Shown here: positions 1 to 64,000 of the stretch, piece after piece
How the letters are laid out: every line of letters begins with the position of its first letter
How positions within the stretch are numbered: position 1 is the first letter of the stretch
NCBI RefSeq assembly: GCF_007362955.1
Contig: NZ_CP041696.1
Location: forward strand, 3,410,001 to 3,474,000
Reading direction: 5' to 3'
Length of the DNA stretch: 64,000 nt
Source: Lysinibacillus fusiformis
GTDB taxonomy: Bacteria; Bacillota; Bacilli; Bacillales_A; Planococcaceae
The notes under the pieces: model-generated
Seen by the model: only the letters and a program-made list of their open reading frames with translations
The model's database searches: none
Told to the model about the DNA's origin: nothing
Made by a program: the position numbers and the translations under genes

Positions 1-198
1 AAATTACTTTCCATTGATGGTGTGGCACCAACGAAGGAAAATATTCGCAATGGAACATACCCATTAACGTCGGAATTTTATGCTGTGACAGTGGGAACGG
101 ATAATCCGAACGTAACGAAATTTGTCGATTGGATTGTTTCTGAAGAAGGGCAGACATTAGTCGACAAAGTTGGCTATGTACCAGTGGAAAATTTCTAA
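1..198 (+). CDS. Phosphate ABC transporter substrate-binding protein, C-terminal part (PstS-like)
   Basis: Only the last 65 codons are inside the window; the frame is open from base 1 to a TAA at 196-198. The peptide contains IDGVAPTKENIRNGTYPL, followed by EEGQTLVDKVGYVP. These match the C-terminal region of PstS-type periplasmic/lipoprotein phosphate receptors of the high-affinity Pst ABC importer. The family call rests on this stretch alone, so another tungstate- or phosphate-binding protein is possible. No pst permease or ATPase gene follows; the next transcript begins with a riboswitch. Confidence 0.7.
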   Translation, partial: KLLSIDGVAPTKENIRNGTYPLTSEFYAVTVGTDNPNVTKFVDWIVSEEGQTLVDKVGYVPVENF

Positions 199-237
199 GT
201 TATTTGCTATACTAAAATGACAATCAGATATGAAAGT

Positions 238-335
238 TTTCTAGGGTTCCGTAGCATATGCTAGCCTGGTCCGAGAGAAAACCACAAAATTATTTTTGTG
301 ACACGGAAGGATAAAAGCCTGGGAGATACTGTTTT
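238..335 (+). promoter_or_regulatory. Guanidine-I riboswitch (ykkC-yxkD leader)
   Basis: The leader carries the conserved blocks of the ykkC/yxkD class in order: CTAGGGTTCCG (241-251), GGTCCGAGAG (268-277), and ACACGGAAGGATAAAAGCCT (301-320) followed by GGGAGA. This class binds free guanidinium and turns on guanidine exporters and related genes. The 3' block overlaps the left arm of the terminator at 313-361, as expected for an ON switch in which ligand binding blocks termination. The two SMR genes directly downstream are the classic target. Confidence 0.93.
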
Positions 336-361
336 TAACAGTGTTTCTGCAGGCTTTTTTG
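313..361 (+). terminator. Riboswitch-controlled intrinsic terminator
   Basis: AAAGCCTG (314-321) pairs with CAGGCTTT (350-357), with an inner ACTGT/ACAGT stem, and is followed by a T run. Its left arm is shared with the aptamer 3' block, so aptamer folding and termination are mutually exclusive. Confidence 0.85.
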
Positions 362-496
362 TTTGGCTAAAAAATGGATATATTGCCAACGCTGAGGAAT
401 GAAAGTTTTTACTCGGGTGTAAGGGAGATTATCGCTCAGGTACGGCTATTATTACGCAATGCCAACTGTGATTACAATAGAATGGAGAGATGTGAC

Positions 497-838
497 ATGA
501 ATAAACAATGGTTAAGTGTTATTGTAGCTGCTTTTTTTGAAGTCGGTTGGGTAATCGGCTTAAAGCATGCAGGAAGTGTGTTGGAATGGATGGGTACAGC
601 AATTGCTATTTTTATTAGCTTTTATTTATTAATTAAGGCGGGAGAAACTTTACCAGTTGGGACGGTCTATGCAGTGTTTGTGGGCTTGGGAACAGCAGGA
701 ACGGTGTGTGCTGATAGCTTACTATTTGGAGAGCCGTGGAAGTTGGCCAAGATCTTATGTATCGTCGTTTTGCTAGCGGGAGTCGTGGGCTTAAAGCTAT
801 TAACGGGTGAACCAAAAGATAAAGAGGTGAAGGCATAA
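497..838 (+). CDS. ykkC: Guanidinium exporter subunit, SMR family (YkkC/GdnC-like)
   Basis: A 113-residue, four-helix small multidrug resistance protein. The membrane-embedded glutamate of the family is Glu15 ([13 protein letters not shown]), and the [16 protein letters not shown] stretch is typical of YkkC. With the next gene it probably forms a heterodimeric proton-coupled exporter of guanidinium in the cytoplasmic membrane. The ATG at 497 is preferred over an upstream in-frame ATG at 374 because 374 lies just behind the riboswitch terminator, has no ribosome site and would add 41 residues unlike the family; AATGGAGAG precedes 497. The stop overlaps the next start by one base (TAATG), so the two are translationally coupled. 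Confidence 0.92.
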
Positions 839-1152
839 TGGCATGGATTGCATTAGTTGTCGCGGGACTTTGTGAAATGATGGGTGTTTTTATGATTAGC
901 AAATATAATGACAGCAAGAGCATGAAAGATTTAATGTTACTTATCATTACGTTTACACTCAGCTTTGCTGGTCTTGCTTATGCTATGGAAACTTTACAGA
1001 TGGGTACAGCCTACGCAATATGGACAGGGATCGGAGCAGCGGGAGGTGCACTGTTAGGCATGCTGTTTTTTAATGAATCCAAAGATTGGCGACGTGTAAT
1101 ATGTATAGCTCTTGTCTTAGGGGCAGCGATTTGTTTAAAAATAATATCTTAA
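838..1152 (+). CDS. ykkD: Guanidinium exporter subunit, SMR family (YkkD/GdnD-like)
   Basis: A 104-residue SMR protein with four predicted helices. Glu13 lies in GLCEMMGV and the AMETLQMGTAYAIWTGIGAAGG segment (1000-1050) is characteristic of YkkD. It is the partner of the preceding subunit; both belong to the riboswitch-controlled transcript. The ribosome site AAAGAGGTGA lies inside the end of the first gene. Regulation by guanidine and function as a paired exporter are inferred from the riboswitch plus family. Confidence 0.92.
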   Translation: MAWIALVVAGLCEMMGVFMISKYNDSKSMKDLMLLIITFTLSFAGLAYAMETLQMGTAYAIWTGIGAAGGALLGMLFFNESKDWRRVICIALVLGAAICLKIIS

Positions 1153-1169
1153 ATATTGAATGACTACAT

Positions 1170-1213
1170 GAAACAAGCACTGCCAATTGAGTAATCGGCA
1201 GTGCTTGTTTTAA
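1170..1213. terminator. Bidirectional terminator between ykkD and opuAC
   Basis: AAACAAGCACTGCC (1171-1184) is the perfect complement of GGCAGTGCTTGTTT (1197-1210), with A and T runs on both sides. It serves the two convergent transcripts. Confidence 0.9.
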
Positions 1214-1216
1214 AAA

Positions 1217-2089
1217 TTATTTTTCTACATCCTTCGTCCATTCAGCCACTTTGTCTGCATTGTCTTTGACCCAGTCTTTCGCAGCTTCTTTTGGATCTTT
1301 ACCATCCATGATTTCTAGCATAATACTCTCTAAATCATCCGATGTCCAGTGGAAGTTATCCAGTACTTTATAGACATCTGGTTGATCTTCTTTCAACCCT
1401 TTACGTACGAATGTGTTAATTGTTTCTTCTCCACCAAAGACACCTTTTGGATCTTCTAAATATTTCAAGTCATATGAAGCGAATTTCCAGTGTGGAGACC
1501 AGCCTGTTACGATAATTTCTTCTTTATTATTAATCGCTTTAGAAAGAGCCGTAGTCATTGCACCTGATGAAGAAGTTAATAGATTCCAATCTGCTAGATT
1601 ATCATACTCTTCTAATGCCTTTTCAGTGGCAGCAGTGATACCAGCACCTGGTTCAATACCTGTAATCGTGTGGTCTGCTTCATTTTTTAAATCCTCGATT
1701 GAGTTGACCTTCATATAGCTTGGTACCACAAGACCAATTTTAGCACCAGCAAGGTTTTCTCCAAGCGCATCTAGATTGTCTTTATATTTTTCATATTGAG
1801 AACCATGTGTATGTGGTAACCAAGCAGCAACCATGCCATCTGCTTCACCTTTTGAAACAGCTTCCCACATAATAGCGTTATCAAGTGGTGTTAGCGAAAC
1901 ATCATAGCCTAAGTCCTCAAGAACCTGACCAACGACATGTGTCGAAGCGATTTCTGTGTCCCATTCAACATAAGCTAAATTGACCTCTTTTGAATCCCCG
2001 CTCTTACCAGAATCATCCCCACTACATGCAGCGAGCATTAAGCCAAGTCCTAATGCCATTCCTAATTTAGATAAAGTTTTCAGTTTCAT
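1217..2089 (-). CDS. opuAC: Glycine betaine ABC transporter substrate-binding lipoprotein (OpuAC)
   Basis: A 290-residue lipoprotein of the OpuAC family. It starts with a lipoprotein signal, lipobox LAAC with Cys22, followed by a Ser/Gly/Asp linker. The rest is the two-lobe binding fold with the aromatic and WSPHWKF segments that cage quaternary ammonium groups. It delivers glycine betaine or proline betaine to the OpuAB permease for osmoprotection. The ATG at 2089 is chosen because GAAAGGAAGA lies just upstream and the signal peptide begins there; an in-frame ATG at 2167 would put 26 non-signal residues first. It is the last gene of opuAA-opuAB-opuAC. Confidence 0.93.
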   Translation of the reverse strand: MKLKTLSKLGMALGLGLMLAACSGDDSGKSGDSKEVNLAYVEWDTEIASTHVVGQVLEDLGYDVSLTPLDNAIMWEAVSKGEADGMVAAWLPHTHGSQYEKYKDNLDALGENLAGAKIGLVVPSYMKVNSIEDLKNEADHTITGIEPGAGITAATEKALEEYDNLADWNLLTSSSGAMTTALSKAINNKEEIIVTGWSPHWKFASYDLKYLEDPKGVFGGEETINTFVRKGLKEDQPDVYKVLDNFHWTSDDLESIMLEIMDGKDPKEAAKDWVKDNADKVAEWTKDVEK

Positions 2090-2227
2090 CGAATCTTCCT
2101 TTCTTCTTTCATTATTTTCACATTCGGCCAAAGATATACTGATTACTTTTTGATCTCTTATGGCCAAAGTTCTTAATCTTCACCCCTGCATCACGACCTA
2201 TCTGATGTTGCAGGGGCGAATGTACGC

Positions 2228-3082
2228 TTACAGTTCTTTCTTTTTATTAAAGCTTTGCGTTAAGCGATCAATAATAATGGCGAAAATCACGAGTCCTAAA
2301 CCTGCAACGAAACCATTCCCAACCTGTGTACGTTGCAGCGCTGTTAGTACTTCACGGCCGAGGCCAGGTGCACCAATCATTGAGGCGATAACGACCATCG
2401 AAAGTGATAACATAACTGTTTGGTTAATCCCTGCCATAATAGTTGATTTGGCTAGGGGAATTTCTACTTTAAATAGCTTTTGACTAGACGTACTACCATA
2501 GGAATCAGCAGCTTCGGCTAATTCTTTCGGTACTTGGCGAATCCCTAAATTCGTCATACGAACAGTTGGTGGTAAGGCAAAAATAACAGATGCAAATACG
2601 CCAGGCACGATACCTATACCGAAAAAGGCAACAGCAGGAATTAAATAAACGAAGCCAGGCATCGTTTGCATGAAATCGAGTATCGGTTTAATAATGCTTT
2701 CCGCAACACTTGATTTGGACATGAGGATACCTAATGGAATCCCAATCACAATTGAAATGACACTTGAAAACAGCACGAGTGTAGTGGTTTCCATCAGATG
2801 TGTCCATAAGCCTTGATTATAAATAAATAACAGACCTATTAAAGAAAACGTAGCAAGCCCATACTTTTTGCCAGTTACGAAAAACGCAAATATGACAACA
2901 AGTAATATTAGAATAATTGCAGGAATGCCAATTAATAAATCAGTGACCTGACTCATGAGTAGTTTTCCGGTTTTTTGAATCGCACTAAAGAATACAGAAA
3001 AATTACTCGTCAACCAGTCCATAGCTGATTCTACCCAAGGGGCAAGCGGTAATGTTGGTATATTGTCTAAAAAATTATTCAT
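2228..3082 (-). CDS. opuAB: Glycine betaine ABC transporter permease (OpuAB)
   Basis: A 284-residue polytopic membrane protein of the binding-protein-dependent transport family. The cytoplasmic EAA-type loop ([20 protein letters not shown]) that contacts the ATPase is clear, and the [19 protein letters not shown]-like region matches proline/glycine-betaine permeases. The ATG at 3082 follows a GAGGAGG ribosome site and overlaps the end of opuAA by 8 bp, which indicates coupling. It forms the translocation pore with OpuAA and OpuAC. Confidence 0.92.
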
Positions 3083-4274
3083 GTACTTCGGCCTCCTCAT
3101 TGAACGAAGAAAGTGCTTCAATGACTACGCCTCGGATGAGAACACCGAGTAAACGTTCATCTTTCACTACTGCAATTGGAGTAGGGGAATTATAAATCAT
3201 TCCTAATATATCCTGTAAAAGCATGTCCGGGGGAACAGTCAAAATTTCTGACTGAACAATAGAATGCACGGTTTGCTCATGCCTTTTAGCAGCAGCTAGT
3301 GCATCGTCTGCGGTAATATAACCCTTTAACTTACGATTTTTATCGACAGCCATTAGAATACTCACTGTCTCTTCACGCATTCGTTTAAGCGCTACTGTAG
3401 GTCCATCAAGGTCGACATTAACATATACAGGTCGAACCATAGCGTTTTCAGCAGTTAGTACTTTCGAGCGATCGACATCTTCTACGAATGTTCGGACATA
3501 GTCATTTGCTGGGTTGGTTAGAATTTCTTCACCCGTACCAATTTGAATAATGGAGCCGTCCTTCATAATGGCGATACGGTCACCAATACGTAGTGCTTCA
3601 TTCAAGTCATGGGTGATAAACAAAATTGTTTTTTTCATTGTTTGTTGAAGATCGAGTAATTCATCTTGCATTTCTTTTCGAATAAGAGGATCAAGAGCAG
3701 AGAATGCCTCATCCATTAGTAATATTTCTGGATCATTTGCAAGTGCGCGAGCTAAACCAACACGCTGTTGCATTCCTCCAGATAATTGATTTGGATACTG
3801 GTCTTTATAGGCGAGTAAGCCAGCATTTGCAAGAGCTTGTTCTGCTTTTGTTTTACGTTCTTCTTTTGAGATGCCTCTAATTTCAAGACCGTATTCGGTA
3901 TTTTGTAGTAGTGTACGGTGAGGAAATAAACCGAAGTTTTGGAAAACCATGCTCATTTTATTACGGCGAACGGTTCGTAAAGCATCTTTTCCCATTTTAG
4001 AAATGTTTTCTCCATCGATAAAAATATTTCCGCTTGTTGGTTCAATCAGACGATTTAGTAATCGAATAAGTGTTGATTTACCACTGCCTGATAAACCCAT
4101 GATGACGAAAATTTCACCTTCATTTACGGTGAAACTAGCATCATAAACACCCACGGTTGCACCTGTTTCTTTTAAAATATCTGTTTTGCTCTTCTGTTGC
4201 TTAACGAGTTCTAATGCTTGAGGAATATGTTTTCCAAATACCTTAGAAACATGTTCTACTTTTAGTTTTTCCAT
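3075..4274 (-). CDS. opuAA: Glycine betaine ABC transporter ATP-binding protein with CBS domains (OpuAA)
   Basis: A 399-residue ATPase. Walker A is GLSGSGKST (residues 60-68), the signature is LSGGMQQR, and Walker B is [13 protein letters not shown] with the H-loop FITHD. The C-terminal ~130 residues form the tandem CBS module that senses ionic strength in OpuA-type importers. The length matches OpuAA/ProV proteins. It is the first gene of the opuA operon and sits downstream of a BusR-like regulator on the same strand. Confidence 0.93.
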
Positions 4275-4471
4275 AGAACCACTCCTTTCGTGAATTTATC
4301 TCACATTAATATGCAGTAAGACGATCACCTTAAGAAGTAAAGTAGGTAGGTGGTCATCTTCTGCTCATAAGTATGATAAAACGACACCACATGTATACGT
4401 GATCTTCATTCTGCCGCTCTTGCCTATACATCATGAGATAAGAGAAAAACCCTCCCTGTGGGAAGTTAAAA

Positions 4472-4501
4472 TTTATACTATTTGAGGATAATGATATCCA
4501 A
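4472..4501 (-). promoter_or_regulatory. Candidate opuA promoter
   Basis: On the minus strand TTGGAT (4496-4501) and TATAAA (4472-4477) are 18 bp apart, about 200 bp upstream of opuAA. A second possibility, TTGTTA ... TATCAT, overlaps the dyad at 4510-4545. Neither is perfect. The long 5' leader also contains a short CTTCCC/GGGAGG stem followed by T5 (about 4446-4465), which could attenuate. Confidence 0.45.
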
Positions 4502-4509
4502 AAATGAAC

Positions 4510-4545
4510 AAGTAACAACTTAACGTTAACAAAAGGTTGTTACTT
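4510..4545. promoter_or_regulatory. Inverted repeat upstream of opuA, candidate BusR operator
   Basis: AAGTAACAAC (4510-4519) and GTTGTTACTT (4536-4545) are perfect complements; a palindrome TTAACGTTAA (4520-4529) lies between them. The dyad sits beside the opuA promoter and just downstream of a BusR-like repressor gene, which makes it the best operator candidate. Binding by that protein is inferred. Confidence 0.5.
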
Positions 4546-4565
4546 TTGTCAAATCGACAAACAAG

Positions 4566-4612
4566 AAAAAAACCGCTTAAACGCTGTGATATCAGCGCTT
4601 AAGCGGTTTTTA
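4566..4612. terminator. Terminator of the busR-like gene
   Basis: AACCGCTTAA (4571-4580) pairs with TTAAGCGGTT (4599-4608), extended by CGCT/AGCG, with A and T runs outside. It overlaps the stop codon of the regulator and separates it from opuA on the same strand. Confidence 0.85.
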
Positions 4613-5245
4613 ATTTGGATATAAAAAGCTCTGCACACGAGCTAAGCTTTCGTCATTTCCGATAAAGTAAATAATATCGCCATCTTCAAATGAAAGATAC
4701 GGTCCGGGTGATAATAATAATTCGTTTCCGCGACGAATACCGACAATTGTGCCAGATGTGTTTTGCCAAAAATTTAATTCTTGCAGCGTTTGGTGAATGC
4801 AAGGACTTTCTGCTGTCATTTCAATTTGATAAGGGATAAATGGATTGACGGAGCGGAAATGTTCAGTTCGACTAATGAGTTGTTTTGTTTTTTCCTGTAA
4901 ATTCAACAGTTCATTTTGTTGCTTATGAATACTTGTTAAAAGCTCATTTTGTAGCTCGTGAACGGATTGAACATCATGGAATTGCCGGACAAATCGCGCT
5001 GCTTTTTCATATGATTTAATGAAGACACCACTGCCTTTGGAAGCTTCCACGATTTCTAAATCTTGTAATACAGCAATCGCTCTTCTTGCGGTTTCAGCTG
5101 ATACATTATATTGGCTTGCAAGCGAAGATCTTGCGTATATTTTATCGCCTATTTGATACTTTTTTTCTACAATTTTTGAGGCAAGGTCCACCGCGATTTG
5201 CTGGTATTTTGGCTGCTTCACCTGAACATTTTTTTCTAAGTTCAT
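4610..5245 (-). CDS. busR: GntR-type regulator with RCK_C domain, BusR-like c-di-AMP sensor
   Basis: A 211-residue protein in three parts. Residues ~10-75 form a GntR winged helix (YQQIAVDLASKIVEKKYQIGD, ARSSLASQYNVSAETARRAI). Residues ~85-130 are rich in Gln/Asn/Leu heptads and should form a coiled coil. Residues ~135-211 are a TrkA-C/RCK_C domain (SGTIVGIRRGNELLLSPGP, FEDGDIIYFIG). This architecture and length are those of BusR, which represses glycine-betaine importers when bound to c-di-AMP. The opuA operon lies next on the same strand, matching the known regulon. The symbol is by architecture and context. Confidence 0.82.
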   Translation of the reverse strand: MNLEKNVQVKQPKYQQIAVDLASKIVEKKYQIGDKIYARSSLASQYNVSAETARRAIAVLQDLEIVEASKGSGVFIKSYEKAARFVRQFHDVQSVHELQNELLTSIHKQQNELLNLQEKTKQLISRTEHFRSVNPFIPYQIEMTAESPCIHQTLQELNFWQNTSGTIVGIRRGNELLLSPGPYLSFEDGDIIYFIGNDESLARVQSFLYPN

Positions 5246-5404
5246 TCTAAACTTCCTTTCGTGTCATAACAACTTACCTCAGCTTATTATAGACTAGCCT
5301 GCACAGAAAAAATAGCATCTCCATAAGCTATTAGTATATGATTGAAACGTCTTCTAACAGTTTTCGGTTCATCGAAAATTTTTTCATAGAATAGGAGCTG
5401 ATGT

Positions 5405-5456
5405 TTGACAGTTTTCAGTTATTATTATAAACTAAGTTACGTTATGTAAGTAACGT
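5405..5456 (+). promoter_or_regulatory. Promoter and operator candidate of the flavin-branch operon
   Basis: A perfect -35 TTGACA (5405-5410) is followed by an AT-rich -10 (TATAAA at 5426, or TAAACT at 5428 with 17-bp spacing). Immediately downstream ACGTTA (5439-5444) and TAACGT (5451-5456) form an inverted repeat where a repressor would act. No FMN riboswitch core is present in 5246-5519. Confidence 0.6.
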
Positions 5457-5519
5457 GTGAATACAAGCGCTCAGTTAGCAAAATTGGCTAGCTGTTTACA
5501 ATAGAAAGTTGGAGAAAAT

Positions 5520-6251
5520 ATGACAATTACTACTAAAGTTATGGATATAGTGAAAGACAAAATGGCAATCGTAAAGCAATCTGAAACAGCTAATATTTGT
5601 CTAGTTGGTCCGGTGAAATTACCAATTAAACAAGGTGAATTTTCAGCAACATTTCAATGGTATAACTGGTTAAAAGTTGATGCGAATCTATCAAAAGAAG
5701 AAATAATTGATGGTCTATCCACTGCAAATTTAGCATTTATGCAACAATCATCAGTTCTTGTCTATGGTGATTTTGCACATGCAGATGATGCTTTAATCCG
5801 CATGCACAGTATTTGCCATACGGGTGATATTTTTGGGAGCCAACGCTGTGACTGTGGCTATCAATTACATGAATCCATGAAAATGATTGTAGAGCATGGC
5901 TGCGGTGCAATTTTCTATTTAGCAGATCATGAAGGTCGTGGTATCGGTCTATTCTCGAAATCACTTGCTTATTTATTACAAGAGGAAGGATTAGACACGG
6001 TTGAAGCAAACCATGCACTTGGTTTCCCAGATGATACTCGCTCTTATGAGGATGCCATTTCTGTGTTGGCTGCACTTCGTACGAAGCCTGTAACGCTTAT
6101 TACAAATAATCCGAAGAAGCTGGCAGCATTACAGGAGCACGGTTTAGCTGCAGAAGGACATGTCCCATTATGGGGTGGTTTAACGGAGACGAATAGCTTT
6201 TATTTAAATACAAAAGTAGAAAAATCTGGCCATATGCGTGGAACGAAGTAA
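5520..6251 (+). CDS. GTP cyclohydrolase II (RibA-type, stand-alone)
   Basis: A 243-residue RibA-family protein without a RibB (DHBP synthase) domain. Zinc ligands are Cys99, Cys110 and Cys112 (HSICHTGDIFGSQRCDCG). EGRGIGL, DTVEANHALGF and TNNPKK follow in family order. GTP cyclohydrolase II opens GTP to 2,5-diamino-6-ribosylamino-pyrimidinone phosphate, the first step of riboflavin and of several azapteridine or deazaflavin-like pathways. The loop before EGRG reads YLADH rather than the common YLRQ, and there is a longer N-terminus than in minimal RibA. Its operon contains RibD, a flavoprotein monooxygenase and a HAD phosphatase but no RibB, RibE or RibH, so a specialised role is likely. Confidence 0.88.
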   Translation: MTITTKVMDIVKDKMAIVKQSETANICLVGPVKLPIKQGEFSATFQWYNWLKVDANLSKEEIIDGLSTANLAFMQQSSVLVYGDFAHADDALIRMHSICHTGDIFGSQRCDCGYQLHESMKMIVEHGCGAIFYLADHEGRGIGLFSKSLAYLLQEEGLDTVEANHALGFPDDTRSYEDAISVLAALRTKPVTLITNNPKKLAALQEHGLAAEGHVPLWGGLTETNSFYLNTKVEKSGHMRGTK

Positions 6252-6266
6252 GAGGAGGGTGCGAAG

Positions 6267-7376
6267 ATGACAGCAGATGAAAAATATATGCAATTAGCAC
6301 TTGATTTAGCAGCGAGTGCTAGAGGGAATACAAATCCCAATCCACTTGTAGGGGCTGTCATTGTGAAAGATGGCGTCATTGTGGGGACTGGTTTACACCG
6401 AAAAGCGGGCGAGCCACATGCGGAAGTGCATGCTTTTCGTATGGCTGGAGAACATGCAAAAGGCGCTACACTTTATGTAACACTTGAGCCATGTTCACAT
6501 TACGGTAAAACGCCTCCGTGTGCGAACTTAGTGAAGGAATCACAAGTGAGTCGTGTTGTTGTGGCGATGCAAGATCCAAACCCATCTGTAGCAGGTCGAG
6601 GCATTAAATTGCTACGTGATGCAGGAATTGAAGTAGAGGTTGGTGTCCTAGAAGACCAATCTCGTCGTTTAAACGAACGCTTCATTCACAATATGCTGAC
6701 AAAACGTCCATTTGTGCTTTCAAAATATGCGATGACCTTGGATGGCAAAATTGCTGCACATACTGGCCATTCCAAATGGGTAACAGGTGAGGCTGCACGT
6801 GAGGATGTTCACCATATTCGTCATGAGGTAGATGGCATCTTAGTGGGGGTTGGCACAGTTATCGCTGATAACCCTGCCTTAACAACGAGACTAAAAGAAG
6901 GATACGGCAAAAACCCTGCACGTATTATTATGGATAGTACACTTCGAATACCGCCGCATGCGAATGCTTTAAATGTAGAAGAAGCAAAAACAATTGTTGT
7001 ATGCAGTGAGGGTGTTGAGCAAGAAAAAATCACGGCATTAGAAGCGAAAGGTGTAACCGTCGTACCAGTACGTCGTGAGCGGGAGGGTCTTGTGATTGAC
7101 GAAATGCTTGAAAAGCTTTACTTACTAGGCTTGACAGATATTTTAGTTGAGGGTGGAAGCGCTATAAATGCTTCATTTTTACAAAGTGGTGCCATCAACA
7201 AATATGTCATTTACGTTGCGCCAAAGGTTTTAGGTGGTCGTCTATCACTAACGCCTATTGCTGGTCATAGTCCGACATCTATGGATGAAGCATGGGATGT
7301 GGAATTTGCTTCATTTGACAAAGTAGGTCAAGATTTACGTATTATTGCTTACCCGAAGAAAGGTGAGGAAAAGTGA
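6267..7376 (+). CDS. ribD: Bifunctional pyrimidine deaminase/reductase (RibD)
   Basis: A 369-residue protein with both RibD domains. The N-terminal deaminase has the zinc set His51-Ala-Glu53 and PCSHYGKTPPC with Cys76 and Cys85. The C-terminal reductase has KYAMTLDGKIA, SKWVTGEAAR, DGILVGVGT and VEGGSAINASFL. It would deaminate the GTP cyclohydrolase II product and reduce the ribose side chain to ribityl. A GAGGAGGG ribosome site precedes the ATG, 15 bp behind the previous gene. The stop overlaps the next start by 4 bp (GTGA). Confidence 0.9.
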   Translation: MTADEKYMQLALDLAASARGNTNPNPLVGAVIVKDGVIVGTGLHRKAGEPHAEVHAFRMAGEHAKGATLYVTLEPCSHYGKTPPCANLVKESQVSRVVVAMQDPNPSVAGRGIKLLRDAGIEVEVGVLEDQSRRLNERFIHNMLTKRPFVLSKYAMTLDGKIAAHTGHSKWVTGEAAREDVHHIRHEVDGILVGVGTVIADNPALTTRLKEGYGKNPARIIMDSTLRIPPHANALNVEEAKTIVVCSEGVEQEKITALEAKGVTVVPVRREREGLVIDEMLEKLYLLGLTDILVEGGSAINASFLQSGAINKYVIYVAPKVLGGRLSLTPIAGHSPTSMDEAWDVEFASFDKVGQDLRIIAYPKKGEEK

Positions 7377-8458
7377 ATTTTCAAGCGGATGTTTGTATCG
7401 TTGGGGCCGGACCAAGTGGTGCACTACTCTCGCATTTATTAGCGAAAAAGGGTCTTTCCGTGATATTACTGGAACAAAACGCAGCGCTTGGGCAGGCATT
7501 TCGTGGCGAGCATTTAAACGAAGAGGGCGAGGCAGTTTTAACAAGTCATCATCTTCTTAAAGCTGTCGAAGCTCTTGGCATTTTACGTATGAAAAAGCTA
7601 GAGTATTATGCAAATGGCAGAGCATTTAAAACGATTTTTCCAGATGAAGCTGTTGGTCATTTAGGTATTCATGTGCCACAAGCACATTTACTAAAGGGAA
7701 TACTACAAGAAACACAACAATTTCCACACTTCACTAGCTTCTTAAATACGAAAGTTACAAAACTTATTACTGATCAAGCGGGACGTTTTGTCGGTGTTGT
7801 GGCAACAAAGGATGGCGAAAAAATTGAAATCGTGAGTCAGCTTATCATAGGTGCTGATGGGCGTTACTCTACCATTCGTAAGCAAGCACACATTGACATT
7901 CAGAAGCACAAACATGGCTTTGATTTGCTATGGGCAAAAATTCCTGCACCACAAGGGTGGGAGCCCTCCATTAAAATGGCGTTAATCGGGGATAAACAAT
8001 TGTCACTTTTCACGCAAGCAGGGGGCTTTATTCAAATTGGCTGGAACATTGAGCAAGGCAGTTTTCCGCAGCTCAGAAAACAAGCGTTTACGCCGTTTAT
8101 TAAACAGCTTACTGAAGCGTTTCCTGAGTTAGCTGAAATAGTAATTCACCATATTCAATCGTGGCAAGATTTTGTTTTGCTCGATGTGTTTAGTAGTCAT
8201 TGTGACTGCTGGGGAACAGACGGACTTGTGTTGTTAGGGGATGCGGTTCACACGATGACACCTACTGGAGCATTTGGCTTAAATAGTGCGCTAAAGGATG
8301 CAGATTGTCTTGCGTCGCTGTTAACGAAAGAGACGATTGCACAATTTAACGTACAAGATTTTCAACAAATGCGAGAGCTAGCCGTTGAGGAAGTGTTGGC
8401 GAAGCAAATTGAAAAAGAACAAACCTTTGCATCGAACTTTGTAGACTGGGCCTCTTGA
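7373..8458 (+). CDS. FAD-dependent aromatic-ring-type monooxygenase
   Basis: A 361-residue group A flavoprotein hydroxylase of the PHBH/UbiH fold. The Rossmann motif GAGPSG is at residues 11-16, the DG motif appears in GADGRYSTIRK and the GD motif in GDAVHTMTPTGAFGLNSA. Such enzymes hydroxylate or oxidise aromatic and heterocyclic rings with NAD(P)H and O2. It starts at GTG 7373 overlapping the ribD stop, with AAGGTGAGG as ribosome site. Such an enzyme is not part of ordinary riboflavin synthesis. In this operon it could oxidise a pyrimidine or pteridine intermediate; the substrate is unknown. Confidence 0.85.
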   Translation: MNFQADVCIVGAGPSGALLSHLLAKKGLSVILLEQNAALGQAFRGEHLNEEGEAVLTSHHLLKAVEALGILRMKKLEYYANGRAFKTIFPDEAVGHLGIHVPQAHLLKGILQETQQFPHFTSFLNTKVTKLITDQAGRFVGVVATKDGEKIEIVSQLIIGADGRYSTIRKQAHIDIQKHKHGFDLLWAKIPAPQGWEPSIKMALIGDKQLSLFTQAGGFIQIGWNIEQGSFPQLRKQAFTPFIKQLTEAFPELAEIVIHHIQSWQDFVLLDVFSSHCDCWGTDGLVLLGDAVHTMTPTGAFGLNSALKDADCLASLLTKETIAQFNVQDFQQMRELAVEEVLAKQIEKEQTFASNFVDWAS

Positions 8459-8472
8459 AAGGAAGAAAATAG

Positions 8473-9036
8473 ATGAAATTTGGTTTTGATATAGATGATA
8501 CACTCATAGATTTACGCGCATATGCTTTCGCGCTTTATAATAAAAAACTAGGGAAAAATATTACAATAGATGCCTTTCAAGCATTGCAAAGAGTTGAAAT
8601 TCATGAGCTTTTTGGGTTAACAGATACAGAAGGTTCAGCGATGTGGAATAGTTCATTAGAAGAAATCTATTTTATGGATTGTCCTATTTTTGAGCAAGCA
8701 CTTGAAACGCTTCAAACACTGAATCAGCAGGGACATGACATTTATTATATTACGTCACGTCCAAAACAGTATTGTGCGCAATCGCAGCAATGGATGAGAG
8801 CACAAGGCTTCCCTATCAAAGAGGGACATTTTTTCTGCGGTATGCAAGATGCTGAGAAAGTAGCCATTATCAAAAATCTTGCTTTAGATGTTTATGTAGA
8901 TGATAAACCAGCTGTGCTTGAAACACTGCAAGATATTGAGACGAAAGTGATTCTAAAAAATCAATCCTACAATGAGCATGTGACACTGCCACGTTTGCAT
9001 CATTGGCACGAATTTGACAATATTATTAAAGTATAA
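8473..9036 (+). CDS. HAD-superfamily 5'-nucleotidase-like phosphatase
   Basis: A 187-residue HAD phosphatase of the 5'-deoxyribonucleotidase (NT5C) type. The nucleophile motif is DIDDTLID with Asp6 and Asp8, motif II is YYITSRP, and the acidic motif is VYVDDKP. HAD enzymes supply the missing phosphatase step of riboflavin synthesis (dephosphorylation of the ribitylaminouracil phosphate), and a nucleotidase of this type fits that step here. The gene is 14 bp behind the monooxygenase with an AAAGGAAGA ribosome site and ends the operon at a strong terminator. The substrate is inferred from position only. Confidence 0.75.
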   Translation: MKFGFDIDDTLIDLRAYAFALYNKKLGKNITIDAFQALQRVEIHELFGLTDTEGSAMWNSSLEEIYFMDCPIFEQALETLQTLNQQGHDIYYITSRPKQYCAQSQQWMRAQGFPIKEGHFFCGMQDAEKVAIIKNLALDVYVDDKPAVLETLQDIETKVILKNQSYNEHVTLPRLHHWHEFDNIIKV

Positions 9037-9079
9037 AGGATTGGTGCAACGAAATTCTCGTTGTACCAATCCTTTTTTA
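9034..9079. terminator. Bidirectional terminator
   Basis: AAAGGATTGGTGCAACGA (9036-9053) pairs with TCGTTGTACCAATCCTTT (9058-9075) with one mismatch, followed by T6. It separates the flavin-branch operon from the convergent iclR-type gene. Confidence 0.92.
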
Positions 9080-9844
9080 ATACAGTTGCTTTTCAATTTC
9101 CTCTGCGACGTGTTGAATGGTTTCAATTAATTGATATTCATCATAATCACTGTATCGTACTTCTGGAATGACAAGCGTCACCGATGCGATGATTTGATGT
9201 GAAGCACTTAAAATCGGTGCTGATACAGAACATGCCCCGCGTACACGCTCGCTACTACTTTTTGCAAAACGCTGAGATCGGATTTGCTGTAATTCCTCCA
9301 ACAGCAGCTCTTTTGAAAGAATTGTCCTATCCGTGATGGGTTCAAGAGATATATGTTCTACATATTCTTCAACATTTGGCATAAATGCGAGCAATGTTTT
9401 AGATGATGCACCAGCATAAAGAGGGGAGGTATCACCAACATACATTTTCGTTGAAAGCGGATATGTTGAATCATAGTTTAAAATACAGCGTCTTTCCAAT
9501 CCATCGATAATATTCATGGAAACACTTTCACCCATGTCTTCGTTTAGCTTTTTTAAAAGGGGTTCTGCAACAATAATTAGACTAGATTCCTGTTTTACTA
9601 AATTTCCTAAATATAATAGTGAATGACCTAATTGATAGCGTTTTGTACGCTCATCTTTATGAAGAAATCCCTCGTACACAAAGGTAGAAACAAAACGCTG
9701 CAAACTGGAAATACTAATTCCTGTCTTTTTACTTAACTCTGTTAAAGAAAGAGTTGGCTCTTCTTTCGTAAAAGCTTTTAACACTTTAATCGCTTTATGG
9801 AGCGACGACATTGTATAGTTTTTTTCGAAAGTCTCCTGATTCAT
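9077..9844 (-). CDS. IclR-family transcriptional regulator
   Basis: A 255-residue IclR protein. The N-terminal winged helix (LHKAIKVLKAF, LSLTELSKKTGISISSLQRF) is followed by the effector-binding GAF-like domain with SSERVRGACSVSAPIL and the C-terminal VAEEIEKQL. IclR proteins usually control adjacent catabolic genes, here the acyl-CoA cluster at 9890-14319 on the same strand. A TAGGTG ribosome site supports the ATG at 9844; a second in-frame ATG lies 11 codons on. Confidence 0.88.
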   Translation of the reverse strand: MNQETFEKNYTMSSLHKAIKVLKAFTKEEPTLSLTELSKKTGISISSLQRFVSTFVYEGFLHKDERTKRYQLGHSLLYLGNLVKQESSLIIVAEPLLKKLNEDMGESVSMNIIDGLERRCILNYDSTYPLSTKMYVGDTSPLYAGASSKTLLAFMPNVEEYVEHISLEPITDRTILSKELLLEELQQIRSQRFAKSSSERVRGACSVSAPILSASHQIIASVTLVIPEVRYSDYDEYQLIETIQHVAEEIEKQLY

Positions 9845-9889
9845 CTCGTCACCTACTTATATGAAAATTACTTCTATTATAGCGTAATT

Positions 9890-11032
9890 TTATTTTCGTA
9901 GAGAGGACTTTTGGAACTCACTTGTATGTTCCCCAAGTATCGGAGGAGCAAATTTATACTGAATGTTTAAATTTGAGAATTTTAATGGATTTTTGACGAA
10001 TTTCAATTTGCCGTATTGTTCATGCTCTATTTCACCAATCATGTCACGTGCAATAAATTGCGGTTGTTCAAGTGCTTCTGCAATCGTATTTACACGACCA
10101 CCTGGAATCTTATATTGCTGTAATAACGCAATCCATTCTTTACGCGTTTTTGTCATTGTAATGTCGGTAATCAATTTAACAAGTTCAGCTTCATTTTGCT
10201 TACGCATCGTATTTGATATAAAGCGTGCATCATTTGCCCATTCTTCACGTTCAATCATGACGCAAAATTTTAGAAACTGTCCGTCTGTGCCAACACAAAT
10301 CATTAAAGGACCATCCGCGCAGTTAAATACTTGGTAAGGTGCTACATTATTATGACGGTTACCTAGACGCTCCGAAGCAAAGCCTGTATTTAAAAAAGCA
10401 CTTGCCACATTTGCTAAGCTACACATCTGAACATCCAATAAAGCTAAATCGATAAATTGTCCTTCACCTGTTAGATCTCGCATCCGCAGAGCGGCTAAAA
10501 TACCAATGACAACATAATGAGAAGTTAAAATATCTGCAATCGGGACACCAACTCTTGTGGCTTCACCTTCAGTTGCTCCTGTCACATGCATTAATCCACT
10601 CATGGCTTGAATAACTGGATCAAAGCCTGGCTCGTAAGCGAGGGGGCCAGTTTGACCGAAGCCAGTTACCGCACAATAAATGATCCTCGGATTCACTTTT
10701 TTAAGCTCCTCATAGCTTAACCCCATTCGCGCCATATCTCCTGTTTTAAAGTTTTCGAGTATGATATCTGCATCTTTGACAAGCTCTTTAAACTTCTCCC
10801 TGTCTTCGTGTGTTTTTAAATCGATTGTAATTGATTTTTTATTGCGATTGGCACATAAATAATACGTGCTTTGATCGTTTAAAAATGGGCCCCAGTCACG
10901 CATACTATCTGAGCCGTTGGGATGTTCAACGCGTATTACTTCTGCTCCTAAATCTGCCAGCATCATCGAGCCTGCAGGAGCAGCATAGACACGTGATAAA
11001 TCTAACACTCGAATATTATCAAGAGGTTGCAT
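9890..11032 (-). CDS. CaiB/BaiF family III CoA transferase
   Basis: A 380-residue family III CoA transferase. VLDLSRVYAAPAGSMMLADLGAEVI is the family N-terminus, and GYGQTGPLA-like GFGQTGPLAYEPGFD follows near residue 135; the catalytic aspartate should lie around DPVIQA/FIDLALLD. It moves CoA between a thioester and a free acid, which activates the substrate of the beta-oxidation genes upstream. The ATG at 11032 follows GAGGAGG; in-frame upstream ATGs at 11056 and 11053 lack a site. The gap to the hydratase gene (254 bp) holds a palindromic repeat. Confidence 0.88.
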   Translation of the reverse strand: MQPLDNIRVLDLSRVYAAPAGSMMLADLGAEVIRVEHPNGSDSMRDWGPFLNDQSTYYLCANRNKKSITIDLKTHEDREKFKELVKDADIILENFKTGDMARMGLSYEELKKVNPRIIYCAVTGFGQTGPLAYEPGFDPVIQAMSGLMHVTGATEGEATRVGVPIADILTSHYVVIGILAALRMRDLTGEGQFIDLALLDVQMCSLANVASAFLNTGFASERLGNRHNNVAPYQVFNCADGPLMICVGTDGQFLKFCVMIEREEWANDARFISNTMRKQNEAELVKLITDITMTKTRKEWIALLQQYKIPGGRVNTIAEALEQPQFIARDMIGEIEHEQYGKLKFVKNPLKFSNLNIQYKFAPPILGEHTSEFQKSSLRK

Positions 11033-11196
11033 CGTTTTTCCTCCTCTGACCATCATTTACCCATACTAACGGGCGCTAAGACTCCTATTTCAAAACAAAG
11101 AGTAAGCAGGAAGTTTTATGTGAGATTAAGCATTCGTGAGTATCAGATAAAAGAATATATTTAAATTTCATCACACATTCGTGCCTAAACTATTAA

Positions 11197-11280
11197 TCAG
11201 TGAGCGAGGAGGCAGACTAAGAACGTTACGTCCTGTCTTCATGTCTGCACTAGCACGATTTGTGCAACGCCCCTCACTGA
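11197..11280. repeat. Palindromic intergenic element
   Basis: TCAGTGAG (11197-11204) and CTCACTGA (11273-11280) close an 84-bp imperfect palindrome whose interior has GCAGAC/GTCTGC arms and GCAC/GTGC. The core AAGAACGTTACGTCCTGT resembles AAGAATGCACGTCCTGT at 16293-16309, so it seems to be a repeat family. It lies between two genes of the same strand and could end or attenuate the transcript. Confidence 0.55.
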
Positions 11281-11286
11281 ATAAGT

Positions 11287-12093
11287 TCAATTATAAATAG
11301 GCTTGCGTTTTTCTACGACTGCACTTACACCTTCTTTAAAGTCATCGAGCTCTGTTACAATGGCCATTTGTGATGAAATATAGTCAAGAGAAGTACGCAA
11401 ATCCATCTTTTGACTTTGATATACTGCGCGTTTAATGAATTGTAATGTAGTGGTTGGCCGACTCGCTAATTCTTTAGCATAATTTAATGTGTATTCCTCG
11501 AGCTCATGGTCTTCCACAACAAATGTTACAACACCTTTGTCTTTTGCTTCATCAGCAGTTAATACACGAGCTGTCCAGAACATATCCAATGCTTGGTCGA
11601 GACCTATTAGTTTCGGTAAATAATAAGCGCCGCCATCTCCTGGTACAATCGCTACGTTTATATAGCTTTCTGAAATCTTTGTTGATTTCGCAGTAATACG
11701 AATATCACACATTAATGCCATATCCAGACCTGCACCCATTGCGAAGCCATGGACTTGAGCAATGACAGGCTTATCAATTTCTTCAAGCAGAAGAGGAATA
11801 CGTTGAATCCTTTTCCAGAGCGAATTTTTTCGTGCTAAACCTGTAGAAGAGATGTCGTCTTCACTTTGGAAAAATCCTTCACCAGCTTGCATCGCCTTAA
11901 TATCGCCACCTGCACAAAATGATTTTCCGTTGCCTTTCACGATTACGACACGAATATTATCCGAATCACGGACCGTTTCAAGTGCTTTAATCCACTCCGT
12001 AATCATTTCTTCGCTGAAGGCGTTATATGCTTCAGGTCGATTTAACGTAATCGTTGCAATATGATCTTTCACTTCAAATAGTAAATCAGCCAT
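11287..12093 (-). CDS. Enoyl-CoA hydratase/isomerase family protein
   Basis: A 268-residue crotonase-fold protein: ITLNRPEAYNAF, KSFCAGGDIKAMQAG (oxyanion-hole loop) and HGFAMGAGLDMALMCDIRI. In the second catalytic loop the sequence reads PGDGGAYYLP, where classical hydratases often have Glu, so the exact reaction (hydratase or isomerase) is open. It starts 8 bp inside the end of the preceding acyl-CoA dehydrogenase gene with AAGGAGTG as ribosome site. It would hydrate the enoyl-CoA made by the two dehydrogenases. Confidence 0.88.
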   Translation of the reverse strand: MADLLFEVKDHIATITLNRPEAYNAFSEEMITEWIKALETVRDSDNIRVVIVKGNGKSFCAGGDIKAMQAGEGFFQSEDDISSTGLARKNSLWKRIQRIPLLLEEIDKPVIAQVHGFAMGAGLDMALMCDIRITAKSTKISESYINVAIVPGDGGAYYLPKLIGLDQALDMFWTARVLTADEAKDKGVVTFVVEDHELEEYTLNYAKELASRPTTTLQFIKRAVYQSQKMDLRTSLDYISSQMAIVTELDDFKEGVSAVVEKRKPIYN

Positions 12094-13168
12094 TAAAAAT
12101 CACTCCTTCTATTGTCATTGGTATTTTTGTTTCAGTTAAGTACGCCCATAGGCTATCACCACTATTTTCTAATAGTTGTGTTGAGACAAAATCAGTCCAA
12201 TACGAGATCTTAGTTCCTTCATCACGCCATGACCATAATCTGCGCGTATATTGGTGCAGGCTATGCTCGTGAGTTGTACCAATTGCAGCATGTACTTGAT
12301 GAGAAATCGTCGACACAGCTTGAATAACTTCTTCAAAACGAATGCGTGCGTAGGCCACTTCACTATTGTGACTATGCGTCAGAAGGGCATCGGTGACGTT
12401 ATTAAATGCAGCTAAAGCGACAGTTGTTTCACCTGCCAAGTTCACAATATGCTGCTGAACAAGCTGGAAGCGGTGAATTGGACGTCCAAATTGTTCACGT
12501 TCTTTCGTATATTGAACCGTTAAGTCATTTATTTTTTCGATGGCACCCGTCATCCGTGCTAATTGAAAGGCAGTTTCGAGTATTGTTATAGCGCGAATTT
12601 CATCAAGAGATAATACAGCAGAAACTTGTGAAACTGCAGCGTTATGAAACTTCACTGTATCACGTGGTTCGTTCGCTAAGTTCGTACTCTGCGTAATTTC
12701 AGCATGGCTCAAATCTATTTCTACTAAATGCGTGCCTTCTGCACTAATGGCAAGTGTCACTAAGTGTTTTGTATGACGCGCCCAATGGATATGAATCGCT
12801 TCGCCTGTTAGTTTGGCGTTCTCTAGCGTATAGGCTTGGTCCGTAGAAAGCATATGCGTCGCCAGATCACTGACTACCTGTAAGTTTGTATATGCTAATA
12901 AATAGTTTGCTAATGTTGTCTCAGTAAATGGAATCGGAGCAGCATATTTCCCTGTTAATCGAACGATATTTAGTAGATCTTCCAAATCGCCTCCTGCACC
13001 GCCGTGTTCTTCAGAAATAGCTACAACGTTCATACCGTTTTCCTTAAATAAATGCCACACTTTTGGTGCCCATTTGCCTTGCTCTACGGTATCGACTAAA
13101 TCTTTATCTACATTTTCTTTTAACATACGTTCTACAACATCTACAATCATGTCTTTCATGTCACTCAT
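12086..13168 (-). CDS. Acyl-CoA dehydrogenase, second (divergent) subunit
   Basis: A 360-residue acyl-CoA dehydrogenase-family protein. The N-terminal helical domain is short, the middle beta domain is poorly conserved, and the C-terminal helical domain is typical (YTKEREQFGRPIHRFQLVQQ, QVHAAIGTTHEHSLHQYTRR). Such degenerate partners paired with a canonical one are known from heteromeric alpha2beta2 acyl-CoA dehydrogenases that act on bulky substrates such as steroid side chains. It overlaps the upstream dehydrogenase by 4 bp (ATGA) and the downstream hydratase by 8 bp, so tight co-expression is expected. Confidence 0.82.
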   Translation of the reverse strand: MSDMKDMIVDVVERMLKENVDKDLVDTVEQGKWAPKVWHLFKENGMNVVAISEEHGGAGGDLEDLLNIVRLTGKYAAPIPFTETTLANYLLAYTNLQVVSDLATHMLSTDQAYTLENAKLTGEAIHIHWARHTKHLVTLAISAEGTHLVEIDLSHAEITQSTNLANEPRDTVKFHNAAVSQVSAVLSLDEIRAITILETAFQLARMTGAIEKINDLTVQYTKEREQFGRPIHRFQLVQQHIVNLAGETTVALAAFNNVTDALLTHSHNSEVAYARIRFEEVIQAVSTISHQVHAAIGTTHEHSLHQYTRRLWSWRDEGTKISYWTDFVSTQLLENSGDSLWAYLTETKIPMTIEGVIFNG

Positions 13169-14319
13169 TGTGCTACAACCCCTTTCGCCACTACGCCATA
13201 GAGTACTTCTGAAGTTCCTCCACGAATTGTGAAACCTGGTGCATGTAAAATGGACTCTGCCATAAAGCGATCAATTTTACGCTGAGCGTCAAGTGTTGGA
13301 TAGGTTTGCACTAATAGGCGTGTAAGTTCAGGAATGCTTTGTTCAAATTTGGTTCCAAGCGCTTTTACAAGGGCAGCAGAAATTGACACATTATCACCTT
13401 CACCAGATTCTAAAAGCTGTGCCACACCAATAGAAAGGTTACGCAAGCCCCATAGACGTGCCACAATTTTAGAGGCCTGCTTTAATCCTTCTGTATTGTT
13501 TTGGCGTTTTAATTCTTGAATAAGTTCGTCGAGTAATGGGAAGGTACTTAAAATACGTTCTGGACCACTGCGCTCAAAGGCGAGCTCTGCTAATCCTTGA
13601 GCCCAACCATTACCGATTTCACCCACAAGCATGTTGTCAGGTACAAAGACATTTTCAAAGAACACTTCATTGTAATGATGTTCACCCGTTAAAAATTTAA
13701 TTGGTACAACGGTTATACCCTCTGCATGTAAATCGACTATGAGTTGACTAAGCCCTGCGTGTTTTTGTTTGCCATCAAAAGGACTCGTTCGCACTAAAGT
13801 GACCATATAATGACAAAGATGTGCGTTACTCGTCCAAATTTTTTGGCCATTTACAATCCAACCGCCTTCTACTTTTTCAGCGCGTGTACTTACAGATGCT
13901 AAGTCAGAGCCACTATTTGGTTCACTTAAACCAATCCCAAAGTAGCATTCTCCTTTCATAATTTGTGGTAAGAAAAATTGACGTTGTTCTTCAGTCCCGT
14001 AACGTAAAAGTAGGGGACCAGTTTGACGATCGGCGAACCAATGCGCAGCAACAGGCGCGCCAATAGCTAAAAACTCCTCAGTTAGAATGTATCGATCAAT
14101 TGTACTTCGCGCTTGACCGCCATATTTTTTGGGCCAAGTTATACCAATCCATCCTTTTTGGGCAATTGATTTGGAAAATTCAGAATCAGCCCCACTCAAC
14201 CAAGAATCACATTTCGGCACGAAGGATCCTTTTTTTAATTCTTCATGAAGAAATGCTCGAACTTCTAAACGAAATTGTTCCTGCTCTTCTGTAAATTGCA
14301 CAGTTGGTAAATGAAACAT
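13165..14319 (-). CDS. Acyl-CoA dehydrogenase
   Basis: A 384-residue acyl-CoA dehydrogenase with the family signature GIGLSEPNSGSDLASVST, the GGWIVNGQKIWTSNA strand, and a C-terminal RGGTSEVLYGVVAKGV. It catalyses alpha,beta-dehydrogenation of an acyl-CoA with FAD. First gene of the acyl-CoA operon; GGAGGAG precedes the ATG. The pairing with a divergent second dehydrogenase suggests a heteromeric enzyme. The substrate cannot be read from the sequence. Confidence 0.9.
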   Translation of the reverse strand: MFHLPTVQFTEEQEQFRLEVRAFLHEELKKGSFVPKCDSWLSGADSEFSKSIAQKGWIGITWPKKYGGQARSTIDRYILTEEFLAIGAPVAAHWFADRQTGPLLLRYGTEEQRQFFLPQIMKGECYFGIGLSEPNSGSDLASVSTRAEKVEGGWIVNGQKIWTSNAHLCHYMVTLVRTSPFDGKQKHAGLSQLIVDLHAEGITVVPIKFLTGEHHYNEVFFENVFVPDNMLVGEIGNGWAQGLAELAFERSGPERILSTFPLLDELIQELKRQNNTEGLKQASKIVARLWGLRNLSIGVAQLLESGEGDNVSISAALVKALGTKFEQSIPELTRLLVQTYPTLDAQRKIDRFMAESILHAPGFTIRGGTSEVLYGVVAKGVVAQ

Positions 14320-14344
14320 TTTACGACTCCTCCTTTTACCGTAT

Positions 14345-14400
14345 TGTAATAACTGTTACATTATATGTGTATTTTATGCGGCGTTATGTGAATAAGTCAA
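14345..14400 (-). promoter_or_regulatory. Promoter and palindromic operator of the acyl-CoA operon
   Basis: On the minus strand TTGACT (14395-14400) and TAAAAT (14371-14376) are 18 bp apart. Just downstream lies the palindrome TGTAATAACTGTTACA (14345-14360), between promoter and ribosome site, where a repressor would act. The IclR protein of the cluster is one candidate ligand. Confidence 0.5.
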
Positions 14401-14633
14401 CTGTTTTTTAGAATAATTAGAAAATTCTACAATTATATTTTATTTATTTTTGAAAAATATGATTCTAAGTGGAAGGGAAGTAGTAACTGTTATTTTGCAA
14501 GGGTAGAATTCAGAAGTCTGAAATAAAATTCGTTTGAAAAACAACAGTGAAAAACATTCGATTTACGAAAAAATGGAAAGTAACAGAATAAACATGTTAC
14601 TATGTAGAAAATTCTGTTTCGGGGGTGTGTGGT

Positions 14634-15971
14634 ATGCAAATGACTATCAAAACTTCGCAAAAGGTCACACAAGTATTATCTGCACAACTTGTGCAACATT
14701 TAGAAATACTGCAGTATTCGGCTAATGAGCTAGAACAATATATTTATGAAAAAGCCAATGAAAATCCACTGTTAGTTGTAACTGACGCAGAAGCAAAAAG
14801 ACAATATGAGGAAATCATGCAGTTAGCTAGCTGTTCCTCTAACACCTTTTCTTTGCCGTATGATGTATCAAGAAATGCCCAATTTAACATCATTGAGATG
14901 AAGCTTGCTGAAAAAGAAAGCTATGAGCAGTTTTTGCTCGAACAAGTGCCTATGCACAAAAACCTATCGTCTGTTGATTTGAGAATTTTAAAGTTTTTAA
15001 TTCAATCCTTAGATGACCGTTTATTTTTAGATGTAGAGTTAGAGATTGTAGCTCAAAGATATAAAACAACTTTATCGCATGTAGAAGCAATATTGGATTT
15101 ACTTCAAACTTTTGAGCCAGTTGGAGTAGGCGCACGAAGTTATAAAGAATACTTACTCATTCAATTGGACAATGACCAGTTTGCCCCTATAATAGCTTCA
15201 CAATTTATAAGTTCAGATCTAGAGTTAGTAGCAGCGCAGGCGTTTAAACAGTTAAGCAAAAAATACAATATAACTCTGCAAGAAGTGAAAAAAACTGTTC
15301 ACTATATAAAAAAATTAAAGCCGATAATTGTAGGCGATAAATTGGAAACGATTCCATACGTCAATCCAGATATAGAAGTAAAGAAAATAGAGGAAGAATG
15401 GATTATCAAATTGAATCGGCACTATTTACCTTCCGTTTCGATTGATGAGAGTTACGTAACTTTACTTAAAAATGATTTGAATTATAAAACCTACTACCGG
15501 GATTCAATAAAAGACGCACTCGCGTTACTGCAAGGAATTGAACAGCGAGATAAAACACTTTATGAATTAGCAAGATGGTTTGTTCAACTACAGGAGGATT
15601 TTTTTATAGACGGTCTAGAAGCAATAAAGCCTATGCGTTTAAAAGATGTAGCAGGAGTATTAGGTGTTCATGAGTCGACGATTAGTCGAGCAATTCGAGG
15701 GAAGTATATACAAGCACCACATGGCATTTATGCATTACAATCCTTGTTTACAAAAGGTCTCATGAATACTTCCGGAAAAATGGATTCTATTATGTATATT
15801 AAGAGACGGCTAAAACAACTTATTGAGAGAGAAGACAAACAAAACCCATTAGCTGATCAACAAATTACAAATATATTATGTACAGAAGGTATACAAATTT
15901 CCAGACGTACAGTGGCGAAGTATAGAGAGGAAATGAATATTATGAGCTCATTTAATCGAGCTTATGGATAA
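14634..15971 (+). CDS. sigL: RNA polymerase sigma-54 factor (RpoN/SigL)
   Basis: A 445-residue sigma-54 factor. The Gln/Leu-rich activator-interacting region is N-terminal (QKVTQVLSAQLVQHLEILQ). The core-binding region occupies the middle and the HTH appears as LKDVAGVLGVHESTISRAI. The C-terminal RpoN box is SRRTVAKYRE, which contacts the -24 element. The ATG at 14634 lies 8 bp behind GGGGGTG; a GTG at 14625 is inside that site. Sigma-54 needs an AAA+ activator, and one is encoded at 18139-19785; two -24/-12 promoters (16556 and 19979) are close by. Confidence 0.95.
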   Translation: MQMTIKTSQKVTQVLSAQLVQHLEILQYSANELEQYIYEKANENPLLVVTDAEAKRQYEEIMQLASCSSNTFSLPYDVSRNAQFNIIEMKLAEKESYEQFLLEQVPMHKNLSSVDLRILKFLIQSLDDRLFLDVELEIVAQRYKTTLSHVEAILDLLQTFEPVGVGARSYKEYLLIQLDNDQFAPIIASQFISSDLELVAAQAFKQLSKKYNITLQEVKKTVHYIKKLKPIIVGDKLETIPYVNPDIEVKKIEEEWIIKLNRHYLPSVSIDESYVTLLKNDLNYKTYYRDSIKDALALLQGIEQRDKTLYELARWFVQLQEDFFIDGLEAIKPMRLKDVAGVLGVHESTISRAIRGKYIQAPHGIYALQSLFTKGLMNTSGKMDSIMYIKRRLKQLIEREDKQNPLADQQITNILCTEGIQISRRTVAKYREEMNIMSSFNRAYG

Positions 15972-16555
15972 TATGATGTAAATAAAATAACAATGATGCG
16001 ATTTCACATCAAAAATTCGGATTTACCATAGAATCTATCATCAAATTATCCTAATTTACTATTTTCAAATCAAATACACTAGAGATGTAGGATCGTTTCC
16101 TCATCTTTTATCTTCATACAGCAAATGTTTTTTGTATCGAAAGCGTAGCGGCAGATACAGAAGGCTCTCACCTCTGAAGCTGGTGAGATGAAAACCGATG
16201 TGGTTCCTTTTCAGTGGGTGTCCCAACACCTGTTGCTGTCGCTACGCTTTCGCACATCAAACACCTACTGAAATAGAGGAACTCAGTCTAAGAATGCACG
16301 TCCTGTGGCAATTTATCTGTATGACAGCGACACACGACTGAGTGACCAACATCAGGTTGGCCTAAAGCCTCCGGTGGATGTCACGGATTTTGAAAGGAAT
16401 GAATTTAGGACGTTAGCCTAAGTTCGTCGCATCCATGCGACAACGGCTAACTGATCTGCATCGTGCAGGCAAGGTACAATTCAAAATCCGGATGCAATTA
16501 CGCCGAGGCGTAATTGATGAAATTATTTAGTTTATTTTTTGTGATAAGAGGATTT
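15972..16555. repeat. Gene-free stretch of three palindromic elements
   Basis: No gene is seen. Element 1 (16138-16252): perfect 13-bp arms CGAAAGCGTAGCG / CGCTACGCTTTCG. Element 2 (about 16287-16340): CTCAGTC ... GACTGAG. Element 3 (16385-16489): GGATTTTGAA / TTCAAAATCC enclosing GTTAGCC/GGCTAAC and GTCGCAT/ATGCGAC stems. A further hairpin CAATTACGC/GCGTAATTG (16495-16516) abuts the sigma-54 promoter. Element 1 is related to the unit of the tandem array at 28245-29167, and the end of element 3 recurs degraded near 23715-23775. Confidence 0.75.
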
Positions 16556-16571
16556 TGGCATCAGAATTGCT
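16556..16571 (+). promoter_or_regulatory. Sigma-54 (-24/-12) promoter of the permease gene
   Basis: TTGGCATCAGAATTGCT fits the TGGCAC-N5-TTGC consensus: GG at 16557-16558 and GC at 16569-16570 with exact spacing. Transcription would begin near 16582, leaving a ~65-base leader before the ATG at 16646. Confidence 0.88.
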
Positions 16572-16645
16572 CATTAAACAGAAGACATTGAATTAGAGAG
16601 AAGGTGCTAGTAAATGTCTACATAAAAACACTAAGGGGTGGTTTA

Positions 16646-18064
16646 ATGGGAACTTTGCAAAAATCACTAAGGACGCGACATATTACGATGATTTCTATAG
16701 GTGGGGTAATTGGCACAGGGTTATTCGTTGGTACTGGAAAAAATATTTTAAGTACAGGTCCTGCAGCAGTTGTCTCTTATGCGATTGCATGTTTACTCAT
16801 TGTCTTAGTCATGCAGATGGTTGGTGAAATGGCAGCTGGAGAAATAGTATTAGGAAAGAAGTATGGGGGTTCGGTAGAGTTAGGTTCATTTGCTTCATAT
16901 GCAGGGAAGTATATTGGTCCATGGGCAGGTTTTACAGTTGGTTGGCTATATTGGGCAAGCTGGGTATTTATTGTAGGATTAGAAGCTGCGTTAATTGGAG
17001 GCATGTTGCATAACTGGTTTCCAATTATACCGATATGGGTGGGTAGTATAGGTGTCACATTATTAATGACAATCATTAATATATATTCCGTAAAATCATT
17101 TGGTGAATTTGAATACTGGTTATCTTTCATTAAAGTTACGGCTATACTCGTATTCTTAGTTGTTGGAACAGCGATGATATTCGGCATATGGCCAAATTAT
17201 GAGCCAAAAGGACTTGATATTTTAACTGGATACGGTGGCTTTGCACCAAACGGTATTGTACCGATTCTAACTGCGATTGTATTCGTGATTTTCTCCATAT
17301 GTGGTGCTGAGGTTGCAGCTATTGCAGCGGCAGAATCTGATAATCCTGCGAAAAATATTGTTCGTGCCATTCGAAATGTCGTATTCCGTTTAGGTTTATT
17401 TTTCGTGGGTTCAGTAGCAATTATGATTATGATAGTACCATGGAATGATTCAAAATTGTTGGCAGCGCCTTATGCAAATATTTTAACAATAGCTGGGCTT
17501 CCGATTGCTGCTCAAATTATTCAAGTGGTTATTTTCATTTCATTAATCTCTGTATTAAATTCAGCACTTTACACGAGTTCGCGTATGTTACTTGAAATGT
17601 CGCGTCAAGGCAATGCGCCGAAAATCTTTTCACACATTAAAAATCGTCGCGGTGCACCTGTACCAGCTATTATCGGTAGTACAGTTGTAGCGTACATTTG
17701 TGCGATGCTATACTTCATTTCTCCTGAAGTCATCTTCTATTTTTTAGGTAACTGCGTTGGGGGATTAATGATTGTTGTGTATATTTTCATAGCGATTTCG
17801 CAAATTCGATTCCGGCGTTATTATGATAAAGTTTCGGGCGAGCGATTATCGATTAAAATGTGGTTATTTCCATATCTATCATATGTCACAATCGGTATTT
17901 TAACAGTCGTCTATTTATGCCAAATGATCATTGAATCTTTACGCCCTCAATTCTACTTAAGCTCATTCGTGTTGATTGGTTCTATTGTGCTGTTCTTTAT
18001 TATGCGGAAAGCCTCTTCAAGACGACCAGTGGAACAAATAGAGGAAAAATTAATTTCAGAGTAG
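16646..18064 (+). CDS. gabP: GABA-type amino acid permease (APC superfamily)
   Basis: A 472-residue, twelve-helix APC permease. It opens with TRHITMISIGGVIGTGLF and contains GPWAGFTVGWLYWASW, NIYSVKSFGEFEYW and a CGAEVAAIAAAESDNPAKN loop, closest in pattern to Bacillus GabP. It should import GABA or a related omega-amino acid by proton symport. The ATG at 16646 follows AAGGGGTGG; the in-frame start at 16604 has no such site. It has its own sigma-54 promoter, matching the sigma-54 promoter of the aminotransferase operon. About ten extra residues lie between helices 2 and 3 relative to GabP, and the exact substrate is not proven. Confidence 0.82.
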   Translation: MGTLQKSLRTRHITMISIGGVIGTGLFVGTGKNILSTGPAAVVSYAIACLLIVLVMQMVGEMAAGEIVLGKKYGGSVELGSFASYAGKYIGPWAGFTVGWLYWASWVFIVGLEAALIGGMLHNWFPIIPIWVGSIGVTLLMTIINIYSVKSFGEFEYWLSFIKVTAILVFLVVGTAMIFGIWPNYEPKGLDILTGYGGFAPNGIVPILTAIVFVIFSICGAEVAAIAAAESDNPAKNIVRAIRNVVFRLGLFFVGSVAIMIMIVPWNDSKLLAAPYANILTIAGLPIAAQIIQVVIFISLISVLNSALYTSSRMLLEMSRQGNAPKIFSHIKNRRGAPVPAIIGSTVVAYICAMLYFISPEVIFYFLGNCVGGLMIVVYIFIAISQIRFRRYYDKVSGERLSIKMWLFPYLSYVTIGILTVVYLCQMIIESLRPQFYLSSFVLIGSIVLFFIMRKASSRRPVEQIEEKLISE

Positions 18065-18080
18065 AATATTACTTGAAGAT

Positions 18081-18114
18081 GAATCCCCTTAGATTTCTTT
18101 ATCTAAGGGGATTC
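18081..18114 (+). terminator. Hairpin between permease and activator genes
   Basis: GAATCCCCTTAGAT (18081-18094) and ATCTAAGGGGATTC (18101-18114) are perfect complements with a 6-base loop. There is no T run after it, so it may partly terminate or stabilise the permease mRNA while some transcription continues into the activator gene. Confidence 0.6.
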
Positions 18115-18138
18115 AAGTTTGGGGAGGATGTGGTCTAT

Positions 18139-19785
18139 ATGTCGATAACAGAACTTCATAATGCGGAACATTTTTTTATTATGAAAAACCATGAAGTGAT
18201 TGTAAAAAGTGAAATCCAAATAGAGCTCCTTGAAAAAATACTAAAAGAATATTGTAAAGGAAAAGCAAGATTTGAGGCAGAAGGCCATTTTGTTCATGTA
18301 ATAGAAACGTCGAATGGCAATTTATTTAATGTAAGGTCATTGAAGCAGTTTAGCGATATTGATTTTATGAATCCTCTTTCAAATAAAGTATTAAATTCCA
18401 TTTCAGATGGCATTACGATTTGTGACTGCAATGGCAAAATATTATTTCAAAATGATATTGATATTGAAATTGTCGGCATGAATCTAATGGGAAGATACGC
18501 AAAGGACGTAATAGACGAAGGGTTAATGAGTGATTCCATATCGATGAAAGTAATCGAATCAAAAGAAAAAGTAACAATTTTGCAAACGTTCATTAACGGA
18601 AAATGCTTTTTAGTTTCAGGCAAGCCAATTTTTGATGAAGACGGTGAGTTGCAATACGTTGTAGCAATTACACGTGATATGACACAGCTAAAATTGTTAG
18701 AACAAGAAGTAGAAAAATTAGAAGTACAAAATGAAAATTTTAAAAATAAATTACACGTTTTACAAAATAAAGAATCAAGAAAAAGTAGTTTAATTACAGT
18801 ATCTCCTGCCATGATGCAAGTTGTAAAGCGTGTTATGAGGGTTGCAGAAGTAGATTCTACCGTGTTAATCGGAGGTGAATCGGGTGTTGGTAAAGAAGAA
18901 ATCACAAAGCTCATTCACGCTTATAGTAGGCGTAGCCATAAGCAAATATTAACGATTAACTGTAGCGCCATACCTGAAACATTATTAGAATCGGAGCTTT
19001 TTGGCTATGAGGCAGGGTCATTTACAGGGGCAATCAAAGGAGGTAAAGCTGGATTATTTGAAATTGCATCAGGGGGCACAGTGTTTTTAGATGAAATTGG
19101 TGAAATGCCTTTGCTGCTACAGGCGAAATTATTACGTGTGCTTCAAGAATCTGAAGTTCAGCGTATTGGCAGTGGAAAGCCTATTCCTATTGATGTACGC
19201 ATAATTGCAGCGACAAATCGAAAATTACAGGAAATGGTTAGGGAAGGTGGTTTCCGTGAGGATTTATATTATCGTTTAAACATTATCCCGATTGAAGTTC
19301 CTCCTTTAAGGCATCGTCGCAAAGATATAATTCCGCTGGTCAATCATTTTTTAGCCTTAATTGGAGAAAAGTATGGAATCCATCGGACGATTGAGGCATC
19401 AGTTATGAACATATTAGAGGGGTATGATTGGCCAGGGAATGTCCGGCAGCTCAAAAATATGGTGGAACGAATTTGCTTATTAGCAACCCAACCAGAAATA
19501 ACGGCAAACACTGTACAACAAGAGTTAGATAGTAACCTCATTATTGTGCGAGATACAGAAAATACAGCACAACCGCAAAATAGTCAAGTGAATGTTGCAA
19601 CTAAGCTGTTTACTGGCACATTAAAGGAGCAAGTGGCTGCGTTTGAAAAGCAAATGATAAAGCAAGCATTATCTGAACATCCAAGCATACGACAAGCAGC
19701 AATAGCACTCGGCTGCGATCAATCTACATTAGTGCGTAAAATACAGAAATTTCAATTAACTCGTCGTGTTTCCTATAAAGATTAA
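18139..19785 (+). CDS. Sigma-54-dependent activator with PAS domain (GabR-like enhancer-binding protein)
   Basis: A 548-residue enhancer-binding protein. Residues ~80-185 form a PAS sensor ([17 protein letters not shown]). A coiled coil follows at ~185-212. The AAA+ module has Walker A GESGVGKE (246-253), the sigma-54 contact loop GSFTGA (293-298, a variant of GAFTGA) and Walker [12 protein letters not shown] (312-322). The C-terminal Fis-type HTH reads [20 protein letters not shown]. It activates sigma-54 promoters, here probably those at 16556 and 19979. The ATG at 18139 follows GGGGAGG. In Bacillus relatives a PAS-type sigma-54 activator runs the gab genes; the ligand here is inferred. Confidence 0.9.
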
Positions 19786-19826
19786 CGATGCGTTTTTACA
19801 TCAAATTTGTATTTATGCATTAAAGA

Positions 19827-19863
19827 TTGCAATACAACAATGATTTCGCATATTGTATTGCAA
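19827..19863. promoter_or_regulatory. Candidate enhancer site (UAS) for the sigma-54 activator
   Basis: TTGCAATACAA (19827-19837) and TTGTATTGCAA (19853-19863) are perfect 11-bp complements, with centres 26 bp apart. They lie about 115-150 bp upstream of the -24 element at 19979, the usual place for a sigma-54 enhancer. I found no second copy near the permease promoter. Confidence 0.6.
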
Positions 19864-19935
19864 CGGACATGAAAAGAACAACAATGATTTACAATAAAAT
19901 ATATAAAATCATCTATTGAAACATTTAGGGTGACA

Positions 19936-19974
19936 GAAGGGGCATTTTCTAAAAGAAAATTGCCTCTTTTTTTT
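19936..19974 (+). terminator. Terminator of the activator gene
   Basis: GGGGCATTTTC pairs with GAAAATTGCCTC, followed by T8. It isolates the sigma-54 promoter five bases downstream from read-through. Confidence 0.85.
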
Positions 19975-19978
19975 GAGG

Positions 19979-19995
19979 TTGGCATGGGAATTGCT
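19979..19995 (+). promoter_or_regulatory. Sigma-54 (-24/-12) promoter of the aminotransferase operon
   Basis: TTGGCATGGGAATTGCT has GG at 19981-19982 and GC at 19993-19994, the exact -24/-12 spacing. The predicted start of transcription (~20006) also excludes the longer reading of the aminotransferase from 20005. Confidence 0.92.
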
Positions 19996-20040
19996 GTTAT
20001 ATAAGTGTATGAAAAAATAGGGGAAAAGAGGTTGGGATTT

Positions 20041-21372
20041 ATGACAATTCAACTAAAAGAAGAGTTAAAGGCATTAGATCAGAAGCATTTCCTTCATCCA
20101 ACTACGTCCATTGAACAACAACAAGCACAAGGACCTGCGGCCATTTTCACAGAAGGGAAAGGTATTTATTTGAAAGACATGGAAGGCAATACCTACATTG
20201 ATGGGATGTCTTCTTTATGGAATGTAAACGTCGGGCATGGCCGTGAAGAAATTGCTGAAGTTGCGAAGGAACAAATGGCTACATTAGCATTTAGTTCTTG
20301 CTTTGCTACATTTAGTAATGAACCAGCCATTCGTTTAGCTTCTAAAATTGCTTCGTTAGCTCCTGGGGATTTAACTACGGTATTTTTCACTTCAGGTGGT
20401 TCGGAATCGAACGATACAGCGATTAAATTAGCGCGCCATTACTGGTTACTAAAGGGACAGCCAGAACGTCAAAAAATTATTTCTCGTACCCAGTCATATC
20501 ATGGTGTCGCAATGGGGGCTACAAATGCAACAGGTTTACAGGCTTTCCGCGATTTTACGAATTCACATGCACCTGATTTTCACTATGTATACAATCAGTC
20601 TGTGCGTCATTTACGTGAAACGATTGAAGCACTAGGGCCCGAAACTGTTGCCGCATTTATTTCTGAGCCTGTACAAGGTGCCGGAGGCGTTAATATTCCG
20701 CAAAAAGATTACTTTAAAGAAGTGCGAAAAATTTGTGATGAGTACGGTATTTTATTCATTGCAGATGAAGTCATTACAGGCTTCGGTCGTACGGGTAAAC
20801 TTTTTGGTATGGAGCATTACGGTGTAGTACCGGATATGATGTCATTTGCTAAAGGTGTTTCTAGCGGTTATGCGCAGCTTGGAGGCGTGGTGATTTCCGA
20901 AAAAATCCATCAAGATTATTGTGAACTTTCCAAAGGCACATTAATGCACGGTTATACGTACAGCGGCCATGCACTCGCTTGTCAAGTTGGTCTTAAAAAT
21001 ATTGAAATACTTGAACGTGAAAAGCTTGTAGAAAACGCAGCACACATGGGTGAAGCCATGTTAGAAGGGTTCAAAGCACTTCAAGAAAAATACAGCTTTA
21101 TCGGACGCGTTCGTACTATTGGATTACTTGGAGCAATTGAATTAGTAAAAAGCCGTGAGACCGGCGAGCTTTTCCAGTCATACTTGAGCCCGATTTTCGT
21201 ACAAGAAACAATGAAACGAGGATTAATCTTACGAACGGTTACGTACGATCAAGATACAGTTGTCTTCTCGCCTCCCTTGATATTATCGAAAGCAGAATTA
21301 GACGAAATGTTACGTATTTTAGATGAGACATTCGAATATGTACGTAAAACGATCGTTGAGAAAGAAGGGTAA
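20041..21372 (+). CDS. Class III omega-amino acid aminotransferase (GABA/beta-alanine type)
   Basis: A 443-residue PLP enzyme of the class III aminotransferases. FTSGGSESNDTAIKLAR binds the cofactor phosphate, ADEVITGFGR carries the Asp242 partner, and the Schiff-base lysine is Lys271 in SFAKGVSSGY. It resembles omega-amino acid:pyruvate transaminases, so the products would be a semialdehyde and alanine. This fits its operon: an alanine dehydrogenase (now broken) and a semialdehyde dehydrogenase follow. The ATG at 20041 follows AGAGGTTGGG and lies downstream of the predicted transcript start. Whether GABA, beta-alanine or another amine is the substrate is open. Confidence 0.86.
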   Translation: MTIQLKEELKALDQKHFLHPTTSIEQQQAQGPAAIFTEGKGIYLKDMEGNTYIDGMSSLWNVNVGHGREEIAEVAKEQMATLAFSSCFATFSNEPAIRLASKIASLAPGDLTTVFFTSGGSESNDTAIKLARHYWLLKGQPERQKIISRTQSYHGVAMGATNATGLQAFRDFTNSHAPDFHYVYNQSVRHLRETIEALGPETVAAFISEPVQGAGGVNIPQKDYFKEVRKICDEYGILFIADEVITGFGRTGKLFGMEHYGVVPDMMSFAKGVSSGYAQLGGVVISEKIHQDYCELSKGTLMHGYTYSGHALACQVGLKNIEILEREKLVENAAHMGEAMLEGFKALQEKYSFIGRVRTIGLLGAIELVKSRETGELFQSYLSPIFVQETMKRGLILRTVTYDQDTVVFSPPLILSKAELDEMLRILDETFEYVRKTIVEKEG

Positions 21373-21375
21373 GCG

Positions 21376-22156
21376 ATGACTATTGGGATTCTAAAAGAAA
21401 TAAAGAATAATGAAAATTGTGTAGGGATGAATCAGGAGGAGTTTTTGAGCTGCTGAAAAATGGTCATTTAGTAGACAGTGGAAAAGAGTGCCGGATTAGG
21501 TAGTGGATTTACAGACTAGGCGTACACGAAGGTAGGTGCAGAGATTGTTGCTACTGCGAAAGAAGCATGGATGTAGACATGGTCATCAAAGTGAAAGAGC
21601 CATTACCTCAAGAATATAAAAACTTTAAGAAAGATTTAATCCTGTTTACTTATTTACATTTAGCAGTAGCACCTACTTTAACGAAGCAGCTGGTTGAAAA
21701 AGAAGTCATAGCGATTGCCTATGAGACGGTGCAGTTACAAAATGGTGCATTACCATTATTAACGCCAATGAGTGAAGTTGCTGGACGTATGGCTGTCCAG
21801 CTTGGAGCACATTTTCTAGGAAAGCATGAAGGTGGAAAAGGTGTGTCACTTGGAGGTGTTCCAGGTGTTTCACCTGCCAAAGTAGTGATCATTGGTGGAG
21901 GAGTTGTTGGTACGAATGCACCGAAAGCATGTATGCGGTAGCGAATATCCCAGGAGCGGTAGCAAGAACATCTACGATTGCGCTAACAAAGGTGACGTTA
22001 CCGTATTCGTTACAAATTGCTAATAAAGATTATGAAAAGGCCATGATTGAAAACACAGCATTAGCAGAAGGTGTGAATTCAATAAACGATAAAATAACTT
22101 ATGAAGCTGTAGCGAATGCCCATAATATTTTGTATACACCGTTAAACGATGTGTAA
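21376..22156 (+). pseudogene. ald: Alanine dehydrogenase pseudogene
   Basis: Fragments align in order with alanine dehydrogenase. MTIGILKEIKNNEN is the N-terminus at 21376. After stops and frameshifts, [16 protein letters not shown] ... [13 protein letters not shown] ... [13 protein letters not shown] follows at 21567-21940. The C-terminal part [17 protein letters not shown] is at 21929-22156 in another frame. About 115 codons of the nucleotide-binding domain are missing at the junction near 21935. The enzyme would have returned alanine from the transaminase to pyruvate. It is clearly non-functional, while the genes on both sides are intact. Confidence 0.93.
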
Positions 22157-22185
22157 CAAACAGTCGTAATTTAAGGAGGGAATTT

Positions 22186-23583
22186 ATGACAACCATCATT
22201 CGAGAAATGCGAGAACAATTTAATCCAGCAAAACCGTCTGAATGCATTGGTCAGATTGAGCTTTCAACACCGGATGAAACGAAGGCAGTTGTTGCTGGGG
22301 CTCAGAAAGCATTTGAAGGTTGGAGAAATACATCATCAATTGCACGTGGTGAAATTTTACGCGTGACGGCGGACTTACTTGAACAAAATAGCGAGAAAGT
22401 GGCTGAAATGGCTTCACGTGAGATGGGTAAAACGAAAGGTGAAATGCTTGGTGAAGTGAAACGTGGTGCTTCTATTTTGCGGTATTTTGCTCAAGAAGGA
22501 ATGCGTGCAACAGGTGAAGTATTACCTTCTACCAGTGAAGCGAAAGTATTGTACACAAAACGTGTGCCGCTTGGTGTTGTGGCGGCTATTACACCGTGGA
22601 ATTTCCCTGTGGCCATTCCTTTGTGGAAAATTGCCCCAGCATTAGTGTATGGTAATACAGTTGTTTGGAAGCCCTCTATTGAAGCCGCTTTAACAGGGAA
22701 GTTAATAGGTGAACTATTTGAACAGGCAGGTATGCCAAAAAACGTTTTAAATGTTGTGCAAGGGCGAGGTTCAAAAGTAGGGCAAGTTTTACTGGAAGTA
22801 CCTGAAGTCAGAGCGATTACGTTTACGGGTTCGAATGGCGTTGGACAAAGCATTTTAAACACAGCCGGCCCTACCAATAAAAAAATCCAGCTAGAGCTTG
22901 GAGGGAAAAACGCTGCCATTATTTTAGCAGACGCCAATATTAAAAGAGCAGCTAGATTGACGATCGAGGGTGCGATGAAACAAACAGGTCAACGTTGTAC
23001 GGCAACTAGTCGAGTATATGTCGAGGAAGCTGTTTATGAAGAGACTTTAGAACAACTAATCATGGAAGCAAAAAAAATTAAAGTTGGTGTTACGATGGGA
23101 CCTGTTTCATCAAAAGGGCAATATGAGGCTATTTTATCAGCGATTGAACAAGCAAAATCTGATGGGGCTGAACTTGTATTAGGTGGATGTCCGACAAAAG
23201 ACAAATCTGAAGGGTACTATATTGATCCAACGATTTTTACAAATATAACACATGATATGGCGATTGCCCGCGAAGAAATTTTTGGTCCCGTTCTGGCAGT
23301 AATGAAGGTAAAAGATTATGAAGAAGCGATTCGATTATCAAACGATTCTGAGTTTGGATTGAGTGCTTCTATTTATACAAATAATATTCAAAAAGCATTT
23401 GATTTTATTGAGCGTAGTGAGGTTGGGCTTGTTCAAGTAAATGATGAAACTGGAGGAGCAGAGCCTCAAGCACCATTCGGAGGAATGAAAAACTCAAGTA
23501 CAGGCGCTCGTGAGCAAGGGCAAGCTGCGAAAGAGTTTTTTACAGTATTTAAGACGATTACAATAGGTACACAAAGTATGTAA
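22186..23583 (+). CDS. NAD(P)-dependent semialdehyde dehydrogenase
   Basis: A 465-residue aldehyde dehydrogenase. ITPWNFP carries Asn139, the general base is Glu237 in LELGGKN, and the nucleophile is Cys271 in GQRCTATSR. The pattern is of the succinate/alpha-ketoglaric semialdehyde group (GabD/YcbD-like). It would oxidise the semialdehyde released by the aminotransferase. GGAGGG precedes the ATG. The gene belongs to the sigma-54 operon starting at 19979 and reads through the decayed ald gene. Confidence 0.88.
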   Translation: MTTIIREMREQFNPAKPSECIGQIELSTPDETKAVVAGAQKAFEGWRNTSSIARGEILRVTADLLEQNSEKVAEMASREMGKTKGEMLGEVKRGASILRYFAQEGMRATGEVLPSTSEAKVLYTKRVPLGVVAAITPWNFPVAIPLWKIAPALVYGNTVVWKPSIEAALTGKLIGELFEQAGMPKNVLNVVQGRGSKVGQVLLEVPEVRAITFTGSNGVGQSILNTAGPTNKKIQLELGGKNAAIILADANIKRAARLTIEGAMKQTGQRCTATSRVYVEEAVYEETLEQLIMEAKKIKVGVTMGPVSSKGQYEAILSAIEQAKSDGAELVLGGCPTKDKSEGYYIDPTIFTNITHDMAIAREEIFGPVLAVMKVKDYEEAIRLSNDSEFGLSASIYTNNIQKAFDFIERSEVGLVQVNDETGGAEPQAPFGGMKNSSTGAREQGQAAKEFFTVFKTITIGTQSM

Positions 23584-24004
23584 AGGGCTTAAAGATTTGC
23601 GTAAGTATTATACGGTATAGCATGCACGTGAAATTGTAAGGGCTATCAATTAAAGAATCTTAAGGTTGCTACGAAAGTTAGTAACTTTAAATACGGTTTA
23701 TCTTATAATAATAGATTGTCATGCGTCATTTAATTACTTCTCGGTGTCACGAACGTCCGGATTTTGAATTGTGCTATGAGAAAGCGTTCTTTAGCTTATT
23801 GGTCGTAGCCAGAGAAACTGGCATGGAAAAAGTGTCCATCTGTTAAGGGATGGACACTTTTTTAGATTCAATAAATTGAAACAGCGGGTTTATCGATTAC
23901 CATCGCTAAAAAATCAAAAAAGTATTATTCCCAGTCCATTATTAAAAATAATAGACTGTAACAAAAATAATTTGTTCATCAACATTGAATTCTTTTTTTG
24001 TTAT
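23584..24004. other. Intergenic stretch with decayed repeat and terminator
   Basis: No gene is seen. Bases 23706-23775 contain ACGTCCGGATTTTGAATTGT and flanks that match, in reverse orientation and with many changes, the end of the palindromic element at 16480-16520. A strong terminator follows at 23827-23863. Confidence 0.55.
23827..23863. terminator. Bidirectional terminator
   Basis: AAAAAGTGTCCATC pairs with GATGGACACTTTTT, loop TGTTAAGG, followed by T residues. It ends the aminotransferase operon. Confidence 0.9.
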
Positions 24005-25123
24005 TTAGCTAAATCGATTGAGCTGAAAGAGTGATAAATTTTGCTTACTTTCTCCGTGTAACATAAGGTCAGCTAATACCTCGCCAACCGCGCTACTGAA
24101 TTTAAAGCCATGTCCTGAAAAGCCCGCTGCAATCACAATATTTTGATGCTCAGGTAAAAAATCAATAATGAAATCCTCATCTGGTGTCATAGCGTATTTG
24201 CATGTTTTTCCGAATTTCAATGCACCGTGTTGAGGCATAAAACGATTGATAAAGTTTTGTAAATCTTCGGTATCCTGTTCGTCGTATGGACGAAGTGATT
24301 CGTTTGGATTGATAGGCTCACCACCGTCATGTCGGCCAAGTTTTAAACCAGCACCGTTAATGCTTGGAAAGCCATAATAAGCAGAATCTGCAAATTCGAA
24401 ACAGTAAGCAGGGAATACATCATCACCATAAAGGGTTTCATCAGCTTCAAACCAAGCAAATGTTTTTCGGGTTGGCGTAACAGGTAAGGAGATATCCATT
24501 GTTTGTAGTAACTCTGTTGCCCATGCACCTGCTGTTACAATCAGCTGTTTTGCCTCATAAACGCCTTTTTCCGTATGTACACGCACAATATCACCCGCTT
24601 CTATTGACTGTACTTTTTCGTTCGGATGGTAGGAAGCACCTGCTGCTAAAGCTAACTTTTTATAGGCGTTAATACAAGCTTCCACACGAAGTACACCAGC
24701 AGTAGGCTCAAAACAAGCCACAAAGCTTTCCGGTAACGTTAAGCCAGGCCATTTTTCCATTGCTTCTGCAGCCGAATATTGTTGTAATGGTAAATCGTAA
24801 AGATCGGCACTTGTTATGACATTTTGAATAAAAGAATGGCTCATTTCGCCGACATTCATAACCCCTGTTTGGTAAAATAATGTTTCATTTGTTTGTGCTT
24901 CTAGTTCACGCCAAAGCGCGCCAGCCCGTTTAACAAAAGGTACATAGCTAGCACCTTCGCCATAAGCAAAACGAATAATTCTTGTTTCACCATGATGGCT
25001 ACCTTCTTCATGTGGAGGATCAAAGGTATCAATCATTAATACGTTTTTTCCAGCCTTAGCTAAATAATAGCCAGCTGCCATCCCCATTGAACCCGCGCCG
25101 ATTATAATACTATCATAAATCAT
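24005..25123 (-). CDS. Monomeric sarcosine oxidase family flavoenzyme
   Basis: A 372-residue amine oxidase of the MSOX/MTOX family. The dinucleotide motif is IIGAGSMGMAAGYYLAKAG. HHGETRIIRFAYGEG binds flavin. KTCKYAMTPDEDFIIDFLP contains the cysteine that carries covalent FAD in this family. GFSGHGFKFSSAVGE closes the protein. It should demethylate sarcosine or a related N-methyl amino acid to an imine, with hydrogen peroxide. AAGGTAGGGA precedes the ATG. It is a single-gene transcript. Confidence 0.88.
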   Translation of the reverse strand: MIYDSIIIGAGSMGMAAGYYLAKAGKNVLMIDTFDPPHEEGSHHGETRIIRFAYGEGASYVPFVKRAGALWRELEAQTNETLFYQTGVMNVGEMSHSFIQNVITSADLYDLPLQQYSAAEAMEKWPGLTLPESFVACFEPTAGVLRVEACINAYKKLALAAGASYHPNEKVQSIEAGDIVRVHTEKGVYEAKQLIVTAGAWATELLQTMDISLPVTPTRKTFAWFEADETLYGDDVFPAYCFEFADSAYYGFPSINGAGLKLGRHDGGEPINPNESLRPYDEQDTEDLQNFINRFMPQHGALKFGKTCKYAMTPDEDFIIDFLPEHQNIVIAAGFSGHGFKFSSAVGEVLADLMLHGESKQNLSLFQLNRFS

Positions 25124-25225
25124 CTAAATCCCTACCTTTTTGCTCAAGTATAACAAAGAATTATAGAATAAGACAGAAATTTTAGAATTTCAATCATTCG
25201 ATGCATGTTGCTTTAGCATACATTA

Positions 25226-25450
25226 AGGAGGCTGGGAAAAAACTTTAAATTTTAAGAAAGAGGAGCAAAGGTGTTATTAAATTTTTGCTATCTAAAATGA
25301 AAAAAATTTAGAAGAGAGCACTAGTTGATGGTAGCGAAGGCCACGACCCCGGAAAGCGTCCGGCGTAGCGGACATCGACGCTTACAGCAAAAAAGTGTTA
25401 GATCGACAGCAGTCAATCTAACACTTTTTCTCTTTTGTCCCAGCCTCTTT
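25226..25450. repeat. Dispersed Bacillaceae-type intergenic repeat, copy 1 (shortened)
   Basis: Opens with GAGGCTGGGA and closes with TCCCAGCCTC, so the ends are complementary. It shares AACTTTAAATTTTAAGAAAG, AAATTTTTGCTATCTAAAA, GGAAAGCGTCCG and a terminator-like hairpin (AAAAAGTGTTAGAT ... ATCTAACACTTTTT) with copies at 26580 and 60739. This copy lacks two internal segments of about 45 bp present in the others. Lies between two minus-strand genes. Confidence 0.88.
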
Positions 25451-25467
25451 GGAATAAGCTATTAATT

Positions 25468-26100
25468 TTAGATAAAACGAGCAATATCTTCTAACGGCAA
25501 ACGTGATGAACCATATGCTGGTGTTGCAGCTTTACCGATAGCAATCAGGACGACAGGGAAGATATGCGATGGTAGTTCGAATCTTTCAGCAAATTTCACC
25601 TTATCAAATCCACCCATTGTCACTGTATCATAGCCTTTTTCTTTTGCAATCAACATGAGTTGCATGGAAATTAGACCTGCATCAAATGTTGCAATGTTCT
25701 TTCTAACCTCTAATGGGGCAGATGGGTAAGTATGAAGTGTATTTTGAATCATCAAATTCTTTTGCGCTTCATCCATATGTCCTTCTACTACATTTTGCGT
25801 ATAAATCTGTTCAACTTGTTTATACATTTCGGCATTACCTAATACAGCAATGACAGCAGATGAAGTTTCAACCTGTGCTTGATTGTTGGCAATTGCACGT
25901 AGCTCAGTTTTTGTTGCGTCATCTTGAATCACAAGAAATCTCCATGCTTGAAGATTACTAGAAGAAGGTGCACTTGTAGCTTCTTTTAGGATTTCTTCAA
26001 GATCTACTTGGGGGATTTTGAAAGTGGGGTCATAGACACGAACTGATTTTCTTTCTTGCATAATTGTATATAATTTTGAATCCGTTTTAGTTGTTGACAT
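25468..26100 (-). CDS. Nitroreductase-family NAD(P)H:FMN oxidoreductase
   Basis: A 210-residue nitroreductase. ERKSVRVYDP is the FMN-phosphate loop, ATSAPSSSNLQAWRFLV follows, and TVTMGGFDKVKFAERF and PVVLIAIGKA are near the C-terminus (YdgI/YodC pattern). Such enzymes reduce quinones, nitroaromatics or azo compounds. GGAGG lies just before the ATG at 26100; the longer reading to 26172 would run through the operator. It is divergent from a YodB-like repressor and shares an operator with it. Confidence 0.88.
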   Translation of the reverse strand: MSTTKTDSKLYTIMQERKSVRVYDPTFKIPQVDLEEILKEATSAPSSSNLQAWRFLVIQDDATKTELRAIANNQAQVETSSAVIAVLGNAEMYKQVEQIYTQNVVEGHMDEAQKNLMIQNTLHTYPSAPLEVRKNIATFDAGLISMQLMLIAKEKGYDTVTMGGFDKVKFAERFELPSHIFPVVLIAIGKAATPAYGSSRLPLEDIARFI

Positions 26101-26113
26101 AATTTCCTCCTTA

Positions 26114-26163
26114 AAACTTACTAATGGTAAGTTGATAATTAGAATCTTACCATTAGTAAGTTT
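26114..26163. promoter_or_regulatory. HxlR-type double operator in the divergent promoter region
   Basis: An 18-bp arm at 26114-26131 is repeated as its perfect reverse complement at 26146-26163. Each arm itself contains the palindrome CTTAC-N5-GTAAG. Two adjacent identical palindromes, one facing each gene, is what a dimeric autoregulating HxlR repressor would use. Confidence 0.82.
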
Positions 26164-26232
26164 GTCCGTCAAATAAAAAATATTTTTATGTTACAATAGA
26201 GGTAAAAGAATTCACAGGCGGGAGGTTATTTT

Positions 26233-26571
26233 ATGACTCAACCGAATTGTTCACATATTTGTAGTAGCTACCACCAAGCGATTGAATTTATAGGGAAACG
26301 CTGGATGGGTATGATTATTTATACCTTGTTACCAGGGCCGCAAAGATATTATGAAATTCACGCAGCTATCCCTGGGATTTCTGATCGGTTGTTAACAGAG
26401 CGCTTAAATGAGCTTGTAAATGCGGGACTCATCAAAAAAAAATTCATTGATTCCTCCATAAAAAAAGTAGAATATGAGCTGACACCCAATGGCTTAGCGT
26501 TTCAAGAAGTCATTCAGTCAATTCAAAAATGGATAGATTTATGTGATTTTGAAAAGACAACAAAGAATTAA
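26233..26571 (+). CDS. HxlR-family regulator, YodB-like redox sensor
   Basis: A 112-residue winged-helix protein: HQAIEFIGKRWMGMIIYTLL, GISDRLLTERLNELVNAGLI, YELTPNGLAF. Cysteines are at positions 6, 10 and 104. In YodB of Bacillus subtilis, Cys6 and C-terminal cysteines sense quinones and diamide and control quinone and nitro reductases, and the same positions are filled here. The divergent nitroreductase fits that role. A GGGAGG ribosome site precedes the ATG. Redox sensing is inferred from the residue positions. Confidence 0.86.
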   Translation: MTQPNCSHICSSYHQAIEFIGKRWMGMIIYTLLPGPQRYYEIHAAIPGISDRLLTERLNELVNAGLIKKKFIDSSIKKVEYELTPNGLAFQEVIQSIQKWIDLCDFEKTTKN

Positions 26572-26579
26572 TAACGAAA

Positions 26580-26882
26580 AGAGGTTGGGACATAACTTTA
26601 AATTTTAAGAAAGAGGAGCAAGGCGTTATTAAATTTTTGCTATCTAAAATGAAGAAAAATTTAGACGTTCTTCTTTTTGAATAAATAAAATTCAGAAGAG
26701 AGCACTAGTTGATGGTAGCGAACGCGGCGACTCCTGTAGGATTAGCGTGACGTCTGAGACGACAGGCTCAGGCCACGCCCCCGGAAAGCGTCCGCGGTAG
26801 CGGACATCAACGCTTACAGCAAAAAAGTGTTAGATCGACAGCAGTCAATCTAACACTTTTTCTCTTTTGCCCCAGCATCTTA
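26580..26882. repeat. Dispersed Bacillaceae-type intergenic repeat, copy 2
   Basis: Full-length copy of the element at 25226 and 60739: GAGGTTGGGACATAACTTTA start, the GACTCCTGTAGGATTAGCGT and CGTCTGAGACGACAGGCTCA core, GGAAAGCGTCCGCGGTAGCG, the AAAAAGTGTTAGAT hairpin and a GCCCCAGCATCTT end. The end arms have drifted (GGGAC/GCCCC). Lies between convergent genes and may act as their terminator. Confidence 0.88.
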
Positions 26883-26989
26883 TTTTGGAATAATTTAAAT
26901 TTATTCACCAGAGAACTTTCGATTGTTTATAAACAAGAGTACTTATTCTATTATTGAATATATTTATCGAACTAACGATTTTTGGTAGT

Positions 26990-28165
26990 TTAACGCCTGT
27001 TGAGTCCTTGTACATTCGGTTTAAAAATTTGTATTTTTAATAAAATTAGTAGGAAAGCAAGTAGTGAAAATATAATTCCGACCCAAATTAAATTATGTAT
27101 GCCGAAATGAGAGATAAACCAACCACTGACAGAAGCCCCAATGGCAATACCTAGATTGGAAAATGAGACAAACAAGCTATTTCCGAATTCGAGAGCTTCA
27201 CTTGCTTCAGTTGTTAACCATACTTGACTGACAATAAGCCCCCCAGAATGCACAGCCCCCCAAATAAATACGATAACAACCATCGGGATGAAATAAGAAC
27301 CTACATAATAAGTAAGTAAGTACACTACTGCAAATAACAGAGGGAACATGATAACGGTCTTTGTCATACTTTTGTGTAATAAATTTCCAAATAAAAAATT
27401 CCCAAAAATCATGATTGTACCAAAGACCATCAACATGATGCTAATCCAAGATCCGTTCATATTAGTCACTTGACTTAAATATTCAGCAAAATAACTGTAC
27501 ACAGAAAACATTGCTGCAAAGATAAAAATAACGGTCACGATATTTAGCCATAATTGTGGTTTACGTAATATGCCAAGCTGCTTGCCATAAGATAATTTTT
27601 CAGTAACAGGCATAGAGGGGAGCCAAGCGAGTATGCCAATAAAAGCAATGGCACTAACAACAGCTCCAAATAGAAATCCTGCTTCTAATGAAATCTTTTC
27701 CGCTAGATAAGAAGTCACTGGGACACCAAAAGCAAAGCCGACCGTTATACCAGAAAAAACTTTGGTCACTGCCTTACTACTTTTTTCAGGAGAGACAAGT
27801 TTAGCTGCTGTCACGAGAGCAACTGAAAAAAAGACAGGGTGAAAAATAGCAGGGATGATACGGAACACTAACATTACGTCAAATTTAGTTGTGTAGGCAT
27901 AAACAATATTAGAAATCGCAAAAAGAAGAACAGCTGTTAACAGAATGACTTTACGGTTAATACCTGAAGCAAGTAAAGTCAGGAATGGACCTGAAATGGC
28001 AACAACTAAAGAAAATATGCTTACAAGCAATCCGGCTTGAGAAGTCGTTATATTAAATTTTTCAGAAACCTGTGGTAGAACACCTATAATCCCCATTTCG
28101 GTGGTAATAATGCCGAACACGCCTAGCGCTAGAATACTGATAAGTAACGGGTTAATTTTTTTCAT
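26990..28165 (-). CDS. MFS transporter, DHA1/AraJ-like efflux family
   Basis: A 391-residue, twelve-helix major facilitator. The N-terminal half starts FGIITTEMGIIGVLPQVSEKFNIT with the D/E-rich first loop, and the GINRKVILL motif lies between helices 2 and 3. It resembles sugar-efflux/drug-efflux DHA1 proteins such as AraJ and YdhP. GGAGG precedes the ATG. Upstream on the same strand is an ArsR-type regulator, separated by the tandem repeat array; the two may once have been an operon. Confidence 0.85.
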   Translation of the reverse strand: MKKINPLLISILALGVFGIITTEMGIIGVLPQVSEKFNITTSQAGLLVSIFSLVVAISGPFLTLLASGINRKVILLTAVLLFAISNIVYAYTTKFDVMLVFRIIPAIFHPVFFSVALVTAAKLVSPEKSSKAVTKVFSGITVGFAFGVPVTSYLAEKISLEAGFLFGAVVSAIAFIGILAWLPSMPVTEKLSYGKQLGILRKPQLWLNIVTVIFIFAAMFSVYSYFAEYLSQVTNMNGSWISIMLMVFGTIMIFGNFLFGNLLHKSMTKTVIMFPLLFAVVYLLTYYVGSYFIPMVVIVFIWGAVHSGGLIVSQVWLTTEASEALEFGNSLFVSFSNLGIAIGASVSGWFISHFGIHNLIWVGIIFSLLAFLLILLKIQIFKPNVQGLNRR

Positions 28166-28244
28166 GATAAATTTTATCCTCCATTCATATACACATATCT
28201 GTAATTGTAGATATATTAAGGTAAAAAAAAGCCTCCCTTCCTTT

Positions 28245-29167
28245 TATCCCGCATTAACGGTCAGTAATTTATCTGTTCGAAAGCGAAGCGTCAGGTACAA
28301 AACGCCCACCTCAAGTTGAAAGATGAGCACAAGTCAAGTGGGTGGTCGAACAACTGACCGTAAAAGCCCGATTGGTTCAACTAGCAATCCGTGGGGATGA
28401 AGAAAACCCCCACTGATTGGAGTTTCACTTTATCCCGCATTAACGGTCAGTAATTTATCTGTTCGAAAGCGAAGAGTCAGGTACAAAACGCCCACCTCAA
28501 GTTGAAAGATGAGCACAAGTCAAGTGGGTGGTCGAACAACTGACCGTAAAAGCCCGATTGGTTCAACTAGCAATCCGTGGGGATGAAGAAAACCCCCACT
28601 GATTGGAGTTTCACTTTATCCCGCATTAACGGTCAGTAATTTATCTGTTCCGAAAGCGAAGCGTCAGGTCAAAACGCCCACCTCAAGTTGAAACCAAGTC
28701 AAGTGGGTGGTCGAACAACTGACCGTAAAAGCCCGATTGGTTCAACTAGCAATCCGTGGGGATGAAGAAAACCCCCACTGTTTGAAGTTTCACTTTATCC
28801 CGCATTAACGGTCAGTAATTTATCTGTTCGAAAGCGGAGCGTCAGGTACAAGAAGCCCCCTCAAGTGGAAAGATGAGAACGAGTCAAGTGGGTGGTCGAA
28901 CAACTGCCCGTAAAAGCCCGATTGGTTCAACTAGCAATCCGTGGGGATGAAGAAAACCCCCACGGATTGAAGTTTCACTTTATCCCGCATTAACGGTCAG
29001 TAATTTATCTGTTCCGAAAGCGAAGCGTCAGGTACAAAACGCCCACCTCAAGTTGAAAGATGAGCACAAGTCAAGTGGGTGGTCGAACAACTGCCCGTAA
29101 AAGCCCGATTGGTTCAACTAGCAATCCGTGGGGATGAAGAAAACCCCCACGGATTGAAGTTTCACTT
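28245..29167. repeat. Tandem array: five copies of a ~186-bp palindromic unit
   Basis: Copies begin at TATCCCGCAT: 28245, 28431, 28617, 28796 and 28981. Lengths are 186, 186, 179, 185 and ~187 bp. Copies 1 and 2 are almost identical; copy 3 has a 7-bp loss, copy 4 has the most substitutions. Each unit contains a long imperfect hairpin closed by ACGGTCAGT and ACTGACCGT with GTTCG/CGAAC inside, then a second stem GTGGGG/CCCCAC. The left half (TTCGAAAGCGAAGCGTCAGG) is related to the palindrome at 16138. The last copy runs into the stop codon of the ArsR gene. No coding potential is evident. Confidence 0.95.
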
Positions 29168-29487
29168 TATAGTTTCTTTTTGATGTACTCTGAAAATTCT
29201 TGTATTGTTTTTTCGTTACGGCGATAGTACGTCCACTTACCAATTCGCTCAGATTCCAACAAACCAGCTTTTTGCATAGTCAACAAATAACCGGAAATTA
29301 CAGACTGGGCAAGTCCTGCTTTCGCTTGAATATCACCTACGCATACACCAACTTTAAAATTAATGTTTTGTGCTAAATACGGTTTTTCATCAAAGTATTC
29401 ACTAGGATCTTTTAACCATAACATTATTTGGCTCCGAGTTTCGTTAGACAAAGCTTTATAAATCAATAAAGGTTCCATGTACATCAT
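29167..29487 (-). CDS. ArsR-family winged-helix regulator
   Basis: A ~106-residue ArsR-type protein: LLIYKALSNETRSQIMLWLKDP, VGDIQAKAGLAQSVISGYLLTMQKAGLLE, KWTYYRRNEKTI. No metal-binding CXC pair is present; a single cysteine lies in VGVCVGDIQ. Three ATGs (29487, 29484, 29478) are possible and none has a good ribosome site. The downstream MFS exporter at 26990 is its probable target, now about 1 kb away because of the tandem array. The stop codon sits at the edge of the last repeat, so the C-terminus may have been replaced by repeat sequence. Confidence 0.82.
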   Translation of the reverse strand: MMYMEPLLIYKALSNETRSQIMLWLKDPSEYFDEKPYLAQNINFKVGVCVGDIQAKAGLAQSVISGYLLTMQKAGLLESERIGKWTYYRRNEKTIQEFSEYIKKKL

Positions 29488-29490
29488 TAT

Positions 29491-29506
29491 ATCTAATTTT
29501 CTAGAT
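29491..29506. promoter_or_regulatory. Palindrome before the ArsR gene, candidate autoregulatory operator
   Basis: ATCTAATTTTCTAGAT: ATCTA/TAGAT arms directly upstream of the first possible start of the ArsR-type gene. Confidence 0.4.
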
Positions 29507-29616
29507 TTGTAAATATAAAAAGGGAATACAAAGAGGAAATAGATGGTTCATCTGCGGAAAGCGAGTGAAGTTTTCCGGACTTGTATGTTCTTACTGGACT
29601 AGTTTGTATGCAGTAT

Positions 29617-29653
29617 AAAACCTCTGCGAAAGTTAATTTTAAGCAGAGGTTTA
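29617..29653 (-). terminator. Terminator after the truncated permease
   Basis: AAACCTCTGC (29618-29627) pairs with GCAGAGGTTT (29643-29652); T4 follows on the minus strand. It probably served the original permease gene. Confidence 0.65.
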
Positions 29654-29662
29654 CATTTTTAA

Positions 29663-30124
29663 TTATTTAACACGCGGTAATATTTTGTTCAACAATATGG
29701 CTATGATGGCAGCTGTCGCTACTGGCGAGCTGAATAAATATTGCACAGTAGTTGGTAAAGAATATAAGAAATCGTCAGGTAGCAATGTTAAGGCTAATGT
29801 TAAAATCATAGGGACAGCGATTACATACATTTCCTTTTCACCAATGTTCTCGTTTTTCATGACTTGTAAACCGCTAATTGCAATAATGCCACATACGATG
29901 ACGAATATACCGCCGATTACTGCTGCTGGAATGGCAGAAATTAAAGCTGCCAATTTTCCTGAAAAGCCAAACAATATAAACCAAGCACCCGCAGCAACAA
30001 AGACACGACGGCTGGCAATACCTGTGATAGAAGTAACACCTGCATTCGTTGAGTAGCCAGTTACAGGAGTTGAGCCTAATAACGAAGCGATGAAACAGCC
30101 AATACCTTCTCCAATAACACCCGA
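29663..30124 (-). pseudogene. NCS2 nucleobase permease, 5'-truncated remnant
   Basis: The minus frame is open from 30124 to a stop at 29663-29665 (153 codons), with a stop directly upstream at 30125. It encodes GVIGEGIGCFIASLLGSTP, TGYSTNAGVTSITGIASRRV and the last membrane helices, typical of the C-terminal third of xanthine/uracil (NCS2) permeases. The first ~280 residues and the start are gone. The fusion point lies about 50 bp behind the LysR gene, so a deletion joined the two. Confidence 0.85.
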
Positions 30125-30178
30125 TTAATTTGTTGATCTGTTAATGGTTTGTCAATTAAATGTAGTCTGAAATAGTAT

Positions 30179-31069
30179 TTATGAAATGGCTTTATTGATG
30201 AAGTCAATAAAGTTATTGAAAGTTGAAGGTGTATTATGTTCGTTTTTTCTTGTGCACAGGTAAATGGGGCGTTGAATATCCATACCTTTTACATATACTC
30301 GAGCAATCTGTTTAAGCTCCATAAAACCTGAAGCGGCTATGGAAGGTGCAAGCATTGCGCCATAACCAGCTGCAATTGCATGAATGGATTCGTTGATGCC
30401 ATCTAGTTGCAGACCAACTCTTGGTGGAGGTGTTTTATGAATTTTACATAACGCGTTTAAGAATTCTTTCGTGGAACTTCCATCCTCTCTTGAAACAAAT
30501 GGTTCTTGCATTAATTCGGCTAATGTGACTTGCTGATCAGCAAATGCATGTCCATCAGGCACGATAAACCAATAATCTAAATTCATCAGAAATTTGTAAT
30601 CGACATCTGGATGGTGGCCATCTTCTTTCACGATAAAGGCCATGTCGGCTTTATAATGGAGTAACTCTTCAATGACTTGCTGTGAATTAGCAGTTTTCAA
30701 ATGGATATTTGTAGCAGGGTTAGCTTGCTTATAAGTCGCTAACCATTTGGGTAATAAAAAATGCGATGGCACATGTGTTGAAGCAATTTGTAATTCCTCG
30801 ATACCCATGTTTTTAAGCTGTTCAAGCTTGTTTTCAATATCCATTTCTAAATCAAATAGTCGCTGAGCCTGCATAAATAAAAATTCTCCATTTTGGGTTA
30901 AGGTAATCCCTCTTCCTTTCGATTCGAGAAGTGTCAATCCTACTTCTTTTTCTAAATTACGGATTTGTATCGTGACAGCAGGCTGACTAATCATTAGTGC
31001 TTGAGCAGCCTTTGATACGCTTTTGAGTTCTGCTACTTTTGTGAATAATCGGAGTGCATGTAAATTCAT
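30179..31069 (-). CDS. LysR-family transcriptional regulator
   Basis: A 296-residue LysR protein. The HTH is ALRLFTKVAELKSVSKAAQA, LMISQPAVTIQIRNLEKEVG. The co-inducer domain contains the HVPSHFLLPKWLATYKQANP segment. GGAGAG precedes the ATG. It diverges from an MFS gene at 31184, its likely target. The shared 114-bp region is very AT-rich. Confidence 0.9.
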   Translation of the reverse strand: MNLHALRLFTKVAELKSVSKAAQALMISQPAVTIQIRNLEKEVGLTLLESKGRGITLTQNGEFLFMQAQRLFDLEMDIENKLEQLKNMGIEELQIASTHVPSHFLLPKWLATYKQANPATNIHLKTANSQQVIEELLHYKADMAFIVKEDGHHPDVDYKFLMNLDYWFIVPDGHAFADQQVTLAELMQEPFVSREDGSSTKEFLNALCKIHKTPPPRVGLQLDGINESIHAIAAGYGAMLAPSIAASGFMELKQIARVYVKGMDIQRPIYLCTRKNEHNTPSTFNNFIDFINKAIS

Positions 31070-31183
31070 AATATCTCTCCTAATATAAAAAAAATTTATA
31101 GTTTTATATAAATTATATATTAGATTTATTAATTTACACTAAGTATCCTTTTAGTAACAGCAAAATAGTAGGAGGGGACTAAG

Positions 31184-32386
31184 TTGAATCGTCAGTACAT
31201 AGGAATTTTATTTGGCGGGGTGTTATTACTAGTTGTCGCGATGGGCATAAGTCGTTTTGCTTTCACGCCGATTCTACCGTTTATGCGCCATGATGTAGGT
31301 TTTTCATTTGAAGTGGCAGGGTTTTTAGCATCCAGTAATTATATTGGCTATTTTATTGGCGCCTTATGGGCTGGATTCATGTATCGACAAAGAAAGAATA
31401 TTTTACTGTTGAGTGTCGTCTTGAATGTGCTTTCCATTGTACTAATGGGGATGATTGAAATATACATGGTATGGCTCGTACTGCGTTTGATTGCAGGCAT
31501 AACAGGGGGCCTTATTTTCGTGTTAACATCAAGCATTATTATGGATTATTTGGCGAAGCAATCGTTAACACGTTGGTCGGGCTATTTATTTAGCGGTATC
31601 GGGCTAGGCATTGCGATTTCAGGTTTACTAGTGCCTTTTTTTGAAGCGCGCTTTGCTTGGCAGGGTACTTGGATTGGCTTAGGCATTTTATCTGCTTTAT
31701 TTTTTATCATTACGTTCGTGCTATGGAGAAGCTTACAAGTTCATGATGGCACGAAAGTCAAGAAATCCTCCGAAACAAAAATGTCGCAAGGTTTTATGCC
31801 ATGGCTCATTGCTGCATATGGCTTTGAGGGACTTGGCTATATTATCACGGGTACTTTTCTAGTGGATATTATTCACAATATCCCTTCGCTGCAAGCCTAT
31901 TCTTCCTATAGCTGGGTCATCGTCGGTGTAGCGGCGATTCCTTCAGCTCCTGTTTGGACAGTATTATTAGAGAAGTTTTCAGCAATAAAAATTTTGTATG
32001 TGGCTTACATATTACAAGTATTTGGCATCTTGTTACCTGTATTTTCACAAACAGTTTGGAGCGTTTTATTGTCGTCATTTTTGTTTGGTTTAACATTTGT
32101 TGGCATCGTGACGTTAACAACTGCTTATGCACGTCAACTATTTCCAACTCAAAGCGGACCGGTTGTTTCATTATTAACAACGTTCTATGCATTTGGACAA
32201 ATTATCGGACCAATAATCGCTGGCAAGCTGGTCGCAGTATTCAATAGCTATAAAGCAGCACTCATTTTTGCAGGAGCCATTATATTTGTTGCATTGATTG
32301 TGATGTTATTTGGAAAATGGGTGACTGGTAAACGTCAGGTTACATTAGAAAATGCAATTGCTGTTGAAACACAATCTAGTCCTTAG
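31184..32386 (+). CDS. MFS transporter, YbfB/YjiJ family
   Basis: A 400-residue, twelve-helix major facilitator of the MFS_4 (YbfB/YjiJ) type: VVAMGISRFAFTPILPFMRHD, AGFLASSNYIGYFIGALWAG, IGLGIAISGLLVP. The start is TTG at 31184, seven bases behind GGAGGGG; no ATG serves better. Divergent from the LysR regulator. The substrate is unknown. Confidence 0.87.
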   Translation: MNRQYIGILFGGVLLLVVAMGISRFAFTPILPFMRHDVGFSFEVAGFLASSNYIGYFIGALWAGFMYRQRKNILLLSVVLNVLSIVLMGMIEIYMVWLVLRLIAGITGGLIFVLTSSIIMDYLAKQSLTRWSGYLFSGIGLGIAISGLLVPFFEARFAWQGTWIGLGILSALFFIITFVLWRSLQVHDGTKVKKSSETKMSQGFMPWLIAAYGFEGLGYIITGTFLVDIIHNIPSLQAYSSYSWVIVGVAAIPSAPVWTVLLEKFSAIKILYVAYILQVFGILLPVFSQTVWSVLLSSFLFGLTFVGIVTLTTAYARQLFPTQSGPVVSLLTTFYAFGQIIGPIIAGKLVAVFNSYKAALIFAGAIIFVALIVMLFGKWVTGKRQVTLENAIAVETQSSP

Positions 32387-32564
32387 TTTCCTAGTGGGAA
32401 ATTCACATATTTAGAGTAATTTGAAAAGCCAGAATTCCGAATATGGATTTCTGGCTTGAATGTTCTTAAAGATGGCGTGCCTCTATCTACATGATATAAA
32501 AAAATAAATTATAAGTCTAGTTCTTTTTTTGTGAATATGAAAAAATAAGCATGTGCACAAGAAA

Positions 32565-32576
32565 TGTAACGTTACA
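32565..32576. promoter_or_regulatory. Palindrome upstream of the methyltransferase gene
   Basis: TGTAACGTTACA is a perfect 12-bp palindrome, 25 bp before the gene's start. It could be a repressor site; nothing ties it to a specific regulator. Confidence 0.35.
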
Positions 32577-32601
32577 ATCAATATAGAAAAGAGGGCGTAG
32601 A

Positions 32602-33363
32602 GTGGAAAAAACAATGACGACTGATGAGGCAATTAAACGTTGGAATCGCCATGCAGAAAGTTTTACGGCAAGCTATGATGAGCATGGTGGCATTCACCGT
32701 GAAGTACTATTAAATCCAGCGATTTTTTCATTATTGGACGATGTGAAAGGAAAAAAGCTCTTAGATGCAGGATGTGGAGAGGGCTATCTAAGTAGAATAC
32801 TTGCTAAAAAAGGAGCTATTATTACTGCTGTTGATTATGCGGAAAAGATGATTGAAATTGCCCAACAAAGGACGGATAGTAATGAGACTATTGAATATAA
32901 ACAGGGGAATTGTGAGAAGCTCGATTTTTTAACAGATGCACAGTACGATACGATTGTTTCGAATATGGTACTTCAAGATTTGGAAAACTATGAGGCAGCA
33001 TTAAGCGAGATGTATCGTCTTTTAAAACAGGGTGGTTCTTTTATTTTTTCAATTCTACATCCGTGTTTTATTACACCTAATAGCGGATGGGAGCGAAATG
33101 AACAAGTGGATAAACAATATTGGAAGGTCCAGCGCTATTTCTATGAAGGCGTGTATGATCAAAGATTCCCGATAGATTCAGATGACAAGGTTGTATTTTA
33201 TCATCGGACATTATCAAGCTATTTAAAAGCAATTATCAAAGTAGGTTTTACTGTGGAAGACGTTATTGAACCTATGCCTTCTAAGGAAATGCTAGATAAG
33301 TATCCTCAATTCGAAGAGGATTTACACTGTGCGGATTTCATCGTATTCAAATTAAGAAAATAG
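32602..33363 (+). CDS. Class I SAM-dependent methyltransferase
   Basis: A 253-residue methyltransferase. Motif I is KLLDAGCGEGYLSRIL, followed by the acidic loop AVDYAEKMIE, YDTIVSNMVLQDLE and LKQGGSFIFSILHP. The pattern is of the UbiE/small-molecule type. The substrate is unknown. The start is GTG at 32602 with GAGGGCG upstream; an ATG five codons in is possible. Only 33 bp separate it from the next gene. Confidence 0.85.
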   Translation: MEKTMTTDEAIKRWNRHAESFTASYDEHGGIHREVLLNPAIFSLLDDVKGKKLLDAGCGEGYLSRILAKKGAIITAVDYAEKMIEIAQQRTDSNETIEYKQGNCEKLDFLTDAQYDTIVSNMVLQDLENYEAALSEMYRLLKQGGSFIFSILHPCFITPNSGWERNEQVDKQYWKVQRYFYEGVYDQRFPIDSDDKVVFYHRTLSSYLKAIIKVGFTVEDVIEPMPSKEMLDKYPQFEEDLHCADFIVFKLRK

Positions 33364-33396
33364 AGGTAAAATCATATGATTTAAGGAGGGAAGCAT

Positions 33397-33918
33397 ATGC
33401 GGTTATTCCATGTAAGTGAAGAAAGTGATATTCAAGTGTTTCAGCCCCGTCTACCTACTCGAACGGATTTAGATTTAACGAAAGGACTTGTATGGGCTAT
33501 AGATGAAAAATGCTTACCTAACTTTTTAACGCCTAGAAATTGTCCGCGTGTTTGCTATCATGTCGGCGCAAATACAACTGAAATCGATAAACGAACATAT
33601 TTATCCTCAACGTCATGTTCACATGTAGTCGTTATTGAAAACAAATGGCTTGTTAGGATGAAAAATACTACATTATTTTTATATGAATTTGATATCAATC
33701 AATTCACATTACAGGATGAAATTGCAGGCTACTATGTAAGCGAAACAACACAAACACCTATTGCCAAATTCGAAGTGATCGATTTATTTCAAGAACTATT
33801 TACACGCAATATTGAATTACGTATAGTGGATAACTTGTGGGATATTTATGATGATATTCAAAAAACAACGTTCCATTGGTCTATGTGTAGAATGCATTTT
33901 GCCCAGCCAAGGAAATAA
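33397..33918 (+). CDS. Conserved hypothetical protein, DUF6886-like
   Basis: A 173-residue soluble protein with no signal or membrane segment. Recognisable blocks are MRLFHVSEESDIQVFQPR, GLVWAIDEKCLPNFLTPRNCP and ELRIVDNLWDIYDDI. These resemble an uncharacterised Firmicutes family that I know as DUF6886. The opening HVSxxxxIxxFxPR with a later WAID reminds me of ADP-ribosyltransferase-like folds, but this is only an impression. GGAGGG precedes the ATG, and it probably shares a transcript with the methyltransferase. Confidence 0.65.
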   Translation: MRLFHVSEESDIQVFQPRLPTRTDLDLTKGLVWAIDEKCLPNFLTPRNCPRVCYHVGANTTEIDKRTYLSSTSCSHVVVIENKWLVRMKNTTLFLYEFDINQFTLQDEIAGYYVSETTQTPIAKFEVIDLFQELFTRNIELRIVDNLWDIYDDIQKTTFHWSMCRMHFAQPRK

Positions 33919-34367
33919 ATTTGCTGAATTTTTTAGACAGTGCAAGTATTGCAAATCAAGAAGCTGTCCCAAAAAGCAAAAACAATATGCTTTGAAGTAG
34001 TCTATGATGCTATACAAAGGAAAAAAACCGCATAGACTCCTGCGAATCCTATACGCGGAAAGCGAAGCGGATTTTTACCATCTAAGAAGAAGGGGGTAAT
34101 TGTTTGAAGAACTGTTTAGACAGTTCTTTTTTGCTGATTTTTTTGAACTAAGTAGTAAAAGCTGGTTCTATTGGAGTTGTTGTAAACTCTATATTGCACC
34201 CAATTAAAGTATTTCTACTAAAATAAACTATTCGTTAACAGAAGAATTGGGCAAGTAAGTATCCAGACCAATATAGTAAGTTTGTGTAACAAGTTGTTGA
34301 CGGATTTTTGATTTAAAGTATATTAAACGTACTACATAACAAAGGTGCAAGGAAATGAGGTGCATGT
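33919..34367. other. Intergenic stretch with repeat fragment and terminator
   Basis: No gene is seen. ATAGACTCCTGCGAATCC (34033-34050) and ACGCGGAAAGCGAAGCGG (34053-34070) are a shortened copy of the widespread Bacillaceae GCGGAAAGCGAAGCG repeat. A terminator lies at 34107-34132. The remaining ~230 bp are AT-rich and featureless. Confidence 0.6.
34107..34132 (+). terminator. Intrinsic terminator
   Basis: AGAACTGT (34108-34115), loop TTAG, ACAGTTCT (34120-34127), then T5. Confidence 0.85.
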
Positions 34368-34832
34368 ATGATTTTAATAAGTGCTTGTTTAGCAGGGTTA
34401 AAGGTTCGGTATAATGGGACAGATAGCTTAGATGAAAAAATACAACAGCTTGTGAGGGAAAATGCGGCTGTGACGGTGTGTCCCGAATTAATGGGCGGTT
34501 TTACAACACCACGAGAACCCGCTGAAATTATTGGTGGAGATGGTGAAGATGTCCTAGATGGAAAAGCTTGTGTGGTAGAAAAATCCGGTCGAGATGTCAC
34601 AGAGCTGTACGTAAAAGGTGCCTACATGACATTACAGAAAGCAATTGAAGTAGGTGCCTCCACGGTCATATTAAAAGAGTATAGCCCCTCCTGTGGTAGT
34701 GCTGTGATTTATAATGGTGATTTCAGTGGCACAAAATTAGCTGGAGTAGGTGTTACGACGGCCTTACTTAAAAGAAATAATATAACAGTGCTGTCAGAAG
34801 AAAATTATACTGATTTTTTGAAAAATCCATAA
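34368..34832 (+). CDS. DUF523 family protein
   Basis: A 154-residue protein with the three cysteine motifs of DUF523: ISACLAG near the start, VCPELMGGFTTPREPAEI and EYSPSCGS. The conserved cysteines suggest metal or iron-sulfur binding, but the function of the family is not established. AGGAAATGAGG precedes the ATG. It stands alone and is followed by a terminator at 34917. Confidence 0.88.
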   Translation: MILISACLAGLKVRYNGTDSLDEKIQQLVRENAAVTVCPELMGGFTTPREPAEIIGGDGEDVLDGKACVVEKSGRDVTELYVKGAYMTLQKAIEVGASTVILKEYSPSCGSAVIYNGDFSGTKLAGVGVTTALLKRNNITVLSEENYTDFLKNP

Positions 34833-34916
34833 GTCATATTTGATGTATGCTTGACATGTCTTTAAGAAAATCACGCGTAATGAAACGCGTTGGTATAAGT
34901 TTAAGGAGAAAAAATC

Positions 34917-34956
34917 AAAAGGTTTCGGGACTGCTGGTCATTTCCGAAACCTTTTG
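34917..34956 (+). terminator. Intrinsic terminator after the DUF523 gene
   Basis: AAAAGGTTTCGG (34917-34928) pairs with CCGAAACCTTTT (34943-34954), followed by TGTCTT. A 92-codon frame overlapping it (34847-35125) is not credible as a gene. From 34957 to 35339 I see only AT-rich sequence with no feature. Confidence 0.8.
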
Positions 34957-35339
34957 TCTTCAATCTAGCTGGTTCGTTCGCGAAAAACGACTGGCTTTTT
35001 CCGGACCTGAATATGGTTACTTTCTACAGTCTGAATTGACTATAATTATAGTCTTTTTTCATATTGTCTACTTTATGGCGATATTTTTATGTTTAAAATG
35101 TATTGGTCCTACTATTTTTTTGTGACATTTTAATATTCAAATGAATTAGCCGATAAGAATTATGAGTATGTATCATATATTTATGATGCATTTATACCCT
35201 GAATTAACAAATACAGATTAATAAACGATGTTATTTTTGGTATTTTTGTTTAATTTAGTGTAAATTCGCATTTGAAAATAATAATATGTATGATTGTAAC
35301 TAAGGAAAATAAAATCATTTCTAAGAAAGGAGGAAACAA

Positions 35340-36383
35340 ATGAGAAATTTTTTCGAAGACCAGTACATAAATATTGAGCAACAACTAATAAACTTAGTTA
35401 GTGAAATTAGTGAATATAAAGGAAAATTGACCGCTTATCAAGAGCAAAGACCTGATATATTCACGAGCCTTGAAAAAGCTATACCCCTACAATACATAAA
35501 AAACTATATTTCAGTTTATGAGGATATAAAAGTTTCAAATAAGCGATTAAAAGAACTTATTTTAGATGATATGATACCCCAATCCATTTCGGAAGATGCG
35601 ATATTTTGTTATTATGAAACTCTGACTCTTGTACATAAAAAATCTTGTACGTTTTCTATTAGTCCAGATACTATACAAGAATTGCATTTTCAATTAATTC
35701 ATTTCAATACCTCTGACAGTGCAAAATGGCGCCAAAAGCCATTTTCTATCCCAGGAATTCCTGAAAAAGGGATGCACACGATTTTTTATCGACCTCTTCC
35801 ACCTGAAAATATTCCAATGGCTGTAGAACAATTATGCAACCAGTACAATTTATTAAACCGTAAAAAAGAGATACCTACACTTTTATTGATAGCTCGTTTT
35901 ATATTGAATCTTTATTGCATAATCCCTTTTAGTCAAGGTAATGGTAGATTAACACTGATGTTAATGCAATTATTATTAGTAAAAAGCGGACATACATTTG
36001 TAAAATATGTTTGTTTAGATGAATATATAAAGAAAAGTGAGTCAGAATACTATGAAGCCATATATAAATCATCGGTTAATTGGTACTGTAATGGGCATAA
36101 TATTAGCTTCTGGTTAAAAAATTTCTTAACTATTATTTTAGAGGCTTATAAAGATCTACATAACAGAGTACTGGATTCTATATGTAGACATACTAAGATA
36201 GAGCGAATTCAGAATTTTATTCATAATCAAAAACAACCTTTTACAAAAGAATGCATTCGAAGCATTTATCCAGATATAGCCGAAAGTACAATTAGTAAAG
36301 CTTTAACTGATTTGCAAGTAGTAGGTGAAATTAAACTTATTTCAAAAGGGAGAAATGCGCGTTGGATGAAAGTCCAATCTTAA
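35340..36383 (+). CDS. Fic-fold protein with degenerate active site
   Basis: A 347-residue protein of Fic architecture. The N-terminal ~110 residues are helical. The Fic core has IPGIPEKGMHTIFYRPLPPENI (a flap-type segment) at ~137-158 and the active-site loop IPFSQGNGRLTLM at residues 195-207. A winged helix ends the protein (residues ~290-347, IYPDIAESTISKALTDLQVVGEI). Active Fic AMP-transferases have HPFxxGNGRxxR; here His is Ile195 and the last Arg is Leu, while GNGR is kept. So AMP transfer is doubtful and a binding or regulatory role more likely. AAAGGAGG precedes the ATG. It lies 1.2 kb before the toxin-like operon. Confidence 0.8.
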   Translation: MRNFFEDQYINIEQQLINLVSEISEYKGKLTAYQEQRPDIFTSLEKAIPLQYIKNYISVYEDIKVSNKRLKELILDDMIPQSISEDAIFCYYETLTLVHKKSCTFSISPDTIQELHFQLIHFNTSDSAKWRQKPFSIPGIPEKGMHTIFYRPLPPENIPMAVEQLCNQYNLLNRKKEIPTLLLIARFILNLYCIIPFSQGNGRLTLMLMQLLLVKSGHTFVKYVCLDEYIKKSESEYYEAIYKSSVNWYCNGHNISFWLKNFLTIILEAYKDLHNRVLDSICRHTKIERIQNFIHNQKQPFTKECIRSIYPDIAESTISKALTDLQVVGEIKLISKGRNARWMKVQS

Positions 36384-36891
36384 ACAGCTTCTCCAGATGT
36401 GTCTAAATAAAGGACCCATAAACTAATCTTTCTTTGTTCCCTTTTGGAGAACTACTGGAAACGCAAAGTCCACTACTTAGTGATTTCTGATTTTGTAAAA
36501 CAATCCGTCCCTTTTTATTATAGGTATAACTTGAGCATCACTTGAATGTAGAAGTTAGAATAATTCTGATTTTAAATGACCTGAGAAGCTCTCTTTTGTA
36601 AATAATCAGAGGCAGTTCGTAAAAAAGGACATCATGAAATGAAAGAAATTTAAGGTGTTTTTAAGCAATTAGAGATTGAATTCCCACGTGATCCAAAAGG
36701 TTTTATTTTTCCAGAACATGTCGCTGCAGATTCAAATAGGAAGCCATTGTTTGAAATCGTAACAAAGTAATGACTGTTAATTTTAATGGAATAGGATTCA
36801 GGAAGAATTCGAATACCTGCGTTAATCATTTAAGTTGAACCGTACGTACGGTGGCTGAAAGGGTAGTGCCTGATAAACATACCAAAAATCT

Positions 36892-36932
36892 AAGAACCAA
36901 TTGCCAATCTTTAATCGGCAATTGGTTCTTTA
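36892..36932. terminator. Terminator-like hairpin in the gap
   Basis: AAGAACCAATTGCC (36892-36905) and GGCAATTGGTTCTT (36917-36930) are perfect complements. It may have ended the gene whose tail remains at 36654-36770. Confidence 0.75.
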
Positions 36933-37370
36933 GTTTTCTTTGTTTCTATCGAAGTTCGTTATGGAAAGCTTTTCATTGAAAACTACATAGATTTTTGAAA
37001 AGTGCTGTGCAATGTTATGAACGCTTGTTTTTTATAAAAATCATTCCAACTTATTTTTGATACTCACTTATGTTTCTTCAACTCTTCTTGCTCTTCTGCT
37101 CCATACTGATAGACCCAACCACATAGCTGGATATTATCAGGTTGATAATATTTTTTTTGATTTCCATACCGAATACGTCTTGTCTAGAGTGACTAGTAGC
37201 AGTATGTCTAAATTTCAAAGATTCATTTCCGATTTACCTAATTTTTTGCACTAGAACCAATAATATGTCGTTTTTCAATCATTAATCTGTTGATTTTCCC
37301 TATATTGTGACATATTCATATTAATTTTGTTTATATTAATCTATTTTAAAATCAAAATAACCGACGGAAT

Positions 37371-37396
37371 AATCTATTTTGTACATAAAATAGATT
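37371..37396. promoter_or_regulatory. Palindrome upstream of the toxin-like operon
   Basis: AATCTATTTT (37371-37380) and AAAATAGATT (37387-37396) are perfect complements around GTACAT. The left arm recurs at 37338-37347. About 170 bp before the first gene. A TATACT -10 candidate lies at 37493-37498. I found no PlcR-type box. Confidence 0.5.
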
Positions 37397-37568
37397 ATTT
37401 TAACTGTTATTTGCCAAATAATGTGACTATATCTAAAATTTACATTATAGGAAAATGTTATTCTAACAAGAATATTTCCTAAAACTTTAAGTATACTGGG
37501 GTGCTCAAAATGTATAAAAATTCGTCTGAATTATTGTGAATAAATATCATGCAAAGGAGGTAAATAGA

Positions 37569-38888
37569 ATGAAAAAAAAAATAATTACAGGATTGATGAT
37601 TACATCCATTGTTGCTACGGGAGTTATTCCTACCCATACTTTTTCAACGCCTATAGTTCATGCGGAGATTCAAGAAGAGAACGTGGCTCTTTCCTCATCA
37701 TTAAGAAAATTAGGAGCTCAATCAAAATTGATCCAAATGTATATAGACCAAGCTTTAATGAGTCCTAATGTACAGTTAGTGGAAGTACCGGCTTTAAATA
37801 CAGAGCAATTACTCATAAAACAAGATATGAAAGAATGGTCATCGGAACTTTATCCAAATTTAATGCTACTAAATTCAAAAAGTAAAGGATTTGTCACTAA
37901 ATTTAATAGCTATTATCCAACATTAAAAGAATTTGTAGATTATCAGGAAGATAAAGAAGGTTTCTTGGACAGACTGGAAGTCCTTCAAGGAATGGTGATG
38001 ACAAACCAAGACTACGCGCAACTTCAAATTAATGAGTTAACAGATTTAAAATTACAGCTCGATAAAAAACTTAAAGACCTCGATACGGATGTGACAAAAG
38101 CACAAGGGATACTTAGTTCAGAGGGAACAGGGAAAATAGACAAGCTTAAAGGTGAATTACTAGATACTCAAAAATCCATTCAACATAATTTACAGCAAAT
38201 AGCATTGGTGCCAGGAGCTTTAAATGAACAAGGTCTTAAAATATTCCTAGAGATTTATAGTCTTTCAAAAGATATCCTTGAACCAGCTGCTCAAACAGCT
38301 GCAGCAGCATATAACAAAGGAAAAGAAATTAACAACGCCATTTTACAAGCAGAGAAAAAAGCAGAGCAAGAAGCAAAAGAAAAGGGTCTGTCTACTCTAG
38401 AGATTGAAGCTGCCATAAAAGAAGCTCGTGAAGCAATTGAGAAAAACAAACAAGGTGAAATTGCTGCAGCCGCAGCTACAAAAACGAAAGAGTATGACCT
38501 TCTGAAAGCAATTGATCCAGAAAAAATCAAAAAAACATATAATACCTTCGCCGAAGTCAATAAACTAATGGCAGAACAGCGAGCATATTTAGATGATTTA
38601 GAGAAACAAAACCAAAAATTATATGATTTAACAAAGAAACTAACAATAGCAGATTTACAACAATCAATGCTTCTTCTTATGCAACACGATTTGCATACAT
38701 TTGCTAGCCAAGTAGATGTAGAACTTGACCTAATGAAACGCTTTAAAGAAGATTTGAATCTAATAAAAAGTAGTATCACAACTTTATATACGGATGTTGA
38801 TACTGCTACCAATCCGTCTCAAAAAGATACATTAAGACGATTAAAAAATGTCATAAGCCAACTTGAGGAACAGGTTAATAAATTTTAA
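37569..38888 (+). CDS. HBL/NHE-family enterotoxin-like protein, first component
   Basis: A 439-residue secreted protein. The signal peptide ends at about residue 32 (PIVHA). The mature part is almost wholly helical, with a core typical of the Bacillus HBL family (LGAQSKLIQMYIDQALMSPNV, MKEWSSELYPNLMLLN, FNSYYPTLKEFVD). Where the next protein has a hydrophobic hairpin, this one has a charged, Ala-rich helix pair (~240-310). In B. cereus, three such proteins assemble into an alpha-helical pore in host membranes. GCAAAGGAGG precedes the ATG at 37569. Length and gene order resemble HblC (L2) of hblC-hblD-hblA. Confidence 0.82.
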   Translation: MKKKIITGLMITSIVATGVIPTHTFSTPIVHAEIQEENVALSSSLRKLGAQSKLIQMYIDQALMSPNVQLVEVPALNTEQLLIKQDMKEWSSELYPNLMLLNSKSKGFVTKFNSYYPTLKEFVDYQEDKEGFLDRLEVLQGMVMTNQDYAQLQINELTDLKLQLDKKLKDLDTDVTKAQGILSSEGTGKIDKLKGELLDTQKSIQHNLQQIALVPGALNEQGLKIFLEIYSLSKDILEPAAQTAAAAYNKGKEINNAILQAEKKAEQEAKEKGLSTLEIEAAIKEAREAIEKNKQGEIAAAAATKTKEYDLLKAIDPEKIKKTYNTFAEVNKLMAEQRAYLDDLEKQNQKLYDLTKKLTIADLQQSMLLLMQHDLHTFASQVDVELDLMKRFKEDLNLIKSSITTLYTDVDTATNPSQKDTLRRLKNVISQLEEQVNKF

Positions 38889-38944
38889 TCATTAGCATTT
38901 GAGAAAATTATATTAGCCTATCGAAAAAATGGGAGGAAATAAAT

Positions 38945-40189
38945 ATGAAAAAATTTCCATATAAAGTGTTAACCGTGGCTACTCTGGCAACATTTATAAC
39001 TGCTACTAACAGTAGTTCTATTCATGCACTTGCACAAGAACAGAATGTTCATGAACAGATTGCTCAAGTACAGAAAATAGGAAATTATGAACTAGGGCCT
39101 GAAGGACTGAAGAAAGCGTTGGCTGAAACAGGGTCTCATATTCTTGTAATGGATTTGTACGCAAAAACAATGATTAAACAACCGAATGTAAATCTATCCA
39201 ATATTGATTTAGGTTCAGAAGGGGGAGAATTAATCAAAAATATTCACCTTAATCAGGATCTATCTCGAATCAATGCAAATTATTGGTTAGATACAGCGAA
39301 ACCAAAGATTCAAAAGACAGCACGTAATATTGTTAATTACGATGAAAAATTTCAGAATTATTACGACACATTAGTAGATTTTGCACAAAAGAAAGATAAG
39401 GAAGGCCTAAAAGAAGGCATAAGTGATTTAGTCAGTACAATTGATGTAAATTCTAAAGAAGTTACAGAAGTCATTAAGATGTTAGAAGCCTTCAAAACAA
39501 AACTGTATACGAATACTATAGATTTTAAAAATAATGTTGGTGGTCCAGATGGAAAGGGTGGATTAACAGCAATATTAGCGGGTAAACAAGCACTGGTTCC
39601 ACAACTTCAAGCTGAAATTGAACAACTACGTTCTACTCAGCAAGCACATTTTGACAATGTATTAGCATGGTCAATTGGTGGTGGATTGGGAGCGGCCATT
39701 TTAGTTATTGGCACTATTGCAGGAGGGGTCGTAATTGTTGTGACTGGCGGGACAGCGACACCGCTTGTTGTGGGTGGCCTTACAGCTCTAGGTGCAGCGG
39801 GCATAGGTTTAGGTACAGCGGCTGGTGTTGTGGCGTCTAGTCACATGAACTCCTATAACGAAATTTCAAGTAAAATTGGAGAATTAAGTATGAAAGCCAA
39901 TCTTGCTAATCAAGCTGTTATTTCACTTACTAACACAAAAGACACTTTGACATACCTGTATCAGACAATAGATCAAGCGATAATGTCACTAACAAATATT
40001 CAACAACAATGGCATACGATGGGGGCAAATTATACAGATTTATATGATAATATCGATCAAATGCAAGACCATAAGCTCTCTTTAATACCTGATGATTTAA
40101 AAGCTGCCAAACAAAGTTGGAATGATATTCATAAAGACGCAGAGTTTATTGCAAAAGACATTGCTTTTACACAAGAACTAATGAACTAA
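38945..40189 (+). CDS. HBL/NHE-family enterotoxin-like protein, membrane-inserting component
   Basis: A 414-residue secreted protein with a signal peptide ending near residue 30 (IHALA). The helical bundle is interrupted at residues ~240-299 by a long Gly/Ala/Val-rich hydrophobic stretch (WSIGGGLGAAILVIGTIAGG and beyond), the pattern of the membrane-inserting head in NheB/NheC and HblD (L1). Shared blocks with the other two are MKKALAETGSHIL-like and NVNLSNIDL near the start and YNYDEKFQNYYDTL-like in the middle. GGGAGG precedes the ATG. It is 56 bp behind the first gene. Confidence 0.85.
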   Translation: MKKFPYKVLTVATLATFITATNSSSIHALAQEQNVHEQIAQVQKIGNYELGPEGLKKALAETGSHILVMDLYAKTMIKQPNVNLSNIDLGSEGGELIKNIHLNQDLSRINANYWLDTAKPKIQKTARNIVNYDEKFQNYYDTLVDFAQKKDKEGLKEGISDLVSTIDVNSKEVTEVIKMLEAFKTKLYTNTIDFKNNVGGPDGKGGLTAILAGKQALVPQLQAEIEQLRSTQQAHFDNVLAWSIGGGLGAAILVIGTIAGGVVIVVTGGTATPLVVGGLTALGAAGIGLGTAAGVVASSHMNSYNEISSKIGELSMKANLANQAVISLTNTKDTLTYLYQTIDQAIMSLTNIQQQWHTMGANYTDLYDNIDQMQDHKLSLIPDDLKAAKQSWNDIHKDAEFIAKDIAFTQELMN

Positions 40190-40211
40190 AAATATAGAGG
40201 AGGAATATAAA

Positions 40212-41324
40212 ATGAATAATAAACTTCTTTACAAACTACTCGCCGTATCAGCTGCTTTAACCTTGACAACAACTTCTGTAGCCCCGCCAGTAGCAGCTTT
40301 GGCAGGTACAAGCAAAATTGAGCAAACTAACAATGGTGATACGTCTCTTTCTGCAAACGAAGTGAAGATGAAAGAAACCTTGCAAAAGGCGGGACTTTTT
40401 GCGAAATCTATGAATGCCTATTCTTATATGTTAATTAAGAATCCAGATGTGAACTTTGAAGGCATTAATATTAATGGATATCCAGATTTACCTGGTAAAA
40501 TTGTACAAGATCAAAAAGATGCAAGAGCCCACGCCCTTACATGGGATACAAAAGTAAAAAAACAGCTTATAGATACATTGACAGGTATTATTGAATACGA
40601 TACAAAATTTGAAAATTATTATGACATAATTGTAGAGGCAATTAATACAGCAGATGGAGAGACTTTAATAGAAGGGATTTCTGATTTACAAGGTGAAATT
40701 CAACTAAATCAAAAGTATGCACAACAATTAATAGCAGAATTAATTAAATTAAGGGACGCTATTGGGCAAGATGTGAGAGCATTTGGAAATAATAAAGATC
40801 TCTTACAATCGATTTTAAAAAACCAAGGGGCTGCAGTTGAGGACGATCAAAAGCGCCTAAATGAAGTTTTAGAATCAGTAAACTATTATAAACAATTAGA
40901 GTCTGATGGCATCATAACAATAGCTGTACCTACTATTCCTACGTGGATTGCAGGAGGTATTATGCTGGGGATAGCAAAAGAGAATTTAAGTCAATTAGAG
41001 CCTTTATTAAAACAATTACAACAGACAGTTGATTATAAACTAACATTAAATCGTGTAGTTGGAGTTGCGCATAATAGTATTAGTGAGATGTATAATGCAC
41101 TCGATGATGCTATTAATGCTCTTACGTATATGTCTGCGCAATGGAATGACTTAGACTCTCAATATACGGGCGTGCTGAGACATATTGAGAATGCAGCTGA
41201 AAAAGCCGATCAAAATAAATTTAAATTTTTACTACCTAACTTGAATGCAGCTAAAGACAGCTGGAAAACATTAAAAATAGATGCAAACACATTAAAAGAA
41301 GGGATAAAAGAATTAAAAATATAA
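40212..41324 (+). CDS. HBL/NHE-family enterotoxin-like protein, third component
   Basis: A 370-residue secreted protein; signal peptide ends near residue 31 (VAALA). Family blocks are LQKAGLFAKSMNAYSYMLIKN, NFEGININGYPDLPGKI and EYDTKFENYYDIIVEAIN. A short hydrophobic segment (~233-255, ITIAVPTIPTWIAGGIMLGI) matches the smaller beta-tongue of HBL-B. Its length is close to HblA (B). GAGGAGG precedes the ATG, 22 bp behind the second gene; a terminator follows at 41472. All three genes are thus one transcript. Confidence 0.84.
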   Translation: MNNKLLYKLLAVSAALTLTTTSVAPPVAALAGTSKIEQTNNGDTSLSANEVKMKETLQKAGLFAKSMNAYSYMLIKNPDVNFEGININGYPDLPGKIVQDQKDARAHALTWDTKVKKQLIDTLTGIIEYDTKFENYYDIIVEAINTADGETLIEGISDLQGEIQLNQKYAQQLIAELIKLRDAIGQDVRAFGNNKDLLQSILKNQGAAVEDDQKRLNEVLESVNYYKQLESDGIITIAVPTIPTWIAGGIMLGIAKENLSQLEPLLKQLQQTVDYKLTLNRVVGVAHNSISEMYNALDDAINALTYMSAQWNDLDSQYTGVLRHIENAAEKADQNKFKFLLPNLNAAKDSWKTLKIDANTLKEGIKELKI

Positions 41325-41469
41325 CCTGTTGCCACGCAGAATAGGGGCGTATGGATTGACATAAAACAATCTAGCATCCTAATAGATCAAACAAATAAGT
41401 CAATTAAAAGATACACATATTTAAAACACTTTATTTTTTACCTTTATTAAAATCAGATTACACATTATT

Positions 41470-41508
41470 AAAGTGCCCCCATTAAGCAAGAGGGGGCATT
41501 TTTTTATT
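41470..41508. terminator. Terminator of the toxin-like operon
   Basis: TGCCCCC (41474-41480) pairs with GGGGGCA (41492-41498), followed by T7. It also serves the convergent permease gene, whose stop lies in the T run. Confidence 0.92.
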
Positions 41509-43888
41509 CTACAAGTAAAATACGTGGAGAAGTTCTGGCTATAACTTTGGTTGATAGCCAGCAGCCAATACAAGCAACAACAATGCTTAGGCAAGCTATT
41601 GCAATACTTAAAGGCCAATTTATAACAAGTGGTAACTCGGTTAATCCATATTCCAAAATAATAATCTTTAGCGCAAGAGGTATTAACTTTATACCGAAAA
41701 AAATACCGAGTAAAGCCCCTAGTACCGACAGCATAAAAACACTAAAAGTAATGGACCATCTAATATTATTAGAAGTCATTCCGAGGGCTTTATAAATACC
41801 GTAAGTGCCACTTTCTTTTCTAACATTAATACGAGAAGCACTGAAAATAATTATACAAGTAATGGTCATTAATACTATCCCCATCAACGAAAGTGGGATG
41901 ATTAAAACGGCAATTGCCATTTTGAAAAAGGAGTCTAATAACGTCTGTTGCGTTTCAGCTGAGATTGAGCCTGCGAATTTTTGGTTTAATTCATCTACTA
42001 CTTGGTCTGCTAACGTTTCATTTTGTAAATTAATCATACTGAGTAGGGACGCTGAGTAGTCTGCTTGATGAACCTTGACGACGTCAGCTGTAATTCTTGC
42101 AGAGTAGGACATATTAGCTATGGATTGATAAATGCCAGTAATGATTAAGCTATGTTCATGACCTTGAATATACACGTCTATCACATCACCTAGACTTTTA
42201 TTTAAAGTTCTTGCAACATTTAAACCGATAGCAATCTCATTTTTATTGGAAGGATTATGACCCAATATATTTTCATAGCCTAAGTCATCGTAGCTACCTT
42301 CTACAACATCTATACCGATGTTCAAAGGTTGATGTGTGTCGTTAGGGAAAACACCATTTAATTGATCTAGCCATGCATAATTTTTAATTCTTCCATCCGT
42401 TTGGATTTGCTTTTCAAAGCTTTCTTTTGAAAAAGCGGCCTTATTATATACAGTCACTGCTATATTTGATGAATCATAGCCCCAAGCAGGTGCAGTTTGT
42501 TTGATACCAACAATGCTATTTAGTATGACAACACTAAAAACTAAAATAGCTGAAGTGAGCGAGGTGAGTAGAATGATAAGAATGGTGCTTTTTACATTTA
42601 TTGTCATATTTTTCAAACCCAATTTTAATGGAATCGGTAATTCTATAACATGTAAAATACGATTTGATTTGTTTAAGCGCCTATTCATTTTACTGTTAGC
42701 GAGTTCAGCCATGCCGTACTTGATTGCTTGTACGGGTTCCACACGCCGAGCCTTGTTCGAATAGAAAAAAGTAGTAATGATAATAATCGTAAGTATCATT
42801 AAGCCTAGAAGTATGTTCGTGCGCCAATCTTGGATAATAGCTAAATGATTTCCTGCTTTCAAAAAAGCTAACGAGCTTTCAATGATGATACGGGATAGTA
42901 TATGACTAGCTAGTAGGCCGGGAATAATAGCCAGTACCGACAGCACCCCATATTGCAGTACATATGTGGCGATAATTTCTTTTGATGTAAGGCCGAGTGA
43001 TTTAATAACACCAATCGTTTTGTAATTTGATAAAATGGCATCAGAAATACTAAATCCTATAATGAATAATGAAATAAAGAGCATAGCTATGCCTAGAACT
43101 ATCATAATGAAGCCTATGATTTTATTGATAAATAAATAATATGCTGCAATTTTTTCATATTCCATTTTTGATTCAAGATAGGGGCCTTGTAAATATTGTT
43201 CAAATGCCATCCAAAATTTTGGACTTTGTTGATAGTCATCAAATCTCAACGCCATCATGTATTGATCGGACCCTGCCATCGTGGCGAATTGTTCTTTGTA
43301 ATCTTGTTCATTCATCCATATACGTGCATTTATTGTAAATGGTCCTCCGTAGGGCATATCTACGACAATAGCAGAGACACTTAGTTTGAAGCTATTTTCT
43401 TCTTTTTGGAATTCCACAGAATCACCAAGTGTTATGCCAGAAGTCGTTGCCATTGATGTTGGAATCCAAATAGTTCCTTGTTCGGGAAAAGACTTTTTTT
43501 CACCTTGTGAAAATACAAGTTGGTCGATGACTAAGGGTGTCTTAGGTGTGTTCATCATTAATGGGTATAAATTTGGAATTTCAGTCCCGTTAAATTTTAT
43601 TCTTGATAAATTTCTAAAAGGGATGAGTTGTGAAGCAGTTACACCAGATTGCTGCTGCCACCAATTATTCACGATCACGGGATTGTGAATTTCATCACCC
43701 ATCGTCAAAACTTGATGGGCGCCCTTAGATTCTTGGTGCGCTTTTTCGAACATGTTATTTGTATTATTAATAATTGTAATTGATGTGACCAGAAGTAAAG
43801 TTGACAACATAATCAGTATAGCAATAAGTGTGTTTTGAATTTTTCTTTTTCGTATATGTGCGATACAGAGAGTAGTGATTGCGTACAT
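41504..43888 (-). CDS. FtsX-like ABC transporter permease, two-domain
   Basis: A 794-residue permease of the FtsX/MacB type. TM1 is near residues 15-38, a ~200-residue extracytoplasmic domain follows, then TM2-4. A second block of the same kind follows with its own external domain (~460-620) and final three helices. It pairs with the ATPase gene 3 bp upstream. Such pairs export peptides or lipids, or sense antimicrobial peptides together with a two-component system, and one is encoded directly upstream. GAAAGGGG precedes the ATG. The substrate is unknown. Confidence 0.86.
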   Translation of the reverse strand: MYAITTLCIAHIRKRKIQNTLIAILIMLSTLLLVTSITIINNTNNMFEKAHQESKGAHQVLTMGDEIHNPVIVNNWWQQQSGVTASQLIPFRNLSRIKFNGTEIPNLYPLMMNTPKTPLVIDQLVFSQGEKKSFPEQGTIWIPTSMATTSGITLGDSVEFQKEENSFKLSVSAIVVDMPYGGPFTINARIWMNEQDYKEQFATMAGSDQYMMALRFDDYQQSPKFWMAFEQYLQGPYLESKMEYEKIAAYYLFINKIIGFIMIVLGIAMLFISLFIIGFSISDAILSNYKTIGVIKSLGLTSKEIIATYVLQYGVLSVLAIIPGLLASHILSRIIIESSLAFLKAGNHLAIIQDWRTNILLGLMILTIIIITTFFYSNKARRVEPVQAIKYGMAELANSKMNRRLNKSNRILHVIELPIPLKLGLKNMTINVKSTILIILLTSLTSAILVFSVVILNSIVGIKQTAPAWGYDSSNIAVTVYNKAAFSKESFEKQIQTDGRIKNYAWLDQLNGVFPNDTHQPLNIGIDVVEGSYDDLGYENILGHNPSNKNEIAIGLNVARTLNKSLGDVIDVYIQGHEHSLIITGIYQSIANMSYSARITADVVKVHQADYSASLLSMINLQNETLADQVVDELNQKFAGSISAETQQTLLDSFFKMAIAVLIIPLSLMGIVLMTITCIIIFSASRINVRKESGTYGIYKALGMTSNNIRWSITFSVFMLSVLGALLGIFFGIKLIPLALKIIILEYGLTELPLVINWPLSIAIACLSIVVACIGCWLSTKVIARTSPRILLVE

Positions 43889-43891
43889 AGT

Positions 43892-44650
43892 TTACCCCTT
43901 TCTCGAAACATAAGAAAAGATAATATGTTCGCGTTCTTGCATATCCGTATCATCAAATTTTTCGAAATTTAAGATACCGTCTATTTTGCCATCCTGAATA
44001 ATGATGAGTCGGTTTGCCCGACAAGCAGCTTTTATATCATGTGTAATCATGACAATGGACTGCCCTTTATTATTCATACTTGTTAAAATATCTAATACGG
44101 CAACCCCTTGATCATAATTTAAACTACCGGTGGGTTCATCAGCAAAAAGTACCTCAGGGCTATTAACTAATGCCCTAGCGATGGCAGCTCTTTGTTGCTG
44201 ACCACCAGATGTTTGAGAGGGGAGACGGCTACGCTGCTCTTTCAAGGCCATTGTTTGGAGTAGCATCTCGGCCTTTTTTAGCACTTTATCTTTAGCTGTT
44301 TTAGCAATATAGCCTGGTAGTGCTATATTTTCAAGTATCGTCAAGTCAGGCACAAGATTACTATTTTGATAGATGTAGCCTATTTTTTTCGAGCGAAATG
44401 CTGCTAACTGTTTCTCTGTAAACCTATCAATACGGCTTCCTCGAAAATAAACTTCTCCAGCTGTAATTGAATCAAGTCCACTTAAAAGATAAAGAAGAGT
44501 AGATTTTCCTGAACCAGAATTCCCCATAATTACGGTGAAATCTCCATCATAAATGTCCAAATCAATATTCTTTATTGCATGGTATTGTTCACTACCTGTT
44601 GAATACGTCTTACATAAATTTGTGGCGCGAATTAGTACTTCTTTTTCCAA
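43892..44650 (-). CDS. ABC transporter ATP-binding protein, LolD/MacB type
   Basis: A 252-residue ATPase: Walker A GNSGSGKST, Q-loop IYQNSNLVPDLT, signature TSGGQQQR, Walker B VLFADEPTGSLN and H-loop MITHD. The SGGQQQR and EPTGSLN pattern marks the MacB/LolD/BceA group. The start is TTG at 44650, eight bases behind GAGGGGG. It partners the large permease downstream. Confidence 0.9.
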   Translation of the reverse strand: MEKEVLIRATNLCKTYSTGSEQYHAIKNIDLDIYDGDFTVIMGNSGSGKSTLLYLLSGLDSITAGEVYFRGSRIDRFTEKQLAAFRSKKIGYIYQNSNLVPDLTILENIALPGYIAKTAKDKVLKKAEMLLQTMALKEQRSRLPSQTSGGQQQRAAIARALVNSPEVLFADEPTGSLNYDQGVAVLDILTSMNNKGQSIVMITHDIKAACRANRLIIIQDGKIDGILNFEKFDDTDMQEREHIIFSYVSRKG

Positions 44651-44811
44651 TCTAAGACCCCCTCTATGCTTTGTTTTTTAGTGTAAGGGTTATTTATTAA
44701 AAGGTCCTTATCGAAATATTAATAAAGTATTACATCATCTCTAGTTCAAGTAGGGCTAGAGGTCCTTTTGCGTCAGCCTAGCTTACTTTTCCTTTAGAAG
44801 TCAGTAGGATT

Positions 44812-46254
44812 CTAACTAAGAGGAAGTAGGAGGGTAAACGCTGTTCCTTCATTGTGCTTACTTTTAAATGTAATGGAGCCATGATGAGCCTCCATAATAT
44901 ATTGACAAATTGATAATCCGAGACCTGCTCCTTCATTCTTAATTGCTGTATTACCTGTATGATGAGCACCTCTGAAGTAACGTTCAAATATAAAAGGCAT
45001 ATCTTGCGGTAGCATGCCTTTACCAGTATCCATTACCAAGACTTTTAGTAATTGGTCCTCTACATCGATTTCAACAGTTATTGCATCATCGGAAGTCGTA
45101 TGCTTCAGCGCATTTGTTATGAGATTGGTAAGAACTTGCTCTAAGCGCTGCTCGTCTACATGGATGAGTACATTTGGAATGTCTGGAGGCCCATTAAAGT
45201 GAATGCCGATTGTTTGTACGTAATGACGAATAGGACGAAGAATGTTTTCAAATATATCTCTACTATATTGCTCTTTTAGATTGACAGGAATATGACCAAG
45301 TTCTTTTAACGTATGAATAAATAAATCATCAAGTAGTCTCGACATTTTTTCTGTATTTGTCTGCATAACGTGAATATATGTCATGACCGATTCCATATCA
45401 GGACAAACCCCATCAGCAATGGCATCCAAGTAGGCTTTGATTGTTGTAAGAGGCGTTTTCACATCATGCGAAATGCTAGATACAAGTTTTTTTTGGTTCT
45501 GTTGTTGTTCAGCACGTTGCGTATTAAGATTCATAATCTCTATTCGCATTTGTTCAAACACTGCATATAGATCGCCGATTTCATCAGCCTTTATATAGTC
45601 TGTTTGCTGTTCATAATTGCCTTTTACGATTTGTATCGTACTATTCTTTAGAGTATCTAAAGGATAGAGAATATCCTTTTTAGCTTTATAAGTCATGCGA
45701 TAGACAAGACCGACGATAAATAAAGTTAGTATACTAATACACAGGAATATTAGGTTGTTGAGCGATGTAGGTTGTTTTAAAGGTAATAGTGTATCCCGAT
45801 TGATAGTGAAAATGGCGTTCCCCACTTGACTTTGCATATCCTTGTCTATAATGGGAAATGCAATTTTAATAATTCCAGGTTGCCGTTTTGCTGTATATAA
45901 ATCAAAATGTAAATCATTTTTTAGATTGATGAAGGAAGGAGCACCTTTGTTTATGGAGTTGAAAATAACTTTGCCGTCAAGTTGAACAACAGAGACATCA
46001 ATTTTCTGGTTGTTACTCATTGCTTGTAGGGAACTTTGCAACTCGGAATCCTGTTCAAGATTTATAAAATGGTCTTCTATGTATAATAAAAGATGATTTA
46101 CATGTAGTTTGATTTGATTGATTGTATAATCGCTACTAGGCTCTTCAGTAGGTTTTGAAGTTGAAAAAAATACATAAATTACACATACATATATTAGCAA
46201 TAAACAAATTAGCATGGCTCTTAACCATTTCTTGATCCACGTTTTTAAATACAT
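44812..46254 (-). CDS. Sensor histidine kinase with extracellular domain
   Basis: A 480-residue kinase. TM1 is at ~11-30 and TM2 at ~167-186 with a ~135-residue outside sensor between them. HAMP follows at ~187-245. The phospho-acceptor is His263 in SSISHDVKTPLTTIKAYLD. N-box VLTNLITNALKHT, G1 VMDTGKGMLPQD, F-box and G2 GAGLGLSICQYI complete the ATPase domain. It is 9 bp behind its response regulator, with GGAGCG as ribosome site. Confidence 0.9.
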   Translation of the reverse strand: MYLKTWIKKWLRAMLICLLLIYVCVIYVFFSTSKPTEEPSSDYTINQIKLHVNHLLLYIEDHFINLEQDSELQSSLQAMSNNQKIDVSVVQLDGKVIFNSINKGAPSFINLKNDLHFDLYTAKRQPGIIKIAFPIIDKDMQSQVGNAIFTINRDTLLPLKQPTSLNNLIFLCISILTLFIVGLVYRMTYKAKKDILYPLDTLKNSTIQIVKGNYEQQTDYIKADEIGDLYAVFEQMRIEIMNLNTQRAEQQQNQKKLVSSISHDVKTPLTTIKAYLDAIADGVCPDMESVMTYIHVMQTNTEKMSRLLDDLFIHTLKELGHIPVNLKEQYSRDIFENILRPIRHYVQTIGIHFNGPPDIPNVLIHVDEQRLEQVLTNLITNALKHTTSDDAITVEIDVEDQLLKVLVMDTGKGMLPQDMPFIFERYFRGAHHTGNTAIKNEGAGLGLSICQYIMEAHHGSITFKSKHNEGTAFTLLLPLS

Positions 46255-46263
46255 AGCGCGCTC

Positions 46264-46974
46264 CTATTTAGATGTTGGAGTAGTGAATTTATAACCGACA
46301 CCCCAAACGGTTTGGATATATACTGGTTTGGACGGATTGTATTCGATTTTTTCTCGAAGCCGTCTAATATAAACGGTAATCGTATTCTCGTCTCCATATG
46401 ATTCGTAGCCCCAAATAGCATCAAGCAGTTGACTTTTTGAGAAAACTTGATTGCTGTTTTCCATTAAAAAAAATAACAATTCGAATTCTTTCGCTGATAG
46501 GGTAATATGCTGTTGGTCTCGTCTAAAAGAATGCTCTTTTTTATTGACCTCCATATTGTCGATTTGAATTATTTCTTTCTTATTCGTATGTGCCTGTAAT
46601 AATCTATCCTGTTTCCGTAAATGCGCATTTATTCTCGCTACGAGTTCGCTTAAGGAAAAAGGTTTTGTCATATAATCGTCAGCACCGAATCCTAATCCAA
46701 GTACTTTATCTGTGTCGCTGCCCCTTGCACTTAATATAAGAATCGCAACATGACTTTTCTCACGAATATGACGACATAACTCGATACCGTCACAATCGGG
46801 AAGCGTAAGATCAAGAATAATGAAATCAGGGATTTCGTTTTCTATAAAGCGAATAGCTTGTTCGCCTGTCCGCGCTAGGATAGGCTCGAAATGATGAACA
46901 CCTAGATAATCTTTAACTATATTCGCAATATCATGTTCATCTTCAATTATTAGAACCTTGGCTTTCTTAAGCAT
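46264..46974 (-). CDS. OmpR/PhoB-family response regulator
   Basis: A 236-residue regulator. Receiver domain: acidic pair in IEDEHD, phospho-acceptor Asp55 (FIILDLTLPD), and KPFSLSEL. The C-terminal winged helix has LSAKEFELLFFLMEN, GDENTITVYIRRLREKIE and TVWGVGYKF. It should control the neighbouring transporter genes. Co-transcribed with the kinase; an ABC permease gene lies 61 bp upstream on the same strand. Confidence 0.92.
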   Translation of the reverse strand: MLKKAKVLIIEDEHDIANIVKDYLGVHHFEPILARTGEQAIRFIENEIPDFIILDLTLPDCDGIELCRHIREKSHVAILILSARGSDTDKVLGLGFGADDYMTKPFSLSELVARINAHLRKQDRLLQAHTNKKEIIQIDNMEVNKKEHSFRRDQQHITLSAKEFELLFFLMENSNQVFSKSQLLDAIWGYESYGDENTITVYIRRLREKIEYNPSKPVYIQTVWGVGYKFTTPTSK

Positions 46975-47035
46975 TGTTCGTTCAGTCCTTTATTGTTAAA
47001 TTTACAACTATCAACACCTGAGGAAGTTTACACTG

Positions 47036-47746
47036 TTATAATTTCCGCTTGTGATGCAAGATGAAAAAATATAATCCGATCAATAACATGCTATAAATAA
47101 CAATCCAAGCAAATTGCCAGTAAAATACGTAAGGTATATTTTTTAGGCTATCATCTGAGCTCATCATTTCTAAAGCTAGATGAAGAGGGGGAAACAGCCA
47201 AATGAGTCCTTTCACTGGTAGAATTACACTTTTTAACGTGACGATTGCAACAGCAATGATAAGGATACTAAGAACGCCCCACCAAGTATTTTGCCTATTC
47301 TTGACGAGTTCTCTCGTGAAAATGGCAGATAGTGCAATAGCAAGTACAGCAAGACTAAAGTGAGATAGAAAACCCATGATGATATGTAAGACTCTTGGCT
47401 GTTCACCAAACGCTCCAATCAGAATAGGGTAAATCACTGACACCATGCTTAGGCAAAAACCAATAGCTATACAAACAATAAAGAGCGACCCGTAATATGC
47501 ACTTTGCCCTTTAGAATGGAGTATGGTAATAATTTTTTGCCCTTCGTCCTCCGCGTGGAAAAGGGTTATTGTAAACCAACCCATGAGAAAGAACAGCATG
47601 ATCGATGTAAAGGAATAACTATTTAATATTGGATTTGGCACAAATGTATAATTGACAACCATAATCAGTATAAAAATTGAAAAGGGCGGAACATATTTAT
47701 AAGTTCTTAAATAATTGATTAATTGATAGCGCAATAAATATTTCAT
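47036..47746 (-). CDS. ABC-2-like membrane permease, small
   Basis: A 236-residue integral membrane protein with about six hydrophobic segments (NYTFVPN, FLMGWFTITLFHAEDEGQKI, VCIAIGFCLSMVSVIYPILIG and later helices). It lacks clear family motifs but sits directly behind an ABC ATPase gene and is probably its permease. Extracytoplasmic loops are short. Confidence 0.72.
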   Translation of the reverse strand: MKYLLRYQLINYLRTYKYVPPFSIFILIMVVNYTFVPNPILNSYSFTSIMLFFLMGWFTITLFHAEDEGQKIITILHSKGQSAYYGSLFIVCIAIGFCLSMVSVIYPILIGAFGEQPRVLHIIMGFLSHFSLAVLAIALSAIFTRELVKNRQNTWWGVLSILIIAVAIVTLKSVILPVKGLIWLFPPLHLALEMMSSDDSLKNIPYVFYWQFAWIVIYSMLLIGLYFFILHHKRKL

Positions 47747-47769
47747 TTCGGTTGTTATTCACCCCTAAT

Positions 47770-48648
47770 TTAGAATAGGCTATAGAATTCTTCCTGCGTT
47801 CGATTTGTAGGCATTAGTTGTTTAACGACGGCATTTCGATGAAGTAATGCCAATAGGACTTTGTCTGTATTCTGTTGTTGAACGGTTACTATTAGTTCGT
47901 TGACATCATTATGTAAGGAACGCTGATGTTGAATTTCAATAAAAGGTAATAGTTTTTCCAGTGATGTTTGACTGGAAATTTCAAAAATTATTCTATTGCT
48001 TTGATGTTCTGTATCGTGAAATGAATTCATTTGACTGACTTGACAATTGTGGATGACGAAAACCCGATCTACGAGATTTTCTAGTAATTTTGTTTCATGG
48101 CAAGTTAAAACGATACTTAAGCCATTGTCTTTTAGGGAGGCCAATGTATCTTCTAAGTCACTTTGTGCTTTTGCATCAAGGCCAGATAATGGCTCGTCTA
48201 ATATAAGTAGATCCGTTTCTTCGAGCATTGCCTGCATAATCATGACTTTTTGCTTCATCCCTTTAGAAAAATGGATAATCCTTGTATTGCGAGCCTCTTG
48301 CATGTTGAAAATTTCCAGTAAAGAATCTATTTGTTGCTGTAACGGTTTTTTTGGCATTCCATTAATACTACCCATATGATAAAGATATTCTTCTGGGGTA
48401 AATAGTATATGAGAAGGGGTTACTTCTGGCACGTAGCCAATTTTTAGAGTTGGTAGATGTTTGTCAATAACACCGGTGTCTGGATGCGCTAAACCTCCTA
48501 TAATTTTTAGTAAAGTACTCTTGCCGGAGCCATTCTTTCCTACAAGTGCCACAATCTGTTGAGCATAAATGGACAATGAAACATTCTCTAAAACTTTTTT
48601 GCCTTTGTATTGTTTAGTGATGTTCTGTACTTCCATAATACGTTGCAT
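47770..48648 (-). CDS. ABC transporter ATP-binding protein
   Basis: A 292-residue ATPase: Walker A GKNGSGKST, signature region HFSKGMKQKVMIMQ (degenerate from LSGG), Walker B LLILDEPLSGLD, H-loop TCHE. A ~80-residue C-terminal extension follows. AAGGGGTG precedes the ATG. With the small permease 23 bp downstream it forms a second transporter beside the two-component system. Confidence 0.87.
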   Translation of the reverse strand: MQRIMEVQNITKQYKGKKVLENVSLSIYAQQIVALVGKNGSGKSTLLKIIGGLAHPDTGVIDKHLPTLKIGYVPEVTPSHILFTPEEYLYHMGSINGMPKKPLQQQIDSLLEIFNMQEARNTRIIHFSKGMKQKVMIMQAMLEETDLLILDEPLSGLDAKAQSDLEDTLASLKDNGLSIVLTCHETKLLENLVDRVFVIHNCQVSQMNSFHDTEHQSNRIIFEISSQTSLEKLLPFIEIQHQRSLHNDVNELIVTVQQQNTDKVLLALLHRNAVVKQLMPTNRTQEEFYSLF

Positions 48649-48896
48649 TTTTACACCCCTTCTTTCATGATAGACCTTTATGCTTATTTGGAAATTTTTT
48701 TGCTAGTTGTTTGCTGATTCACGTATAAGATTATTATAAATTAATGTGCCCTTAATTGCTTTCTAAAAGTGGAACAATTTTCTATTTTTGTTTGTTGTCA
48801 CTATTGTTCTAACCTTTTTAAATATTTATTTACCTCCAACAATCTAAATCCAATACTCAAATTGTATAGAAATTGTTTGGGTGCCTGGCACCAAAA
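48649..48896. promoter_or_regulatory. Upstream region of the ABC/two-component cluster
   Basis: Minus-strand transcription of the cluster must begin here. A TATAAT-like box lies at about 48734-48739 on the minus strand, without a convincing -35. Near 48880-48892 GGTGCCTGGCACC is a perfect palindrome of unknown meaning. No gene is seen. Confidence 0.35.
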
Positions 48897-48944
48897 TAAA
48901 ACCAGCAATTCTCCAATGAAAGCAGGTGGAGGGATTGCTGGTTA
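48897..48944 (-). terminator. Terminator of the MerR-like gene
   Basis: ACCAGCAAT (48901-48909) pairs with ATTGCTGGT (48934-48942); TTTATTTT follows on the minus strand. Confidence 0.75.
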
Positions 48945-48948
48945 AGGT

Positions 48949-49851
48949 TTATTTTTCATAGTATGCACTTAAGGCCTTTTCTAATCGTTCTTCTAAATGC
49001 TGTGAGATATAGCCTACAACAAATTGCTCTTTTTCCATCTCAATTTGCACAGCGCGAAAAAATTTTGCGAAAAAGCCAGCCTTATTTTGCGCTGAAAATA
49101 GCTGTAAGGCTTCTGTACGTAATGTTGAAACAATTTCATTTTCTATATGACGTTCACGGATTTTTTTGACAATATCCTTCACACTACCCTCTTGTAGCTC
49201 TAGTATTTGCTTTTGCAGATTTTCATTTTCATCTTTAAGTTCTGCTGTTTCTTTTTGAATTTCAGTAATTTGATGATTTGATTCGGAGGAAAGCGATTGC
49301 ATATTTTGTGCGAGAAAATCTTGGTTAATCGAAATTTGAAAGATGCCTTGTTTATCACTTGTCTGCATATCAAAAAGTCCTGTTTGTATCATTTGTTGCA
49401 AAACATTCCCTAGCACATCGACTTTATTGGTTAATTCATCTGTAGAAGCCAGTGTTGTTGCAGTAATTTGATGTTTTAGGAGCTGTCCATCTTCATCAAT
49501 ACCTAAAAGTTGTTTTAAGCCTTTCACTCGGTATTCGTCCTTCAAGAGAAGAATCATGCGTAGCCTTAATATGGCAGAGAGAGTTAAACGAATATTAGTG
49601 ATTGGGTTAATCGTGGTGTTATCAAAAATATATTGCTCAAATGGTTTAATGTAATAACGAAGCATTGCATCAGTAATTTCAAACCAATTGGCAACCTCCG
49701 AAATGGAGTAGTGCTCTTTTTCATGAATGTGCGCTAAATAATCATCACTATAAAGTTGTTCTTCTAATGGTGTATGTTGTATAACGACAAAAAGTGGATC
49801 ATGTTGCACAATTTCAAGTACCTTCTCTTTTGCATTACTTATTTCAAGCAT
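48949..49851 (-). CDS. MerR-like helix-turn-helix coiled-coil protein of unknown function
   Basis: A ~300-residue protein. Near residues 45-65 is a MerR-like helix-turn-helix (YSISEVANWFEITDAMLRYY), followed by a helical region. A long coiled coil occupies ~200-245 (heptads in TAELKDENENLQKQILELQE), and an acidic/basic helical tail ends it. The layout recalls RacA- or plasmid-segregation-type DNA-binding proteins, but there is no specific match. The ATG at 49851 follows GTGGGGTG; a GTG at 49866 is possible. It is a single-gene unit with its own terminator. Confidence 0.72.
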   Translation of the reverse strand: MLEISNAKEKVLEIVQHDPLFVVIQHTPLEEQLYSDDYLAHIHEKEHYSISEVANWFEITDAMLRYYIKPFEQYIFDNTTINPITNIRLTLSAILRLRMILLLKDEYRVKGLKQLLGIDEDGQLLKHQITATTLASTDELTNKVDVLGNVLQQMIQTGLFDMQTSDKQGIFQISINQDFLAQNMQSLSSESNHQITEIQKETAELKDENENLQKQILELQEGSVKDIVKKIRERHIENEIVSTLRTEALQLFSAQNKAGFFAKFFRAVQIEMEKEQFVVGYISQHLEERLEKALSAYYEK

Positions 49852-50054
49852 TCCTTTACACCCCACTTTATTAATCTTAAGCTAGATTTATATTTCTTCT
49901 CTATATAGGTTTCTATTCAATTGAATACAATTGTATGCCTATTTTAAGAGGGAAATAATTTCAAGCCTTTTTCAAAGAAAAGATAATTCAATTTCTTAAA
50001 GTGTATAGATAAAAAGACCTGTTTATGATTACAAAAAATTGTTATTTTTGTCAC

Positions 50055-50109
50055 TTAAGAAAAACTTAAGAAATCTCCATGCAATTTTTTAAGAAATGCT
50101 CCCTATAGT
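50055..50109 (+). promoter_or_regulatory. Promoter with phased direct repeats, candidate response-regulator sites
   Basis: TTAAGAAA-type repeats start at 50055, 50066 and 50089, i.e. 11 and 23 bp apart, close to one and two helical turns. The last one ends eight bases before the TATAGT -10 candidate (50104-50109), where an activator would replace the -35. OmpR-family regulators bind such repeats, and the operon encodes one. Confidence 0.6.
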
Positions 50110-50147
50110 AAGAGTTAACTTACAAGAATAGGACGGGGAGATAGTAG

Positions 50148-50726
50148 ATGCAATTTATAACATTCCTTAACGAATTTATTAAACATCCAAAAAATACAGG
50201 AGCGATTTCACCGAGTTCGAAAATATTAGCGAAAAAAATGGTAGAATCCATTAATTGTGAAGAAGCACAATGTATTGTTGAGCTAGGTCCTGGTACGGGT
50301 TCTTTTACAAAAGAGATTATGAAGAGAAAAGGGCAACAAACGAAACTCGTTCTAATCGAAAATAATGAAGTGTTTTCTACGGCATTAGAGAAAAAATATC
50401 AAGATGATTCAAATGTCATTGTCATACATGGGTCAGCTGAACATCTGCGTGCTTATTTGAAGTCATTACATATTAAAAAAATTGATTATATTTTATCGGG
50501 CTTACCTTTTACATCTTTGGAACCAGCACTATCATCTCGGATTTTAAATAATGTAAACGAGTCATTAGAAGAAGACGGTGAATTTATTACTTTTCAATAT
50601 TCACTTGTGAGGAAATCCTTTATCCAAAAATTTTTTAATGACATTTCACTGAAAAAGGTTTGGGTGAATCTACCACCTGCTTATGTGTTAAGTTGTAAAA
50701 AAGGAAGTCCGAGGTTAAGTAAGTAA
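50148..50726 (+). CDS. SAM-dependent methyltransferase, phospholipid N-methyltransferase-like
   Basis: A 192-residue methyltransferase. N-terminal FLNEFIKHPKNTGAISPSSK is characteristic of the PmtA-type phospholipid N-methyltransferases and relatives of rRNA adenine methyltransferases. Motif I is VELGPGTGSFTKEIM, then LIENNEVFS and the motif IV-like ILSGLPFTSL. It could modify a membrane lipid. GACGGGGAG precedes the ATG. TAATG overlaps the DedA start by one base, so the two are coupled. Confidence 0.82.
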   Translation: MQFITFLNEFIKHPKNTGAISPSSKILAKKMVESINCEEAQCIVELGPGTGSFTKEIMKRKGQQTKLVLIENNEVFSTALEKKYQDDSNVIVIHGSAEHLRAYLKSLHIKKIDYILSGLPFTSLEPALSSRILNNVNESLEEDGEFITFQYSLVRKSFIQKFFNDISLKKVWVNLPPAYVLSCKKGSPRLSK

Positions 50727-51340
50727 TGGATTTACATGATGTAATAGATTTTATCGAACATTATGGTTATTTTGCATTGTTTTTTAGCTTATGGCTCGGT
50801 ATCGTCGGCATGCCCATTCCCGATGAAATGATAGTAATGAGTGGTGGATTTTTGTCGTCCTTAGAAAAAATGGGTATCATACCTGCCTTTATCTTAACTT
50901 ACTTAGGCGTTGTATCAGGGCTGTCATTAGGGTATGTACTCGGGAAAGTGTTTGGACTTAAAGTTCTCGACAAACTGGTGAAGAAGAACAAAGCTAAATA
51001 CCTTATAAAATCAAAGGACATGATCAGCAAGTACGGGCAATTTGCTTTAGTGATAAGTTATTTTATTCCAGTAGTTAGGCACATTATTCCTTATTTAGTT
51101 GGCATGAATAACATGTCATTTAAAATTTATGCATTGTATTCATACACAGCGGGCTTTATCTGGACGATGATTTATTTTGTTCTTGGTTTTTTCTTTGGAA
51201 AACATATCGAACACATTGGAAAATTGGCAACGCAATATGGTTTATATTTTGGGGTAATCGTGATGATTGTGTGGATTATTTATTATTGTTTTAAACGAAA
51301 ATTAGCGGAAAGGTTAAAAATTAAGAGAAGTAATGGTTAA
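50726..51340 (+). CDS. DedA family membrane protein
   Basis: A 204-residue DedA protein. Signatures are GIVGMPIPDEMIVMSGGFLS near the N-terminus and SYFIPVVRHIIPYLVGMNNM with the conserved Pro-x-x-Arg. Four to five membrane segments are present. DedA proteins have been linked to flipping of C55-P carrier and of phospholipids, and to resistance to cationic peptides. Co-transcribed with a lipid-methyltransferase-like gene and a two-component system, which suggests envelope-stress function. Confidence 0.88.
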   Translation: MDLHDVIDFIEHYGYFALFFSLWLGIVGMPIPDEMIVMSGGFLSSLEKMGIIPAFILTYLGVVSGLSLGYVLGKVFGLKVLDKLVKKNKAKYLIKSKDMISKYGQFALVISYFIPVVRHIIPYLVGMNNMSFKIYALYSYTAGFIWTMIYFVLGFFFGKHIEHIGKLATQYGLYFGVIVMIVWIIYYCFKRKLAERLKIKRSNG

Positions 51341-51374
51341 CTATAATTATTAATTTAGAAAATGGTGGAATAGT

Positions 51375-52076
51375 ATGAATAAAGAAACAATATTGGTAGT
51401 GGATGATGAGAAGGAAATAAGGGATCTTATCACCATTTATTTGAAAAATGAGGGCTATGAAGTATTACAAGCAAGTGATGGAGAAGAAGGACTATTGCTA
51501 TTAAAGAACCACAAAGTTCATTTAATTGTGTTAGATATCATGATGCCTAATGTGGATGGTATCCAAATGTGTATGAAAGTAAGAGAAATAGCTGAGATGC
51601 CGATTATTATGCTGTCGGCAAAAACGCAAGATATGGATAAAATTGTTGGTTTAACAATGGGGGCAGACGATTATGTAACAAAACCTTTTAACCCGTTGGA
51701 GCTAATTGCTCGCATAAAATCACAGCTACGAAGGTATTTGAAAATGAGTAGTGCGGAAGTAGTTGATGATAATGAGATTGAAATTGGCGATATGCACATT
51801 AATATAGGAACACATGAAGTAGTTGTTGCTGGGCAGAAGGTGAAGTTAACACCTCGTGAATTTTCCATTTTGGAATTACTCGCACGAAATCAAGGCATAG
51901 TGATGAGTGCACAACAAATTTATGAAAAAGTATGGCAAGAGGAAGCATTTCAATCAGACAACACAGTGATGGTACATATAAGGAAAATACGGGAGCGAAT
52001 AGAAAATAATCCGAGAAATCCTCAGTATATCAAAACAGTTTGGGGAGTAGGTTATAAAATTGAAAAAGATCTTTAA
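51375..52076 (+). CDS. OmpR/PhoB-family response regulator
   Basis: A 233-residue regulator: DDEKEIR acidic pair, phospho-acceptor Asp54 (LIVLDIMMPNVDG), KPFNPLEL. Winged helix: LTPREFSILELLARNQ, DNTVMVHIRKIRERIE, TVWGVGYKI. It resembles VanR/YclJ-type regulators. The kinase gene overlaps its end by 17 bp. The TTAAGAAA repeats before the operon are its probable target. Confidence 0.93.
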   Translation: MNKETILVVDDEKEIRDLITIYLKNEGYEVLQASDGEEGLLLLKNHKVHLIVLDIMMPNVDGIQMCMKVREIAEMPIIMLSAKTQDMDKIVGLTMGADDYVTKPFNPLELIARIKSQLRRYLKMSSAEVVDDNEIEIGDMHINIGTHEVVVAGQKVKLTPREFSILELLARNQGIVMSAQQIYEKVWQEEAFQSDNTVMVHIRKIRERIENNPRNPQYIKTVWGVGYKIEKDL

Positions 52077-53577
52077 GCTATTCCCTTACTTATTCAACAA
52101 ACTAAAAAAGTTCATTGTAAAAGCTCTAAAAAAAATTCGACAAAGTATTAGAATTCAACTATTAACGACTTTTATTCTTTGTGCTTTTTTGGGTTTACTT
52201 GCAGCTAAAGCATCAATTCCGTTTATTTTGAATATAAAACAAACAGCTACCATTGACTATAGTCAAGGAATGCAACAGATAAATCTTCAAGCGCAGCGTG
52301 CGGCAGATTTAGCTATCGATGAAAATAGTGTAGAAACTTTACAGCAAATGATTGAATCAGAAAATGTAAAGCTTGAAATGAAACAGCGTGCATTGAAAGT
52401 GTTTGTTACCGATGAGAGCGGCAAGGTTTTATACAAAACAAAACAAATGGAAGAGCAACAAATCAATGTCCATAATAAAATTCGAAATGTAATGGATTTT
52501 GCGACAAACCATCCGCTCTATGTTTATGAGATACCAGCAATCGAGCACTCCGCGCAAGAATTTATTGCATTTTATCCATTAACTATAGAAGGTGAAAACT
52601 TATATTTGTTTGTCAGTGGCATTCCGGAGGGCATGGTGATCGCAAGCTCGACAGAGGGCCTTATCCCTTTATTTATTGCAATTGCTGTTTTTACCTTTTC
52701 ATTCTTCTATATCACGAAACGAAAAATGAATCAAATTGAGGCATTGGCGAAGGGGGTTATGGAAATGGCTAAAGGAAACTTAGCCTATCGAATAAAGAAA
52801 AAAGGGATAGATGAAATAGCATTATTAACGGAGAATGTAAATCATATGGCTGAAGCAATAATGACAAATATTGAAAAGGAACGAAGAATTGAAAAACAAA
52901 AAAATGAATTAATTACCAACGTATCACATGATTTGCGGACGCCCCTTACGTCGATTATGGGGTATTTACGTATATTAAGAGAGGGAAGATATGACAATAG
53001 AGAGCAATATGAGGAGTATATCAAGATTGCTTTTTCAAAGTCAGAGCAGTTAAAAAATTTAATTGATGATTTATTTGAGTACACGAAATTAACGAATGAA
53101 AATATCGTATTAAGCATGCAAAATGTATGTATTAATGAGCTACTCGATCAACTAATAGAAGAATTGGTTCCGCAAGCAGAAGAGCGTAACCTTGTATTTG
53201 ATAAAAATTTTCAGGAAGAGCGCATATACGCTTCTGTCGATTCGGAAAAAATTGTACGTGTGTTTGATAATTTATTAATGAATGCCATCAAATATAGTAC
53301 AAGTGGGGAGGCAATTAAGGTCTCCCTAAAAAAACAAATAAATAGCATTCAAATCTGTATCGCCAATCATAGTGAACAGTTTACAAACGAAGAATTAGGG
53401 AACTTATTTGAACGATTTTATAAAAAAGATCAATCGAGAACGTCTGTTTCAGAGGGTTCTGGACTGGGTCTTGCAATTGCAAAAAGTATTGTTGAACTAC
53501 ATGCGGGAATAATTCATGCAAATTATGAAGATGGTATGTTACAGTTTACAATCTTGTTGCCAATTTCAGCACCATAA
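52060..53577 (+). CDS. Sensor histidine kinase
   Basis: A 505-residue kinase. A basic N-terminus (~30 residues) precedes TM1 (~32-57). An extracellular domain of ~140 residues, TM2 (~200-218) and HAMP follow. His290 lies in NVSHDLRTPLTSIMGYL. N-box DNLLMNAIKYS, and GSGLGLAIAKSIVELH complete the ATPase. The start is TTG at 52060 inside the end of the response-regulator gene, behind TTGGGGAG. It likely senses an envelope signal and controls its own operon. Confidence 0.91.
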   Translation: MKKIFKLFPYLFNKLKKFIVKALKKIRQSIRIQLLTTFILCAFLGLLAAKASIPFILNIKQTATIDYSQGMQQINLQAQRAADLAIDENSVETLQQMIESENVKLEMKQRALKVFVTDESGKVLYKTKQMEEQQINVHNKIRNVMDFATNHPLYVYEIPAIEHSAQEFIAFYPLTIEGENLYLFVSGIPEGMVIASSTEGLIPLFIAIAVFTFSFFYITKRKMNQIEALAKGVMEMAKGNLAYRIKKKGIDEIALLTENVNHMAEAIMTNIEKERRIEKQKNELITNVSHDLRTPLTSIMGYLRILREGRYDNREQYEEYIKIAFSKSEQLKNLIDDLFEYTKLTNENIVLSMQNVCINELLDQLIEELVPQAEERNLVFDKNFQEERIYASVDSEKIVRVFDNLLMNAIKYSTSGEAIKVSLKKQINSIQICIANHSEQFTNEELGNLFERFYKKDQSRTSVSEGSGLGLAIAKSIVELHAGIIHANYEDGMLQFTILLPISAP

Positions 53578-53870
53578 TTTGTAAAGCGCTAAAGTTGAAG
53601 GGACAAGTGTTTTCGACAGAAGCAGATTTCAGGCGAAGAGAATGTATGCAGTCAAGTCTAGGAAGTCACGCTGCGACATGTGGTCTTCAAGAAATTAATA
53701 AGTTGGCCCAAAAAGTCTGAAGATAATTTAAGTTTGCCATGTTTGAAAAGCGGCAGTATACACTGCTGGAGATTAAACTCAAACATGGATTAATAACTCA
53801 ACGCTTTAACGATATATAGATGAAGTCGGTAGTATAGAATGATGTAAGAAGATAGAAGTACCGACTTCTG
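53578..53870. other. Intergenic stretch with two dyads
   Basis: No gene is seen. CCATGTTTGA / TCAAACATGG (about 53737-53787) and GAAGTCGGTA / TACCGACTTC (about 53823-53870) are perfect inverted repeats. The second abuts the next gene's stop and may be its terminator on the minus strand, although no long T run follows. Confidence 0.5.
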
Positions 53871-54173
53871 CTATAGTTTTTCAATTTTTAGAAGGTGATT
53901 GGATGATATACTTATGGGTAAATTTTCTAATAATTCTACTAACATCGTTGCGTCCCTAATAAGTATTTGTATTTCCGTATGCTTATATTGTTTTTGAAGT
54001 TCTAACACGTATTCGGTGATTATTTGTAAATTCAGTGTGTTCTTGACTTCAACCTCTACAAAAAACGGAAGTGTTAACTGAGGAAGGTAGCAACAACCGC
54101 GACGAATCCAAATTGCTTCATTGACATAATAACGAATGGGTAACTGACGATTACTTGCGATAAATAGATCCAT
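53871..54173 (-). CDS. Small hypothetical protein
   Basis: A 100-residue protein with a good ribosome site (AAGGAGT, six bases before the ATG). It has no signal peptide or membrane helix. Residues ~30-75 alternate hydrophobic residues as in a beta-alpha-beta fold (LTLPFFVEVEVKNTLNLQII, HTEIQILIRDATM). I do not recognise a family. It is on its own between convergent neighbours. Confidence 0.55.
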   Translation of the reverse strand: MDLFIASNRQLPIRYYVNEAIWIRRGCCYLPQLTLPFFVEVEVKNTLNLQIITEYVLELQKQYKHTEIQILIRDATMLVELLENLPISISSNHLLKIEKL

Positions 54174-54356
54174 TTAGTACTCCTTATCTCATACGGTTTA
54201 CACTGCTGGAACAATTAGATTAACTGATTCTTACTATCATAAATGACGTTAACTTATTAAATCAAGAAAAGTGGCGGATAGAACCACCAAAGTGACGGAT
54301 AGAAACCCAAACGGCTAGTTGAGCAAAAAAATCTAATTACAAAGAGGCATCAAAAA

Positions 54357-54395
54357 ACAAGTAAGCAGACCATTGAGGGATCTGCATACTTGTCT
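54357..54395 (-). terminator. Terminator of the yitT gene
   Basis: CAAGTA-GCAGA (about 54359-54370) pairs with TCTGC-TACTTG (54380-54391); T6 follows on the minus strand. Confidence 0.8.
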
Positions 54396-54397
54396 AA

Positions 54398-55258
54398 TTA
54401 GTGAATATCGCGTTTTTTAAAGTTACCGCCGCGTACTTCAGAAACGTCTGAAATGACGACAAAAGCCCCTTCGTCGATATCTTTAATAATCGATATAAGC
54501 TTATTTTCTTCCATACGGTTAATCACGCAGTTTAAAATTTCAGTAGATTCGTTCGAAAAACCGCCTCGTCCTTGTGTATAGGTAACGCCACGTCCTAAGC
54601 GGGATTGAATAGCGTCTCCAATCTCCTCTGACTTGGCACTAACAACACGAACAGATTTCGATTTCTCCAAACCGACTTGAATAATATCAATCACATTTTT
54701 CGCAATGTAATAAGTTAAAGCAGAGTATAAGGCACTTTCAAGTCCGAAAATAAAACTTGCGCCGATAAAAATAAAGGCATTGATGAATAAAATAATATCT
54801 CCGACTGAGAATGGAATATTTCGCGATAGTAAGACTGCTAAAACCTCAGAGCCATCTAAAGCGCCACCATTACGTAAAACAATCCCAATCCCTACACCTA
54901 GCAATATACCACCAGATAATACGATTAATAAGGGGTCATCAGGTCCTAAAATAGTCTTGACATCGTGTAAAAGCACGGTTGAAATGGATAACGCCGCAAT
55001 TCCGACAATACTCATTAAGGCAAATGTTTTCCCTACTTGTTTATAGCCTAAATAGACAAACGGAATATTTAATAGAAAGAGTAATACGCCTAATGGTATT
55101 TCAAATAGATGCGCGCCCATAATACTAATCCCTGTGACACCACCATCGATCACATTATTGGGGATTAACACAGCCTCTAGTCCATAGGCTGCAATGACTG
55201 CACCGATGACAATCAGGATTATTTTACGAATGTTTTGCAATAACTTTCCTTTTTTCAT
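54398..55258 (-). CDS. YitT family membrane protein (DUF161/DUF2179)
   Basis: A 286-residue protein. The N-terminal five or six helices (GLEAVLIPNNVIDGGVTGIS, GLFLLNIPFVYLGYK-like) belong to the YitT/DUF161 family. The cytoplasmic C-terminal domain (residues ~205-286, TEILNCVINRMEENKLISII, EGAFVVISDVSEVRG) is DUF2179. Several paralogues are usual in Bacillaceae; the substrate is unknown. GGAGAAG precedes the ATG. Confidence 0.9.
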   Translation of the reverse strand: MKKGKLLQNIRKIILIVIGAVIAAYGLEAVLIPNNVIDGGVTGISIMGAHLFEIPLGVLLFLLNIPFVYLGYKQVGKTFALMSIVGIAALSISTVLLHDVKTILGPDDPLLIVLSGGILLGVGIGIVLRNGGALDGSEVLAVLLSRNIPFSVGDIILFINAFIFIGASFIFGLESALYSALTYYIAKNVIDIIQVGLEKSKSVRVVSAKSEEIGDAIQSRLGRGVTYTQGRGGFSNESTEILNCVINRMEENKLISIIKDIDEGAFVVISDVSEVRGGNFKKRDIH

Positions 55259-55353
55259 AAATCTTCTCCATTTCTTCTTTGCAATATGTTATTTCTTAAC
55301 AGAGTATTTTACTATTGTAATATATTTTTTGGGTAAAATGAAAGCTATTGCCC

Positions 55354-55893
55354 CTAAGGCTTTGGAATAATGTTGAAAGCAATTGTTTTAGTTTCTGTCT
55401 CTTCATCTAGGGTGCCCATTTTATAATATTTAGTTATTAAATTATTTAGTTCTTGTTGAAAATGATTAAACTGCTCGCTTGATAATGTTAAATCTACTAA
55501 TGAAAATGTCGAGGTGTCTTCAACGTGTTCGTTCTCAGCAATCGAGGATAGATAATTTTGGTATTGCGTTAGTAAGACTAATTGATAGTAGGAAATAAAG
55601 TTTAACTTTTGCTCCTGCGATAAATGCTTCAAGTCCTCATGATTCAGTCGTGCTGCATCTTCATTTAAAGCATAAAATTTCTCAACAACTGAACGCACTT
55701 TTCTTTCCTTGACAATCTTAATAATACTTTCATCCGCTAAAATTTGAATATGGCGGTATAGGGTTGCTTGAGGAACATCTTTGATAATTTTATTCATCTC
55801 CAATGTACTTAAGCCATCATCTTTGTTTTGCATGAGCGCCTGTAAGATTTTCATTCTCACAGGATGCATTAAAACTTCTGCTTTATTACGCAT
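55354..55893 (-). CDS. Winged-helix regulator (ArsR/HTH_20 type)
   Basis: A 179-residue protein. The N-terminal winged helix reads VLMHPVRMKILQALMQN, LSTLEMNKIIKDVPQATLYRHI. The rest is helical and may be the dimerisation or effector part. GGAGGAG lies before the ATG at 55893. It diverges from the ABC operon starting at 56080, so it may control it. Confidence 0.83.
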   Translation of the reverse strand: MRNKAEVLMHPVRMKILQALMQNKDDGLSTLEMNKIIKDVPQATLYRHIQILADESIIKIVKERKVRSVVEKFYALNEDAARLNHEDLKHLSQEQKLNFISYYQLVLLTQYQNYLSSIAENEHVEDTSTFSLVDLTLSSEQFNHFQQELNNLITKYYKMGTLDEETETKTIAFNIIPKP

Positions 55894-56039
55894 ATTTAAC
55901 TCCTCCAATAAGCATGAATGCTGTGAAATTAAGAAAAATGTAAGTTAATTATATAAATTGCGAATGTTATCAAAAAATATAATATAAATTAATTCAAATG
56001 TATAGTGTAAAAAAGTAATGCAATTATGAAAGTCTTTTG

Positions 56040-56061
56040 TTATCATTATTGATAATGATAA
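56040..56061. promoter_or_regulatory. Fur-box-like palindrome before the ABC operon
   Basis: TTATCATTAT (56040-56049) and ATAATGATAA (56052-56061) are perfect complements around TG, and match the repeated GATAAT units of Fur sites. It lies between the divergent regulator and the yxlE-like gene, 20 bp before that start. Confidence 0.6.
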
Positions 56062-56079
56062 TGAATGAGGTGAACAGCT

Positions 56080-56334
56080 ATGAAGTTACACTATGGTTTC
56101 GATGAAATAAGTCACATTGATTGGGCAAGTATTCTACCAATCTTGATTCCGTTTTTGCTTGTAGGGTTTTTACTGGTTTTAATTGCCCTAATTGATTTAT
56201 ATCGTTATCGAAAAGTAAGAGAAAACGTACTTATGTGGACGATTGTGATTGTGTTATTTAATACAATTGGACCGATTTTATATTTTACGATAGGCAGAAA
56301 GGATGTAAATGAACGTGCGCTTAGAAATCACTAA
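56080..56334 (+). CDS. PLDc_N-domain membrane protein (YxlE-like)
   Basis: An 84-residue protein with two membrane helices (ILPILIPFLLVGFLLVLIAL and MWTIVIVLFNTIGPILYF) and a C-terminal IGRKD, the PLDc_N pattern. In B. subtilis the similar YxlE sits before ABC genes yxlF and yxlG, as here. GAGGTGAAC precedes the ATG. It overlaps the ATPase start by 26 bp. Confidence 0.82.
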   Translation: MKLHYGFDEISHIDWASILPILIPFLLVGFLLVLIALIDLYRYRKVRENVLMWTIVIVLFNTIGPILYFTIGRKDVNERALRNH

Positions 56335-57223
56335 TGTAACGAAAAGATTTAAGCATAAAACGGCTGTCAATCATTTTTCGATGGTCATTGAAGAGAATGA
56401 ATGTGTGGGATTAATCGGACCGAATGGGGCAGGAAAGTCAACGTTAATTCAAATCATTGCAGATATTCTCAATGCGGATGAGGGGAGTATTGTTCTTGAT
56501 GGACAAAATATAGCCATGAAGAAAAATCAAATTGGCTATTTACCTCAATACCCCAACTTCTACTCTTGGATGACTGCATATGAGACATTACTATTTATGG
56601 GAACACTGTCCGGCATTTCTAAAAACCAATTACAGAAAGATATTCCGCTAATTTTAAAAAAGGTAGGGCTATCGAAAGAAGCACAGTCAAAAGTCGGAGC
56701 ATTTTCAGGTGGCATGAAGCAGCGCTTAGGCATTGCACAAGCGTTGCTACATAAGCCAACCTTAATTATCATGGATGAACCTGTATCTGCCTTAGATCCA
56801 ATAGGACGAAGAGAAGTGTTGAATTTACTCAAAGAGATAAAAAATGAAACGACGATTTTATTGTCTACCCATATATTGGGGGATGCGGAAGAAATCTGTG
56901 AACGTTTTGTTGTCATCAAAGATGGACAGAAAATTGAAGACGCTACTAAAGAGCAATTGCTTCATCGAAATCAAGAAGCAGCTATTTATTTAGTAGTACA
57001 AAAAGATGATTTCAAATGGCTCGAAAAAGTTGAGCATTTACCTTATGTAAAGAAAGTTGAGAACTATGAAGAGGGTTTTAAAATCCATGTCAATCAACTT
57101 CATGTAGATGCCTATCAATTATTACAAAATGCTATGGATCAAAAAATAGCGATTACAAAGTTTGAAATAGGTGTTAAAGAGAGTCTAGAAGAAACATTTT
57201 TGGCATTGGTGGTGGATGTATGA
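56309..57223 (+). CDS. ABC transporter ATP-binding protein (YxlF-like)
   Basis: A 304-residue ATPase: Walker A GPNGAGKST, signature FSGGMKQRLGIAQ, Walker B LIIMDEPVSALDP, H-loop STHIL. The length and C-terminal tail are of the ABC-2 drug/lantibiotic exporter class. The ATG at 56309 lies within the end of the previous gene with AAAGGATG in front. It overlaps the permease start by 4 bp. Confidence 0.9.
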   Translation: MNVRLEITNVTKRFKHKTAVNHFSMVIEENECVGLIGPNGAGKSTLIQIIADILNADEGSIVLDGQNIAMKKNQIGYLPQYPNFYSWMTAYETLLFMGTLSGISKNQLQKDIPLILKKVGLSKEAQSKVGAFSGGMKQRLGIAQALLHKPTLIIMDEPVSALDPIGRREVLNLLKEIKNETTILLSTHILGDAEEICERFVVIKDGQKIEDATKEQLLHRNQEAAIYLVVQKDDFKWLEKVEHLPYVKKVENYEEGFKIHVNQLHVDAYQLLQNAMDQKIAITKFEIGVKESLEETFLALVVDV

Positions 57224-57999
57224 ATACTTTTGCGATATTAAGTAAAAAAGAATTCAATCAAATGGTGAAAGAATATAAGATTCTTTGGTTGCCCATTGTT
57301 TTTATGTTACTAGGTATTACGCAACCTATCATGATGTATTATCTACCCATGATATTAGAGAACCTTGGCGGAGTGGAAGGCATTATGATCGATCCAACGA
57401 TGGCCAAACCAGAGGGGCGAGAAGTATTAGCTTCCACATTAAATTCGCAGTTTGACCAGTTGGGGATTATTATAATGATTGTTGCTGTCATGGGTGTGAT
57501 TCAAGCAGAAAAAGCAAATGGTATGTTGCAATTTATTTTAACAAGACCAGTATCTATTTCAAGTTATTTAGGTAGTAAAATCGCAACTCATTATTTGTTG
57601 GCGGTCCTTAGTTTAGCGATTGGCTATATAGCGTCGTATGGCTATACAATGTACCTATTTTCACCTATACCCATTACCTACGTAATCTTAGCATTTGCAC
57701 TGTACTGTCTATGGCTATTATTTATCATTACATTCGTGACGATGATAAGTACATTTTTTAATAGTCAAGCTGTGATTGCATTAGTAAGTATCGTCGCTTT
57801 ACTACTCTGTCGTTTAATAGCTGGCCTACATCCAAGCATTAGTATCTTTAATCCAGCTGGTTTCAGTTTGCGTGCATCGAGTGTTCTCATGACAGGTAGT
57901 ATTGGTGCTTGGTGGGAAATCAATGTAATCGTTACGTTTCTTCTTATTTTTGGCATGATATTGACGATGCATTTTTGGATAGCGAAAAAGAAATTTTAA
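57220..57999 (+). CDS. ABC-2 type permease (YxlG-like)
   Basis: A 259-residue membrane protein with six predicted helices. The N-terminal cytoplasmic part (LSKKEFNQMVKEYKILWLPI) and the EKANGMLQFILTRPVSISSY loop are typical of ABC-2 permeases. It pairs with the ATPase upstream (ATGA overlap). The substrate is unknown. Confidence 0.87.
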   Translation: MNTFAILSKKEFNQMVKEYKILWLPIVFMLLGITQPIMMYYLPMILENLGGVEGIMIDPTMAKPEGREVLASTLNSQFDQLGIIIMIVAVMGVIQAEKANGMLQFILTRPVSISSYLGSKIATHYLLAVLSLAIGYIASYGYTMYLFSPIPITYVILAFALYCLWLLFIITFVTMISTFFNSQAVIALVSIVALLLCRLIAGLHPSISIFNPAGFSLRASSVLMTGSIGAWWEINVIVTFLLIFGMILTMHFWIAKKKF

Positions 58000-58011
58000 T
58001 AGATAGTAGGT

Positions 58012-58719
58012 GTGAGCGTGTTAACTATACGTAATTTACAGAAAAAGTATGGGCAACATGAAGTATTAAAAGGCGTAGAATTACACATTAAACAAGGTGA
58101 TGTTTTAGGATTCGTTGGAGCGAATGGAGCGGGTAAAACAACTACACTCCATTGTATTACAGGATTAGTAGAACAAGATGATGGAGAGATAATGATTAAT
58201 CATGTCCCGAAATCTCATGAAATTACTTATAAAAAGCAGTTTTATTTTATACCAGATACTATTCAAGTATTTAAAAATATATCTGCATATACCTGGATAA
58301 ATTATGTTTTAACATTATATGGTAAAGAAGATGAAGAAAAGCTAGATAGCTTGATTAAGGCGTTTGGGATGGAGAACAGTATTTATAAATCAATGGGGAC
58401 GTATTCTTATGGGATGCTTCATAAAATGGCTCTTATTACGGCTTTTACGATTAGTCCACCTATTCTCATTATGGATGAGCCGTTAAATGGGTTAGATCCT
58501 CTTGCTGTTGTAACATTTAAAAATTATTTGAAAGAATACGTAGAGAGTGGAGGAACTGTACTTTTCTCAACGCATCTATTAGATGTTGCCGAAAAAATCT
58601 GCAAATCGATTGCCTTATTAAAAGATGGAGAAATTCAATTACATGAGTCTCTAGAGAAGCTTTTACAAGAAGGAAACTTAGAAATGGTTTTCATGGAGAA
58701 GCAAGCATATGAAGCTTAA
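58012..58719 (+). CDS. ABC transporter ATP-binding protein
   Basis: A 235-residue ATPase: Walker A GANGAGKTT, signature YSYGMLHKMALI (degenerate), Walker B LIMDEPLNGLDP, H-loop STHLL. Start at GTG 58012 or GTG 58018; both have weak sites. It is 12 bp behind the previous permease and overlaps the next gene by 11 bp. Confidence 0.85.
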   Translation: MSVLTIRNLQKKYGQHEVLKGVELHIKQGDVLGFVGANGAGKTTTLHCITGLVEQDDGEIMINHVPKSHEITYKKQFYFIPDTIQVFKNISAYTWINYVLTLYGKEDEEKLDSLIKAFGMENSIYKSMGTYSYGMLHKMALITAFTISPPILIMDEPLNGLDPLAVVTFKNYLKEYVESGGTVLFSTHLLDVAEKICKSIALLKDGEIQLHESLEKLLQEGNLEMVFMEKQAYEA

Positions 58720-60307
58720 TTTTCAGCTCGTAAAGATTTTTTTGACATCGAACTATACAAGACCGCAGCAACCGATGCTACAAGTTATGTTAGTCATCGC
58801 TATATTTTATTTAGCTATTCAGTATCTAGGACTTAATGGTATGATTTATTTTTTTGGAACTGCTGAAACGTATTTGTTTTATAATGTCGTTCTGTCAAAC
58901 GTGGTTATTTATGTATTGACAGCATACTTTGCAATAACAATTGTATATAGTCAGCGTGACTTTTCGATACTAGCAGGGCTACCAATTTCATCAAAAGAAA
59001 TCGTTATAGCTAAACTAATAAGTGGTCTAGCATTACCTTTGATAGTCGGAGCTATTCTCCACATTCCAACAATTATACTTGTGCTGTTAAATTATAAACT
59101 GAATGAAGCGTTAAATTTTTTAGTATTTTTACCGTTGATGAATATCTTTGTAGCGATATTCCTACTGTTTGTACTATCCATCTTAAACCGTATCCGAAGC
59201 CGATTTTCAAATGCATTTTTGTATCTATCTACAAGGATTGGCATTGTATTATTGATTGGATTAGCTCCTTTCGTGTACTTTTTCATTTATAAATATGAGA
59301 AAATTACATTTATTGTAAGTAACTTTGGTGTTTTAACACTATCCAGTTTTGCAGCTTTCTTTGTAGATTTCCTGGACATAGGATATAGCTTTGTCACACA
59401 ACAGTTATTCTTCAAGGTGATTGTGATGCCATATGCCATGGAAAATAGCATGCGTACTTTCTTGCTATTACTAAGTTTGTGTTACCTTTTATATAGAGCA
59501 ACTGTAAAGAATTTAACATCCAATTATTATAAGAATGGTTTATTCGTAAATAGCGTAGAACATAAGTCTACTGTTCGGTTTTATCCTATAAAAAGTAGTT
59601 GGGGGTTATATTTGCAGCGGGAGTATTGGGTTATCCAATCTGAACCTTATTTTATGATGCAAGTACTCCTAGGTTTGCTATTATCCCCAATCTTTACGTG
59701 TATCTATCTTGCATTTAGTCAATCAGATTGGATGGGCATGCAACTTAGCTTGAGTAAGGATATTCCCATTTTTGCCTACATGATTATATGTATAAGCTGT
59801 GTAAACAATATGAGTGGAACACCTTATTCAAGAGAGGGCGTACATTTTACAACGAGTATGGTGCTACCGTTAAATCGAAGAAAAGTATTTTTAGCAAAAG
59901 TCACAATCTCTTCCGTCATGAGCGCTATATCCGTGCTATTCAGTTATGGAATTTATTTTTTATTTCGAGAAATCAAAACTTTTGACATCCTATATTTGAT
60001 CATTACCTTGGGCTTAATTTTCAATTACAATTTGTTAACGCCGATTTATGATAGGCGACATCCATTACTGACATGGGAAAACCCATCCGATGCGGTTAAG
60101 ACAAACCCTAACGTTTTAATTAGTCTACTCTATGGTTTTCCATTACTCGTATTCATTTTAATCAGTCATTTTAGTTTACTTACTATGGGTGTTTCGCAGT
60201 GGGTAGCAACAAGTATAATGGGGTTTTTAACAATGGCAAGCATGGTGATATTACTCACTAGAGTAGGGAAAAGTCATAGTAATTTGAGAAAATGTAAGGA
60301 TGTGTGA
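58709..60307 (+). CDS. Large ABC transporter membrane protein
   Basis: A 532-residue polytopic protein with at least ten hydrophobic segments and few charged loops. It follows its ATPase with an 11-bp overlap and is presumably the permease; the length recalls the double-length permeases of ytr/bcr-type operons. GGAGAAG precedes the ATG. A GntR regulator gene follows with no gap. Confidence 0.78.
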   Translation: MKLNFQLVKIFLTSNYTRPQQPMLQVMLVIAIFYLAIQYLGLNGMIYFFGTAETYLFYNVVLSNVVIYVLTAYFAITIVYSQRDFSILAGLPISSKEIVIAKLISGLALPLIVGAILHIPTIILVLLNYKLNEALNFLVFLPLMNIFVAIFLLFVLSILNRIRSRFSNAFLYLSTRIGIVLLIGLAPFVYFFIYKYEKITFIVSNFGVLTLSSFAAFFVDFLDIGYSFVTQQLFFKVIVMPYAMENSMRTFLLLLSLCYLLYRATVKNLTSNYYKNGLFVNSVEHKSTVRFYPIKSSWGLYLQREYWVIQSEPYFMMQVLLGLLLSPIFTCIYLAFSQSDWMGMQLSLSKDIPIFAYMIICISCVNNMSGTPYSREGVHFTTSMVLPLNRRKVFLAKVTISSVMSAISVLFSYGIYFLFREIKTFDILYLIITLGLIFNYNLLTPIYDRRHPLLTWENPSDAVKTNPNVLISLLYGFPLLVFILISHFSLLTMGVSQWVATSIMGFLTMASMVILLTRVGKSHSNLRKCKDV

Positions 60308-60697
60308 ATAATAGTAGAGATATCATTAAATACCGATAGCGCAGTGCCACTCTACAAGCAGTTAGTGCAGCAACTGATCGTAGAAATAGCAAAAGGCACG
60401 TTGAAGGATGGTGAGTCAATGCCTCCTATCCGTGAGATGGCCATGCAAACGGGGCTCAATCTTCATACTGTGCATAAGAGCTACAAAGAATTACAAATGA
60501 AGGGGCTATTAAAAAGAAAACTAAACTCAAAAGCCTTCATAATCATTCATCCTGCATCACCTTTAAACGATATGGATGTGCAACAAATTTCAATAGAACT
60601 TGAGCAAGTGTTAGTAGAAGCGTATGTGTTGGGACTGAGGAAAAATCAATTACATCAACTACTTGGTAATATCTCACAAAAGTATTCATTTTTGTAA
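60308..60697 (+). CDS. GntR-family regulator, YtrA-like, with apparent non-canonical start
   Basis: A ~129-residue YtrA-type regulator: LNTDSAVPLYKQLVQQLIVEI, KDGESMPPIREMAMQTGLNLHTVHKSYKELQ. The conserved N-terminal strand (VEISLNTDSAVPLYKQL) lies upstream of the first ATG/GTG/TTG, which is GTG at 60344 with no ribosome site. The frame is open only back to 60308, after the permease stop, where it begins ATA ATA GTA. AAGGATG (60296-60302) is spaced for ATA 60308 or 60311. So either an ATA start is used by coupling, the start codon was mutated, or a shortened protein is made. It probably represses its own ABC operon. Confidence 0.75.
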   Translation: MIVEISLNTDSAVPLYKQLVQQLIVEIAKGTLKDGESMPPIREMAMQTGLNLHTVHKSYKELQMKGLLKRKLNSKAFIIIHPASPLNDMDVQQISIELEQVLVEAYVLGLRKNQLHQLLGNISQKYSFL

Positions 60698-61289
60698 TCG
60701 ATCTTGTTACTAGACAATTCCATATTCAAGTTACTAAAAGAAGCTGGGACATAACTTTAAATTTTAAGAATGAGGAGCAAAGGCGTTATTAAATTTTTGC
60801 TATCTAAAAATGAAGAAAAATTTAGATGTTCTTCCTTTTGGAATAAATAAAATTCAGAAGAGAGTACTAGTTGATGGTACGAAGGCGATGACTCCTGGAG
60901 GATTGGCGTGACGTCTGAGACTACAGGCTCAGGCCACGCCCACGGAAAGCGTCCGCCGTAGCGGACATCAACGCTTACAGCAAAAAAGTGTTAGATTGAC
61001 AGCAGTCAATCTAACACTTTTTCTCTTTTGTCCCAGCCTCTTTAGCATTTATCTAAAAAATCTTTTTTAATTTTATGTAGAGCCTTAATAGGCAAATGTT
61101 AGTAAAATGACTATGATTTTTAAGGGAAATGGGTACAAAGCCAAATGAGTTTTCATCCCTTACATATTATTAGTATATGGCAATAGTAAAAGTATGGGTG
61201 AGAGGGGTGACAAGATTAGACTTTTGTAAAGAGGGCCAACATCTCGATACATGTTTCTAAATGCAAGCCGGAGAGGAGGGGAAAACACT
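60698..61289. other. Intergenic stretch before the ArsB-type gene
   Basis: Besides the dispersed repeat at 60739-61043 it holds an AT-rich leader with no clear operator. No arsR gene or ArsR box is seen. Confidence 0.5.
60739..61043. repeat. Dispersed Bacillaceae-type intergenic repeat, copy 3
   Basis: Full-length copy of the element at 25226 and 26580: AAGCTGGGACATAACTTTAA start, GACTCCTGGAGGATTGGCGT core, GGAAAGCGTCCGCCGTAGCG, and TGTCCCAGCCTC end. Its hairpin is perfect here: GTGTTAGATTGAC (60988-61000) and GTCAATCTAACAC (61005-61017), flanked by A and T runs. In the other copies AGATCGAC leaves a C/A mismatch. Confidence 0.9.
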
Positions 61290-62630
61290 ATGCAACCGAT
61301 GGCTTGGATAACTATTATAGCATTTCTGGTTACTCTTGTATTTATTTTATGGAGACCTAGGGGGATCAATGAAGCGATTCCTGCTTCGATTGGGGCAATC
61401 GTAGTATTAATAAGTGGAAGTGTCTCACTTACCGAACTTGGAACTATTATGCAGACCATTAGTGGCGCAGCTATAACCATCATGGCAACAATTGTTATGG
61501 CAATAGTCTTAGAAAGCTTTGGTTTTTTTAACTGGGTCGCTGAAAAGCTAGCAGAAAAGGCAAAAGGCTCAGGTATTCGATTATTTTGGTATGTCAATTT
61601 GTTATGCTTTCTCATGACTCTATTTTTTAATAACGATGGTAGTATTTTAATCACAACGCCTATTTTGGTTATGTTATTAAATAATATGGATTTGAAAAAT
61701 CATCAAAAAATTCCCTACTTATTATCTGGAGGCTTAATCGCAACCGCTTCAAGTGCTCCAATTGGTGTAAGTAATATCGTTAATTTGATTGCTCTAAAAA
61801 TTGTAAATATGAGCTTGTATGCACATACAGCTATGATGTTTGTTCCAGCAACTCTTGGATTACTACTTCTCGTTGTGCTCCTATTTTTAAGGTTTAAAAA
61901 AGATTTACCTAAAGTGATCCCTACTAAAGTAACCGGATTATCGCACCCTTCGTATCATCCACTCAAGCAGAGTTCCATGTATGTCACAGGAAAAGATCGT
62001 TCAAAATTTATGCGTAACATCCTATTATTTGTTTTTGCAGTTAGGATTAGCCTCTTTTTTGCTTCATTTTTTTCCATACCGGTATCAGTAATGGCGGTAA
62101 TTGGTTCTCTTGTTCTTTTAGGTTGGAGATGGATGTATTTAAAAATACCACCAGGTGATATGCTGAAAAAAACACCTTGGTATATCATCATTTTCGCATT
62201 CAGTATGTACGTCATTATTTATGGATTAAATAACATCGGCTTAACAGACTGGTTGATTGGATTTATGCGTCCGTTAGTTTCAGGAAGCCTACTCCATTCC
62301 AGTGTGATGATGGGGCTGCTATTATCTGTACTCTCCAACATCTTTAATAATCACCCTGCACTTATGATTGGAACACTCACGCTCATGAATATGGATCTAG
62401 ATTTACTTTCCTTAAAAGTTGCTTATTTAGCAAATGTTATTGGAAGTGACATGGGTGCACTATTAATTCCTATGGGGACGTTAGCTACACTTATGTGGAT
62501 GCATATAGTTCGGCGAGGTAAAGTAAAAATTACTTGGTGGGAATATATAAAAGTCACTGCTGTAGTTATACCGCCTACAGTATTATTTACATTAGTCATG
62601 CTTTACTACTGGGTTACTTGGCTATTTTAA
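61290..62630 (+). CDS. ArsB-type anion/arsenite transporter family protein
   Basis: A 446-residue membrane protein of the ArsB/IT superfamily with about twelve helices: WRPRGINEAIPASIGAIVVL, FFNNDGSILITTPILV, SNIFNNHPALMIGTL and VIGSDMGALLIPMGTLATL. These match Bacillus ArsB-type arsenite efflux proteins. No arsR or arsC is adjacent, so arsenite is a guess by family. The ATG at 61290 follows GAGGAGGGG; a longer reading from 61251 is not supported. Confidence 0.84.
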   Translation: MQPMAWITIIAFLVTLVFILWRPRGINEAIPASIGAIVVLISGSVSLTELGTIMQTISGAAITIMATIVMAIVLESFGFFNWVAEKLAEKAKGSGIRLFWYVNLLCFLMTLFFNNDGSILITTPILVMLLNNMDLKNHQKIPYLLSGGLIATASSAPIGVSNIVNLIALKIVNMSLYAHTAMMFVPATLGLLLLVVLLFLRFKKDLPKVIPTKVTGLSHPSYHPLKQSSMYVTGKDRSKFMRNILLFVFAVRISLFFASFFSIPVSVMAVIGSLVLLGWRWMYLKIPPGDMLKKTPWYIIIFAFSMYVIIYGLNNIGLTDWLIGFMRPLVSGSLLHSSVMMGLLLSVLSNIFNNHPALMIGTLTLMNMDLDLLSLKVAYLANVIGSDMGALLIPMGTLATLMWMHIVRRGKVKITWWEYIKVTAVVIPPTVLFTLVMLYYWVTWLF

Positions 62631-62691
62631 TAAGAATTATTAGATATTGTAAGACGAATCTAGCATGTTGAATTTAGAAAAATAGCCAACT

Positions 62692-62734
62692 TAAGACCGA
62701 ATGTATATAAAATTTATATACACTCGGTTTTTGT
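62692..62734. terminator. Terminator between convergent transporter genes
   Basis: ACCGA-TGTATATAAA pairs with TTTATATACA-TCGGT (62696-62728), followed by T5. Confidence 0.85.
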
Positions 62735-62742
62735 CATCTTAG

Positions 62743-64000
62743 TTAAATCAAAAACATTGCCACAATAGTCGTGACGACAAGTCCTATGAGTACAGGCAGT
62801 AGATTGCGCCGTGCAAGCTCGAATGGACTGACGTTACAAATAGCAGCAGCTGGAATTAATGCCCAGGGAATTAATGTACCGCCACCAATCCAAATCGCTG
62901 TAATTTGTCCGAGTGCCGTTAGTGTGGCCGTTCCGCCACCAATGGCATTGCCAAACAAATTACCGACAGATCCAGCCAAAGAAATGCCGGAGAAGCCAGA
63001 ACCGTCTAATCCTGTAATGGCGCCAACAACAGCTAACGTCACCACAGCTACTTCCTTCGTTAACGGCACAACTGCAGCTAAGCCAACACCTAGATCGTTG
63101 ACGATACCGTGTGAAGCAACAGGTAAAAAATCACCAATAATTTGCTTGAAACCAGAGTCACCTAGATAGAAGAAAGCTGCAATGGGAATCACGGGTCCGA
63201 ATACTTTAAAACCAAATTGGAACCCTTGTATTAAATAACTTGTCGATTTCTCCAGGCCTTCTTTTTTATGTGCTACCAAGCACAGGACTAGTAAAATAAA
63301 GACCGCTGTTCCTCCGATTAAAGCAGTTGCATCACCGCCCTGTAGTTTTAAAACCGACATGGCAATAACATCGAGTGAAAATGCGATGGGAATGAGTATC
63401 GCAAAAAATCGTTTTTGTCCCCGTGTCAGCAAATTTTCAGCCGTCACTCGTTCTAGTCCATCAGCGGTTTCTTTAGTTTCCTTTAAATCAAGCGTTCCCC
63501 GCTTCATATCACGTCGTAATAAGAAAAAAGCGACAATCGTTGTGACCAAGCCCATCGTAATCACAAGTGGAATACTAGCAGAAACAACATCCCCGACTGG
63601 AATACCGGCAGCATCTGCAGTGAGCTTTGGTGCACCTTGTATAACAAAATCACTGGATAGCGCAATTCCATGACCAAATAAGTTCATAGCCATTGCAACG
63701 CCAAGTGCCGGAAGACCTGCACGAATCGCAACAGGCAGGAGCACTGCCCCTAACAGTGCAACAGCAGGTGATGGCCAGAAAAACCAAGAAATAATCATCA
63801 TTAAAATCCCAATTGTCCAATAAGCGAGCGTCGGTGTTTTAATGATTTTTGTAAATGGCGCAACCATGACCTCATTAATACCAGATGTCATTAACACGCG
63901 ACTCATAGCCACAATAATGGAAATAATGAGAATAGTCGATAGAAGCTCCGTAATCGCAAAGATAAAACTGTTAAAAACACCACTTATAGATGAAGTTAAA
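62743..64000 (-). CDS. Large ion-transporter-superfamily permease, 5' end outside window
   Basis: The frame is open from the window edge to a stop at 62743; 419 codons are visible and the start lies beyond 64000. The protein has at least ten helices with Gly/Ala-rich re-entrant-like segments (FGHGIALSSDFVIQGAP, FGNAIGGGTATLTALGQI, LIPWALIPAAAICNVSPFEL), a pattern of the IT superfamily (GntP/CitM/NhaC-like). I cannot assign a substrate. Confidence 0.7.
   Translation of the reverse strand, partial: LTSSISGVFNSFIFAITELLSTILIISIIVAMSRVLMTSGINEVMVAPFTKIIKTPTLAYWTIGILMMIISWFFWPSPAVALLGAVLLPVAIRAGLPALGVAMAMNLFGHGIALSSDFVIQGAPKLTADAAGIPVGDVVSASIPLVITMGLVTTIVAFFLLRRDMKRGTLDLKETKETADGLERVTAENLLTRGQKRFFAILIPIAFSLDVIAMSVLKLQGGDATALIGGTAVFILLVLCLVAHKKEGLEKSTSYLIQGFQFGFKVFGPVIPIAAFFYLGDSGFKQIIGDFLPVASHGIVNDLGVGLAAVVPLTKEVAVVTLAVVGAITGLDGSGFSGISLAGSVGNLFGNAIGGGTATLTALGQITAIWIGGGTLIPWALIPAAAICNVSPFELARRNLLPVLIGLVVTTIVAMFLI

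Follow-up and report, generated by a model that had tools for sequence, protein, structure and literature searches.

A probable GTP arm of riboflavin synthesis, split from its pathway and with what appears to be its own control, in Lysinibacillus fusiformis

Within a 64,000-nucleotide stretch of Lysinibacillus fusiformis DNA (the window, to which all positions refer), genes for GTP cyclohydrolase II (GCHII) and RibD lie beside those for a monooxygenase and a phosphatase, and the question is whether the four serve riboflavin synthesis or lead elsewhere. In the arrangement known from Bacillus subtilis, the pathway is encoded by a ribD-E-BA-H operon under an FMN riboswitch. An earlier note on this DNA read the locus as a branch off riboflavin synthesis that yields a specialised product. 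We conclude that the operon is the GTP arm of riboflavin synthesis, separated from the remaining pathway genes and, it appears, regulated by other means, and that this arm probably includes its own phosphatase.

The four genes

All four genes are on the forward strand, separated by 15 bp, a 4-bp overlap and 14 bp; open reading frames and profile matches agree with the earlier note on the coupled genes, their families and gaps. The first (5520..6251) encodes a divergent GCHII with an N-terminal extension of ~75 amino acids. It matches PF00925 at 154.7 bits and passes the NF001591 subfamily cut-off (191.4 versus 148), but falls below the TIGR00505 ribA equivalog cut-off (172.6 versus 205.85). 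Residues C99, C110 and C112, the presumed zinc ligands, and Y133 and R140, the presumed catalytic pair, are invariant across 14 aligned sequences, two of them canonical, and were also aligned to 2bz0. The second gene (6267..7376) encodes a full-length bifunctional deaminase/reductase RibD, scoring 395 bits over residues 8-358 against the TIGR00326 equivalog cut-off of 156.35.

The third gene (7373..8458, GTG start) encodes an FAD monooxygenase (FMO) that matches PF01494 at 122.4 bits and has a p-hydroxybenzoate-hydroxylase-type fold. Group A flavin monooxygenases carry GxGxxG, DG and GD motifs, and the corresponding G11, G13, G16, D162-G163 and G289-D290 are invariant in 13 orthologues. Motifs and fold place the protein in group A, for which an NAD(P)H-dependent hydroxylation of a defined substrate would be expected. 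The nearest fold is a Bacillus niacini FMO (8urc, 8uiu, and 8urd solved with 2,6-dihydroxypyridine), at 25-26% identity over aligned residues, followed by PqsL (6sw2, solved with 2-aminobenzoylacetate) at 18-19%; identities this low do not allow either substrate to be transferred.

The last gene (8473..9036) encodes a HAD phosphatase of the NT5C (pyrimidine 5'-nucleotidase) type (PF06941, 49.4 versus a cut-off of 24.8 bits). Its D6 and D8, which form the DxD nucleophile motif of HAD proteins, do not vary across 11 sequences. A sequence search of the PDB gave no match up to E 0.1, and a fold search found 5'(3')-deoxyribonucleotidases to be nearest. The gene is a candidate for a dedicated 5-amino-6-ribitylaminouracil-5'-phosphate phosphatase. 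In the available part of one source (PMC12051542), the HAD phosphatases acting on this compound in B. subtilis, E. coli (YigB) and Arabidopsis are termed nonspecific, and the Aquifex enzyme for the step is a histidine-family phosphatase. The operon's protein shares superfamily and proposed step with those HADs, but differs in being of the NT5C type and in sharing an operon with RibD, as a dedicated enzyme would.

A search for the neighbourhood in relatives, which the earlier note had proposed, found the order GCHII-RibD-FMO-HAD in 20 of 22 related loci fetched, one of them, in Ureibacillus terrenus, with a frameshifted FMO. The other two, both from Paenibacillus, read FMO-GCHII-RibD and have no HAD gene. 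This retention of order puts the clustering far above chance. Of 36 arm loci read, 35 have a HAD gene following, 13 with the FMO gene in between and 22 without it. Separately, a methyltransferase-like ORF lies 3 kb 3' of the Paenibacillus operon, past a gene on the opposite strand.

Relation to riboflavin synthesis

No FMN riboswitch reaches the gathering score anywhere in the window, and a search of the leader (5230-5560) against Rfam found nothing with E values as high as 1; the leader thus shows neither an FMN riboswitch nor another Rfam RNA, in keeping with the absence that the earlier note had reported. The genome has three FMN riboswitches, none at this operon. Two of them precede a separate ribE-ribB-ribH operon 250 kb away. 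The FMN-riboswitch-controlled operon whose existence the earlier note had asked about is therefore present, but holds neither ribA nor ribD, so it is not the ribDEAH set expected. The four-gene operon, conversely, has no riboswitch in its leader and neither ribE nor ribH.

No second GCHII and no second full RibD were found in the genome. With the sole copies here and ribE-ribB-ribH elsewhere, the operon is needed for riboflavin, and is the GTP arm of that pathway and not a side branch; the earlier label of a branch is wrong for this genome. A specialised-metabolite pathway apart from riboflavin, of the toxoflavin kind, would suit the combination of GCHII, RibD and an oxygenase, as well as some genomes of relatives described below. 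We reject it as a separate branch in this genome, given that the searches turned up no further GCHII or complete RibD here and that a ribE-ribB-ribH operon with FMN riboswitches exists, and regard it overall as very improbable. We found no open-access paper combining GTP cyclohydrolase II, RibD, monooxygenase and toxoflavin, and a looser search of the azapteridine literature gave nothing recognisable as the four-gene set among the matches listed. Among the matches listed from open-access full text, we came across no description of this set, in line with the earlier note, which was aware of no pathway with exactly these genes. Flavophos (PMC12871164), described in the available text as a lumazine synthase inhibitor, is not a relative.

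Distribution in the family

Among 151 genomes sampled from the family, 110 encode RibD away from ribH; of these, 101 carry ribH at another place and have just one RibD. Of the 144 genomes with RibD, 141 have a single copy. In 34 genomes it occurs only within 5 kb of RibH, and all 34 have a long RibBA. A canonical RibD coexists with the detached one in three genomes (G030, G053 and G138) and likewise with the arm in P. senegalimassiliensis, an arrangement that would also suit a specialised pathway. In genome G048, a 63-residue ribD remnant lies ahead of ribE.

The FMO gene is an optional member of the operon and, judging from its distribution, dispensable. It occurs in 67 of the 110 genomes with detached RibD and in 0 of the 41 others (raw co-occurrence counts across related genomes). 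The remaining 43 of the 110 lack it, stop codons interrupt two of the 67 copies, and decayed remnants were seen by eye in two same-genus genomes (G149 and G103). The FMO tree was built with nine Lysinibacillus loci set aside. In 13 genomes the FMO gene is unlinked from the arm; at six loci of solo FMO genes inspected by eye, no neighbour is common between genera, so the neighbourhood gave no substrate.

These losses bear on a plainer explanation, in which the arm does no more than supply riboflavin, the FMO being a passenger that acts on something unrelated. The sole copies of GCHII and RibD in the genome favour it, as does the loss or relocation of the FMO in many genomes; the restriction of the FMO to genomes with a detached arm argues against it.

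A conserved operator and its putative regulator

The promoter named in the earlier note, TTGACA-17-TAAACT (5405..5433, forward strand), is unchanged in all 13 of the Lysinibacillus-type upstream regions that were aligned, although promoter-like matches overall are at chance level (19 versus 14.5 expected, sd 3.6). The single terminator also proved sound: 3' of the HAD gene, a hairpin at 9035-9075 is followed by a T run to 9078 on the same strand (-27.5 kcal/mol, z -10.7).

Comparison of the regions upstream of GCHII-led operons revealed an operator-like palindrome, TTAC-N5-GTAA, immediately 3' of the -10 box (5437..5449). It precedes 29 of 34 non-redundant GCHII-led operons and is missing from five, a count from which 20 loci that were near-duplicates or uncertain were removed, together with short ORFs and any GCHII locus lacking a called RibD. 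Among 3328 inverted-repeat shapes it ranks first; the runner-up is found at 9 of the 34. A fuller count gives 48 of 63 script-picked leading genes, with starts set mechanically at the longest ORF, some Lysinibacillus loci missed, and two operon-internal FMOs (L085 and L122) miscounted as leading. The palindrome is also present at both Paenibacillus FMO-led operons and at four of six non-redundant solo FMO genes (four of eight, with the other four lacking it, when all the unlinked FMO genes read, from 8 of the 13 genomes, are counted), a sharing of the operator that speaks against a passenger FMO. It is found at 0 of 11 canonical ribD promoters and 0 of 5 split ribE promoters.

Some GCHII genes stand outside this arrangement. 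Solitary copies occur in P. asahii (L045), G022 (L095) and G091 (L109), and G022 also has a GCHII-HAD pair without RibD (L096). The operator is absent at L095, L096 and L109.

TTAC-N5-GTAA is the operator of HxlR/DUF24 redox regulators such as YodB and CatR, and a site of this shape lies near the operon's promoter. In both Paenibacillus loci, an HxlR gene is transcribed divergently from the FMO-led operon, and the palindrome lies between the two. Elsewhere in the window, two such sites lie between an HxlR gene and one of nitroreductase-like type, assuming that the latter starts at an in-frame ATG near 26100. None of the Lysinibacillus loci read has an HxlR gene adjoining the operon, and one (L007) has such a gene 3 kb downstream. 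The likeness to the YodB and CatR systems comprises the operator shape and these HxlR genes in Paenibacillus and in the window; for the Lysinibacillus operon, the repressor is probably a member of the HxlR/DUF24 family that would bind TTAC-N5-GTAA.

Genomes with the arm but without ribB and ribH

Six genomes, three of them single-contig, retain the arm yet lack both ribB and ribH. One (G108) is a metagenome-assembled genome with 8% contamination and a foreign-looking second GCHII contig (L034), so we count five as reliable. The arm is intact without these genes in three genera (g14, g5 and g8). In a sister pair (G106 and G121), the arm genes show 7 nonsynonymous changes versus 152 expected, pointing to strong purifying selection. 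The divergence of this pair is low (dS 0.03-0.15, from a comparison in which some dS values are saturated), and if the loss of ribB and ribH was very recent, or independent in the two, the selection result says little.

If the arm served riboflavin supply only, these genomes would be relics in the course of losing it; the low dS allows for recent loss, and three of the five reliable genomes (G106, G121 and G098) lack the FMO. Intact arms in three genera and the selection seen in one pair speak against this, and we judge the passenger-and-relic explanation unlikely as a whole. With the FMO present in only two of the five, its product cannot account for retention of the arm in the other three. 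The six genomes would also fit a specialised pathway. Another conceivable outlet for the intermediate is deazaflavin: 5-amino-6-ribitylaminouracil (5-A-RU) is a substrate of FO synthase, and F420 supply could in principle explain these arms. CofH (TIGR03551) exceeds its cut-off in 0 of the 151 genomes, and its four weak sub-cut-off matches are all outside the six, which disfavours the F420 pathway and leaves this explanation scarcely any probability. The arm is kept in some relatives where the remainder of the pathway is missing, and this hints that its intermediate has another, as yet undescribed use.

A proposed role for the arm

In the explanation we prefer, GCHII would open GTP, RibD would deaminate and then reduce, and the NT5C-type HAD would strip the phosphate to give 5-A-RU, which would feed the distant ribE-ribB-ribH operon controlled by FMN riboswitches. 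In place of riboswitch control, a repressor that is probably an HxlR/DUF24 protein would sit on TTAC-N5-GTAA just past the -10 box. 5-A-RU may have a second use besides riboflavin, and the FMO, where present, would most likely oxidise 5-A-RU or a close derivative by hydroxylation of the ring or the 5-amino group. The basis in sequence is the sole gene copies, gene order, the conserved operator, co-occurrence, and retention without ribB and ribH. We hold this explanation, taken whole, with moderate confidence, and the operon likely provides 5-A-RU for riboflavin plus another, possibly oxidised, product. The specialised product in the earlier note survives in part: the ribB/ribH-less genomes, purifying selection, coexistence with canonical RibD and the operator at unlinked FMO genes indicate an additional use, but one that is not separate from riboflavin here.

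The arm shares its GCHII and RibD chemistry with the B. subtilis-type operon, and differs in being detached, in having its own phosphatase and an extra oxygenase, and in the operator that replaces the FMN riboswitch. A plant offers a parallel for the second use. In the available text of PMC12202586, the faba bean vicine/convicine pathway starts with the GCHII domain of VC1/RIBA1, so that a riboflavin GCHII supplies a second pyrimidine product, as the bacterial arm may do too.

More tentatively, 5-A-RU could itself be an end product, made under the control of an HxlR repressor that senses redox state or electrophiles, oxidised by the FMO in many species, and acting as a reactive scavenger, pigment or signal even where it can no longer be turned into riboflavin. 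Intermediates of the pathway, 5-A-RU included, have been reported to be precursors of MAIT-cell agonists (PMC12240317, available part). If the end-product reading is true, riboflavin auxotrophs of the family would still produce a MAIT-cell ligand precursor.

Implications

In many genomes of this family, an arm of the riboflavin pathway has been cut loose and placed under another operator, and in several it survives without ribB and ribH. The operon encodes a candidate for a dedicated phosphatase, an enzyme that has long been sought, and suggests a second fate of 5-A-RU that is open to testing.

The GTP arm of riboflavin synthesis in Lysinibacillus

The four forward-strand genes encode a GTP cyclohydrolase II (GCHII, 5520-6251), RibD (6267-7376), an FAD monooxygenase (FMO, 7373-8458) and an NT5C-type HAD phosphatase (HAD, 8473-9036). 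Re-examination of the window confirmed the four ORFs, gaps, promoter and terminator reported in the earlier note. The source genome is a single contig of 4.97 Mb, where a PF00925 search finds one GCHII, the operon's own, and a PF01872 search finds two proteins, the operon's RibD and a 177-aa ORF, too short for a full RibD, which by eye resembles a small protein of the dihydrofolate reductase type. RibE, a 217-aa RibB and RibH are encoded together ~250 kb from the operon, behind two tandem FMN riboswitches. A separate riboflavin operon, for which the earlier note proposed to look, exists, FMN riboswitches included, but contains neither ribA nor ribD. Because GCHII and a full RibD are encoded only in the four-gene operon, riboflavin synthesis is possible only if that operon supplies the pyrimidine arm. 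The operon is therefore the GTP arm of riboflavin synthesis, and is ordinary in that part.

The tandem riboswitches (fetched locus L002, 3178-3572) are highly alike, and a third one in the genome is found upstream of an ORF resembling, by eye, a riboflavin transporter. In a RibD tree, the closest named relative is Lysinibacillus sphaericus OT4b.31, followed by L. parviboronicapiens. Side by side in the window are a GntR plus TrkA_C regulator (4610-5245), of BusR-like architecture, and by eye a glycine-betaine-type ABC ATPase (3075-4274); this pair is divergent from the operon in Lysinibacillus loci but not in L021 and L023-L027. The window also carries a Guanidine-I riboswitch (230-327), followed by two small membrane genes resembling SMR-type exporters by eye, and two adjacent Bacillaceae-1 RNAs (16272-16469).

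Distribution and history of the arm

FMO, GCHII, RibD and RibH were all sought in one set of 151 sampled family genomes. RibD is present once in 141 genomes, twice in 3 and not at all in 7. It lies solely within 5 kb of RibH in 34 genomes, all of which have a long RibBA and none an FMO. RibD is away from RibH in 110 genomes: in 101 of these RibH is encoded elsewhere and RibD is single-copy, 6 have no RibH, and the other 3 carry an additional RibD next to RibH. A divergent GCHII (no match with E <1e-60) is the sole type in 80 of the 110. FMO adjoins RibD in 54 of them, is elsewhere in 13 and is missing from 43, giving 67/110 versus 0/41 other genomes (Fisher p 1.5e-13, which ignores shared ancestry); 2 of the 67 counted copies have internal stops.

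Gene order was read at 36 selected arm loci. GCHII-RibD-HAD (22 loci) and GCHII-RibD-FMO-HAD (13) account for all except G053, where RibD is alone within the 6 kb fetched. These orders indicate a GCHII-RibD-HAD core into which FMO is optionally inserted, after RibD and before HAD. A GCHII-HAD pair without RibD also occurs (G022, L096 4756-6082), as do solitary divergent GCHII copies (L045, L095, L109). Seven genomes lack both GCHII and RibD (G024, G046, G060, G062, G064, G065, G110), and G064 retains RibH.

Arm RibDs form two clades (support 100/99 and 100/100) apart from canonical RibDs, with G053 as the one exception; deep branches of the tree are long and poorly supported. Two same-genus genomes (G149, G103) keep GCHII, RibD and HAD with what appear by eye to be decayed FMO pieces in between. 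Five genomes read from genus g5 combine the second arm type with a solo FMO unlinked to it, so FMO occurs with both arm types. A 63-residue ribD remnant precedes ribE in G048, and such fossils point to an old layout that was replaced. Outside the family, P. senegalimassiliensis has, besides an FMO operon, another RibD and GCHII of canonical type; P. sanguinis carries an additional GCHII, but its only RibD is that of the FMO operon. The Ureibacillus terrenus FMO (L026, 7995-9075) is frameshifted close to an A run, unless the sequence is in error there.

A candidate operator upstream of the arm

The operon leader carries TTGACA-17-TAAACT followed by the palindrome TTAC-N5-GTAA, both identical in 13 aligned Lysinibacillus-type loci. 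Among non-redundant loci, the palindrome lies upstream of 29/34 GCHII-led operons, both Paenibacillus FMO-led operons and 4/6 solo FMO genes, and of none of 11 canonical ribD or 5 split ribE genes; the background rate is 0.0077 per window. With near-duplicates included, it is found at 48/63 leading genes and 4/8 solo FMOs. It tops 3328 inverted-repeat shapes by a wide margin, the runner-up reaching 9/34. The operator is missing from L095, L096 and L109, which have GCHII without RibD. Quinone-sensing regulators of the HxlR/DUF24 family, among them YodB and CatR, use TTAC-N5-GTAA as operator.

At each of the two Paenibacillus loci, FMO and an HxlR-family gene are transcribed divergently with the palindrome in between; the protein of L024 has further matches to the redox regulators RrpB and RrpA, under their cut-offs. 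No HxlR gene adjoins the operon in the Lysinibacillus loci read, and L007 has one 3 kb downstream. We infer that the arm is under HxlR control via this candidate operator. The window has five TTAC-N5-GTAA matches versus 1.28 expected. Two (26118-26159) lie between an HxlR gene (26233-26571) and a divergent nitroreductase-like gene (region 25468-26571; top NCBIfam match under cut-off), if an in-frame ATG near 26100 is the start of the latter. This pair is a useful internal comparison for the operator. Two further matches, in coding sequence (50732-50744, 57038-57050), are probably due to chance.

Enzymes encoded by the operon

GCHII retains its zinc cysteines as well as the catalytic Tyr and Arg common to canonical enzymes, and RibD scores 366 bits against the solved RibD 2b3z. 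The HAD model (pLDDT 93.9) is closest in fold to a deoxyribonucleotidase-like protein and human 5'(3')-deoxyribonucleotidases. PMC12051542 describes a dedicated phosphatase for the 5-amino-6-ribitylaminouracil (5-A-RU) phosphate step as still sought in the field and the known HAD enzymes for it as nonspecific; the Aquifex phosphatase described there belongs to a family other than HAD.

The closest solved structures to the FMO model (pLDDT 86.4; below 50 at residues 291-299) are, first, that of a Bacillus niacini FMO with 2,6-dihydroxypyridine and, next, that of PqsL with 2-aminobenzoylacetate. 5-A-RU likewise combines an oxygen-bearing N-ring with an aromatic amine, a likeness that is no more than suggestive. 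A plant precedent, in which a riboflavin GCHII yields a second product, vicine, is described in PMC12202586.

Retention of the arm without ribB and ribH

Six genomes have GCHII and RibD and lack both RibH and RibB (G093, G160, G106, G121, G098, G108); the same RibB search found RibB in G142, G145, G149 and G000. G108 is a contaminated MAG and was discounted, leaving five, of which G093, G160 and G106 are single-contig assemblies. A canonical GCHII contig in this Kurthia equi MAG (L034) seems by eye to be contamination from another bacterium. The ribB/ribH-less genomes span three genera (g5, g8, g14), and the two genes were therefore probably lost at least three times. G093 and G160 keep the entire four-gene operon with the FMO frame intact, and G106, G121 and G098 retain GCHII-RibD-HAD with no FMO; with FMO absent from 3 of the 5, the retained function is independent of it. 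These FMO-less genomes and the broken FMO copies count slightly against a second use of the arm and in favour of plain riboflavin supply. F420 supply was considered as a reason for retention and is disfavoured, because CofH is above cut-off in 0/151 family genomes.

G106 and G121 are sisters in the RibD tree (support 100/100), and their three arm genes differ by 41 synonymous and 7 nonsynonymous changes, where 152 nonsynonymous changes are expected without selection. This selection supports a non-riboflavin function, provided that ribB/ribH loss predates their split, as parsimony suggests. With the only GCHII and full RibD of the source genome in the operon, the proposed branch off riboflavin synthesis is set aside as its role there. 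Part of the picture is nonetheless unusual: the arm is detached, has another operator and probably its own phosphatase, takes up an optional, partly co-regulated oxygenase, and is sometimes kept without the rest of the pathway.
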